Shown: positions 1-35,920 of the stretch, piece after piece | Layout: every line of letters starts with the position of its first letter | Position numbering within the stretch: position 1 is the stretch's first letter | IMG/VR virus record: IMGVR_UViG_3300004369_000057 | Coordinates: 1 to 35,920 of that record | Reading direction: 5' to 3' (one strand) | DNA: 35,920 nt | From: a virus | Program-made: the position numbers and the translations under genes | Notes under the pieces: model-generated | Told to the model about the DNA's origin: nothing | What the model saw: only the letters and a program-made list of their open reading frames with translations | Databases searched by the model: none

Positions 1-46
1 TAGATACGGAAAACACTGTGAATAACCAGTGAATAAAGGCACCAGA

Positions 47-238
47 ATGATTCCTACACCAGAATCCAGAGCAAGAAAGATCGCCCAGCTAACTGAAGAA
101 AACGAGCAGATAGCTGAAGAGGCTCACTCGCTTCAGGAAAAGGTGGCGGAGTTAAACGCGCAAATCCTGGAACTGAAGCAAGACTCAGAAGCAAATGATT
201 TCCTGATAGCTGAACTGAAGCTAGAGGGTGATAGGTAA
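47..238 (+). CDS. Small coiled-coil protein, function unknown
   Basis: The 63-residue product is nearly all charged heptad-like helix (repeating E, L and Q), so a dimeric coiled coil is likely. I chose the ATG at 47 because an AAAGG Shine-Dalgarno sequence lies about 7 nt upstream; a GTG at 29 is in the same frame but has no such site. It precedes the primase-type zinc protein and may belong to the early operon. No family recognised. Confidence 0.55.
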   Translation: MIPTPESRARKIAQLTEENEQIAEEAHSLQEKVAELNAQILELKQDSEANDFLIAELKLEGDR

Positions 239-295
239 CATGCTCAAATAAGCGCAATGTGCGGTATAAAGGATTTTTGACCTAAAGGGCAAGAT

Positions 296-673
296 GTGAG
301 CAAGGCGGAAAAAATAGTAGAGCGGTTGGAGTTTTGTAAGCAGGTATCTGGAAACAGATGGATTGCCAGATGCCCAGCGCACGATGATAGATCGCCCAGC
401 CTTTCTATCACTCAAGTCAACGATGGGCGTGTATTGATTCACTGCCACGCAGGGTGTGGCGGCAACGACATACTAACCTCTATTGGGCTTGAGTGGGCCG
501 ACCTGTATCCAGACGATGACAATTATTCTCCTTTGGTTAAACGCAGAGTGCGTGATAGCTACAACGACTTGGTTGTTGGGATAGCTGAGGCCAGGGCGAA
601 GGAAGGCCACAGGTTGAGCGAAGAAGACAAGCGGATTGTATTGCAGGCGAAACTTAAGAGGCTGGCAGGTTAA
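296..673 (+). CDS. Primase-type CHC2 zinc-binding protein
   Basis: The 125-residue protein carries a primase-like zinc module: C26-P-A-H29 at one end and C50-H-A-G-C54 at the other, with the typical DRSPSLSI segment between them. In DnaG and T7 gp4 this module reads the template during primer synthesis. The TOPRIM catalytic domain is absent and the rest is short and charged, so this is a stand-alone zinc domain. GTG start with AAAGGG 6 nt upstream. Its stop overlaps the next start (TAATG), linking it to the primosomal protein and helicase. It probably assists primer-site recognition with a host or other phage primase; that role is inference. Confidence 0.75.
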   Translation: MSKAEKIVERLEFCKQVSGNRWIARCPAHDDRSPSLSITQVNDGRVLIHCHAGCGGNDILTSIGLEWADLYPDDDNYSPLVKRRVRDSYNDLVVGIAEARAKEGHRLSEEDKRIVLQAKLKRLAG

Positions 674-1410
674 TGGCAGGGGACTGGATAAAAATGCGAA
701 CAGGACTGAGAAAGAACCCCAAGACAATCCTAATGGCAAACTATCTTTCCAGCAGCCGGGAGTTTATGGACTGGTGGAGTGACCCTGTTAGGAAAAGTTG
801 TGATAACAGCGTAACGGAACTAGTAACGATGGCAAATGTAACACGAGTAACAGTGTGTGGTTTGCTTGAAGTTTGGGGGTCGGTGAATGAGTCAATCGGA
901 GAGTCCGGATTGATTAAAAATTTGAGCCTGCAAATTATCGATGACATTGCAGATATTCCCGGTTTCGGTGAGGCGATGAAATATGCTGGCTGGGTTATTG
1001 AGCGAGAGCAAGGCATTGAATTTCCAAACTTTTCTGAGCATAACGTTCCAGACAAACAACGTAAAGGGCCAGCTAAAACCAATGCCCAACGGCAGGCAGA
1101 ATACAGGGAAAGAAAGCGGCAAAAAGAAGCCTGTAACGAAAGTAACGAAAGTAACGGAAGAGAAGAGAAGAGAAGAGAAGATAACAATAGGGGGTTTTCA
1201 CCCCCGAGTGTGGAAGAGGTCAGGGAGTATTGTAAGTCACGCAATAACGGAATTGACCCGGAGCAATTCGTTGCCTTTTACGGCTCAAAGGGCTGGATGA
1301 TAGGCAAAAACAAAATGAAAGATTGGAAGCAGGCCATCATCACGTGGGAATCCCAGCGGAAGCAAAACGCGCCTGAGCAAACCCCAACATTCAGGGCGGG
1401 GGGCTTATGA
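673..1410 (+). CDS. Phage primosomal / helicase-loader-like replication protein
   Basis: The protein has 245 residues. The N-terminus (residues 1-130, beginning MAGDWIKMRTGL) resembles the winged-helix-like domain of phage replication proteins. A lysine/arginine-rich linker (about 135-170) comes from a repetitive stretch of AACGAAAGT and AGAAG units. The C-terminus contains the GWMIGKNKMKDWKQAIITWE signature of DnaT/DnaD-like primosomal proteins. It lies directly before a DnaB-like helicase with an ATGA overlap, the usual place for a helicase loader or origin-binding protein. I infer that it brings the helicase to the phage origin. Family by pattern only. Confidence 0.65.
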   Translation: MAGDWIKMRTGLRKNPKTILMANYLSSSREFMDWWSDPVRKSCDNSVTELVTMANVTRVTVCGLLEVWGSVNESIGESGLIKNLSLQIIDDIADIPGFGEAMKYAGWVIEREQGIEFPNFSEHNVPDKQRKGPAKTNAQRQAEYRERKRQKEACNESNESNGREEKRREDNNRGFSPPSVEEVREYCKSRNNGIDPEQFVAFYGSKGWMIGKNKMKDWKQAIITWESQRKQNAPEQTPTFRAGGL

Positions 1411-2345
1411 GAATCCCTGACGGAGTCAACTTTAGCGATTACATCAACATCGTCGGAGAGCTTGAGGCACAGGAAATCCACTCAGCGGGATACTGGCAGG
1501 AAAAACTCTTGGAGCGAGCCAAGGGGCCGAAGATTTGGGGCGACAAACTTCCGTGGGGGAAGACACACAACCACTTCCGGTTACGCCCCGGTGAGCTAAC
1601 GGTATGGGCGGGCATTAACGGGCACAAGAAATCTTTGCTGCTGGGCCAGGTCATGTTGAATTTGGCTAACACCCGAAAGATTGCCATTGCTTCGCTGGAG
1701 ATGTACCCCGAAGAGACATTGTTCAGGATGTGTATGCAAGCCTCTGGGGTTAGGGATGGGTCTTTGTCTCCGGCATACATCAAGGAATTCAGCCGGTACG
1801 TGGATCGCAACGTCCTGATCTACGACCAGCTAGACACGGTTCCCACGGAAAAGATTTTGGGCTTTGTTCACTACTGCGCCAAGGAACTGAAGTGCAATCA
1901 CATCGTCTTGGATTCGCTTTCCAAGTGTGGAATTAAAAACGACATGGACGAAGAGGCGAACTTTATCAACCGCCTTCAGTGGGCCGCCAAGAACCTTCAC
2001 TGTCACGTCCATCTGGTTCACCACGTCAAGAAGCCCCAGCACTCCAACAAGCACTATCGGCCAAACAAGTTTGACGTAAAGGGCAACGGCGCACTAACTG
2101 ACCTTGCGGACAACGTAATTATTGTGTGGAAGAACATTCGGCGCGAGGAAGAGCTTGAGAAAAAAGCAGAGGGATTTCCCTATGACGCAGAGCTTGTGCT
2201 GAACACTTGTGACCAAGAGTTGCTTGTTGAGAAACAGCGTCACGGGCAGTGGGAAGGATATTTCAAGTTATGGTTCCACCCATCGGGCCAGTTTCTTGCA
2301 AGCGAAGGAAACTCTATTCCTTTAAATTTGGCCGAGGCCGCGTAA
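1407..2345 (+). CDS. DnaB/T7 gp4-like replicative helicase
   Basis: This 312-residue RecA-fold ATPase has Walker A GINGHKKS at residues 69-76, the DnaB H1a motif SLEM with catalytic-type E98, and Walker B HIVLD ending at D169. A VHLVHHVKKP segment and a later NGALTDLADNVIIVWKN segment match motifs H3 and H4 of hexameric helicases. It has no primase domain; the 125-residue zinc protein two genes upstream supplies only that module. Expected role: 5'-3' unwinding at the phage fork. Overlaps the upstream gene by ATGA and the downstream gene by TAATG. Confidence 0.88.
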   Translation: MRIPDGVNFSDYINIVGELEAQEIHSAGYWQEKLLERAKGPKIWGDKLPWGKTHNHFRLRPGELTVWAGINGHKKSLLLGQVMLNLANTRKIAIASLEMYPEETLFRMCMQASGVRDGSLSPAYIKEFSRYVDRNVLIYDQLDTVPTEKILGFVHYCAKELKCNHIVLDSLSKCGIKNDMDEEANFINRLQWAAKNLHCHVHLVHHVKKPQHSNKHYRPNKFDVKGNGALTDLADNVIIVWKNIRREEELEKKAEGFPYDAELVLNTCDQELLVEKQRHGQWEGYFKLWFHPSGQFLASEGNSIPLNLAEAA

Positions 2346-2620
2346 TGCCCGGAGCTATGAGCATTCACCACATCCCTAAAGCACAGGGAGACATTGGCGA
2401 GATACACGCCCGAGAGGGTTTGTTCGGGTCAATGAGGGATGAGCAGCCAGACCCAAAATCACCCTGGTTCGAGCAGAGAAGGCATGATGCTTGTCGGGTT
2501 GAGATGCTACTACACCGCTACCCAGACGCAGACAGGGCTGGGAAGGAATACTGCAGGAAGACTATTAACGCACTGGAGAACAACATTTATTGGGATACGG
2601 GGAGGCCATGTGATTCCTAA
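2345..2620 (+). CDS. Hypothetical early protein (91 aa)
   Basis: Start at the ATG overlapping the helicase stop (TAATG); an in-frame ATG at 2357 (MSIHHIPK) is an alternative. The product is polar, with a helical C-terminal half rich in R, E and H (EQRRHDACRVEMLLHRYPD). No family recognised. Its 3' end overlaps the following small gene, so the two are probably translated together. Position suggests a replication or host-takeover accessory, but nothing in the sequence proves it. Confidence 0.6.
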   Translation: MPGAMSIHHIPKAQGDIGEIHAREGLFGSMRDEQPDPKSPWFEQRRHDACRVEMLLHRYPDADRAGKEYCRKTINALENNIYWDTGRPCDS

Positions 2621-2798
2621 CTCAGAATGCACAGCAATGTACGACCTTGGCAGGCAGGCAAGAGAGGCGGGTTATGGGCTTATCTCTTGTAACGTCCGAG
2701 ACCCGATAAAGAAATCTTGGTGGCTAGCAGGCTGGCATGATCTTGATATGGAGAAGGGTGTAACCCGGTACTTCACAGACTACAAGGTAGCGGCATGA
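2610..2798 (+). CDS. RMF/CrpP-like small protein
   Basis: GTG start with a strong GGGGAGG 4 nt upstream, inside the end of the preceding gene. The 62-residue product has the spacing of ribosome-modulation-factor-like phage proteins: a LGRQAREAG helix, a C-N turn, then WWLAGWHD. In cellular RMF this two-helix fold binds 30S ribosomes and promotes hibernation; phage relatives are mostly uncharacterised. It lacks RMF's high basic charge, so ribosome binding is only a possibility. It ends at TGA overlapping the next ATG. Confidence 0.55.
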   Translation: MIPNSECTAMYDLGRQAREAGYGLISCNVRDPIKKSWWLAGWHDLDMEKGVTRYFTDYKVAA

Positions 2799-3199
2799 AC
2801 CAATTTTGGATAGCCAATTCCGTAACCACCCGCGAAGAGTTTCTTGCATACGCCAAGAAGCTGATGGACGAAAACCCCTATGTTATGTGGGAGTGGGTGT
2901 ACGGAAAGCCGAGGACAGGCAAGCAGAACAATTCTCTATGGCTATTTTGCAGGCTGTTGGCAGAGGAGCTAAACAAGCACGGGATCACCTTTCAGGAGTT
3001 TTTCAAGGAAGGCTATCAAGTCCCCTGGTCAAAAGACATTGTAAAGGAAAACATCTGGAATCCCATGCAGAAAGCGGTAGCGGGTGAGACCAGTAGCGCA
3101 GACTTAACCACCATCGAGGTTCAGCAAATCTATGAACACATCAATTCAAAAGCGGCTGACGCTGGCATTCACGTGCCTTGGCCTGTGAGGGATAAGTAG
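2795..3199 (+). CDS. NinB-like phage recombination-associated protein
   Basis: The 134-residue protein contains RTGKQNNSLWLFCRLLAEEL, which aligns in pattern with the QNRKLWACL helix of lambda NinB (Orf), followed by a conserved IPW-type segment (VPWSKDIVKENIWNPMQ) and a C-terminal HVPWP. This family is widespread in phage early operons. Lambda Orf is a recombination mediator acting with SSB on single-stranded DNA. NinG downstream and the ssb tail at the window's end make a recombination role plausible, but the NinB link rests on motif pattern only. Confidence 0.5.
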   Translation: MNQFWIANSVTTREEFLAYAKKLMDENPYVMWEWVYGKPRTGKQNNSLWLFCRLLAEELNKHGITFQEFFKEGYQVPWSKDIVKENIWNPMQKAVAGETSSADLTTIEVQQIYEHINSKAADAGIHVPWPVRDK

Positions 3200-4425
3200 T
3201 GCCTAAGAACTGGAACTGGATAGCCGTACCAGAAGAAGCTGTCACTTTGTTTTCAACAGAGAATCAGCGCAGGGTGTTTTCCCAGCTACGGCAAGGGAAG
3301 ATGTTTAAAGAAATCTCTAAGGAAAACGGGGTTTCTTTCAATGCTATAGAACACACTGTGGCGAGGATGAAAGCGACCCTCGGAAGGCACGGCTGTGATC
3401 CGGAGCATGACTACCTGATAACGGCAGGCTCCCCTTTTGTACTGAATAACAAGACTGTCCACAGGAAGGTAAATCCAGAGACGGGGGAGCTAGAGGTTCA
3501 CCAGATATGGGATAAGCCAACGATTTCAGCAGAGGGCATGGAAGAGGCTTTCAGGGAGTTCATATCCGGCCTGTGTTCTGACATAAAACCAGTTAAAGCC
3601 AAGGCAGCACCAAAGACCAAGACAGACTCGGATTTGCTTTCTGCGATATTCATCGGTGACGCGCATCTTGGCATGTACGCCTATGGAAAAGAAACCAAGC
3701 ACTCAGATTTTGACACTGACATAGCGGTTAAGGGTTTGAGGGATGCTGTAGATGACTTAGTGGAGAGAGCGCCAAACGCAGAGACCTGCATGATTGTTGA
3801 TGTAGGCGATTTCATGCACCAGAACGGCACGGCAGCTAAGACAGCGAAAGGAACAGAGCTAGATGTGGACTCCAGGTATCCCAGAGTCCTCCGGCAGTCT
3901 GGAAAGGTTATGAAGTACATCATTTCCAGAGCTTTAGAAAAGTTCAAGAAGGTGATTGTTGTTATTTCAAGAGGAAACCACAACCAAGACCCCGCTATTG
4001 CTGTGCAGGAGATTCTATCCGCCTACTTCCACGATGAGCCACGGGTTCAGGTATTGGATACGGATGGATACTTCCACTATATCGAATGGGGCAAGTGGTT
4101 ATTCGGAGTAAATCACGGGGACAAGATCAAACCTCCCAAGCTGGTAAGCGTTATGGCTAGGGATATGGCAACGGCTTGGGGCAGGACAACTCACAGAATG
4201 TGGGCTTTGGGGCATTACCACCACGAGCAGGTAATGGAGATGGAGGGCTGTACTGTTCACCGATTTGGCGCTTTGCCCCCGCCTGATGCTTGGCACGCCT
4301 CCTCTGGATACGGCGGGGACGGTCAGATGCAGATGATTACCTTCAGGAAGGAAGGCGGGAAGCATTCTACTTTGGTGTATGACGTGCCGAGACCGATTGT
4401 TGAGCCTGATGTGGTGATTGCATGA
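3199..4425 (+). CDS. Calcineurin-like metallophosphoesterase with N-terminal HTH
   Basis: The 408-residue protein has all metal-binding blocks of the calcineurin-like superfamily: D154-x-H156 (GDAHLG), G203-D204, G259-N260-H261, H306, and G338-H339-x-H341. Residues about 21-60 form a helix-turn-helix resembling sigma/LuxR C-terminal domains (MFKEISKENGVSFNAIEH). This suggests DNA targeting followed by a phosphodiesterase or nuclease active site, as in Mre11/SbcD-type enzymes, though size and substrate are unknown. GTG start overlaps the previous TAG. The early-operon setting fits DNA processing; phosphatase activity on protein or nucleotides cannot be excluded. Confidence 0.8.
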   Translation: MPKNWNWIAVPEEAVTLFSTENQRRVFSQLRQGKMFKEISKENGVSFNAIEHTVARMKATLGRHGCDPEHDYLITAGSPFVLNNKTVHRKVNPETGELEVHQIWDKPTISAEGMEEAFREFISGLCSDIKPVKAKAAPKTKTDSDLLSAIFIGDAHLGMYAYGKETKHSDFDTDIAVKGLRDAVDDLVERAPNAETCMIVDVGDFMHQNGTAAKTAKGTELDVDSRYPRVLRQSGKVMKYIISRALEKFKKVIVVISRGNHNQDPAIAVQEILSAYFHDEPRVQVLDTDGYFHYIEWGKWLFGVNHGDKIKPPKLVSVMARDMATAWGRTTHRMWALGHYHHEQVMEMEGCTVHRFGALPPPDAWHASSGYGGDGQMQMITFRKEGGKHSTLVYDVPRPIVEPDVVIA

Positions 4426-4679
4426 CATACCTAGTGCTATTCGCCTTCACTTTCGTTTCTGTCTTCCTAAGAAGCAGGCAGCAGCTAAATGTTGTGCATT
4501 ACAAGTGGTCAAGAATCCCGCTCACGTCTTACGGGATGCAGTTGTGTCAGGTGGCGAGCATTTTATTGATAGTTGAACTATCCACGCCTGTAGAGATATT
4601 CGGAGCGGTTCTGTCAGGAGGCACAGGGGCTTGCTTGGGGTGCTTTCTGGGTATGTGGTTACACAAGAGGCAGGATTGA
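4422..4679 (+). CDS. Small membrane protein (85 aa)
   Basis: Three hydrophobic stretches are visible: residues 3-16, about 38-52, and about 58-78 (Gly-rich, with GACLGCFLG). A hydrophilic NVVHYKWSRIPL loop sits between the first two. ATGA overlap with the phosphoesterase. Size and topology are compatible with a holin or an early inner-membrane protein, but its place in the early operon argues against a lysis role. No family assigned. Confidence 0.65.
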   Translation: MTYLVLFAFTFVSVFLRSRQQLNVVHYKWSRIPLTSYGMQLCQVASILLIVELSTPVEIFGAVLSGGTGACLGCFLGMWLHKRQD

Positions 4680-4691
4680 GGAGGAGAGGGA

Positions 4692-4835
4692 ATGAACAGG
4701 TCTACTACGAACAGAGCGCTGATTGTTGTGAACATCATTTGCGCGGCATTAATGGCAGTTTCTGGCTCATACGGGGTTATGAGCATAAACCTTGTGGCCT
4801 TTGCTCTCCTGACTTACGTCGAGGCAAGCACATGA
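4692..4835 (+). CDS. Very small membrane protein (47 aa)
   Basis: This short gene has a very strong ribosome-binding site (AGGAGGAGAGGG) just before the ATG. The peptide has a short basic N-terminus, one hydrophobic segment (ALIVVNIICAALMAV) and a second weaker one (INLVAFALLTY). Its TGA overlaps the next ATG. The strong RBS and tight coupling on both sides argue it is real. Function unknown. Confidence 0.65.
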   Translation: MNRSTTNRALIVVNIICAALMAVSGSYGVMSINLVAFALLTYVEAST

Positions 4836-5062
4836 ACACCGCCACCATCACTGAAGAAGAGTACCAAGCAGCCAAAACCAACGAGGAAAGGCTGGAGCTA
4901 TTTAAGTCAAAGGGTCTTCCCATGAGGGACAACGGCACTATGGACACAGACAACTACACCATCCTTCAGAGGAAGGTTGTTACCTACAATTACAAGTGGG
5001 CACCGATAGGCGAGATATTTGTCAGGGCTGTAGAGGGGCCGACAAGTGGCAACAGCGACTAG
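4832..5062 (+). CDS. Hypothetical early protein (76 aa)
   Basis: ATG overlaps the TGA of the small membrane protein. Acidic N-terminal helix (EEEYQAAKTNEERLELF), then a possible beta region (NYTILQRKVVTYNYKWAPIG). Cysteine-free. No family recognised. Its 3' end overlaps the ninG-like gene by 17 nt. Confidence 0.6.
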   Translation: MNTATITEEEYQAAKTNEERLELFKSKGLPMRDNGTMDTDNYTILQRKVVTYNYKWAPIGEIFVRAVEGPTSGNSD

Positions 5063-5486
5063 GAAGAAAGCAGGGAGCCTTGACTCAGTTAGGGAGAAGC
5101 TAGCCACAGCCCTACAGAAGCTTGTCAGGCTCAAAGAGGCGGTCAATCACCCTAATGGTTACGTCCAGTGTTGGTCATGCGGAATATGGAAGCACTGGAA
5201 GGAAATGCAGGGCGGTCACTGGATTGAAAGGACTAAGAAATCCACTAAGACCATAGAAGAAAACATCCATCCTCAGTGTGCGGGATGTAACGGGTTTGGC
5301 TGGAAGTACGCAACAGAGAAGAAGGATAGGTACTGCCGGAACATGAGAGATTTTTACGGGGATGACTTTTGTGACGAATTAATTGCTTTGAGTAACACCC
5401 CCGTTAAGGAATATCGGGCAGACATTGAAGAGAGATTGAAAGAAGTCAGGGCACAGATTAAGGAACTGGAGAAGGAGGCGGCGTGA
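5046..5486 (+). CDS. ninG: NinG/Rap-like recombination endonuclease
   Basis: The 146-residue protein has a zinc centre C42-W-S-C45 ... G-G-H58-W-I ... C78-A-G-C81-N, the layout of lambda NinG (Rap), a structure-specific nuclease acting on recombination intermediates. An N-terminal helix and a C-terminal charged coiled coil (residues 115-145) flank the core. GTG start, with GAGGGG about 8 nt upstream. Together with a NinB-like gene upstream and a Q-position gene downstream it reproduces the lambda nin-region order. Confidence 0.75.
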   Translation: MATATRKKAGSLDSVREKLATALQKLVRLKEAVNHPNGYVQCWSCGIWKHWKEMQGGHWIERTKKSTKTIEENIHPQCAGCNGFGWKYATEKKDRYCRNMRDFYGDDFCDELIALSNTPVKEYRADIEERLKEVRAQIKELEKEAA

Positions 5487-5701
5487 AACAATTTGATACT
5501 GATCTGGTATTTTTTGAAGAGCAGAACTGCCCAGATTTGGGCAGCTATGTCTGTGTTGACGTATACGGCGAGGGAGGGTTTGGAAACACGGCAATAGGAA
5601 TGGGCAGAACCAGATTGGCGGCAATCAAGGCTGCAAGGAAAAGGCTTGGCAGATTGCTTAAAGATTTGGACAGGATGGAAAAGTTGGAGAATCGGCGTTG
5701 A
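5483..5701 (+). CDS. Hypothetical early protein (72 aa)
   Basis: GTG start overlapping the ninG stop (GTGA). The first half is acidic and strand-rich (FDTDLVFFEEQNCPDLGSYV); the second half is a basic helix (AAIKAARKRLGRLLKDLDRM). A central GEGGFGNTAIGMG stretch could be a turn. No family recognised. Coupled to the next gene by a TTGA overlap. Confidence 0.6.
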   Translation: MKQFDTDLVFFEEQNCPDLGSYVCVDVYGEGGFGNTAIGMGRTRLAAIKAARKRLGRLLKDLDRMEKLENRR

Positions 5702-6198
5702 GCAAACAATCCACCGTTACCAAGCTAATCAACATCTACCTAGACGGCCTAGTGTCGATAGGTAACGATGCTGGATGGGAGGGCGATAGCTTTCTTGCTA
5801 GGGTGATTCAGTTTGCCGGAGTACCGCCCAAGGGTACAGGCATGGATCAGTCTAACCAAGCCATGATAAACGCTATGGACAGGTTCAAGGCGAAGCATAA
5901 GGACTTCCCCTTGATTAATGGGATAGTAACGCGGCTCGTGTCTAAGCCAGCCACAAGGCGGCATATCCTGGCCCTACTGATTGCCCTGTACTATCACGGA
6001 ATCAACGACAGGACGGGCAAGGCGTACTCAGACGATGACTTAATCTCTATCTGGGCAGAACACTGCAACCGAGCGCCTTGGGACGATGCGGAACTGCTGA
6101 ATCTGAAAAGGGAAGAGGCTTTGCGCCAATTTGAGTATGGAAAATGGAGAGCAGCGCCGAGGCTGATTCGACGGGAACTCATGCTTGACACTGTATAA
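5698..6198 (+). CDS. Putative late-gene regulator in the Q position
   Basis: The 166-residue protein starts at TTG overlapping the preceding stop. It is the last gene of the early operon, after ninB- and ninG-like genes and before the lysis region, exactly where lambdoid phages keep the Q antiterminator or DUF1133-type late regulators. The C-terminal part (LLIALYYHGIND...DDLISIWAEHCN...RRELM) is helical and recalls DUF1133. I see no zinc motif. The role rests mainly on synteny. Its stop codon lies inside the LexA box of the next unit. Confidence 0.45.
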   Translation: MSKQSTVTKLINIYLDGLVSIGNDAGWEGDSFLARVIQFAGVPPKGTGMDQSNQAMINAMDRFKAKHKDFPLINGIVTRLVSKPATRRHILALLIALYYHGINDRTGKAYSDDDLISIWAEHCNRAPWDDAELLNLKREEALRQFEYGKWRAAPRLIRRELMLDTV

Positions 6199-6213
6199 AT
6201 ATACAGTCATAAT
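6185..6213 (+). promoter_or_regulatory. LexA-controlled sigma70 promoter
   Basis: A perfect -35 TTGACA (6185-6190) is followed by a 17-nt spacer and the -10 CATAAT (6208-6213, five of six consensus). The entire spacer is an SOS operator. Expected transcription start is near 6220, about 30 nt before the TTG of the T5orf172-like gene. LexA bound here would block RNA polymerase directly, so DNA damage should switch it on. Confidence 0.88.
6191..6206. promoter_or_regulatory. LexA box (SOS operator)
   Basis: The sequence is CTGTATAAATATACAG, the CTGT-N8-ACAG form of the enterobacterial LexA site with an alternating A/T core. With flanking bases it is an 8-bp perfect inverted repeat around AA (6190-6207). 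It also contains the stop codon of the upstream Q-position gene. Confidence 0.9.
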
Positions 6214-6250
6214 GACCCCGAAATAAGTTGAGAAAATTGCGCCCCAAGCC

Positions 6251-6769
6251 TTGTCCGTAGATTGCATACCGGGATCGCCCGCCCATTACGTGTACTGTAT
6301 GATGTGCAGGGATGGTGATGGGCCTTTATATGTAAAATTTGGTCGGTCTATGCGGATAATGCAGAGGCTGACAGAAATAAAGACAAGCTGCCCGATTCCC
6401 GCAAAGTGGTTTATGACAATCCGCGCTGGCAGGCAGAAAATGGCCGTCAGGCTGGAAAAGGCATTACACGAACACTTCTCTTCACGGCATTCTACCGGAG
6501 AGTGGTTTAAGTTTGACGTGCATTCCGCTGAGGATAAAAAAGACTTTAACGAAGGGATTGCTTGGGCTGCAAAATATGTTCTTGGCTCCGCTCATCCCTA
6601 TAAATGGGACAAGTTGAGCGTTCCCGCCCTCAACAGATACAACCAAGGGAAAAAGCAAAGGTTTTTAAACTGCAAGAACAGAAACGTCATTGCAGCTAGA
6701 GCCAAAAAAGACCGGAAAAGACGCTCCGCATGGAAGGAATTGTCTGAGTATGGATCGGCAACAACCTAA
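6251..6769 (+). CDS. T5orf172/GIY-YIG-like protein under SOS control
   Basis: The 172-residue protein fits the T5orf172 (MUG113) branch of the GIY-YIG superfamily: Y13-V-Y15 (GIY strand), L26-YVKFG31 (YIG strand), R39, E69 with H73 and H75-F76 in the helix, and G83-EWF86. A lysine/arginine-rich tail (about 130-165) could contact nucleic acid. The only credible start is TTG 6251, because the domain begins at residue 12. It has its own LexA-regulated promoter and its own terminator, so it is a free-standing, damage-induced transcription unit. T5orf172 activity is not established; nuclease function is inferred from the fold. Confidence 0.8.
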   Translation: MSVDCIPGSPAHYVYCMMCRDGDGPLYVKFGRSMRIMQRLTEIKTSCPIPAKWFMTIRAGRQKMAVRLEKALHEHFSSRHSTGEWFKFDVHSAEDKKDFNEGIAWAAKYVLGSAHPYKWDKLSVPALNRYNQGKKQRFLNCKNRNVIAARAKKDRKRRSAWKELSEYGSATT

Positions 6770-6790
6770 ACATACCAAATAAGACATATT

Positions 6791-6840
6791 GGGAACCATC
6801 GTTCCCCCCCCCATAGAACCCTGCTTCGGCGGGGTTTTTT
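6791..6840 (+). terminator. Tandem hairpins and rho-independent terminator
   Basis: A first hairpin GGGAAC-CATC-GTTCCC (6791-6806) runs into a tract of nine C. The terminator proper is AACCCTGC-TTCG-GCGGGGTT (6817-6836), with an uninterrupted T run at 6835-6840. It closes the SOS-controlled unit. Confidence 0.88.
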
Positions 6841-6874
6841 GCGCCCATCAAAAGGTGAAATCTCTTCCAATGCT

Positions 6875-7303
6875 ATGAGACAGTACATCATTCCCGCATT
6901 ATTGACAGTTTCGATAAGTATTACGGGGTGGACAGCTTCCACTCAGGTCGAGGCTTTGCGGTGGTTGGAGAGATTGCAGGCAAATCAGGACTTTGCGGTA
7001 GCCAGCATAGCAAGTAACTCCGAAAGGATAGAGGCCAATAGCTCGCGCATTGTGAGCAGTGAACGCCAATTGCAGGATGTTCCAGAGATCATAGCCAAGA
7101 CTCTAGCGATACAGTCGATGTCTGGGCAGTTGACCGAGTTATCCACAGAGCGCAACAGGCTATCGAGGATAGTCAACGGATTTACCCAGATGCCAGCCAG
7201 CCCAGATGATGAAATGGCTTATCTGGACGTTCTGAGCGCCATTGATGAGCTTTGCTTTGATATGGAGAACAATCACGGGTCTTCCCATAGGGCTTGTAGG
7301 TGA
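6875..7303 (+). CDS. Membrane-anchored coiled-coil lysis-region protein
   Basis: The 142-residue product has one N-terminal membrane helix (IIPALLTVSISITGWTAST, residues about 5-23) followed by a long helical region (residues 30-105). Only C132 and C141 are near the C-terminus. Topology and position, overlapping the endolysin gene by GTGA, fit an inner-membrane spanin (Rz-like) or a single-span holin; neither is proven. ATG 6875 is chosen because the membrane helix follows at once; an AAAGGTG lies 18 nt upstream, which is long. Confidence 0.55.
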   Translation: MRQYIIPALLTVSISITGWTASTQVEALRWLERLQANQDFAVASIASNSERIEANSSRIVSSERQLQDVPEIIAKTLAIQSMSGQLTELSTERNRLSRIVNGFTQMPASPDDEMAYLDVLSAIDELCFDMENNHGSSHRACR

Positions 7304-7710
7304 GCCTGGCTGAAAGGCTGAAGAGGCACGAGGGATACGAGACATTCCCCTATCCCGATCCTGTGAAGGGATATGACGCTATTACCATCGGAGTAGGGCA
7401 TAACCTAAGTGCCAACGGACTCCCAGATTTCATAATTGACCAGCTGCTAGACTACGACATTGGAGTAGCTAGGAACGAGCTAGACCGAATACACCCAGAA
7501 TGGCGGAGCTACAGTCCTAATCGGAAAGACGCCTTAACGGAGCTTATGTTCATTATGGGCGCTCCCACCCTCTTATCATTTAAGAGGATGTGGGGCTATA
7601 TCAAGACGGGGGATTGGGCAGAGGCGGCTGTAGAGCTGTTAGATTCCCGATTTGCCGAACAGGTGGGCCAGAGGGCGCACACAATCGCGGATTTGTTAGA
7701 AGATGGGTAG
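7300..7710 (+). CDS. Endolysin, GH24 (T4-type) lysozyme
   Basis: The 136-residue muramidase has the family triad E11 (RHEGYE), D20 (YPD) and T29 (ITIGVGH). It would cleave the MurNAc-GlcNAc bond of peptidoglycan. No signal or SAR anchor is visible, so a holin is needed for release. GTG start overlaps the upstream stop. Slightly shorter than T4 lysozyme (164 residues). Confidence 0.9.
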   Translation: MSLAERLKRHEGYETFPYPDPVKGYDAITIGVGHNLSANGLPDFIIDQLLDYDIGVARNELDRIHPEWRSYSPNRKDALTELMFIMGAPTLLSFKRMWGYIKTGDWAEAAVELLDSRFAEQVGQRAHTIADLLEDG

Positions 7711-8086
7711 CTTTCTCAACTCGCTAAAGGTCGAGGATTGGCAATCAAACAAGTGGAAGCTATTAGCCCCGCTTGATTACGTGACCACTATCAACGGCGC
7801 ACATAGGCAGATAACCGTCCCTGAAGGCTTCGTAACCGATCTGGCGAGCATTCCCAGACCACTACAGGCCATTATCCCCAAGGTGGCAAAACACCGTAGG
7901 GCGGCTGTATTGCATGACTACCTGTATGCCATTAGAGGCAACTTGCCGGATGTAATGCTGTCTCGGGCGCAGTGTGATGGATTATTCCTAGAGGCTATGG
8001 AGTCGGCAGGAGTGAGATTCACCCGTAGATGGGCCATGTATCTAGGTGTCCGGTCTGGTGGCTGGGTTTTTTGGAAGCAGAACTGA
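7703..8086 (+). CDS. DUF1353 family protein
   Basis: The 127-residue protein shows the DUF1353 landmarks: FVTDLASIPRPLQAI, AAVLHDYLY, then CDGLFLEAM and RWAMYLGVRSGGWVFW. The family is common beside phage lysis or tail genes and has no settled function; the conserved D, H and D residues suggest a metal or hydrolase site. It overlaps the endolysin by 8 nt and probably ends the late lysis transcript. The convergent accessory operon begins 125 nt further on. Confidence 0.8.
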   Translation: MGSFLNSLKVEDWQSNKWKLLAPLDYVTTINGAHRQITVPEGFVTDLASIPRPLQAIIPKVAKHRRAAVLHDYLYAIRGNLPDVMLSRAQCDGLFLEAMESAGVRFTRRWAMYLGVRSGGWVFWKQN

Positions 8087-8211
8087 AATCCAAACTGATA
8101 CCTATCGGCAACCAAATCGGCTGTATGCGCCATTATTCGGGCCTATAGGCAACTATTGAACTGATACTTGCGCGTAGGATATACCCGACACTAAGCCGGA
8201 TAGGGTGGGAT

Positions 8212-8388
8212 TTAAGCGTCTCTCAGTAGCTTCTCCACCCATTTAGACATGGTAAGGCCACGCTCTTTAGCATCTTTTTTGGCTTTCTCTTTGACTTTTG
8301 AGTTAATCCTGATGTTGAGGTGAGAATCGGCCCCGCATCCTTGCAGGGCGTTTCTCTTGCCTGTATTTCCATGTGGCTTTTTAGTCAT
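8212..8388 (-). CDS. Ribbon-helix-helix DNA-binding protein (Arc/CopG-like)
   Basis: The 58-residue protein ends in a clear RHH fold: strand HLNIRIN, helix SKVKEKAKKDAKERG, turn LTMS, helix KWVEKLLRDA. Such proteins dimerise and bind operators through the strand. The N-terminus is MTKKPHGNTGKRNA, shared with the neighbouring gene. It is the last gene of the minus operon starting at 8991 and could autoregulate the promoter at 9026-9054 (inference). Confidence 0.75.
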   Translation of the reverse strand: MTKKPHGNTGKRNALQGCGADSHLNIRINSKVKEKAKKDAKERGLTMSKWVEKLLRDA

Positions 8389-8390
8389 GG

Positions 8391-8615
8391 TTAGCCCATC
8401 AAGTCGTAGACAGTGTAGCCTTGCCGATTGGCGGCCCTGACAGCGCCCATTTTATCCGCGTAGGATCTCGGGCTGACTTCGTTGGTATCAATATCTTGGT
8501 AATACCAGCCTTTTCCGGTTTCGTTGTCGTCGTCTTCACTGTATACAATGTCACATCGTTTTTTGCTTTCACTCATTGGTAATGCTCCTGTGTTGCCGTG
8601 GGGTTTATTGGTCAT
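8391..8615 (-). CDS. Hypothetical protein sharing the KPHGNTG N-terminus
   Basis: From ATG 8615 the product is 74 residues, beginning MTNKPHGNTGALP. An alternative ATG at 8576 (MSESKKRC) has a good AGGAG 8 nt upstream and would drop this leader. I prefer 8615 because the leader matches the next gene's N-terminus at protein level while most third codon positions differ. The remainder is acidic (YSEDDDNETGKGWYYQDIDTNE), followed by a helical MGAVRAANRQGYTVYDL. Stop is 2 nt before the RHH start. Function unknown. Confidence 0.6.
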   Translation of the reverse strand: MTNKPHGNTGALPMSESKKRCDIVYSEDDDNETGKGWYYQDIDTNEVSPRSYADKMGAVRAANRQGYTVYDLMG

Positions 8616-8805
8616 TGGCTGTAACTGTAAGTCGGCCATAGTCATCTACCCATATATGAGAGCTGCCTACATCTCCGGCGCGGGCCTCTAGTTGTGACAA
8701 AGCGCCCCCTTTGATGATTCGGCAAGCCACCCATGCAGGCAGGTCAATAGAGTGATCTACCTTGTCGCCTTTGGTTGTTGATACTCGGTCTAGTATATAT
8801 TGCAT
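8605..8805 (-). CDS. Hypothetical accessory protein (66 aa)
   Basis: ATG preceded by AGGAG with a 7-nt spacer. The product begins MQYILDRV and includes DHSIDLPAWVACRIIKGGALSQLEARAG. Mixed alpha/beta, no recognised family. Second gene of the minus accessory operon; its 3' end overlaps the next reading frame by 11 nt. Confidence 0.6.
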   Translation of the reverse strand: MQYILDRVSTTKGDKVDHSIDLPAWVACRIIKGGALSQLEARAGDVGSSHIWVDDYGRLTVTANDQ

Positions 8806-8844
8806 TTTTCAATCTCCTAATAGCCATCCTTGGCTGTGGGTGGG

Positions 8845-8991
8845 TTAGGGTTTAATGGTGCGGGCTGGCTTATAACCCGCTTTTCTCAATTCGGCTCTAG
8901 CTGACCTGAGCATATCAGGGGTTGTGCCTCTCAATCCGTCCCTTTTGATGCGGGCTTGGGCTATCAATAAAACCTTGATGGTGTTGTTCAT
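8845..8991 (-). CDS. Small basic protein, first gene of accessory operon
   Basis: The 48-residue product starts at the ATG with GAGGG 7 nt upstream; a longer in-frame version to 9057 would run through the promoter and is rejected. Strongly basic (KVLLIAQARIKRDGLRG, RSARAELRKAGYKPARTIKP), so nucleic-acid binding is possible. Followed by a small AGCCA/TGGCT hairpin before the next gene. Confidence 0.6.
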   Translation of the reverse strand: MNNTIKVLLIAQARIKRDGLRGTTPDMLRSARAELRKAGYKPARTIKP

Positions 8992-9025
8992 TGTCTTTCC
9001 CTCTGTGTTGTTAGTTGATGGTTTA

Positions 9026-9054
9026 AATATACGCCCATAGGTATTATATGTCAA
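9026..9054 (-). promoter_or_regulatory. Strong sigma70 promoter for the minus accessory operon
   Basis: Read on the minus strand: -35 TTGACA (9054-9049), 17-nt spacer, -10 TATATT (9031-9026). Transcription would start near 9019 and enter the 48-residue gene. The -35 overlaps the start codon of the divergent lipoprotein gene, so the two units probably interfere. TGTGTTG (9004-9010) and CAACACA (9052-9058) are inverted copies flanking it and could be operator halves. Confidence 0.75.
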
Positions 9055-9266
9055 CACATTTATCTAAAATAATTGTAATTTGTCTAGGGGCCTTGGTTTT
9101 AGTGGGCTGTACGGAGACTATGGCTATCCTAGACGGGGCCACACACGCCAAGGGAACCCTTCACATTGAGGGGCCATTCACAGACAGTCAGGGCGATGTA
9201 GCATTGTGCAAGGTTCCAGAAGACTACACCCCAGAACAGGCGGCTGAGTATTGCCACGGTGAGTGA
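9048..9266 (+). CDS. Small lipoprotein
   Basis: The 72-residue precursor has a basic/polar N-terminus, hydrophobic core IIVICLGALVL and lipobox LVGC, giving a mature protein of about 52 residues lipidated on Cys21. Two further cysteines lie near the C-terminus (C54, C69). A lysis-region lipoprotein could be an outer-membrane spanin (Rz1-like), but the mature part is not proline-rich and the minus operon separates it from the endolysin; a superinfection-exclusion lipoprotein is an alternative. Confidence 0.7.
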   Translation: MSTHLSKIIVICLGALVLVGCTETMAILDGATHAKGTLHIEGPFTDSQGDVALCKVPEDYTPEQAAEYCHGE

Positions 9267-9444
9267 CAATCTCCGCCTAATCAACACAGGAAAGGACAGA
9301 ACCAAGACCGAGATGGAGTTCGGGGAAAAGCTAGAGGAATTGATAGCCGAATATGAAACCCACGTAGGCTACGACAGCATCACTTGTATGCTGGATATGA
9401 CTAGCCTGTCTAGGAAGCTCGCCTACATGGAGCTTGGGGAATGA
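9259..9444 (+). CDS. Hypothetical protein (61 aa)
   Basis: GTG start overlapping the lipoprotein stop by 8 nt. Mostly helical and acidic (EMEFGEKLEELIAEYE) with a C-terminal SLSRKLAYMELGE helix. No family recognised. Coupled by ATGA to the next gene. Confidence 0.55.
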   Translation: MSDNLRLINTGKDRTKTEMEFGEKLEELIAEYETHVGYDSITCMLDMTSLSRKLAYMELGE

Positions 9445-9635
9445 CCTGGCAACTAGCTGTATCACTGGCAGTCACCATCCCCGCATTGCTAATCACTCCC
9501 TTCGCTATTTACTACTCACTGAGAAGGGTTGAGAAGAAACCCCATGTCTACAAGGCCCCTGGCTGTAGTGGTAGACCCAACTGTATGTGCTATTCATGCG
9601 GGATAGCGAGACAAATTACTAAACGAACAGATTAA
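9441..9635 (+). CDS. Membrane protein with cytoplasmic cysteine cluster
   Basis: The 64-residue product has one N-terminal membrane helix (QLAVSLAVTIPALLITPFAIYY), a basic RRVEKK boundary, then C-S-G-R-P-N-C-M-C-Y-S-C, a possible zinc-binding cluster. ATGA overlap. The membrane span makes it a holin or anti-holin candidate near the lysis genes, but the cysteine cluster is atypical. Confidence 0.55.
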   Translation: MTWQLAVSLAVTIPALLITPFAIYYSLRRVEKKPHVYKAPGCSGRPNCMCYSCGIARQITKRTD

Positions 9636-9641
9636 CGACTT

Positions 9642-9686
9642 CGCGGCCCCCTTGGTCTTCCTCCCTCCTGCCTTGGGGTGTCCGCG
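9642..9686 (+). other. Imperfect GC-rich hairpin before the next gene
   Basis: CGCGG (9642-9646) pairs with CCGCG (9682-9686), and an inner CCCC pairs with GGGG (9675-9678) across a pyrimidine-rich loop. It is followed by TTTAAAGG, the RBS of the 9702 gene. It could be a weak terminator or a leader structure. Confidence 0.35.
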
Positions 9687-9701
9687 TTTAAAGGTGAAAC
9701 T

Positions 9702-10010
9702 ATGAACTTCAATTCAGACCCAGACTTTGAGCCGTACTTCTACGACGAGGCCACGGGTGACGGGCTTGTCACTGGTAAATACGTCCTGCTTCGTGGTGTG
9801 CAGGTCTTGGAAGTCCCAGACGTGGCAATCACTATCAAGAATGGTGCTTCGGGCGCTGTCGTCCTCACTATCCCTGCTAGCACAGCGGTAGGCACCAGTT
9901 TTGACTGCTACGATGTTAAGCTCTCTGAAGGTGCGTACATGGTCACAGGCGCAGCAACAGCAGGCCAGTTCTCATTTGTTGCCAAGAAGTATGTTAAAGG
10001 TCAAATCTAG
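9702..10010 (+). CDS. Probable minor structural protein (102 aa)
   Basis: ATG 9702 has AAAGGTG 5 nt upstream. The product is almost all beta strand with alternating V, T and G (VAITIKNGASGAVVLTIPAS), in the style of phage head-decoration or fibre-tip domains. No enzymatic motifs. Function inferred from composition only. Confidence 0.5.
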   Translation: MNFNSDPDFEPYFYDEATGDGLVTGKYVLLRGVQVLEVPDVAITIKNGASGAVVLTIPASTAVGTSFDCYDVKLSEGAYMVTGAATAGQFSFVAKKYVKGQI

Positions 10011-10234
10011 TGAGCAAGGGTAGTGGAAGGAGACCAACCCAAATACCACAGGATGAGGCAGCACAAAACTGGGAAGCAGCTTTCGGGCCGAGCCGCTTAC
10101 AGAAACTTATACAAGAGCAAGAGATGGCAGCAGCTAAGGAAGGAAATGCTGTCGAAACAGAAATGGTGCCAATGTCCTCATCACAAGGGGAAGTTTGTAC
10201 CCGGAGAAGTGGTAGACCACATCATCCCGCATAA
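10010..10234 (+). CDS. Small protein overlapping the HNH gene in another frame
   Basis: GTG overlaps the previous TAG. The N-terminus MSKGSGRRPTQ... followed by QNWEAAFG resembles a family of very short phage proteins beginning MSKGS.RRP with a NW/NY..IF motif. Those are usually 30-50 residues; here the frame continues to 74 residues inside the HNH coding region, so the C-terminal half may be passenger sequence. Confidence 0.5.
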   Translation: MSKGSGRRPTQIPQDEAAQNWEAAFGPSRLQKLIQEQEMAAAKEGNAVETEMVPMSSSQGEVCTRRSGRPHHPA

Positions 10235-10397
10235 GGGTGATACCAAGTTATTTTTCGATAGGAATAACTTGCAGGTGCTTTCGGCTAGTTGCCACAACGG
10301 ACCAAAACAAAGCTCTGAGAAAGGTGGAAGGGGATTCAATCAGGGGTGTGACAAATGGGGCAACCCACTGAACAAGCTGGAACACTGGACGAGATAG
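10023..10397 (+). CDS. HNH endonuclease
   Basis: The 124-residue protein has a beta-beta-alpha-metal fold: W-C49-Q-C51-PHHKGK, VVD65-H66-IIPH, N81/N82-LQVLSASC90-H91. Phage HNH proteins of this type often sit near terminase and assist DNA packaging, but they can also be free-standing nicking enzymes. No ideal start is visible: GTG 10023 is the first candidate after a TGA, and ATG 10053 is an alternative that still keeps the whole catalytic core. Confidence 0.8.
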   Translation: MEGDQPKYHRMRQHKTGKQLSGRAAYRNLYKSKRWQQLRKEMLSKQKWCQCPHHKGKFVPGEVVDHIIPHKGDTKLFFDRNNLQVLSASCHNGPKQSSEKGGRGFNQGCDKWGNPLNKLEHWTR

Positions 10398-10525
10398 GGC
10401 AAGAGCTAAGCACCTTATCCACCTTGGAACTGTTAGTCCTGCTGGATAACATCCAAGCCCAGGTTATGAACATACTAATTGAGCGCACTGAAGCGCTAGA
10501 GATGACGCCGGAGGAACGGCACTAA
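10355..10525 (+). CDS. Small acidic helical protein (56 aa)
   Basis: ATG follows a GGGGTG site inside the end of the HNH gene. The product is leucine-rich and acidic (LSTLSTLELLVLLDNIQAQV, then ILIERTEALEMTPEERH), probably an amphipathic helical dimer. No family recognised. Confidence 0.55.
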   Translation: MGQPTEQAGTLDEIGQELSTLSTLELLVLLDNIQAQVMNILIERTEALEMTPEERH

Positions 10526-10568
10526 CGTATTCGCAAGCCGGGAGGCTCCGATTTACTAGGAGGCGAGT

Positions 10569-10748
10569 ATGATAAGCGACGAAGAAAGAACGCATTTGAG
10601 AGCTATAGCGGTAGAGCTAGGCACCGAAGTACCAGAAGGTATCAATGCTTTGGCATGGCCCATCCCGATACTTGAGGCGTTAAAGCAAAAGGTTATCGAG
10701 CAGGACAAGCGTATAGAAGAGTTGGAGCGCAGATTAGATGGACGCTAA
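10569..10748 (+). CDS. Small protein with C-terminal coiled coil (59 aa)
   Basis: Excellent RBS (AGGAGG) 6 nt before ATG. N-terminal helix ISDEERTHLRAIAVELG, a hydrophobic turn (LAWPIPIL), then a coiled coil (ALKQKVIEQDKRIEELERRL). Overlaps the next gene by 11 nt. Function unknown. Confidence 0.62.
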   Translation: MISDEERTHLRAIAVELGTEVPEGINALAWPIPILEALKQKVIEQDKRIEELERRLDGR

Positions 10749-10995
10749 GCAGATAAGAGAACAGATCAAACAGATCGAGGACAAGGCAGATTCAGAGCTT
10801 AAAGCATTGAAGGCACAGCTTATGCTAAGTGACAGTGGCTTTAACGTAGGTGATGTACTCAAGTCTACACTGAGTGAGCATGAGACATTCACAGTATCAG
10901 GTAGCAATGACCAAGGATTAGTAGGCAGTAAGACAATAGCCAAGGAATCAATAAGACCTGAAGAGTTCAAGCACTGGCGATTGAATACCAAGTAA
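10738..10995 (+). CDS. Hypothetical coiled-coil protein (85 aa)
   Basis: Residues 1-30 are a charged helix (AKQIREQIKQIEDKADSELK); residues 35-80 look like a small beta domain (GDVLKSTLSEHETFTVSG...SIRPEEFKHWRL). Last gene before the terminator at 11034. No family recognised. Confidence 0.6.
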   Translation: MDAKQIREQIKQIEDKADSELKALKAQLMLSDSGFNVGDVLKSTLSEHETFTVSGSNDQGLVGSKTIAKESIRPEEFKHWRLNTK

Positions 10996-11033
10996 CAGTT
11001 TATCGCTGGCCGAGAGGCCCCGAGCACCAACTC

Positions 11034-11057
11034 AAACCACCTTCGGGTGGTTTTTTT
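11034..11057 (+). terminator. Rho-independent terminator
   Basis: AAACCACC-TTCG-GGTGGTTT stem-loop with a T7 run ending at 11057. It closes the small-gene cluster 9048-10995. The next gene's RBS begins a few bases after the T run. Confidence 0.92.
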
Positions 11058-11071
11058 ATGCCCGGAGAAAC

Positions 11072-11953
11072 ATGACTAGGAAAAGGAAACAGCTTTCTTT
11101 GAGGGAGTGTTTGGGCTGCGGCAACCAGTTCACCCAGACACACGGCAGGCAGAAGCATTGCTCAGATGATTGCAGGGTTGAACTGCAAAAAGCAAAGATG
11201 CGCGAAGCTTGCAGGCTTAAGCCAAAGCTGGCGTATGTTAGAGACTGCAAGTGCTGTGGTGAGAGGTTTGTCACAGTCCAGAAGCTGAGAGTTCATTGCT
11301 CCGACATTTGCATGAACAGATACAGTAGGCCGCTTGTCCGAACCAGAACAAAGCCACACACTCTCATCTGCAAGTCATGTAACGAGACCTTTGATTCAGA
11401 AAAGGAAACAACAAGGTACTGCTCGGTCAGGTGTGGGCATGATGCTCGGTCAAAGAGAGCGGCTAAGGATAGGAAGCGCAGAGAGCCGATAAGGCAAGAG
11501 ATACTTTCCTTAAGGAGCATAGCAAGAAAGCCAAAGGAATACTCCAGCAAGGTGATAGCCTTAGAGGATAGGCTCACTAGACCGGATACCAACTGCGTTG
11601 AATGCGGGTCTGTTATCCCTGGTCGAAGCAATAGGGTGAAGTTCTGCTCAGAGTTTTGTGATAAGCGAAACCAAAGGAGAAGGAACAAACTTAGAAGAAA
11701 GGCGCGGTTCAGAGCGGCAAGGGTTGAGACTGTAGACCCTATGGCTGTATTCGATAGAGATAACTGGACGTGCGTTGCTTGCGGTATTGATACACCAAGA
11801 GAGCTACGCGGAACATGCGAAGATAATGCGCCAGAGCTAGACCACATCTACCCACTAGCTAAGGGTGGAGAACACAGCTACCGCAACACCCAATGCCTGT
11901 GCCGTAGATGCAACAGAAACAAATCGGACAGCCTTGATTTTATGGCTGGGTAA
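11072..11953 (+). CDS. HNH endonuclease with four zinc modules
   Basis: The 293-residue protein has four zinc units with exactly the same spacing, CX2CX13CX3C: C13/16/30/34, C59/62/76/80, C100/103/117/121 and C175/178/192/196. A basic linker (123-140 and 198-216) precedes a C-terminal HNH domain: C234-VAC237, E256-LD257-H258-IYPLAKGG, N272, C277-RRC280-N281. The architecture suggests a free-standing homing endonuclease using a zinc array for DNA recognition. It is bracketed by a terminator upstream and a poorly coding stretch downstream, as expected for a mobile insertion. GGAG lies 6 nt before the ATG. Confidence 0.85.
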   Translation: MTRKRKQLSLRECLGCGNQFTQTHGRQKHCSDDCRVELQKAKMREACRLKPKLAYVRDCKCCGERFVTVQKLRVHCSDICMNRYSRPLVRTRTKPHTLICKSCNETFDSEKETTRYCSVRCGHDARSKRAAKDRKRREPIRQEILSLRSIARKPKEYSSKVIALEDRLTRPDTNCVECGSVIPGRSNRVKFCSEFCDKRNQRRRNKLRRKARFRAARVETVDPMAVFDRDNWTCVACGIDTPRELRGTCEDNAPELDHIYPLAKGGEHSYRNTQCLCRRCNRNKSDSLDFMAG

Positions 11954-12067
11954 AGGGGGTACCAAGGGGGTCGGCGCTTTTTTAAAAAAGTGATTGGGAC
12001 CGGCAAGGGGCATTACCTTGGATAAACGCCCTTTTTCTGAGAAAAATTCCCACGGCGAGGATTTGCC

Positions 12068-12292
12068 TTGACCCAGTATGTAACCATTACATTTGGCGGG
12101 AAGAGTCGCGGGTACTACACCTACGAACATAGCGGAAAGAAGGTGTGGGCCGGAGATACGGTTATCATTGACGCCAGGGATTCCGGCATAAGGCCAGCGA
12201 TGGTAGTTGATGCTTCCGAGAACCCGCCGGACAAGAAGAACCCCGCTCCCGATGGATTTATAGGAAAAGTAGTCTCCAGAACCGTCAGATAG
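12068..12292 (+). CDS. Hypothetical beta-rich protein (74 aa)
   Basis: TTG start with GAGG about 8 nt upstream; the frame opens after a TGA at 12038. The product is a probable beta barrel (YVTITFGGKSRGYYTYEHSG, KVWAGDTVIIDARD, GFIGKVVSRTV), faintly like an OB or PriA N-terminal domain. Convergent with the basic minus-strand gene. The preceding gap (11954-12067) contains the palindrome CTTTTTTAAAAAAG but no gene. Confidence 0.5.
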   Translation: MTQYVTITFGGKSRGYYTYEHSGKKVWAGDTVIIDARDSGIRPAMVVDASENPPDKKNPAPDGFIGKVVSRTVR

Positions 12293-12305
12293 CAAGACTG
12301 AAGAG

Positions 12306-12473
12306 TTACCAAGCGGGTGGGGCGATTATGCCTCGATGCTCCCAAGCTTTCTGTAAGCCTTTCCTCCAATTTGCCCGAAGAGGCTTGCCAGCCATTCGCT
12401 TGATTCTTCTTAGTGAGTACGCTGAGTTTCGGCGCGTATTGCGCCAGTTGCCTATGCTTCCTAATCCGATCAT
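12306..12473 (-). CDS. Small highly basic protein downstream of a LexA box
   Basis: The 55-residue product starts at an ATG with AGGAG 7 nt upstream. It is strongly cationic, with many R, K and W residues (NWRNTRRNS, SLRRIKRMAGKPLRANWRKG) and ends HRGIIAPPAW. Nucleic-acid or membrane binding is possible. It is the only minus-strand gene between accessory and structural blocks, and a canonical LexA box lies 50 nt upstream, so SOS control is plausible. No family recognised. Confidence 0.55.
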   Translation of the reverse strand: MIGLGSIGNWRNTRRNSAYSLRRIKRMAGKPLRANWRKGLQKAWEHRGIIAPPAW

Positions 12474-12523
12474 AAGAATTCTCCTGTAACCGGACAATAG
12501 CACAAGAGACTTATTGAAGACTG

Positions 12524-12539
12524 CTGTATATCCATACAG
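12524..12539. promoter_or_regulatory. Second LexA box
   Basis: CTGTATATCCATACAG fits CTGT-N8-ACAG, with A/T-rich flanks close to consensus. Located upstream of the 55-residue minus gene. I could not fix a convincing promoter on the minus strand; on the plus strand TTGAAG (12514-12519) and CAGTAT 17 nt later overlap the box but are weak. The rest of 12474-12607 holds no gene that I can support. Confidence 0.82.
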
Positions 12540-12607
12540 TATTCCCCAAAAGCACCATAATTCGGCTTCACATTAGCCTATCTCAGCGCGATTAAGCGCA
12601 AACTAGA

Positions 12608-12659
12608 CCCACGGTATACCCCGAGCCTTAAACGGCGTGACGGGCTTCCGTGGGCTTTT
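12608..12659 (+). terminator. Long nested hairpin terminator before terS
   Basis: Nested pairings CCCACGG/CCGTGGG (12608-12614 with 12648-12654), CCCG/CGGG and GCC/GGC form one extended imperfect stem with a TTAAAC loop, followed by CTTTT. It separates the accessory region from the packaging operon. It may also shape the 5' leader of the terS mRNA. Confidence 0.7.
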
Positions 12660-12699
12660 AAATGGAAATGCGGCAAAACCAGCCGCTAGGAGTAGCAAA

Positions 12700-13113
12700 A
12701 TGGGTGATCGAGGCCGCAAACCAGCGGCGGAAATGTCCCTGGCAGCAGATAACACGGAGAAGATGGCCCAGAGGCCGCCAGCTCCAGATTATTTAACCCC
12801 TGAACAGGCTGAGGTCTGGAATCACACGGTCAATTCCATGGCTGCTGATTGGTTCCGTCCTGAGACCTTGGATGTGCTGGCCCAGTATTGTCGGCATGTC
12901 GTAACGGCAAGGCATGTGGCCTCCCAGATTAGCGACATGGAGGGGAGCGCTGAAGAATTTAATATCCGTGAATATGCCCTGCTTCTGAGGTGCCAGAAAA
13001 TGGAGAGCGAGGCCATATTATCCACGGCCACGAAGCTGAGGATTACTCTCCAAAGCACCTACGACAAGAGCAAGAAGAAGGTAGATCAGACCAAGCGCCC
13101 CTGGGAGAAGTAA
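12700..13113 (+). CDS. terS: Terminase small subunit (P27 family)
   Basis: ATG 12700 has AGGAG 7 nt upstream, and the product opens MGDRGRKPAAEMSL, the hallmark N-terminus of P27-type small terminases. Features follow the family: PPAPDYLTPEQAEVWN, a helical DNA-binding/oligomerisation region (VLAQYCRHVVTARHV), and a basic C-terminus (DKSKKKVDQTKRPWEK). Length of 137 residues is typical. It recognises the packaging site and stimulates the large subunit. A longer frame from 12637 lacks an RBS. Confidence 0.88.
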   Translation: MGDRGRKPAAEMSLAADNTEKMAQRPPAPDYLTPEQAEVWNHTVNSMAADWFRPETLDVLAQYCRHVVTARHVASQISDMEGSAEEFNIREYALLLRCQKMESEAILSTATKLRITLQSTYDKSKKKVDQTKRPWEK

Positions 13114-14685
13114 TTGGGCTGGTCAGACCGCCCCCTATCCAAGCCTTGGCACGAATACAAGATACGATACCTGCGTAATATCGCGTGGATTGAGCAAAGC
13201 TGTTTAGTCCCCTCGGGTAAGGATGTTGGCGCTTCAGTGCGTCTCAGGTGGTTCCAGAGGTGGTTCTTTCGGGCCATTTACTCCAAACCAAACCCCTGTA
13301 GGCGGGTAATTTTCTCGGTAGGCCGCAAGAACGCCAAAACCGCCACATCTGCCCTGCTGTTAGTTTTGAAGACCGCAGGCCCGGAGGCAAAGCACCTCAG
13401 AAACGCGGAATTGTACTCTACGGCTATGGCAAGGGATCAGGCTGCGATTGTATTCAATCTTGCGGCCAAGATAATCCGAATGTCTCCTGATTTGTCCTCT
13501 TACATGACGATCAGGGATACAAACAAAGAAATCGTCAATCACGACATGGGAATTTTTTACAAAGCCCTGTCTGCTGATGCACCCACGGCTTACGGACTCT
13601 CTCCTGCGGCGGCGATACACGACGAACTTGGGCAGGTTAAGGGACCGAGACACCCCTTGTACGAAGCCGTAGAGACGGCTACAGCGGCCCACGAAAACCC
13701 CATATCTATCATCATTTCAACTCAGGCTCCGGGCGATAACGACCTGCTGAGTATTTTGATTGATGACGCCAAACAGGGGCATGACAAAAGAACCAAGTTA
13801 ATTCTGTTCACCGCCCCGGAGGATATGGACCCGTTTTCCGAAGAAGCGGTGAAGCTCGCTAACCCTGGTTACGGGGATTTACAGAACCCCGAAGAAGTGA
13901 TGGCAATGGCGCATGACGCCAAGAGAATGCCGTCACGTGAGGCTGAGTACAGAAACCTAATACTTAATCAAAGGGTAGAGGCTTATAACCCCTTTGTCAC
14001 TAAGTCGGTGTGGGTTCAGTCTGGTGACGCCCCGCAGTTCAAAGGCCCCTGCTATGGCGGTCTTGACCTTTCCGAGACAAACGACCTCACAGCCTTGGTT
14101 TTGGTTTTCCCCGAGGGGGAAGTCTACGATGTTAAAAGTAACTTTTGGCTACCCGGTGACGGGCTTGTGGAGAAATCCAGACAAGATCGAGTTCCTTATG
14201 ACCAGTGGGCCAAAGACGGTTACTTATTAACCGCCCCCGGTAGGTCAGTAGATTATGAATTTGTCGCTGAACACATAGCCGACATCTTCACTCAGTACGA
14301 CATCCAAAAAATCGCCTTTGACCGCTACAACATGCGGCACTTGAAGCCCTGGTTGATTAAAGCCGGACTTAATGAGGCGTTTATTGACGAACGCTTTGTG
14401 GAATTCGGTCAAGGCTTTGTGTCTATGGGGCCAGCTTTAAGGGTTCTGGAGTCTCTTCTTCTCAATGCGAAGCTGAGACACGGCAATCACCCCATTTTGA
14501 ATATGTGCGCGGCTAACTCGGTTGTGAAATACAACGAGGCTGGGGACAGGAAGCTGGATAAGGCCCGCTCGCGGGGAAGAATTGATGGAATGGTGTCTCT
14601 CGCAATGGCCTGTAGTGTGGCGAGCGAGGACAGGGGTAAGTCACGGGTAATTCCTGTGGATATGGAGGATATTTTGGTTGATTGA
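13114..14685 (+). CDS. terL: Terminase large subunit
   Basis: The 523-residue packaging motor begins at TTG directly after the terS stop, with GGGAG upstream. ATPase: Walker A GRKNAKT at residues 70-76 and Walker B AAAIHDE with D170-E171, then coupling motif SIIISTQA. Nuclease (RNase H-like): D318 in GGLDLSETNDL and a late D in RIDGMVSLAMA. It belongs to the Terminase_1/HK97-type group. Cuts concatemers and translocates DNA into the procapsid. Overlaps the next gene by 8 nt. Confidence 0.93.
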   Translation: MGWSDRPLSKPWHEYKIRYLRNIAWIEQSCLVPSGKDVGASVRLRWFQRWFFRAIYSKPNPCRRVIFSVGRKNAKTATSALLLVLKTAGPEAKHLRNAELYSTAMARDQAAIVFNLAAKIIRMSPDLSSYMTIRDTNKEIVNHDMGIFYKALSADAPTAYGLSPAAAIHDELGQVKGPRHPLYEAVETATAAHENPISIIISTQAPGDNDLLSILIDDAKQGHDKRTKLILFTAPEDMDPFSEEAVKLANPGYGDLQNPEEVMAMAHDAKRMPSREAEYRNLILNQRVEAYNPFVTKSVWVQSGDAPQFKGPCYGGLDLSETNDLTALVLVFPEGEVYDVKSNFWLPGDGLVEKSRQDRVPYDQWAKDGYLLTAPGRSVDYEFVAEHIADIFTQYDIQKIAFDRYNMRHLKPWLIKAGLNEAFIDERFVEFGQGFVSMGPALRVLESLLLNAKLRHGNHPILNMCAANSVVKYNEAGDRKLDKARSRGRIDGMVSLAMACSVASEDRGKSRVIPVDMEDILVD

Positions 14686-15196
14686 CCCTTCTTTCAAGAG
14701 AATAGCAGGAATGCACGTCTCTGATGACGGCTCCATAGCGATAGTGTGGCTAGCCCATGACTCGATTGTGGATGAAATCACCCTATACGACTCCTGTGTG
14801 TTTAAGCGTGAAATCCCCCTTGTGATTGCTGAAGGTATTAACGCCAGAGGCCGGATGATTCCTATTGCTTGGACACACAAGCAGATGGCTGAAGACCTGT
14901 TAAACCGGGGGTGCAAGATGCTCCCAGACCCCGCTGAAGACTCTGATGCTATGTCCGAGATTACATGGCGGGACATCTGGGAACGGATGCGGACAAAAAG
15001 ATTCAAGGTTGTCCGTAGGTTGAAGGACTGGGAAGACGAAGCCCGAACTTTCAACCGAGAGAAGAACAAGATTCCAAAAGACTCCCATCCCCTGATGGCT
15101 GCCACACGGATAGCCGTGTCTCAGATCAAGATGGCAAAGCGAATTAACGTGATTAAAAAGACTCCCAAGCCCGAAAGGAGGGTAGCGGTTATATGA
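14678..15196 (+). CDS. Terminase nuclease-domain-like protein
   Basis: TTG start with GGAGG about 9 nt upstream, overlapping terL. The 172-residue product reads like a detached C-terminal RNase H-fold of a large terminase: AGMHVSDDGSIAIVWLAHD, ITLYDSCV, PLVIAEGINAR, a basic MRTKRFKVVRR, and KDSHPLMAATRIAVSQI where terminases have DH..DA.RYA. Two usual catalytic aspartates appear replaced (H in GMH, L in HPLMAA), so it may be a regulatory pseudonuclease. Assignment is by pattern, not alignment. Confidence 0.55.
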   Translation: MIDPSFKRIAGMHVSDDGSIAIVWLAHDSIVDEITLYDSCVFKREIPLVIAEGINARGRMIPIAWTHKQMAEDLLNRGCKMLPDPAEDSDAMSEITWRDIWERMRTKRFKVVRRLKDWEDEARTFNREKNKIPKDSHPLMAATRIAVSQIKMAKRINVIKKTPKPERRVAVI

Positions 15197-15318
15197 GCAT
15201 TATTCGGCACGAGAACGAGATTAAAGACCTGCAAAGGCGCGTAGCGGAACTGGAAGCTGAGTTGAAGAAGCTGGCAGACCGTAAAAAGCCTGGCCCCAAG
15301 CCAAAGGAAGATAAGTGA
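15193..15318 (+). CDS. Small coiled-coil protein between terminase and portal
   Basis: The 41-residue product starts in an ATGA overlap and ends in a GTGA overlap with the portal gene. It is a clear heptad helix (HENEIKDLQRRVAELEAELKK) followed by a basic, proline-rich tail (DRKKPGPKPKEDK). Possibly a small portal or scaffold partner. Position and tight coupling support a real gene. Confidence 0.65.
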   Translation: MSIIRHENEIKDLQRRVAELEAELKKLADRKKPGPKPKEDK

Positions 15319-17360
15319 AATTAACTGAGCGAGAGATAGTAGCCACTGTAGACCGTGAATTTCAAACGGCTATGGGCGCACCAGATGGGCAGATAGCCCA
15401 TGAACGCGCCAAGGCATACAAATACTACAACTCGGAGCCTTTGGGCAATGAGATTGATGGAAAATCCCAGATTGTCACGTCTGACGTTTCGGATGTGGTT
15501 GATGGGATTATGCCCTCGCTCTTGAAAATCTTCACGACCAAGGAAAACCTCGTATCTTTCGACGCCACAGGCCCAGAGGATGAAGGTTTAGCCCAGCAAG
15601 AGACAGAATACACCTCCTACGTTTTTTTCAAGAAGAACGACGATGCGTTTATGACGCTATACAGTTGGTTCTGGGATGCGTTAGTCCAGAAAAACGGCAT
15701 AGTCAAGGCGTGGTGGGATGAGTCCGAGAAGGTCACTGAGGAGTCATACACGGGACTCACAGATGACGAAGTTTTTAGGCTTTTGGAAGATGAAGAGCTA
15801 GAAGCAGTCGAGCGTGATGAATATATCGGCGAGTCTGTTGTAAATGGGCAGGTTGTAGAAACCACTCTACATGATATTAAGTTCAAAAGAACCTGCAAGC
15901 GCGGAAGGGTTTGTGTTGAGCCTGTACCCCCTGAAGAATACCGAATTTCCTCTGACGCGACAAAGGTAAACCCAAACAAGGCGCGAATGGTCGGCCAAGA
16001 GCGCGACATGAAGCGCTCAGACTTGATTGCAATGGGTTTTGACCCAGACGTAGTAAACGATCTCCCAGCAGAGAACAAATCGCACGATTCCGAAGAAAAA
16101 ATAGCTCGATGGGGCGTTGATGAATCACGCGAAGGCACTCCTGACAAGTCTCAGGAGGAAGTGAAGGTACGTGAAGCCTATATCTACCTCGATGTCGAGG
16201 GTGATGGTAAGTCCGAATTAAGGCAGATTTTCACTTCTAACGGTAAATTGTTGTCAGATGAGCCAGCCGACAGGCAGCCGTTCCACGTATTAACCTCAAA
16301 ACCACTCCCTCACAAGCATTTTGGCACTTGTCCGGCTGAAATGGTGATGGATATTCAGCAAGTGATGACCACTCTAGTGCGTCAGATGTTGGATAACCTG
16401 TATCAAACCAACAATCCCGGCCACAACGTCTACGAAATGGCCTTGGGTGAGTCTACGATGGACGATCTGCTCTCTACCGAGATAGGCGGAGTGGCGGTAT
16501 TTGACCGTCCCGTACAGGAAGCGTGGAGTCCGCGCACAGTCCCCTTCACGGCTGCCGCTACCTTCCCCATGCTAGACCACTGGGAGAAGGCTAAGAGGGA
16601 GCGTACAGGCGTTAGAAGCGATGCAGACGCACTTGCACCAGACCAGCTAAAGCACATTCAATCTAGTGTACTCCGTGAGTCTATCGACATGGCTAAGTCT
16701 AAGGTTGAGATGATTGCGCGGATATTTGCTGAAACCGGAATTAAATCTCTATTCCTGCACATCCACGAGTTAATCAGGAAGCACCAGAACAAGCCCGAGG
16801 TTGCCAAATTGCGTAACCAATGGGTAGAGGTTGACCCAAGCTCATGGAGAGACCGCTTTGACGTGACCGTGAACATAGGTCTGGGTATTGGTTCCAGGGA
16901 GTCTAACCTGATTCACCTGAACGCGATTCTTGAACTACAGAAGTCCATGAAGGACGGCGGTTTGATGGGATTGACTGTCACACCGGACAACATCTATCGA
17001 ACAGCGGCAGAGATTGTCCGTAACGCCAACCTGAAAGACCCTGAATTGTTCTTCACGAATCCCAACGGTCAGATGGCACCTCCTCCACCGCAGGAGCAAC
17101 TACAACTCCAACAGCAGGCACAGCTACTTGCCCAACAGAAAGAGCAGCTTGACCGACGAACAGAAGCCCAGAACAAGACTGAGCTTCAACACGCTAGGGA
17201 AATGCTCAAGATTCAACAAGATCAGAAGCAGCACGACCATGAAATGCGGCTTAAGTATGAAGAGCTTGTCAACCAAATGGCGAAGATTTCAGCCCAGTTT
17301 GATGTTGACGTAATGAAAGCGCGTAAGAGCGCGGGGAGGGAAATAGGTGGCTCGCAATGA
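15315..17360 (+). CDS. Portal protein (P22-like)
   Basis: The 681-residue protein opens with the podoviral portal signature (YYNSEPLGNEIDGKSQIVTS, then DVVDGIMPSLLKIFT). The body includes a long acidic insert (DDEVFRLLEDEELEAVE) and a stem/wing region, ending in a Q- and K-rich coiled coil (about 595-660), as in P22-type barrels. Twelve copies would form the dodecameric DNA channel and tail docking site. GTG start overlaps the upstream stop. Length is close to P22 gp1 (725). Confidence 0.9.
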   Translation: MKLTEREIVATVDREFQTAMGAPDGQIAHERAKAYKYYNSEPLGNEIDGKSQIVTSDVSDVVDGIMPSLLKIFTTKENLVSFDATGPEDEGLAQQETEYTSYVFFKKNDDAFMTLYSWFWDALVQKNGIVKAWWDESEKVTEESYTGLTDDEVFRLLEDEELEAVERDEYIGESVVNGQVVETTLHDIKFKRTCKRGRVCVEPVPPEEYRISSDATKVNPNKARMVGQERDMKRSDLIAMGFDPDVVNDLPAENKSHDSEEKIARWGVDESREGTPDKSQEEVKVREAYIYLDVEGDGKSELRQIFTSNGKLLSDEPADRQPFHVLTSKPLPHKHFGTCPAEMVMDIQQVMTTLVRQMLDNLYQTNNPGHNVYEMALGESTMDDLLSTEIGGVAVFDRPVQEAWSPRTVPFTAAATFPMLDHWEKAKRERTGVRSDADALAPDQLKHIQSSVLRESIDMAKSKVEMIARIFAETGIKSLFLHIHELIRKHQNKPEVAKLRNQWVEVDPSSWRDRFDVTVNIGLGIGSRESNLIHLNAILELQKSMKDGGLMGLTVTPDNIYRTAAEIVRNANLKDPELFFTNPNGQMAPPPPQEQLQLQQQAQLLAQQKEQLDRRTEAQNKTELQHAREMLKIQQDQKQHDHEMRLKYEELVNQMAKISAQFDVDVMKARKSAGREIGGSQ

Positions 17361-17607
17361 AATTGATGACGCGGTAAAGGCTAAGGCATTACTTGAGAAC
17401 GAGTTTCTTAACAAGTGGTGGGCTAGTGCAGATGCGAATCTGGTTAATCTGCTGAAGGAAGCAAAACTCTCCGACTCACAGAGAATATTTGAGCTAAAGG
17501 CTAGGCTGGATGCCCTGAGAGACATGCAGAAAGACTTTAAGCGGTATGTCAACAAACCAAAAGAGACAGAATCAAAACTAGGGAATCGAAACAGATTCCT
17601 TAAATAA
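17347..17607 (+). CDS. Small head-region protein (86 aa)
   Basis: GTG start with GGGAGGG upstream, overlapping the portal end by 14 nt. Entirely helical (DDAVKAKALLENEFLNKWW..., SQRIFELKARLDALRDMQKDF). Proteins of this size and style between portal and scaffold are frequent in podoviruses and of unknown role. Followed directly by a terminator. Confidence 0.7.
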   Translation: MARNEIDDAVKAKALLENEFLNKWWASADANLVNLLKEAKLSDSQRIFELKARLDALRDMQKDFKRYVNKPKETESKLGNRNRFLK

Positions 17608-17610
17608 ACC

Positions 17611-17634
17611 AAAGGCCCTCCGGGGCCTTTTTTA
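17611..17634 (+). terminator. Terminator between portal block and scaffold
   Basis: AAAGGCCC-TCCG-GGGCCTTT stem-loop with a T run through 17633. The scaffold RBS (TTGGAG) begins immediately after the T run. It may lower or reset transcription so that scaffold and capsid are expressed differently from the portal. Confidence 0.88.
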
Positions 17635-17645
17635 TTGGAGTAAAT

Positions 17646-18734
17646 ATGGAAACCTCAACACCAGAGGCCGAGGGAGTTAAAAGCACATCCTTGCTGGCCC
17701 AAGAAATGTTTGGCGGTAATTTTCACGGCGAAGTTAAAGGGCCTGATGCGCCGACTAAGGTAGAGGAGCCGCAAGCTCCGGTAGAAACCGAAGAGCCTAC
17801 CGAAGAGGTCTCGCTTAAAGAGGGCGAGACGCAAGAAGCGGAACAAAAGACAGAAACAGACGCCGATGAAGGGGAAGTAATTTCAACCTTCACCGAGCTT
17901 GTAGAAAGTCAGGGGTGGGATCCTGAGTGGGCTAACTCACTCGAAATTCCCGTGAAAGTGGATGGAGAGCCATCCAAAGCAAAGATCGGTGACCTAGTGA
18001 AGTCCTACCAGATGACACAGGCCGCTGAGAAACGCCTTGAAGAGGCGAAAGAGAAAGCCAAGTCGCAATACCAAGCGCTGGCTGACAAGCAACAAGAGCT
18101 AGACGCAACCATCAAAGTTGCCGCGTCAGTTCTTCAAAAGCAGCTAGACCAAGTTGCAAAAGAAGAATCTGGACTCGACTGGAAAACCCTTGAAGCCCAA
18201 GACCCCGGCGAAGCCGCATTGAAGCGGCAGAAGTTCGCTGAGCGCAAAGCCGCTGTACGGTCTGAGGTTGCTGAATTGGCGAAAGCCTACCAACAGCACC
18301 AGCAAAAGGCCCAACTGGAAGACCAGGAGAAACAGGCGCAAAGGCTGATTGATGAGCGCGAAGCCCTACTTGCAAAACTGCCAGAGTGGAAGGACGAAAC
18401 CACGGCGGCTGCTGAACAGAAGAGTCTTGCCGAGTATTTAACTGCTCAAGAGCTATCTGAAGAGGCAATCCACCAGACCGCGTTCGATCACAAGCTATTG
18501 ATTATGGCCCGCAAGGCAATGCTTTACGACCAAATAAAGCAGAAGGCCGAGCCAGCCCTGAAGAAACTGGTGAAAGTCCCAAAAACCCTTAAACCGGGTT
18601 CGACCAAGCCGGAATCAAATTCCAATCAAACCCAAATCAACGAACTGCAAAAGCGAATCAGCGCCAATCCTAACAGCGCTGCCGCTCTTGATGCGGCTCG
18701 TGAAATTGTCAAATTGCGACGAGGTTCAAAATGA
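17646..18734 (+). CDS. Scaffold protein
   Basis: The 362-residue protein is highly charged and helical. Residues 1-80 are acidic and proline/glutamate-rich; 125-260 is a long coiled coil of A, Q, E and K; the C-terminus is basic (LKKLVKVPKTLK, AAREIVKLRRGSK), typical of scaffolds whose C-terminus binds the capsid. It lies directly before the major capsid gene with an ATGA overlap. No protease motif seen. Confidence 0.85.
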   Translation: METSTPEAEGVKSTSLLAQEMFGGNFHGEVKGPDAPTKVEEPQAPVETEEPTEEVSLKEGETQEAEQKTETDADEGEVISTFTELVESQGWDPEWANSLEIPVKVDGEPSKAKIGDLVKSYQMTQAAEKRLEEAKEKAKSQYQALADKQQELDATIKVAASVLQKQLDQVAKEESGLDWKTLEAQDPGEAALKRQKFAERKAAVRSEVAELAKAYQQHQQKAQLEDQEKQAQRLIDEREALLAKLPEWKDETTAAAEQKSLAEYLTAQELSEEAIHQTAFDHKLLIMARKAMLYDQIKQKAEPALKKLVKVPKTLKPGSTKPESNSNQTQINELQKRISANPNSAAALDAAREIVKLRRGSK

Positions 18735-19678
18735 CACAACCAACAGCTACTTTTGCCACCAATGATATGGTGGGTATACGGGAAGACCTGTCAGACATTA
18801 TCTACAATGTCTCTCCGGTAGACGTTCCCTTTCAATCAATGGTGCGCTTTGAAGAAGCCACTTCCACTAAAGTTGAATGGCAGACCCAATCCCTTGCTGC
18901 CGCTGCCGCAAATGCGGTGATCGAGGGTGACGATGCAACTACCGATACTGGTAACGCGACCACTCGACTTTTCAACTACACGCAAATCTCCGACAAGGTT
19001 GCGCGTGTTACTGGTACAGGCCGAGCAGTTACCGCTGCGGGTCGTGCTGACGAACTTGATCATCAGATGATGCTGAAGGCCAAGGAACTGAAGCGCGACA
19101 TTGAAAAGTCTGTGCTGGATAACAAGGCTTATGTAGCGGGTGATGACACTACTGCACGACAGTGTGCTGGCGTTCCTGCCTACATCATCACCAACATCGA
19201 CGATGCGAGTGATGCTACTGCCGCCAACGGCACAGGTTCTAACGCCCACACCGACGGTACTGCGCGAGCATTCACCGAAGACCAACTGAAGACTGTTCTT
19301 CGCAAGTGCTTTGATGAGGGTGGTATGCCCGGCGTTCTGATGACTGGCGCGTTCAACCGTCAGGTTGCATCCAGCTTCACCAATGGCCGCTCCAACGTCC
19401 AAAAGACCGAGGATTCAACCCTGCACGCCACTTTCGACGTGTACGAGTCTGATTTTGGCGAACTGAAGATCATCCCCAACCGATTCATGGAAGCCCGTAC
19501 TGCACTTGTGCTGGATATGGATAACTGGGGCATGGCCTTCCTGCCAGGTCGCAACATGGCAACCACTGAGCTTGCCAAGACTGGTGATACAGATCGCCGC
19601 CAGATTCTTTCTGAGTACACCGTTATTGCGGGTCAGGAGAAGTCCTGTGGTGCTGTATACGACCTCACAACTAGTTAA
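18731..19678 (+). CDS. Major capsid protein (SU10 type)
   Basis: The 315-residue protein matches the SU10 major head family in style: TNDMVGIREDLSDIIYNVSP..PFQSM at the start, a KVEWQTQSLAAAAANAVIEG segment, a central helix (DHQMMLKAKELKRDIE), and a C-terminal domain ending EKSCGAVYDL. Expected HK97 fold. Placed after the scaffold and followed by a terminator, as usual for the most highly expressed gene. Confidence 0.9.
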   Translation: MTQPTATFATNDMVGIREDLSDIIYNVSPVDVPFQSMVRFEEATSTKVEWQTQSLAAAAANAVIEGDDATTDTGNATTRLFNYTQISDKVARVTGTGRAVTAAGRADELDHQMMLKAKELKRDIEKSVLDNKAYVAGDDTTARQCAGVPAYIITNIDDASDATAANGTGSNAHTDGTARAFTEDQLKTVLRKCFDEGGMPGVLMTGAFNRQVASSFTNGRSNVQKTEDSTLHATFDVYESDFGELKIIPNRFMEARTALVLDMDNWGMAFLPGRNMATTELAKTGDTDRRQILSEYTVIAGQEKSCGAVYDLTTS

Positions 19679-19697
19679 GTAGCCATTTAACTTTCAC

Positions 19698-19721
19698 AGG
19701 AGGGCTTCGGCCCTCCTTTTT
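19698..19721 (+). terminator. Terminator after the major capsid gene
   Basis: AGGAGGGC-TTCG-GCCCTCCT perfect 8-bp stem with a T run. The same TTTTTATTGGAG junction as at 17629-17640 follows, so terminator and next RBS are fused. Confidence 0.92.
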
Positions 19722-19736
19722 ATTGGAGAATAGAAA

Positions 19737-19790
19737 ATGTCTATTTATATTTTGGAAACTGAGCCAGTCTGTACTGCGGCAAAGGAGTAA
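19737..19790 (+). CDS. Candidate 17-residue leader peptide
   Basis: ATG with GGAG about 8 nt upstream, encoding MSIYILETEPVCTAAKE. Its last codons are the AAAGGAG Shine-Dalgarno of the next gene, whose ATG lies 3 nt after its stop. Translation of this microgene would therefore feed the next one. It could also be a chance frame; its own RBS is the main support. Confidence 0.35.
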   Translation: MSIYILETEPVCTAAKE

Positions 19791-19793
19791 ATA

Positions 19794-20159
19794 ATGGCTT
19801 ATCCCTACGTACCCCCAATTCAGAACAAGTTTGTGACTGTTCAGATTGAGGACATATCCACAGCTGGGCAGAAGTATGTTGTTCCCGGCTTTCGCGGCAA
19901 AATCCGCAAGGCTTACTCGGTAATCAATGGCGCTATAGCCACTGCTGATGCTGACCTGACCTTGAAGATTGGCGGCACCGCTGTAACAGGTGGTGTGATT
20001 ACCGTTGCAACCGCGTCCAGTGCTGCTGGTGATGTAGATTCATGCACACCTACAGCGCTGAACAGCTTTACAGAAACCCAGGCTATTGAAGTAGAGACTG
20101 ATGGCGCATCTACCAACACGGTAGAGGTTGTCGTGACTCTTGAGCTTGAGCCAGCGTAA
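19794..20159 (+). CDS. Probable capsid decoration/structural protein (121 aa)
   Basis: Excellent RBS (AAAGGAG, 6-nt spacer). The product is beta-rich (KFVTVQIEDISTAGQKYVVP, LKIGGTAVTGGVITVATAS, TNTVEVVVTLELEPA) with no charged coils. The position right after the capsid and before adaptor genes suits a decoration or head-completion protein. No family certain. Confidence 0.6.
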   Translation: MAYPYVPPIQNKFVTVQIEDISTAGQKYVVPGFRGKIRKAYSVINGAIATADADLTLKIGGTAVTGGVITVATASSAAGDVDSCTPTALNSFTETQAIEVETDGASTNTVEVVVTLELEPA

Positions 20160-20500
20160 TGAGGCTGATTAACCAAGAGACAGCGCTTGGTATCACAACA
20201 AAAACATGGGCGGGTGACGGCAAGATTGTCACCCAAACCAGTTCCGATGCTGAGAAGGCTTTTAAGAAGGCCAAATTCCTAGCCCAGAACGGGCAATCCA
20301 AAGAATTCCGACACAAGGCCACAATCGATCTTAATGTATTGAATGACGCTGCTTATCAGGCGTCTCGATCGTGGGGTATTGGTGCGCGTGAAGCCTTTGG
20401 GGAAATCATGGCCCAGAAAACCGACAGGGCTAAAAAATTACTTCGGCTTCTCACTGAGGGCCGCGACTTCAGGAAATTTCAGGCGAAGAATTACACATGA
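20159..20500 (+). CDS. Hypothetical virion-operon protein (113 aa)
   Basis: TAATG overlap with the previous gene. N-terminal beta part (ALGITTKTWAGDGKIVTQTS) followed by helical, basic segments (AEKAFKKAKFLAQNG, DRAKKLLRLLTEGRDFRKF). Common-looking head-to-tail operon protein without a recognised family. Confidence 0.6.
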   Translation: MRLINQETALGITTKTWAGDGKIVTQTSSDAEKAFKKAKFLAQNGQSKEFRHKATIDLNVLNDAAYQASRSWGIGAREAFGEIMAQKTDRAKKLLRLLTEGRDFRKFQAKNYT

Positions 20501-21150
20501 GCCTAGACACCTTTGCAAATCTTAAAACGGCTATCGGCGCATATCTGGATAGAGATGACTTAACCGACTATATCCCTGACTTTATTACTTTGGCCGAAGA
20601 GATGCACAAAAGACCTGCTCTCGTGGATTCCATGCGAAACCCGGAGGAGGTTGGCGGGATTCGATTGAAGGAGATGATTACCCGCTCCAATATCACGGTG
20701 GATTCTCGCCAGATTTCCCTTCCCACTGGCTTTTTGGAGCCTATCAGTTTCCGCCTACTAACCAATCCCGTTACCGTTCTTCAGTACGTGAATTACCACG
20801 AGATGAACCGCCGCAGAGACGAAACCAGCGGTAAGCCCGAATACTTTACCATTGGGAATGAGATTGAGTTCGACCACTCACCGGACACGAGCTACACCGG
20901 GGAGATTATTTTTTACAAGGAAGAAACCGCCTTAAGTGATGGGAATACCACTAACAACATTTTAACAAAGGTTCCTGGGGCCTATCTTTACGGTGCGTTA
21001 CTTGCCTCAGCTCCCTTCCTGATGGATGACCCCCGTATCGTTGTTTGGCGATCTTTGTATCGTCAGAGCGTGGATGGGGCCAATAGGCTATTGAAGAAAT
21101 CCCGCAGGGCGGGCCACTTGGTATCGAGACCTGCTGGAGCCGTAGTTTGA
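20497..21150 (+). CDS. Head-tail adaptor (SU10 adaptor-like)
   Basis: The 217-residue protein begins MSLDTFANLKTAIGAYLDRDDLTDYIPDFITLAEE, the pattern of podoviral adaptor proteins that bind under the portal. The middle is a beta region (ISLPTGFLEPISFRL), and the C-terminus is helical (WRSLYRQSVDGANRLLKKSRR). It would extend the portal and seat the tail nozzle. Its presence beside an SU10-type capsid is consistent. Confidence 0.8.
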   Translation: MSLDTFANLKTAIGAYLDRDDLTDYIPDFITLAEEMHKRPALVDSMRNPEEVGGIRLKEMITRSNITVDSRQISLPTGFLEPISFRLLTNPVTVLQYVNYHEMNRRRDETSGKPEYFTIGNEIEFDHSPDTSYTGEIIFYKEETALSDGNTTNNILTKVPGAYLYGALLASAPFLMDDPRIVVWRSLYRQSVDGANRLLKKSRRAGHLVSRPAGAVV

Positions 21151-22628
21151 TAATTCCTTTCGTTGATTGGAAGCCTGACGCTTCCGACTTTGGGGCAAGA
21201 GGATGCACTGTTATAACTAACGCCGTGCCTGCTGAAAGGTCGTTCCAGCCTTTTCCTGATCTGGTTGTGTTCTCCGATGCTCTAAGCTCCAGACCCAGAG
21301 GCGGGATTGAGGCATTTGATAAAGATGACGCCTCGCATACTTATGTTGGTGACACAACTGCTTTATATGAACTTGATGAGTCAGACCTGACTTGGACTGA
21401 TGTTACTCGCTCAAGTGGCGGTGCTTACGCAACAGGTTCGGGGGAGAAGTGGAACTTTGTTAGGTGGAAGAACAAAGTCTTAGCCACTAACTTTTCAGAC
21501 AACCCCCAGCAAATCACGATGGGCGGAGCCAACTTTTCCGAGCTTACAAGCGATTTCCGGGCAAGGAACGTCACAGCAATAGGTGATTTTGTTGTCTTCT
21601 CCAACACTTACGACTCCACGGATGGGAACGTCCCCAACCGTGTCAGGTGGTCTGCGATTGATGACGAAACAGATTACACCGTATCCCCCACAACCCTGTC
21701 AGATTTCAGGGATATTCCAGTAGGTGGCCCGATTAGAAAAATCACCGGGGGTGAGGTTGGGATTATCGTCTCCGAAAGATCAATTTTTAGGATGTCCTTT
21801 GTTGGCGCTCCCGTTGTCTTCCAAATTGATGAAATTCTCCCGGATGTTGGCGCTATTTCAAATGGCGCAGTAACAGAGCTTGGCGAGAACGTCTACATCA
21901 TTTCAGACCGTGGGTTTCTTGAGATTACCGGAAACGGAACGGGTGTTAATTCAATCGGCGCGGGACGTGTTGATAAGTGGTTCTTGGATGAATTCGACGC
22001 GGACTATCCTGATCGGATCTTCTCCATGCCTGATGCGAGGAATAACCGAATCCTTTGGGCCTTTCCCGGTTCTGGTAACACGGGAGGAAGGCCGAACAAG
22101 ATCATTATTTATGACCGGACTTTCAACAAGTGGTCACTGATAGAGCAAGAGTGCGAGTTGATTTTTAAATCCTCTGGCTATCAGGTGACTCTCGATAACC
22201 TGCCCAATCTAGGGTTTGACAATCTCGATGAGATGACCACTTCCCTTGACTCCCCTCAGTTTCAGATATCTTCTCAAATAGGGTGCTTTTCCTCTGACAA
22301 CAAGTTCGGGTTTTTCTCTGGAGAGAACAAGACAGCGACTTTAGAGACCGGAGAGATGCAGTTTAACGAAGGCTTTAAAACGTGTTTAACGGCCTTCAGG
22401 GGGCTTGTAGACGGTGGTACGGCAATGGCTAGTGTTGGACACAGATCAACCCTTTCCGAGTCTGTGACGTGGACTGACGAACTTACACAAAGCGCCACAG
22501 GAAGATACACGAAACGGGTCAACGATAACTATCACAGGTTCCGTTTAACTATTTCGGGTAGCTGGGTTGATGCGATAGGAGTTCAGATAGACTCGCTAGA
22601 CGCCCCAAGGACTGGTAGACGTGCCTAA
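21147..22628 (+). CDS. Tail stabilisation/nozzle protein (P22 gp10-like)
   Basis: The 493-residue protein starts at TTG in a TTGA overlap. It is rich in repeating beta segments with DxxTYVGD, KWNFVRWKNKVLATNF, FVVFSNT and IISDRGFLEITGNG, compatible with the beta-propeller of gp10-type nozzles. Position after the adaptor matches P22 and SU10 order (gp4 then gp10). It would plug the portal channel and anchor fibres. Confidence 0.78.
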   Translation: MIIPFVDWKPDASDFGARGCTVITNAVPAERSFQPFPDLVVFSDALSSRPRGGIEAFDKDDASHTYVGDTTALYELDESDLTWTDVTRSSGGAYATGSGEKWNFVRWKNKVLATNFSDNPQQITMGGANFSELTSDFRARNVTAIGDFVVFSNTYDSTDGNVPNRVRWSAIDDETDYTVSPTTLSDFRDIPVGGPIRKITGGEVGIIVSERSIFRMSFVGAPVVFQIDEILPDVGAISNGAVTELGENVYIISDRGFLEITGNGTGVNSIGAGRVDKWFLDEFDADYPDRIFSMPDARNNRILWAFPGSGNTGGRPNKIIIYDRTFNKWSLIEQECELIFKSSGYQVTLDNLPNLGFDNLDEMTTSLDSPQFQISSQIGCFSSDNKFGFFSGENKTATLETGEMQFNEGFKTCLTAFRGLVDGGTAMASVGHRSTLSESVTWTDELTQSATGRYTKRVNDNYHRFRLTISGSWVDAIGVQIDSLDAPRTGRRA

Positions 22629-22917
22629 TATCAGACAGCGCCCTGAAGCGCCTCTCGCTCACGCCAACGAAGTAGAACACCGACGATTAATCGCACAGCG
22701 GGCAAATGTCGGCCTTCCTGTGGACGGAACCAAGCCGATGCTTGCGCCCCTGGTTCTCAAGGAATACCCAACCGCTTCACTTCCTACAGCATCCATCTGG
22801 GATTACGGATTAGCTTATGACACGACTTATGGAACTCTTGCCTATTCTGACGCAACGGCATGGAACCACCTTTCAACGCAAACATTTTCTAGGAGGTATT
22901 CACTCCTAGTCTTATGA
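22621..22917 (+). CDS. Small tail protein (98 aa)
   Basis: GTG start overlapping the nozzle stop by 8 nt. N-terminus PNIRQRPEAPLAHANEVEHRR is basic and helical; the second half (YGLAYDTTYGTLAYSDATAWNHL) resembles the short beta motif seen at many phage fibre ends. Probable minor tail component. Confidence 0.65.
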   Translation: MPNIRQRPEAPLAHANEVEHRRLIAQRANVGLPVDGTKPMLAPLVLKEYPTASLPTASIWDYGLAYDTTYGTLAYSDATAWNHLSTQTFSRRYSLLVL

Positions 22918-23252
22918 GCGCATTACAAGAAGCCCAACTCGGGCAATTAAGACCCGCCGACACCAACGCAGCAAGCCTCTATTCCCCCGCCGCATCTACA
23001 ACGTGGATTGGCAAAAACCTTGTCATCTGCAACACCACAGGCACGGCAGCAACGGCTAGGGTCTTTCACGATGAAGACGGAACCACCTACGATGAAACCA
23101 CGGCCTTGTATTGGGATTTAAGCGTAGCGGCTAACTCAACAACAAGCCTTCAGGGATTTTTGAGCGGGAGCAATGCCAGCGGAAATATTGGCGTCAGGAC
23201 GGGTACAGCAAACGCACTCACCTTCACATTGTATGGCGCAGAGATTACATGA
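22914..23252 (+). CDS. Small beta-rich virion protein (112 aa)
   Basis: ATGA overlap. All-beta composition with NLVICNTTGTAATARVFHDEDG and LGVRTGT-like NIGVRTGTANALTFTLYG, a recurring small structural protein in podoviral tail operons. No enzymatic motif. Followed by a 29-nt gap to the ejection-protein genes. Confidence 0.65.
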   Translation: MSALQEAQLGQLRPADTNAASLYSPAASTTWIGKNLVICNTTGTAATARVFHDEDGTTYDETTALYWDLSVAANSTTSLQGFLSGSNASGNIGVRTGTANALTFTLYGAEIT

Positions 23253-23281
23253 GCCATTTACTCCTAGTGGATGATTAGAAT

Positions 23282-24844
23282 ATGACTTTACAAGAGATGG
23301 TTCAGCAGGCTTTACAGGGTGGGCCTGTTTCCGCGCAGACTGGACAGGACATTCTATCCCGTGCGGTGATGCTTGGTGCTTCGGCAGAGGATTTATCCCA
23401 GCTTGCAGCCTCAGCAGGGTTTCAGATTCCCGTTGATGAAATCAACCAGTTTATTTCCAGCAATTCCTTGTCTGGTGGTCTTCCGGGTATAGGTTCCCCG
23501 GAGGACACTTACCAAGTAGCAAGCAACCAGAACACAGGCAGCAGCAATCTTGCTATTACGGGAACTGGCGCTCCGCCTACTGGCACGGCTACAACCACAC
23601 CTATCGGGCCGACAAATCCTAACGGCGCACCTCCTCTTAATCCTCTGCCTCCAGGGTTTCAGACTCTTAACATAGGCCAGCCAGCACAAACCCCCGGCGT
23701 AACTCAAGGACTGCCACCTATAGAGAATCTTGGGAATACCTTTGCCAACTTATTCGGCAACAATCCCGGTGCATTGGGTTTTTCTGACCTTAACCCCTTG
23801 GTTACGGGCGCAGAGAACACCACTCAAACAGCGATACCTGAATTCCTAAAGCCATTCCTTGCTCAGTCTGTAGACGCCTCTCAAGGCGCTATGGCGGGTC
23901 TTACTCAATTACTCGCAAGGGACAATGCTTTAACTTCTCCCTTTAACTTCCTGCAAGAGCAAGCCCAGCAGCAGGCACTTGGGGTAGCTGGTGGAGCTGG
24001 TGGGTTTATCCCCCAAGCCCAAGATGCGTTCAGAGAGATTGCAGACTCTACAGATATTGTTGAGATGTTCAACGAGGGTAGGGAATTACTGAAAAACCCA
24101 CAGGGCTTTAGCGGACTTCAGCAGTTTGGCGCTACTGGCCCGCAGATGAACACTGCCGCTCAGAATGCTTTAGAACAGACTGCTGGTGGTAATTTCCTTT
24201 ATGGAAATCCCGGCTTTGATGCCGCAGTACAGGCTTCTATCGCTCAGGCCATGCCTAACATTAACTCAGGCTTTGCCCTTCAGGGTGGGGCGGGTGCTTT
24301 GTCTGGTGGTCTTAGAGACTCAGCCATTGCAGAGGTTACAGCTAATGCTTTTGCTAGAGAGTTTGGCAACGAGAGAAACCGACAACTAGGCGCGGCGAAC
24401 GCTCTAAATGACTTCGGATTGAGCAGTGGTGGTCAACAGCTAAGCGCTCTTAACTCGCTTGTGGGCGCACAACAGAACGCTGGAAACACTATCGCCGGAA
24501 TTGCCAACGCTGACAGGTCACGACAATTACAGGCTGCGGCTGCACTCCCTCAACTTGGTCTTCTTAATTCACAGATTACAGGCCAAGTCGGAGACGCACG
24601 ACAAGCGCAGGAAGAAAGAACGAAACTTGGACAGGTTCAAGCTATGCAAAACCTGCTCAATTCCTCCTTCGGCAACATCAACCCCAATGCTCTGTTTGGA
24701 AATATCAACTCTGTGCAGAGTAGCAGCAACACGGGGCTTAGTGCTTTGGGCGGAGCAATGGCGGGCAACTCCCTTGCTGGATCTCTTGGAGTGGGAGGCC
24801 CGTGGGGCGCAATAGCGGGTGGATTATTGGGGGCATTCGGTTAA
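23282..24844 (+). CDS. Probable internal/ejection protein A
   Basis: The 520-residue protein has a helical N-terminus, a Gly/Pro/Thr-rich linker (about 60-150), a long helical Q- and A-rich middle, and a hydrophobic glycine-zipper C-terminus (SALGGAMAGNSLAGSLG, PWGAIAGGLLGAFG). Such tails insert into membranes in podoviral ejection proteins (P22 gp7/gp20, T7 gp14). First of three consecutive genes of this kind. Confidence 0.65.
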   Translation: MTLQEMVQQALQGGPVSAQTGQDILSRAVMLGASAEDLSQLAASAGFQIPVDEINQFISSNSLSGGLPGIGSPEDTYQVASNQNTGSSNLAITGTGAPPTGTATTTPIGPTNPNGAPPLNPLPPGFQTLNIGQPAQTPGVTQGLPPIENLGNTFANLFGNNPGALGFSDLNPLVTGAENTTQTAIPEFLKPFLAQSVDASQGAMAGLTQLLARDNALTSPFNFLQEQAQQQALGVAGGAGGFIPQAQDAFREIADSTDIVEMFNEGRELLKNPQGFSGLQQFGATGPQMNTAAQNALEQTAGGNFLYGNPGFDAAVQASIAQAMPNINSGFALQGGAGALSGGLRDSAIAEVTANAFAREFGNERNRQLGAANALNDFGLSSGGQQLSALNSLVGAQQNAGNTIAGIANADRSRQLQAAAALPQLGLLNSQITGQVGDARQAQEERTKLGQVQAMQNLLNSSFGNINPNALFGNINSVQSSSNTGLSALGGAMAGNSLAGSLGVGGPWGAIAGGLLGAFG

Positions 24845-25950
24845 TGGATATAAACGCGAAAATACAAAACCTCCTTGGCTCTCCTGCGTTCAACATGGGT
24901 GTCGGATTGCTCGCGGCTGGCGGACAGCGCAGAGGCCCAAAGATTGGCTTCGGTCAAGGTTTGTTAGAGGCTTCCCAATACGCCAACCAACAGCAGTCAC
25001 AGTTCAACGAACTACAGGCGCAGAGACAAGCCCTACAGTCCAGCAAGCAAAGGCAGCAGGCGCTTAGCCAAATCCCCTCACTCCTGAACACAAGCAATGT
25101 CCCTCCGTCCATAGCGGCCCCTCCGGGCCTGCTACAGCAAAGATTGATGGGGGCTTTGGCACAGGCGGCACCGGAGCAGTTTGCTAATAACCTATTGGCG
25201 CAGCAGTTTGCACAACCGCAACAAGCTAGGCCGACTTCACAAATGGCGAACTTTGAATTCTTGAACAGCCTGCCCCCAGGTCAGAGAGAACAATTTGCCA
25301 ACATGATAAACCCGCCTGACCCATCACAGCAGTTAGCCGACACGCTAGCGGCTCAACAAATTCAGGCAAACCTGAGAGCGCAAGAAAACGCAGAGCTTGA
25401 GGTAAGCGCACAGAACAGGCGTAGAAGCACTGGCGCAAGAAACAGTATTAGCGAAATTGCAAATATTGTTGACCTTCTTGAAAGCTCACAGGGTACTGCG
25501 GCACAGCCGGGATACTTTGCAAGCCTCGCGGGAACTGGTGCATCCATGCAGGCCGCAATAACTAACCTAATGGGCGGAAATAATGCAGACGCCGAGAAGG
25601 TGGCTGAGACGGTACAGAAGCTAACCAAAGGCTTTACGCGTCTGAGCACGTCAACAATCCCCGATGCGTTCATGACATCTCAAGGCAAGCTGGACTTCTT
25701 CTCTTCTCAACTACCCTCTGTCGACCTTCAGTTAGGCACTAACCTCTACCTGATGGAAGAGTATTTGAAGGGAATCATTGATGAAGATTTCATCGACGAT
25801 GGCGAATACAACACCTCACAAGGCGCCAGGGAATTGCTAGAGAGGGTTCAGTCTCTTCGGGGTGGTCAAGGCGGCCCGCAGAATGAAATCACCGAGGCGC
25901 AAAGACAGGCCGCAGAAATGGGCATCACGATTAACGGAGTCAGTAATTAA
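24844..25950 (+). CDS. Probable internal/ejection protein B
   Basis: ATG 24844 overlaps the previous stop (TAATG). The 368-residue product is mostly Q- and A-rich helix (ANQQQSQFNELQAQRQALQ) with the GVGLLAAGGQRRGPKIGFGQG segment near the start that is common in podoviral virion proteins preceding the helical body. Likely ejected with DNA. Function by composition and synteny. Confidence 0.6.
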   Translation: MDINAKIQNLLGSPAFNMGVGLLAAGGQRRGPKIGFGQGLLEASQYANQQQSQFNELQAQRQALQSSKQRQQALSQIPSLLNTSNVPPSIAAPPGLLQQRLMGALAQAAPEQFANNLLAQQFAQPQQARPTSQMANFEFLNSLPPGQREQFANMINPPDPSQQLADTLAAQQIQANLRAQENAELEVSAQNRRRSTGARNSISEIANIVDLLESSQGTAAQPGYFASLAGTGASMQAAITNLMGGNNADAEKVAETVQKLTKGFTRLSTSTIPDAFMTSQGKLDFFSSQLPSVDLQLGTNLYLMEEYLKGIIDEDFIDDGEYNTSQGARELLERVQSLRGGQGGPQNEITEAQRQAAEMGITINGVSN

Positions 25951-27218
25951 TGGCTGGGATAACCGGAACAGATCGCAACGGAAACCCTGTTGAGTTTGTA
26001 AATGGCTCTTGGAGGCCAATTATAAGCAGGACTGCGACAGCGGCTAGAAACTTTGGCAGCAAGACTCTGCAAAACCTAGCAAATCTACCCCTCAGCTATC
26101 TAAGCTCATTCACTGAGGCTGGTCTAGGTATCGGTGACATGATGGGCAGGGAAGGCCCAAATGCGGGAATGATGGGCGACACAGTGGCCTCTATGGGGCC
26201 AACTCAAAACCAGATACTAGCTGGTACTCAGATGCTAGGTGAGAAAGCGGCACAGGTAGCAACTGGTTCAGATATGCCAATCTCGACATTCCAACAGGCC
26301 CAGCAGAATCAACAGCAGACCTCGGATATAGCAGCAGAGCAAAACCCATTTACAGATGCGGCCTCAAACATAGGCGCAGACGTGGCTGGGTTGTTGGCTG
26401 TTAGGCAGCCCGGCTCCAGGTCTAGGGCAATATGGGACATGAACCAAGCCCACGCTACCAGACTGCTTGAGGCGGCTAGAACAGCCCCGCAGACACAATT
26501 ACTTCCAGCGGCAAAGAACTTCAAGCAATTCTTTGGGTCTAGCCTGTCTTCATCTCCACTGTTTTCTTCTCTCACCAGAGGGGCAACAAAAGCGGGCGAG
26601 GCTGGAATAGACGCAATGATACTTGCTGCTATGAATAGTCAAGACCCAACCGAGACAGCCGCGATAGGTGCTGGCGCTCAAGCTGGCTCAAGTCTTCTTG
26701 CGTCAATGCTTACCGGATTCAGCGGGACTGGAAGCTGGGGGACAAGATTGGCGTTAGAAGCTGCTTCAGTTATGGCTATTTTGCAGGTCGGCAGGAGCCT
26801 CACACTTGGAGAGGATGGAAGCCCCATTGAGGACTTTGGTGCGGCCTTCGACAAGATTGTGGCGGGTGCTGCTCTTGGCATTTTTGGCTCCCTTGCTGGC
26901 GGTGGGCGATTGACCGGAACCAGAGCCTTTCAAGGGGTAAGAGACCTTGCGCCTGAGATGATAGAAATGGCGCAGTCTGGAATGAGGGGAATATCCCTAG
27001 ACCTTATTAATGGAATGTTTGCAGACCCCAGGTCGCAACTGGTCATGGAAAGGCTGGCGAAAGACCCGAACGCTTTTGGCCCCACGGTTGGCAGGAGGAT
27101 AGAACGAGCAATCAGAACAGGGAACTCTGACCTAAGCGGCGTTTTAGACAGTCTTGAAAACTCTAGCGCACAGTTCCGCAACCAGTTAAACGAATTAATG
27201 GGCGAGGTCCCCCGATAA
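25950..27218 (+). CDS. Probable internal/ejection protein C
   Basis: TAATG overlap. The 422-residue protein has helical N- and C-terminal parts and a hydrophobic centre (AAIGAGAQAGSSLLASMLTG, ASVMAILQVG, VAGAALGIFGSLAGGG) able to span membranes. The N-terminal NGSWRPI segment is typical of proteins in this operon position. Probably the channel-forming ejection protein. No lytic transglycosylase motif seen. Confidence 0.6.
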   Translation: MAGITGTDRNGNPVEFVNGSWRPIISRTATAARNFGSKTLQNLANLPLSYLSSFTEAGLGIGDMMGREGPNAGMMGDTVASMGPTQNQILAGTQMLGEKAAQVATGSDMPISTFQQAQQNQQQTSDIAAEQNPFTDAASNIGADVAGLLAVRQPGSRSRAIWDMNQAHATRLLEAARTAPQTQLLPAAKNFKQFFGSSLSSSPLFSSLTRGATKAGEAGIDAMILAAMNSQDPTETAAIGAGAQAGSSLLASMLTGFSGTGSWGTRLALEAASVMAILQVGRSLTLGEDGSPIEDFGAAFDKIVAGAALGIFGSLAGGGRLTGTRAFQGVRDLAPEMIEMAQSGMRGISLDLINGMFADPRSQLVMERLAKDPNAFGPTVGRRIERAIRTGNSDLSGVLDSLENSSAQFRNQLNELMGEVPR

Positions 27219-28759
27219 TGGCGAAGATAAGCACTTGGTCTACCACTGCTGCTAGTAACAACTCAGCAGCCCCTGACGGCGCACCCGAAGGAATGTCACC
27301 TGCCTCTGTGAATGACGTTATTCGAGAGAATATGTCCGCGATAGCAAAACAGTACATTGACCAAAAAGGCACAGTGACAACTGGTGGAACGACTACAGCC
27401 TACACCCTGACCACTAACAACGTACACACAGCGTTATCTGAAATCTCCCTGTTTGCCTTCCAAGTGAATGCCGCCAACACTGGTGCGGCTACACTGGCGG
27501 TTGATGGGCTTACCGCTAAAGCTATGCAGTTAAACGGTGCTGCCATTGCTGCGGGTGACTTGAGAGCGGATGAGATAGTTCTCTGTGTCTACAACCCTGA
27601 CAATGATGTGTTTGACATCTTCAAGTCTGGTTTGAATCAGGACGCAATTAAGACTGATACTATCAACGAGCAAACCTCTGCACAGGGTGTGACGGTTGAC
27701 GGGGTAGTGTTAAAAGACAGCGGAATCACCGCAACGGGCGGGGGTTCATTAACTGGAACTTGGTCTGACCTTGGCACAGTAACCACTGTAGATATTAACG
27801 GTGGAACCATCGACGGAACCACTCAAGCCACGGGTACTATAAACGGCTCTATCGCGGCTGGCGGAACCTGGACTGCTGCGGCTACGTGGACTCTCCCTGC
27901 TTTAACGCTAGGCGGGACTGTAACCTCTAACGGACAATCCTTCTCAGGAACCATTGCTGACCTTGGAACGGTTACAACTGTCGATATAAACGGCGGCACG
28001 ATTGACGGTGCTGCGATAGGTAGTGGAACCGTAAACGGGGTCATTATCGGCGGATCTACCCCTGCTGCGGGTACTTTCACTAACTTAACTGCTTCGACTG
28101 ATTTAACCCTAGCCTCTGGCGCGACTGTAACAGCCATTCTCGATGAGGATGACATGACTTCTAACAGCGCCACAGCCCTTATCACGCAACAATCTGCAAA
28201 GGCCTATGTCGATGCTACGGTAGTTGCTATCGGCGCTCTGTCGGTCTCTGGTACGCCTGTAGTGAATGATTATGCTAGGTTCACTGGGGCCGCGACCATT
28301 GAGGGCAGATCATACTCGGAGGCCAAGACAGACTTTGGTTTTATGACTGACCTGGTTGACGATACTACGCCGCAGCTAGGCGGGAATCTTGACGGCCAGG
28401 ACTATACTGTTTCCAAGGTCAATTTGAAGGACTACGGTGAAGTTACCAACGCTATAGGCTCTATCGGTGGCGGGACACAGGACATTGACCTCACTCTAGG
28501 TAATTGCGTTACTGCCACAGTTGACACTTCTTCCACCACGTTCACATTTTCCAACCCGACCGCCTCTGACGAGCTATGTGGGTTTATCCTCTATCTGACC
28601 AATGGAGGAAGCCAGACAGTGACATGGCCTGCTTCAGTGGACTGGCCCGGCGCGACTGCCCCGACATTAACCGCATCTGGCTTAGATATTCTTGTGTTCA
28701 CCACTATTGATGGTGGGTCCACGTGGTTTGGGAATTTATGTGGTTCTGCTTATGCGTAA
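27218..28759 (+). CDS. Tail fibre protein
   Basis: The 513-residue protein is low in charge and rich in T, G, A, V and I. An N-terminal virion-attachment part (to about 150) precedes beta-helical repeats; [17 protein letters not shown] occurs twice, 64 residues apart. [25 protein letters not shown] marks a trimeric stalk element. The C-terminal domain ([19 protein letters not shown]) is a common fibre tip. It would trimerise and contact the host surface. TAATG overlap with the preceding gene. Confidence 0.85.
27767..28009 (+). repeat. Protein-level tandem repeat in the tail fibre
   Basis: The 17-residue unit [17 protein letters not shown] is coded at 27767-27817 and again at 27959-28009 (period 192 nt). 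Amino acids are identical although many third codon positions differ, which indicates an old duplication kept for structure. Confidence 0.85.
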
Positions 28760-29372
28760 TAACAATAGGTCGGGCCTAGTAGGGGTGTGCTTCCACACCA
28801 GGAACAGAAAATGGCAGGCTAAAATAGGAAATTTGCATTTGGGAACTTTTGATAGTCTATTTGATGCTTGTTGCGCCAGGAAATCCGCGGAGTGTAACTA
28901 TAAAGCCAAGGAAAACACCGGTCAATTTACGCAGGTACACGGAGAGAGCAATACCCCGACTTACCATGTCTGGGAAGCAATGATGGCTCGGTGCTATAAC
29001 GATGCCTGCAAAGAATACTCCCGCTATGGTGGTAGAGGTATTAGCGTTTGTGATTCTTGGAGGACTTTTTCTAATTTTTACGACGACATGGGTGATCGCC
29101 CAAATGGCCAGCAACTGGACCGAATAGATAATGATGGTCCTTACAGCAAAGAAAACTGCCGGTGGGCAACTAGATCAGAGCAGGCAAGAAACAGACGAAC
29201 AAGCAAGCGGTGGTTTGTTTTTGGAAAAATGTATGAAACAGCGAAAGAGGCGGGCGAGGCCGTAGGAAAAGGAGAAAGCACGATTATTCGTTGGTGTGAG
29301 GGTTATATGACTCGGCAAGGGAAGAAGCGTGATCCTTTACCCCAGTGCTGGAGCGAGGTGCTGTATGCCTAG
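28752..29372 (+). CDS. AP2-HNH homing-type endonuclease
   Basis: ATG 28752 lies inside the end of the fibre gene. The 206-residue protein has an AP2-type DNA-binding module ([16 protein letters not shown]...[18 protein letters not shown], about 10-50), an HNH core ([10 protein letters not shown]...[12 protein letters not shown]...[19 protein letters not shown]), and a C-terminal NUMOD-like helix-turn-helix ([21 protein letters not shown]). Its end overlaps the spike gene by 8 nt. It is a mobile nuclease gene fitted between two tail genes without breaking either frame. Confidence 0.87.
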
Positions 29373-31341
29373 TGTTCGTAGAGCTTTGATGGCCGCGGCA
29401 GGTAATGCAGGTGAGTCTCTGTACGTTGAGGATGTCTTCTCGACTTATTTGTACGATGGTAATGGTTCTACACAGACCATAACTAACGGCATTGATCTTG
29501 ATGGCGAAGGTGGTCTTACTTGGTTTAAAGCAAGATCATCAGCAGTAAATAACGCATTAGTAGATACGGAAAGAGGATACACATCCGCAGACGCAAAAAT
29601 ACTTTACAGTGATTTAACTCAAGGAAACAGCACTAACACTAACTATTTGGAAGCTACTTCTACAGGCTTTAATCTATTGTCTGGGTCTGGCGGCGGTAGC
29701 ATAATGAATGGCTCAGGAATTAACTACGCTTCATGGACATTCCGCAAGGCTGAGAAGTTCTTTGATGTTGTGACTTATACTGGGACGGGTTCAGCTCAAA
29801 ACATTAGCCATAATCTCGGTAGTGTGCCGGGATGCGTAATTTTTAAGCGCACAGATTCATCAGCAGACTGGCTTGTGTGGCACAGACGAATAAATGGTAC
29901 GGATGCTGATGGTTCTATTAAACTAAACTCAAGTGCCGCTAAACAAAACGGACAGCCTTGGGATTACGATGGAGTTACTGACACGTATTTTCCTCTTATA
30001 TCTGATTGGGTAGAGGTAAATGCTTCTGGTGGCTCATATGTTGCGTATTTTTTCGCCCATGACGCAGGAGGCTTTGGAGACGATGGCAGCGAGAGTATTA
30101 TTAAGTGTGGGAGTGCTGCCGCCACAGGACTAACGACTGTGGACTGTGGTTTTGAGCCACAGTGGGTTTTAATTAAATCTGCGACTGTATCAAACTCTTG
30201 GTATATTTTTGATTCTATGCGCGGTTTACACGCAACTGGCTCTGGCCCGCAAACATTAAATCCAAATCTTTCCGGAGCAGAGTACACAGAGTCAACCGAT
30301 ACTTGTAATTTAACATCAACAGGTTTTACTTTTAACTCTGCGCGATTTAATGGCAACGCAACCTACATCTACATAGCCATACGCCGCCCAATGAAGACTC
30401 CTGAGTCTGGGACTGAGGTTTTTGATATAAATACTCGCTCAGGTAACTCAACAGTCGGCACTGTTGTTGATTCTGATGTTACACCAGATGCAGTTTTAAT
30501 AAAAAGCAGAAGCGATAACGAACACTGGATGTTTTCTCCAAGGCTTTTATCATCAAGCAGCGGCACTGCATCTAATGGACTTCCGCTAAATGAGACTACT
30601 GGTCTAAGCGCAACATGGATGTATAGTTTTACTAATGATAGTTATACATTGTACAACTCTAATGAGGTAAATGGCTCTGGTAAAACTTATGTGGACTATA
30701 TTTTTTCAAGAGCAAGCGGTTTCTTTGATACTGTTGTCTACACAGGTGATGGAAGCTCAAGCCTAACCGTTCCACATAACTTAACAGTAGTGCCAGAGTT
30801 AATTCTTACATCTATATATTCTACAACAGGCAGAAGATATGTTTATCACAAGGATTTAGGTAATACGTCTGGTCTTTGGTGGAACGACAACGTATCTGAA
30901 AGAACTGGAGAAAGTTATTGGGCAAGCACAACTCCCACAGCTAGTAATTTTTATGTTGGCGCTTCAACTACAACGAACGTAAGCGGTGGTAAATATATAT
31001 CCTTTATGTTTGCGTCTATAGACGGCATAAGCAAAGTAGGCAGCTACACAGGCAATGGAGGCTCTTCTACTCAGCAAATTGATTGTGGGTTTAGTAATGG
31101 CGCTAGATTTATTCTTATTAAAGATGCTGACGGTGTTAATGATTGGTATGTTTGGGATAGCGCAAGAGGCATAGTAGCAGGTAATGACCCATATCTTAGA
31201 CTAAATCAAACTGCTGCCGAAAACTCAGACTATGATTGGGTTGATCCTTATAGCGCAGGGTTTGAAGTAACAACAGACGCAACAGCAGCACTCAGAATAA
31301 ATGTTAGTGGGCGTAATTACATCTTCTTAGCGATAGCATAG
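29365..31341 (+). CDS. Repetitive tail spike/fibre protein (DUF7483-like)
   Basis: ATG 29365 is preceded by GAGGTG. The 658-residue product begins [16 protein letters not shown], a usual opening for this spike class. About six related modules follow, each with YTGTGS-like strand, a hydrophobic (I/V)LIK strand, then a W.V.D..RG segment. Composition shifts to T, S, N and G, and the DNA looks more A+T-rich than flanking genes, which suggests separate exchange of the host-range module. No depolymerase active site recognised. Confidence 0.8.
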
Positions 31342-31349
31342 GTGACATA

Positions 31350-31754
31350 ATGGAATATCGTATTCAATCAACGGGCGAAGTCAAAAATCAAGGCGAAGTC
31401 CGCAGAATGCACAGCAACACATCACTGCCTAAAGTATGGGACGCTAACGTCTGCACTGCTCTTGGCATAGACCCTGTACTCGCAGCTCCTAAGCCTGAGA
31501 CTACTGGCTACACTCAAGCAGTCAGAAACGGTGCTACACAGGACGCTAAAGGCAACTGGTATCTGTTTGACTCTGAGCGGGGTATTGTTTCTGGCAACGA
31601 CCCATATCTGCTCTTGAACTCAACAGCAGCAGAAGTGACAGGCACAGACTATATAGACCCATTAGCAGCGGGACTTACACTAACAGCAGCAGGCTCATCT
31701 ACCATTAACGTGAGCGGCGGCGAATATATTTACATTGCAATCGCAGCAGCTTAA
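31350..31754 (+). CDS. Chimeric tail protein
   Basis: The 134-residue product has two halves of different origin. Residues 1-70 (STGEVKNQGEVRR...SNTSLPK...DPVLAAPKP...QDAKGNW) resemble the start of the downstream DUF4376-like protein. Residues 71-134 (LFDSERGIVSGNDPYLLLNSTAAE...INVSGGEYIYIAIA) match the last spike module ([23 protein letters not shown]). The join falls at the shared N-W. It may be a functional small tail protein or the product of recombination between neighbours. Confidence 0.75.
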   Translation: MEYRIQSTGEVKNQGEVRRMHSNTSLPKVWDANVCTALGIDPVLAAPKPETTGYTQAVRNGATQDAKGNWYLFDSERGIVSGNDPYLLLNSTAAEVTGTDYIDPLAAGLTLTAAGSSTINVSGGEYIYIAIAAA

Positions 31755-31763
31755 ACTATAACC

Positions 31764-31870
31764 GCCTTGGCGCTAACGGTGACCAAAAGGTCATAAGGGT
31801 ATATTAACAAGCCCTTCGTTCGAGCTACTCTTCGGGGGTGGGAGTCCCCCAATAGCGCCAAGGCTTTTTT
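31764..31870 (+). ncRNA. Structured RNA closed by a 12-bp stem, ending in a T run
   Basis: A perfect 12-bp stem pairs 31764-31775 with 31853-31864 and is followed by six T, as in an intrinsic terminator. The 77 nt it encloses fold into further hairpins: TGACC-AAAA-GGTCA (31780-31793), AAGGG/CCCTT with a 12-nt loop (31795-31816), a weak GAG/CTC hairpin, and GGGGG/CCCCC with a 7-nt loop (31834-31850). This multibranch form is far more elaborate than a terminator. It is not a tRNA: stem lengths and loop sequences do not fit. Confidence 0.6.
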
Positions 31871-31883
31871 ATTGAGTTTAAAA

Positions 31884-32486
31884 ATGAGTAAATTCAGACA
31901 ACGGTCTTCTGGAGAAATTAAAACCGAGGCCCAAATCAGGGCGGAGAAGCCTAATACTTCTTTCCCCAAACCCATGACCGCTGCCCACTTCGATGCGCTT
32001 GGTTATGACCCCATCCTACCCGGTAACAAGCCTACACCAACTGATCTACAGGTTGTGGTGAAGAACGGTGTTGAGCAGGATGGGAATGGTAACTGGGTAG
32101 AGTCGTGGACTGTAGCGGACAAACCCCTTGACCAGATCAAGACTGAACTAATAGCCAAGATCAACAGTAAGCGGGATGAAATCTTCTACAGCAATATCCC
32201 CTATGGTGAACATTCCATTGAGTTTAGGGATGACGCCGATTATGTCCGCCTCAACGGGCTTCTTACTGCCATTGACTCATTTGGTGCGACAGAGATTAAT
32301 GTGATTGTTGAAAGTAACGATGTAGTCACAATCCCTGCCGCTACTTACAAGCAAGTGATGGCGGGTGCTTTGGCCCGAAACTCCCAAGCGAGCATCAACG
32401 CAAGGAATTTAAAGAACGCTGTTGAATCCGCTGATACTGTAGAAGACCTACCCGACATCGAGACTGGCTGGACCACTAACGCCTAA
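31884..32486 (+). CDS. DUF4376-like tail protein
   Basis: The 200-residue protein has the N-terminal short domain shared with the chimeric gene (SSGEIKTEAQIRAE, NTSFPKPM, GYDPILP), then LDQIKTELIAKINSKRDEIF, typical of the DUF4376 domain found in tail and fibre-assembly proteins, and a C-terminal helical region. ATG follows the T run of the structured RNA, and the RBS is weak. Last plus-strand late gene. Confidence 0.7.
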   Translation: MSKFRQRSSGEIKTEAQIRAEKPNTSFPKPMTAAHFDALGYDPILPGNKPTPTDLQVVVKNGVEQDGNGNWVESWTVADKPLDQIKTELIAKINSKRDEIFYSNIPYGEHSIEFRDDADYVRLNGLLTAIDSFGATEINVIVESNDVVTIPAATYKQVMAGALARNSQASINARNLKNAVESADTVEDLPDIETGWTTNA

Positions 32487-32489
32487 CCT

Positions 32490-33668
32490 TTATAACTGCG
32501 GGATGGTGCAAATCTTCTCAAGGGTCGCAGTATAGAGATTGTCCCCATCCCCGTAGGCGACATAGATATCACCCCCAGCCAAGGGGCGAAGGTCTCGCCA
32601 AGAGATAATCCGTAAAGGGTTGTCCTCTTTTATCACGTAATCATCCAACACCGGAAGGAATCCAGACTGCCCGGCTGGTATCCATGCGTCTGTTCCTCCT
32701 GACATATCAGACTGATTGCCCAAGAATAGCTCTCTGTTCTGAACAGGGGGCTTCATGTACGCCTGACCGTTGATTATCCCGCCCGCCCAGACCTTGACGG
32801 TCTGACCGATTTCATGGGGTTTGGGGACTATCCTGGCGTGCATCCTGAACCTGTTTACATACTCCAGCTTAATGCCGGGTTCTTCCTTGATTTCCATCCC
32901 GTCAAAATTACGCACCACATAAGCCTCGAAGAAAATCTCATCCACGATGCTGTACGGCATCCCGCAGTATCCTCCATCCCCCCAATCAGTACCCCACGAA
33001 TTAGCGACAATGAACATCCTTCTGTTGGCGTCATGACCTACAATGTACATATAGTGACCACCGATTTCTTTGTCTTGGCTGGCCAGCTTGTAGCTGTGCG
33101 TATGCCACGGCCCGGTGAGGTTATATAGAGACTGAGTAACAGGCAACCCGATGCCCACTACAAGACCTTCCTGAAGCGCTGATGCAATCCTGTGGATTCT
33201 GCTTGAACCATCCCCATCAGTGATTCCAGACCGGACAACAGCCTCATATTTCTCCACCCTTCTTTCGCTGGCGATCTGGTAAATGTTTTCAGGGGGATAA
33301 ATATCATCCTTCGACAGATCATAGGGGTAGTCACTCTCAGGGGCTATGCCGTACTTATAGGCCACCTTGTAAGCGTTTCGGGTGTACAGCCCAGACTGCC
33401 CAAGCCTTCCCTCGAAAGCCTTGGTAGCGTTGTACAGGAACATTCTGGATAGGTCGGTGACGTTATTGTGTTGATTCCCAATGACTTCACACTGCGAACA
33501 GACACCGTTTGCAACACATGATCCTATGGTCTCCTGATCCTCGATCTCGAAAACGTGGTATCTCAGGTCGATTATCGGGTTGATCTGCTCGGGGGTGAAC
33601 GGGGATATGTAAACATAGTCCCTCTGGTCAATCGGTGATGGCTCAATTCCTGCAATTAGTCTATTCAT
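32490..33668 (-). CDS. Papain-like (C1A) cysteine protease
   Basis: The 392-residue protein has the complete papain catalytic set with correct spacing: Q45 and nucleophile C51 six residues later (DQETIGSCVANG), H205 in GGHYMYIVGHDA, and N223 in VANSWGTDWGDGGYCG. The catalytic domain spans about 15-255; a beta-rich C-terminal domain (260-392) is of unknown type. No signal peptide or inhibitory propeptide is obvious. It is transcribed against the late genes and lies beside the candidate attP, so expression in the lysogen is plausible. Substrate unknown: host protein, virion protein or a secreted target. Confidence 0.88.
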   Translation of the reverse strand: MNRLIAGIEPSPIDQRDYVYISPFTPEQINPIIDLRYHVFEIEDQETIGSCVANGVCSQCEVIGNQHNNVTDLSRMFLYNATKAFEGRLGQSGLYTRNAYKVAYKYGIAPESDYPYDLSKDDIYPPENIYQIASERRVEKYEAVVRSGITDGDGSSRIHRIASALQEGLVVGIGLPVTQSLYNLTGPWHTHSYKLASQDKEIGGHYMYIVGHDANRRMFIVANSWGTDWGDGGYCGMPYSIVDEIFFEAYVVRNFDGMEIKEEPGIKLEYVNRFRMHARIVPKPHEIGQTVKVWAGGIINGQAYMKPPVQNRELFLGNQSDMSGGTDAWIPAGQSGFLPVLDDYVIKEDNPLRIISWRDLRPLAGGDIYVAYGDGDNLYTATLEKICTIPQL

Positions 33669-33836
33669 GTGTCAACTTATCCTGTTCTATGTCATTGATT
33701 TATTTGCAGGCTGGTGCCTGTTTTGTGGTGTTTTGGGTAATGTTGATTATTGGCAAACCCCCTTATTTCATGCGCCTTCCAGACAATAGCTGGAACAATA
33801 TGGCGGATAGAGAGTGGGGATTTTTTGTGCCTTTAA

Positions 33837-33849
33837 AATCAACCAGTTA
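33837..33849 (+). promoter_or_regulatory. IHF-binding site (consensus match)
   Basis: AATCAACCAGTTA fits WATCAANNNNTTR at every fixed position. It lies 7 nt from the first integrase-type repeat, where IHF would bend DNA for recombination. Confidence 0.65.
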
Positions 33850-33856
33850 AAGAAAA

Positions 33857-33887
33857 TTCAACTTATTTTCAACTTAAATTCAACTTA
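33857..33887 (+). repeat. Three TTCAACTTA direct repeats, 11-bp period
   Basis: Copies at 33857-33865, 33868-33876 and 33879-33887 sit on the same face of the helix; the last includes the integrase stop codon. A related TCAACTTA occurs at 33672. They look like arm-type integrase (or Xis) sites. Confidence 0.75.
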
Positions 33888-34970
33888 TAGCTCCAGCATT
33901 GCCCTGGACTTGATATACTTCGGCTCATCCGGGTTCAGGTAAATCTCGGTGGTTGCCGATTTCTTGTGACCCATGAGGGCTTGTATCAGTTCTGCCGGGA
34001 ATCCCCGTTCCTCGTACATTCTCGCCCCAAGTGATCGAACCTCATGCAGTGTGGGGTGCCGGTCCGGGTACAGCCCACATTCTTTTGCGGCCTTGGTAAA
34101 ATCCCTGCTCATTTCGTTCGGGTCGATGGCTACATTGTGGAGGGCGATTTTCTTCTGACGGCAGAATAGTCGTTTGCTGCCGAGCCTCATGGCCTCGATT
34201 CGACGTTTCTTGATTAGCTTATCCAGTTCCTGATTGATCGTGATTTCAATGTGTACGCCCGTCTTGCCGCGCTTGAATCGCAGTTTGTCACCCTGTACGT
34301 GCTTCGACAGGTCTAGCATACAAAGCACCTGGCGGGGCTGGAGCGTGATCAGGGCGAAGTCCATGGCATCTTGCAGGTAGGCCGGGCAATGCGCCCTGAT
34401 GGCCCTGAATTCGCCGTAGTCCTTGATTCTCCTGCGCTGCCTCTTGCCCTGCTTCGGCATAAGAATCCCATTGGCGACATTCGGGCCGCGCCTGAGACCC
34501 TTTCCGACTGCGAATTCGTCGATCTTCCGTAGAAGAATAATGGCGAACCTCTGGCCCACTCCGCTGAATAAATCCTCGACCATGCTGGTAAAGAACAGGA
34601 CGTCGGTATCCTGGTACCTTGCATCACCGCTGTGATCCCTGAATCGCTTGATCTTTCTCAGATTTTCTTCCCTGTATGACTTCGACCATTCAAAGTCTGG
34701 GATACGCTCTTTTTCAAATCGATCCAGCACATGGGCAAAGGTATGCTTGCTGGCTGGGGATAAAATGCGCTCAATCCGTGAATGCTCTGTGGATAACCTT
34801 GCATTAACGATCCGGGCGACCTCATTTGCTGCCTGCCAATCTGTGCCGAAGTATTCTGTTTTCTCCAGTCGCGGGTGCTTGTAGGACACATACCCCCGGC
34901 TGTTGATCTTCACATATCGCTCTAAATGGCGATTCCTGGCCTCTCTGCGCCTGCCCATTGCCTTCCCCAT
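33885..34970 (-). CDS. int: Tyrosine integrase (lambda family)
   Basis: The 361-residue recombinase has R213, K236, H309, R312, H335 and nucleophile Y344, almost the same positions as lambda Int (R212, K235, H308, R311, H333, Y342). The N-terminus (GRRREARNRHLERYVKINSR, YVSYKHPR) is the small arm-binding domain of lambda Int, so this enzyme should use arm-type sites. ATG overlaps the stop of the excisionase gene (TAATG), with GGAG 7 nt upstream. Confidence 0.93.
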   Translation of the reverse strand: MGKAMGRRREARNRHLERYVKINSRGYVSYKHPRLEKTEYFGTDWQAANEVARIVNARLSTEHSRIERILSPASKHTFAHVLDRFEKERIPDFEWSKSYREENLRKIKRFRDHSGDARYQDTDVLFFTSMVEDLFSGVGQRFAIILLRKIDEFAVGKGLRRGPNVANGILMPKQGKRQRRRIKDYGEFRAIRAHCPAYLQDAMDFALITLQPRQVLCMLDLSKHVQGDKLRFKRGKTGVHIEITINQELDKLIKKRRIEAMRLGSKRLFCRQKKIALHNVAIDPNEMSRDFTKAAKECGLYPDRHPTLHEVRSLGARMYEERGFPAELIQALMGHKKSATTEIYLNPDEPKYIKSRAMLEL

Positions 34971-35179
34971 TATTTGGCTCCGGCAAGAAGCCTATCAGCA
35001 ATTTCGTTGCCAGTGGAAGGCTCTGCGGATCTGTCACGCAGCACCCACCACCGACCGAGGAAAAACTCGCCCTCAATCTCACCATTCTCAATCGCTTTGA
35101 CGATAGTGCGCTGGTCTGGGGCCGAATCCGGCTCAAACATTTCACTAATGTAGGCTGAGACTTTCTGGCGTCTTTTCAT
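34970..35179 (-). CDS. Probable excisionase
   Basis: From ATG 35179 the product is 69 residues: a basic start (MKRRQKVSAYISEMF), then TIVKAIENGEIEGEFFLGRWWVLRD, the helix-wing pattern of Xis/MerR-like directionality factors, and a polar tail. It overlaps int and is probably co-translated. Longer frames to 35197 or 35281 would overlap the upstream gene. It should bend DNA at attP/attR to favour excision. Confidence 0.7.
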   Translation of the reverse strand: MKRRQKVSAYISEMFEPDSAPDQRTIVKAIENGEIEGEFFLGRWWVLRDRSAEPSTGNEIADRLLAGAK

Positions 35180-35180
35180 T

Positions 35181-35504
35181 CTATTGGTTGCTATCATGTG
35201 GGTGGCTAGATGCCTTATATTCTCTGATGTCAGGAGGGGTTGCATTGAATCTCGCAGAGTCGTCCTGAAAACCAGCGCCAACGATTTCCATTACCTCGTA
35301 AAGCATTGCATATCGTTTCATTTCTGTTTGGCGGCTTATGCTTGGCAGCCCATCATCAGGGATATATCGTTTGGCAACATCCATCAGCCAAGCAATTTGG
35401 TCTGCCGATAGGTGTATCAAGTTTATTCTCCCTCGGATATTTCCAGCAGACAGCCCACCATCTATTTGACCACCTTCGCTAGCCCTTCTCTGATTCTCTC
35501 TCAC
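35181..35504 (-). CDS. Hypothetical protein upstream of xis (107 aa)
   Basis: GTG start with AGAGGA about 8 nt upstream. Polar N-terminus (MRENQRRASEGGQIDGG), then INLIHLSADQIAWLMDVAKRYI and a helical MKRYAMLYEVMEIVGAGF. The end is histidine-rich (SSHPHDSNQ). No family recognised. In the ssb-int operon it may regulate lysogeny or recombination. Confidence 0.6.
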   Translation of the reverse strand: MRENQRRASEGGQIDGGLSAGNIRGRINLIHLSADQIAWLMDVAKRYIPDDGLPSISRQTEMKRYAMLYEVMEIVGAGFQDDSARFNATPPDIREYKASSHPHDSNQ

Positions 35505-35533
35505 TCTACCAATCCTCTATAATTCTTTATTGG

Positions 35534-35872
35534 CTACTGGCCTTTGTAAATCAGCGCATCGGCTTTGCCTGTAAACACAAGCCAAGTGCAGTAGAGCCTA
35601 TGCCAAGGGGATGAATAGCCAACAGGTCGGGCAACTACCCATCTGCCATCTGGCAGTCCAGCGGCTTCATGCTGTGCTGATTTAACCAATTCGTCTGCGT
35701 GTCTTAATCCGGGGTATTTCACTCTACTAATCCTCCTGTGTGGTGTTAAATATCGCCCAAAAACAGTCTGCCAGGGGATTCCGACTTCCATCGCCGCCCG
35801 CTTTAGGTGCTTGTGTTTTTCGTAGGCTTTGGCGCACCGCTCCATAGCCTCTTGTTTAGTAAGAGTTACCAT
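35534..35872 (-). CDS. HTH-like protein downstream of ssb (112 aa)
   Basis: The N-terminal 40 residues read as a helix-turn-helix (EAMERCAKAYEKHKHLKRAAMEVGIPWQTVFGRYL), resembling the DNA-binding part of phage regulatory or resolvase-type proteins. The rest (LPDGRWVVARPVGYSSPWHRLYCTWLVFTGKADALIYKGQ) is a mixed alpha/beta segment of unknown type. Its start overlaps the ssb stop (ATGGTAA), so the two are coupled. Confidence 0.62.
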   Translation of the reverse strand: MVTLTKQEAMERCAKAYEKHKHLKRAAMEVGIPWQTVFGRYLTPHRRISRVKYPGLRHADELVKSAQHEAAGLPDGRWVVARPVGYSSPWHRLYCTWLVFTGKADALIYKGQ

Positions 35873-35920
35873 GGGATATCGTCATCCGGAAAGTTATCAA
35901 ACCCCTGCGGCTGCTGTTGC
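35866..35920 (-). CDS. ssb: Single-stranded DNA-binding protein, C-terminal end
   Basis: Only the last 17 codons lie in the window: a Q/P-rich linker and the acidic tail FPDDDIPW followed by stop. This tip is diagnostic for bacterial-type SSB, whose last residues dock DNA-repair and replication partners. Here the final residue is W instead of the usual F. The gene continues beyond the window edge. Confidence 0.85.
   Translation of the reverse strand, partial: QQQPQGFDNFPDDDIPW

Follow-up and report, generated by a model that had tools for sequence, protein, structure and literature searches.

In phage lambda, the SOS response works through the repressor, and the late promoter is permanently active, awaiting the antiterminator Q. 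The Q-pR'-tR' arrangement of lambda and phage 21 presents, in order, an antiterminator gene, a promoter near its end, a leader, a terminator and the lysis genes. The same order is found in the viral DNA described here (the window, 35,920 bp, an entire IMG/VR record), which differs in adding a LexA-type operator within the promoter spacer and a gene for a T5orf172 protein within the leader. The likeness extends to the fold of the Q-like protein, which matches that of Q21, antitermination in the window being predicted.

Late promoters and accessory genes of other phages offer further points of comparison. The late promoter P3 of phage GIL01 carries host LexA boxes, and its late genes await damage together with a second phage factor (PMC6182141). 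GIL01 therefore resembles the window in having host LexA boxes at a late promoter, whereas it infects Bacillus and uses the LexA-like activator gp6 and gp7 instead of Q antitermination (PMC6182141). In Stx-type lambdoid phages, accessory genes located between pR' and the lysis genes, downstream of Q, are transcribed from the late promoter, and the abstract cited here reports no LexA site (PMC6266700). Unlike that cargo, the cargo of the window is a T5orf172 gene which ends at the leader terminator, and it should therefore not need Q. LexA-controlled antirepressor units, namely Tum, AntC and GfoA, are also known (PMC3121763); as in the window, their LexA-type promoter belongs to a temperate phage but lies away from its immunity region. 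These units encode antirepressors, whereas the window gene encodes a nuclease-type protein that is no known antirepressor. Finally, T5orf172 homing genes (PMC10448857) and a T5orf172 gene of Sulfitobacter phage pCB2047-A, located beside a RusA gene and adjoining the repressor region (PMC4047441), share with the window gene the domain and a presence that varies among near relatives; unlike the homing genes, the window gene has no zinc finger and occupies a late leader. SOS boxes in prophages have been surveyed by PSOSP (PMC12527982), and in the open-access literature we found no report of LexA on a Q-dependent late promoter. As developed below, we consider it moderately probable that the window carries a late promoter of the Q type under LexA repression, and that the T5orf172 nuclease gene is cargo of its leader.

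The probable late promoter and the gene upstream of it

The final early marker preceding the late-control region is a NinG/Rap-like gene on the plus strand (5046-5486; PHROG 5034, E 8e-17), whose synteny is kept in L311-L314 and in L421. A 72-aa ORF separates it from the plus-strand gene at 5698-6198, the 166-aa product of which matched no family in sequence-family searches. An AF2 model built from the single sequence of this protein was useless, and one built with 12 homologs reached a pLDDT of 76.8. VIA-align 2 places Q21 (6p1c) at the top for the latter model, with a Z of 6.5 over 107 residues, which lies below the guide value of Z 8 for a structural match; the next row has a Z of 3.9, and sigma factor chains are among those that follow. 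Foldseek alone returned nothing significant for the better model. By itself, a Z of 6.5 could reflect a common helical arrangement and is no proof of Q21 identity. We infer a Q21-type antiterminator from the fold match taken together with synteny and the promoter-terminator pair, and the gene and promoter occupy the positions that Q and pR' have in lambda.

The promoter at 6185-6213 on the plus strand has the form TTGACA-17-CATAAT (-35 element at 6185-6190, -10 element at 6208-6213), matches at 11 of 12 positions and is the top scorer in the 5-8 kb interval; transcription would be expected to start near 6220. The -35 element falls among the final codons of the Q-like gene and, together with half of the operator, overlaps the 3' end of that gene (...MLDTV*, stop at 6196-6198). 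Sixteen of the 17 spacer bases are occupied by CTGTATAAATATACAG at 6191-6206, which overlaps the RNA polymerase binding site and forms the core of the LexA-type operator CACTGTATAAATATACAGTC at 6189-6208 (plus strand). The sequence-only reading of this DNA had proposed just such a promoter, with a CTGT-N8-ACAG operator filling its spacer, and that proposal was borne out. The window has 3 exact copies of the CTGT-N8-ACAG pattern, where 0.53 would be expected. On an SOS matrix built from E. coli SOS boxes, which may not fit the LexA type of the host, the operator scores 22.9, inside the range of the training boxes (17.4-27.1); a site at 12522-12541 scores 24.2, and no further site exceeds 12.1. 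Across 300 dinucleotide shuffles of the full window, a score of 21 was never reached. The element at 6189-6208 is a predicted LexA site.

A palindrome in this position might instead be the operator of a phage protein, either a repressor or Q, with a resemblance to LexA boxes and nothing more. Such a reading could draw on the lambda Q-binding element, which lies in the pR' spacer, and on the absence of the immunity region from the contig. We regard it as very unlikely, because the score is that of a real SOS box, a second such box stands at a distance (at 12522), the repressor region of the related contig L017 has unrelated TTAGCATTTG-type repeats together with a LexA-like box of its own, and the palindrome is missing in most of the relatives that have homologous Q-like proteins.

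Promoter, leader and terminator among relatives

Structural relatives obtained from terminase and MCP scans had no T5orf172 gene and mostly possessed other early regions. A scan with the syntenic phosphoesterase (3199-4425) led to syntenic phages, including Q-like homologs in L311-L314 and L317, and an alignment-based scan of IMG/VR located Q-like homologs in 17 loci, several of which are siblings or re-finds, so that the distinct phages are fewer. A single-protein scan with the Q-like gene gave no matches. The closest relative of the window is L401 (MCP 84%, portal 64%, lysozyme 66%, Q-like protein 57% identical).

Near the end of the Q-like gene, a promoter with a 17-bp spacer is present in 10 of the 11 distinct regions examined, the window included, although some of the relatives' promoters match at just 8-9 of 12 positions and were chosen by position. 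One small ORF separates the Q-like gene and the promoter in L411, and L417 offers 18-bp candidates only. A MAFFT alignment of the relatives' promoter DNA was too divergent for use, and the promoter of L401 does not agree base for base with that of the window. The regular placement of the promoter is suggestive, and in L407/L317 the -35 element likewise lies inside the codons for the C-terminal LDTV of the Q-like protein. Several relatives also have in common a leader motif, TATTGTGGGA, located 7-9 nt past the -10 element, which is degraded to 6 of 10 bases in the window and in L416 and is perhaps a Q or pause element.

The leader of the window ends at a tR'-like intrinsic terminator (6815-6840, plus strand), with a UUCG-loop stem at 6815-6838 and a T run; an 81-nt stretch of this region folds with a z of -2.7. 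A terminator with a TTCG loop had been noted from the sequence alone, and the folding result agrees with it. The window hairpin, ACCCTGCTTCGGCGGGGTTTTTT, recurs nearly identically in L401, where it lies 71 nt past the -10 element. By script, which takes the first T-tailed hairpin, the distance from the -10 element is 44-96 nt in L401, L402, L403, L411, L413 and L415, 313 nt in L404, 554 nt in L416 and 621 nt in the window; the hairpin of L407 was taken by eye from its sibling L317. The two longest distances, those of L416 and the window, belong to the two regions that contain a T5orf172 gene.

Beyond the terminator, the plus strand carries a gene at 6875-7303 whose position and hydrophobic N-terminus suggest, by eye, a first lysis cassette gene of the holin/spanin type, and whose homolog in L421 (35% identity) stands directly ahead of the L421 lysozyme. 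It is followed by an endolysin (phage lysozyme) gene at 7300-7710 (PF00959, E 1.2e-5; PHROG 7, E 2e-11) and by the last gene of the syntenic block, which encodes a DUF1353 protein (7703-8086; PF07087, E 3.6e-28). Lysis-type genes lie downstream in 6 of the 7 phages read (L311, L314, L401, L413, L415 and L416), a count in which the downstream lysozymes of L314, L401 and L413 are tblastn homologs and the remaining lysis calls were made by eye. The exception is L317, whose lysozyme is located elsewhere.

These comparisons bear on the proposal, made from the sequence alone, that promoter, operator, gene and terminator form an autonomous SOS unit independent of phage circuits. All four components are present, but the comparison does not support the independence: relatives have the promoter near the end of the Q21-like gene, and the T-tailed hairpin, without T5orf172, so that the unit looks like a late-control module with an extra leader gene. 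It is accordingly unlikely, in our judgement, that an SOS cassette was inserted as one moron between the early and lysis genes, with the true late promoter elsewhere or displaced. The completeness of the promoter-gene-terminator unit, the lack of base-for-base agreement with the L401 promoter and the degraded state of TATTGTGGGA would all suit such a cassette. It accounts poorly for a terminator equal to that of L401, whose leader has no T5orf172, for a 5-8 kb interval with no other strong plus-strand promoter ahead of the lysis genes, for the presence of T5orf172 without the box in L416, and for the -35 element of L407/L317, positioned in the same LDTV codons as that of the window.

The T5orf172 gene and its place in the leader

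The T5orf172/MUG113 (GIY-YIG-like) gene occupies 6251-6769 on the plus strand, in the leader interval between promoter and terminator, and encodes 172 aa. Its product matches T5orf172 (PF10544, E 4.1e-8) and MUG113 (PF13455, E 3.7e-9), both passing the cut-off (34.1 bits against a curated 20), which upholds the sequence-only assignment of a single GIY-YIG-like gene. The frame opens with a TTG at 6251 and its stop is at 6769; the start is backed by alignment with the L416 homolog (LSVDCIP against MSLFQIP). On reading the sequence, no clear Shine-Dalgarno element was seen before this TTG, and a start codon of this kind counts against the favoured reading. Y15, R39, E69, H73 and an EWF motif are invariant between the protein and its homologs, and R39 and E69 are the Arg and Glu of GIY-YIG catalytic type, kept in the alignments. 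The protein is a predicted nuclease, and one guess is that its target is the DNA of competing phages or leaders without the gene.

A single-protein scan with the T5orf172 protein gave no matches, tblastn in phages gave domain-only matches at E 1e-4 or worse, and a search with P0001 of 398 Pseudomonadota genomes, run with no positive control, gave zero matches. A pattern scan of viral contigs for LexA sites within promoters revealed, by eye, no T5orf172 in the downstream ORFs among the matches listed. An apparent recurrent case of a LexA site within a promoter, the L255 group, was dropped as its upstream ORF is implausible.

Presence of the gene in the leader varies among relatives. The leader of L401 is without T5orf172, and a different T5orf172 gene lies elsewhere in the L401 genome. 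L416, a distant relative, has a homolog at the matching place (phmmer 1.8e-26, 33-34% identity). The sister phage of L416, L415, has flanks that are alike up to the -10 element and from the terminator on, with a different insert between them. From these three leaders, one without T5orf172, one with it and one with another insert, it seems that phages with the Q-like gene use the leader as a slot for cargo, T5orf172 being one such cargo. The L415 insert (L415:744-1028) consists of a 94-aa ORF and an extra hairpin.

Two further readings concern the function of the cargo and are compatible with a LexA-repressed late promoter. One of them, a doubtful possibility, is that T5orf172 is a free-standing homing endonuclease that cuts leaders without it, LexA control being incidental. 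L416 and its sister L415 differ at this one leader site, the R and E residues of GIY-YIG type are invariant, and T5orf172 genes have been described as homing genes beside essential phage genes (PMC10448857). Zinc-finger domains, found in 87% of those described T5orf172 homing genes (PMC10448857), set them apart from the window protein, which has no zinc-finger DNA-binding domain beyond the nuclease domain (Pfam, E up to 1) and only a single cysteine past residue 95; moreover, the L415 site holds another insert and is not empty, and two members are all that are known. The other reading, which we hold to be improbable, makes T5orf172 an anti-phage defence effector in the cargo slot. It draws on a weak match to the PADLOC candidate PDC-S57 (2.9e-5 over 70 of 212 profile positions; 4.1e-8 for the L416 homolog) and on a prophage, L142, whose Q-to-lysis interval holds KwaA-KwaB with a LexA-type box. 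PDC-S57 is itself just a candidate system, the match is limited to the nuclease domain, and expression shut by LexA would be odd for a standing defence.

Under the favoured reading of a LexA-repressed Q-type late promoter, the locus would serve a temperate podovirus-like phage as its late-control module, composed of Q21-like gene, late promoter, leader, tR'-like terminator and lysis genes, in which the promoter spacer would have turned into a LexA operator and the leader would have received the T5orf172 gene. In a lysogen, LexA would hold the promoter at 6185-6213 shut. Damage would remove LexA, whereupon polymerase would start, T5orf172 mRNA would be made and transcription would stop at the terminator near 6840; if Q were also made, the terminator would be read through into the lysis and head genes. 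A single key, SOS, would thus be enough for T5orf172, and lysis would require two, SOS and Q. Given the degraded TATTGTGGGA, Q may be unable to work on the window promoter in its present form; if that motif is a Q or pause element, the T5orf172 insertion may have altered Q control. Additionally, a late promoter shut by LexA would hinder lytic growth when undamaged cells are infected, except where LexA is overcome through copy number or replication. If the favoured reading is true, a LexA operator in a Q-type late promoter adds a second damage checkpoint at lysis and explains how a leader gene could be expressed upon SOS without the late genes; it also yields a rule for finding phage cargo genes, namely to search between the Q-proximal promoter and its terminator.

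LexA-type sites in relatives and elsewhere in the window

In the phages compared, presence of the LexA box is not tied to that of T5orf172. The sequence-only reading had made its case depend on the box being conserved in close relatives that keep the gene; in the sole such relative found, the distant L416, the LexA score at the promoter is just 2.4. Conversely, L413, which has no T5orf172, carries an exact CTGTACGTATTGACAG across its -35 element, one of its two LexA-type sites missing an invariant base, and L401 has a degenerate site, CTG-N10-CAT, just 5' of its -35 element, with a score of 18.5 and an invariant base missing. LexA scores of at least 18 are found in 3 of 11 promoter regions; setting aside the window, which was picked for its box, the count is 2 of 10. 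Among random 160-mers drawn from these phages, 0.19% score as high. Independent support for LexA at this promoter is one exact site (L413) and one degenerate site (L401). The tree of Q-like proteins joins the window and L401 as sisters (98/97) and positions L413 apart from them, on weak support; given that weakly supported position, the LexA site at the late promoter may have had one origin or two. Only tentatively would we extend the favoured reading to a family of Q21-like temperate phages in which an antitermination late promoter came under LexA control, perhaps more than once, with two-key lysis and a leader cargo expressed upon damage only.

The second strong LexA-type box of the window, TGCTGTATATCCATACAGTA at 12522-12541 (plus strand), lies past the lysis region and ahead of the small terminase gene. 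Downstream of it on the minus strand is a 55-aa basic ORF (12306-12473) with an AGGAG ribosome site, for which a family search returned no family. L424, the contig of L414 (a sibling of L413), has a LexA-like box at 7620, with a score of 17.2, near a minus-strand small ORF before the terminase gene.

The window ends, at 35860-35920, inside a minus-strand ssb-like frame and is probably an incomplete genome, as it stops short of the repressor-cro region that would be expected to follow on the model of L017; a tRNA scan found none. In L017, which is nearest to the window by terminase, the interval 4220-4720 contains a repressor-like ORF of 108 aa that has only a weak helix-turn-helix match and in which no peptidase domain was found. 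A LexA-like box (18.4) is also present there, and the minus-strand ORF that goes with it extends into the 3' end of the repressor-like gene, an arrangement that is perhaps an SOS-driven switch.

LexA-type boxes were also observed in two prophages. In a Pantoea MAG prophage (L142:2708-4134), the KwaA-KwaB pair of the Kiwa defence system (PADLOC E 1e-78 and 1e-121) separates antitermination Q from the lysis genes, and the box CTGTATATAAATACAG, with a score of 25.9, is situated shortly 5' of kwaA. In a Janthinobacterium prophage (L128:6908-7446), CTGTTTGTAAACACAG lies inside a TTGCAC-18-TATAAT promoter approximately 20 bp past an ORF that weakly matches a Q-like family (PHROG 6060, E 0.002); this may be another late promoter with a LexA site.
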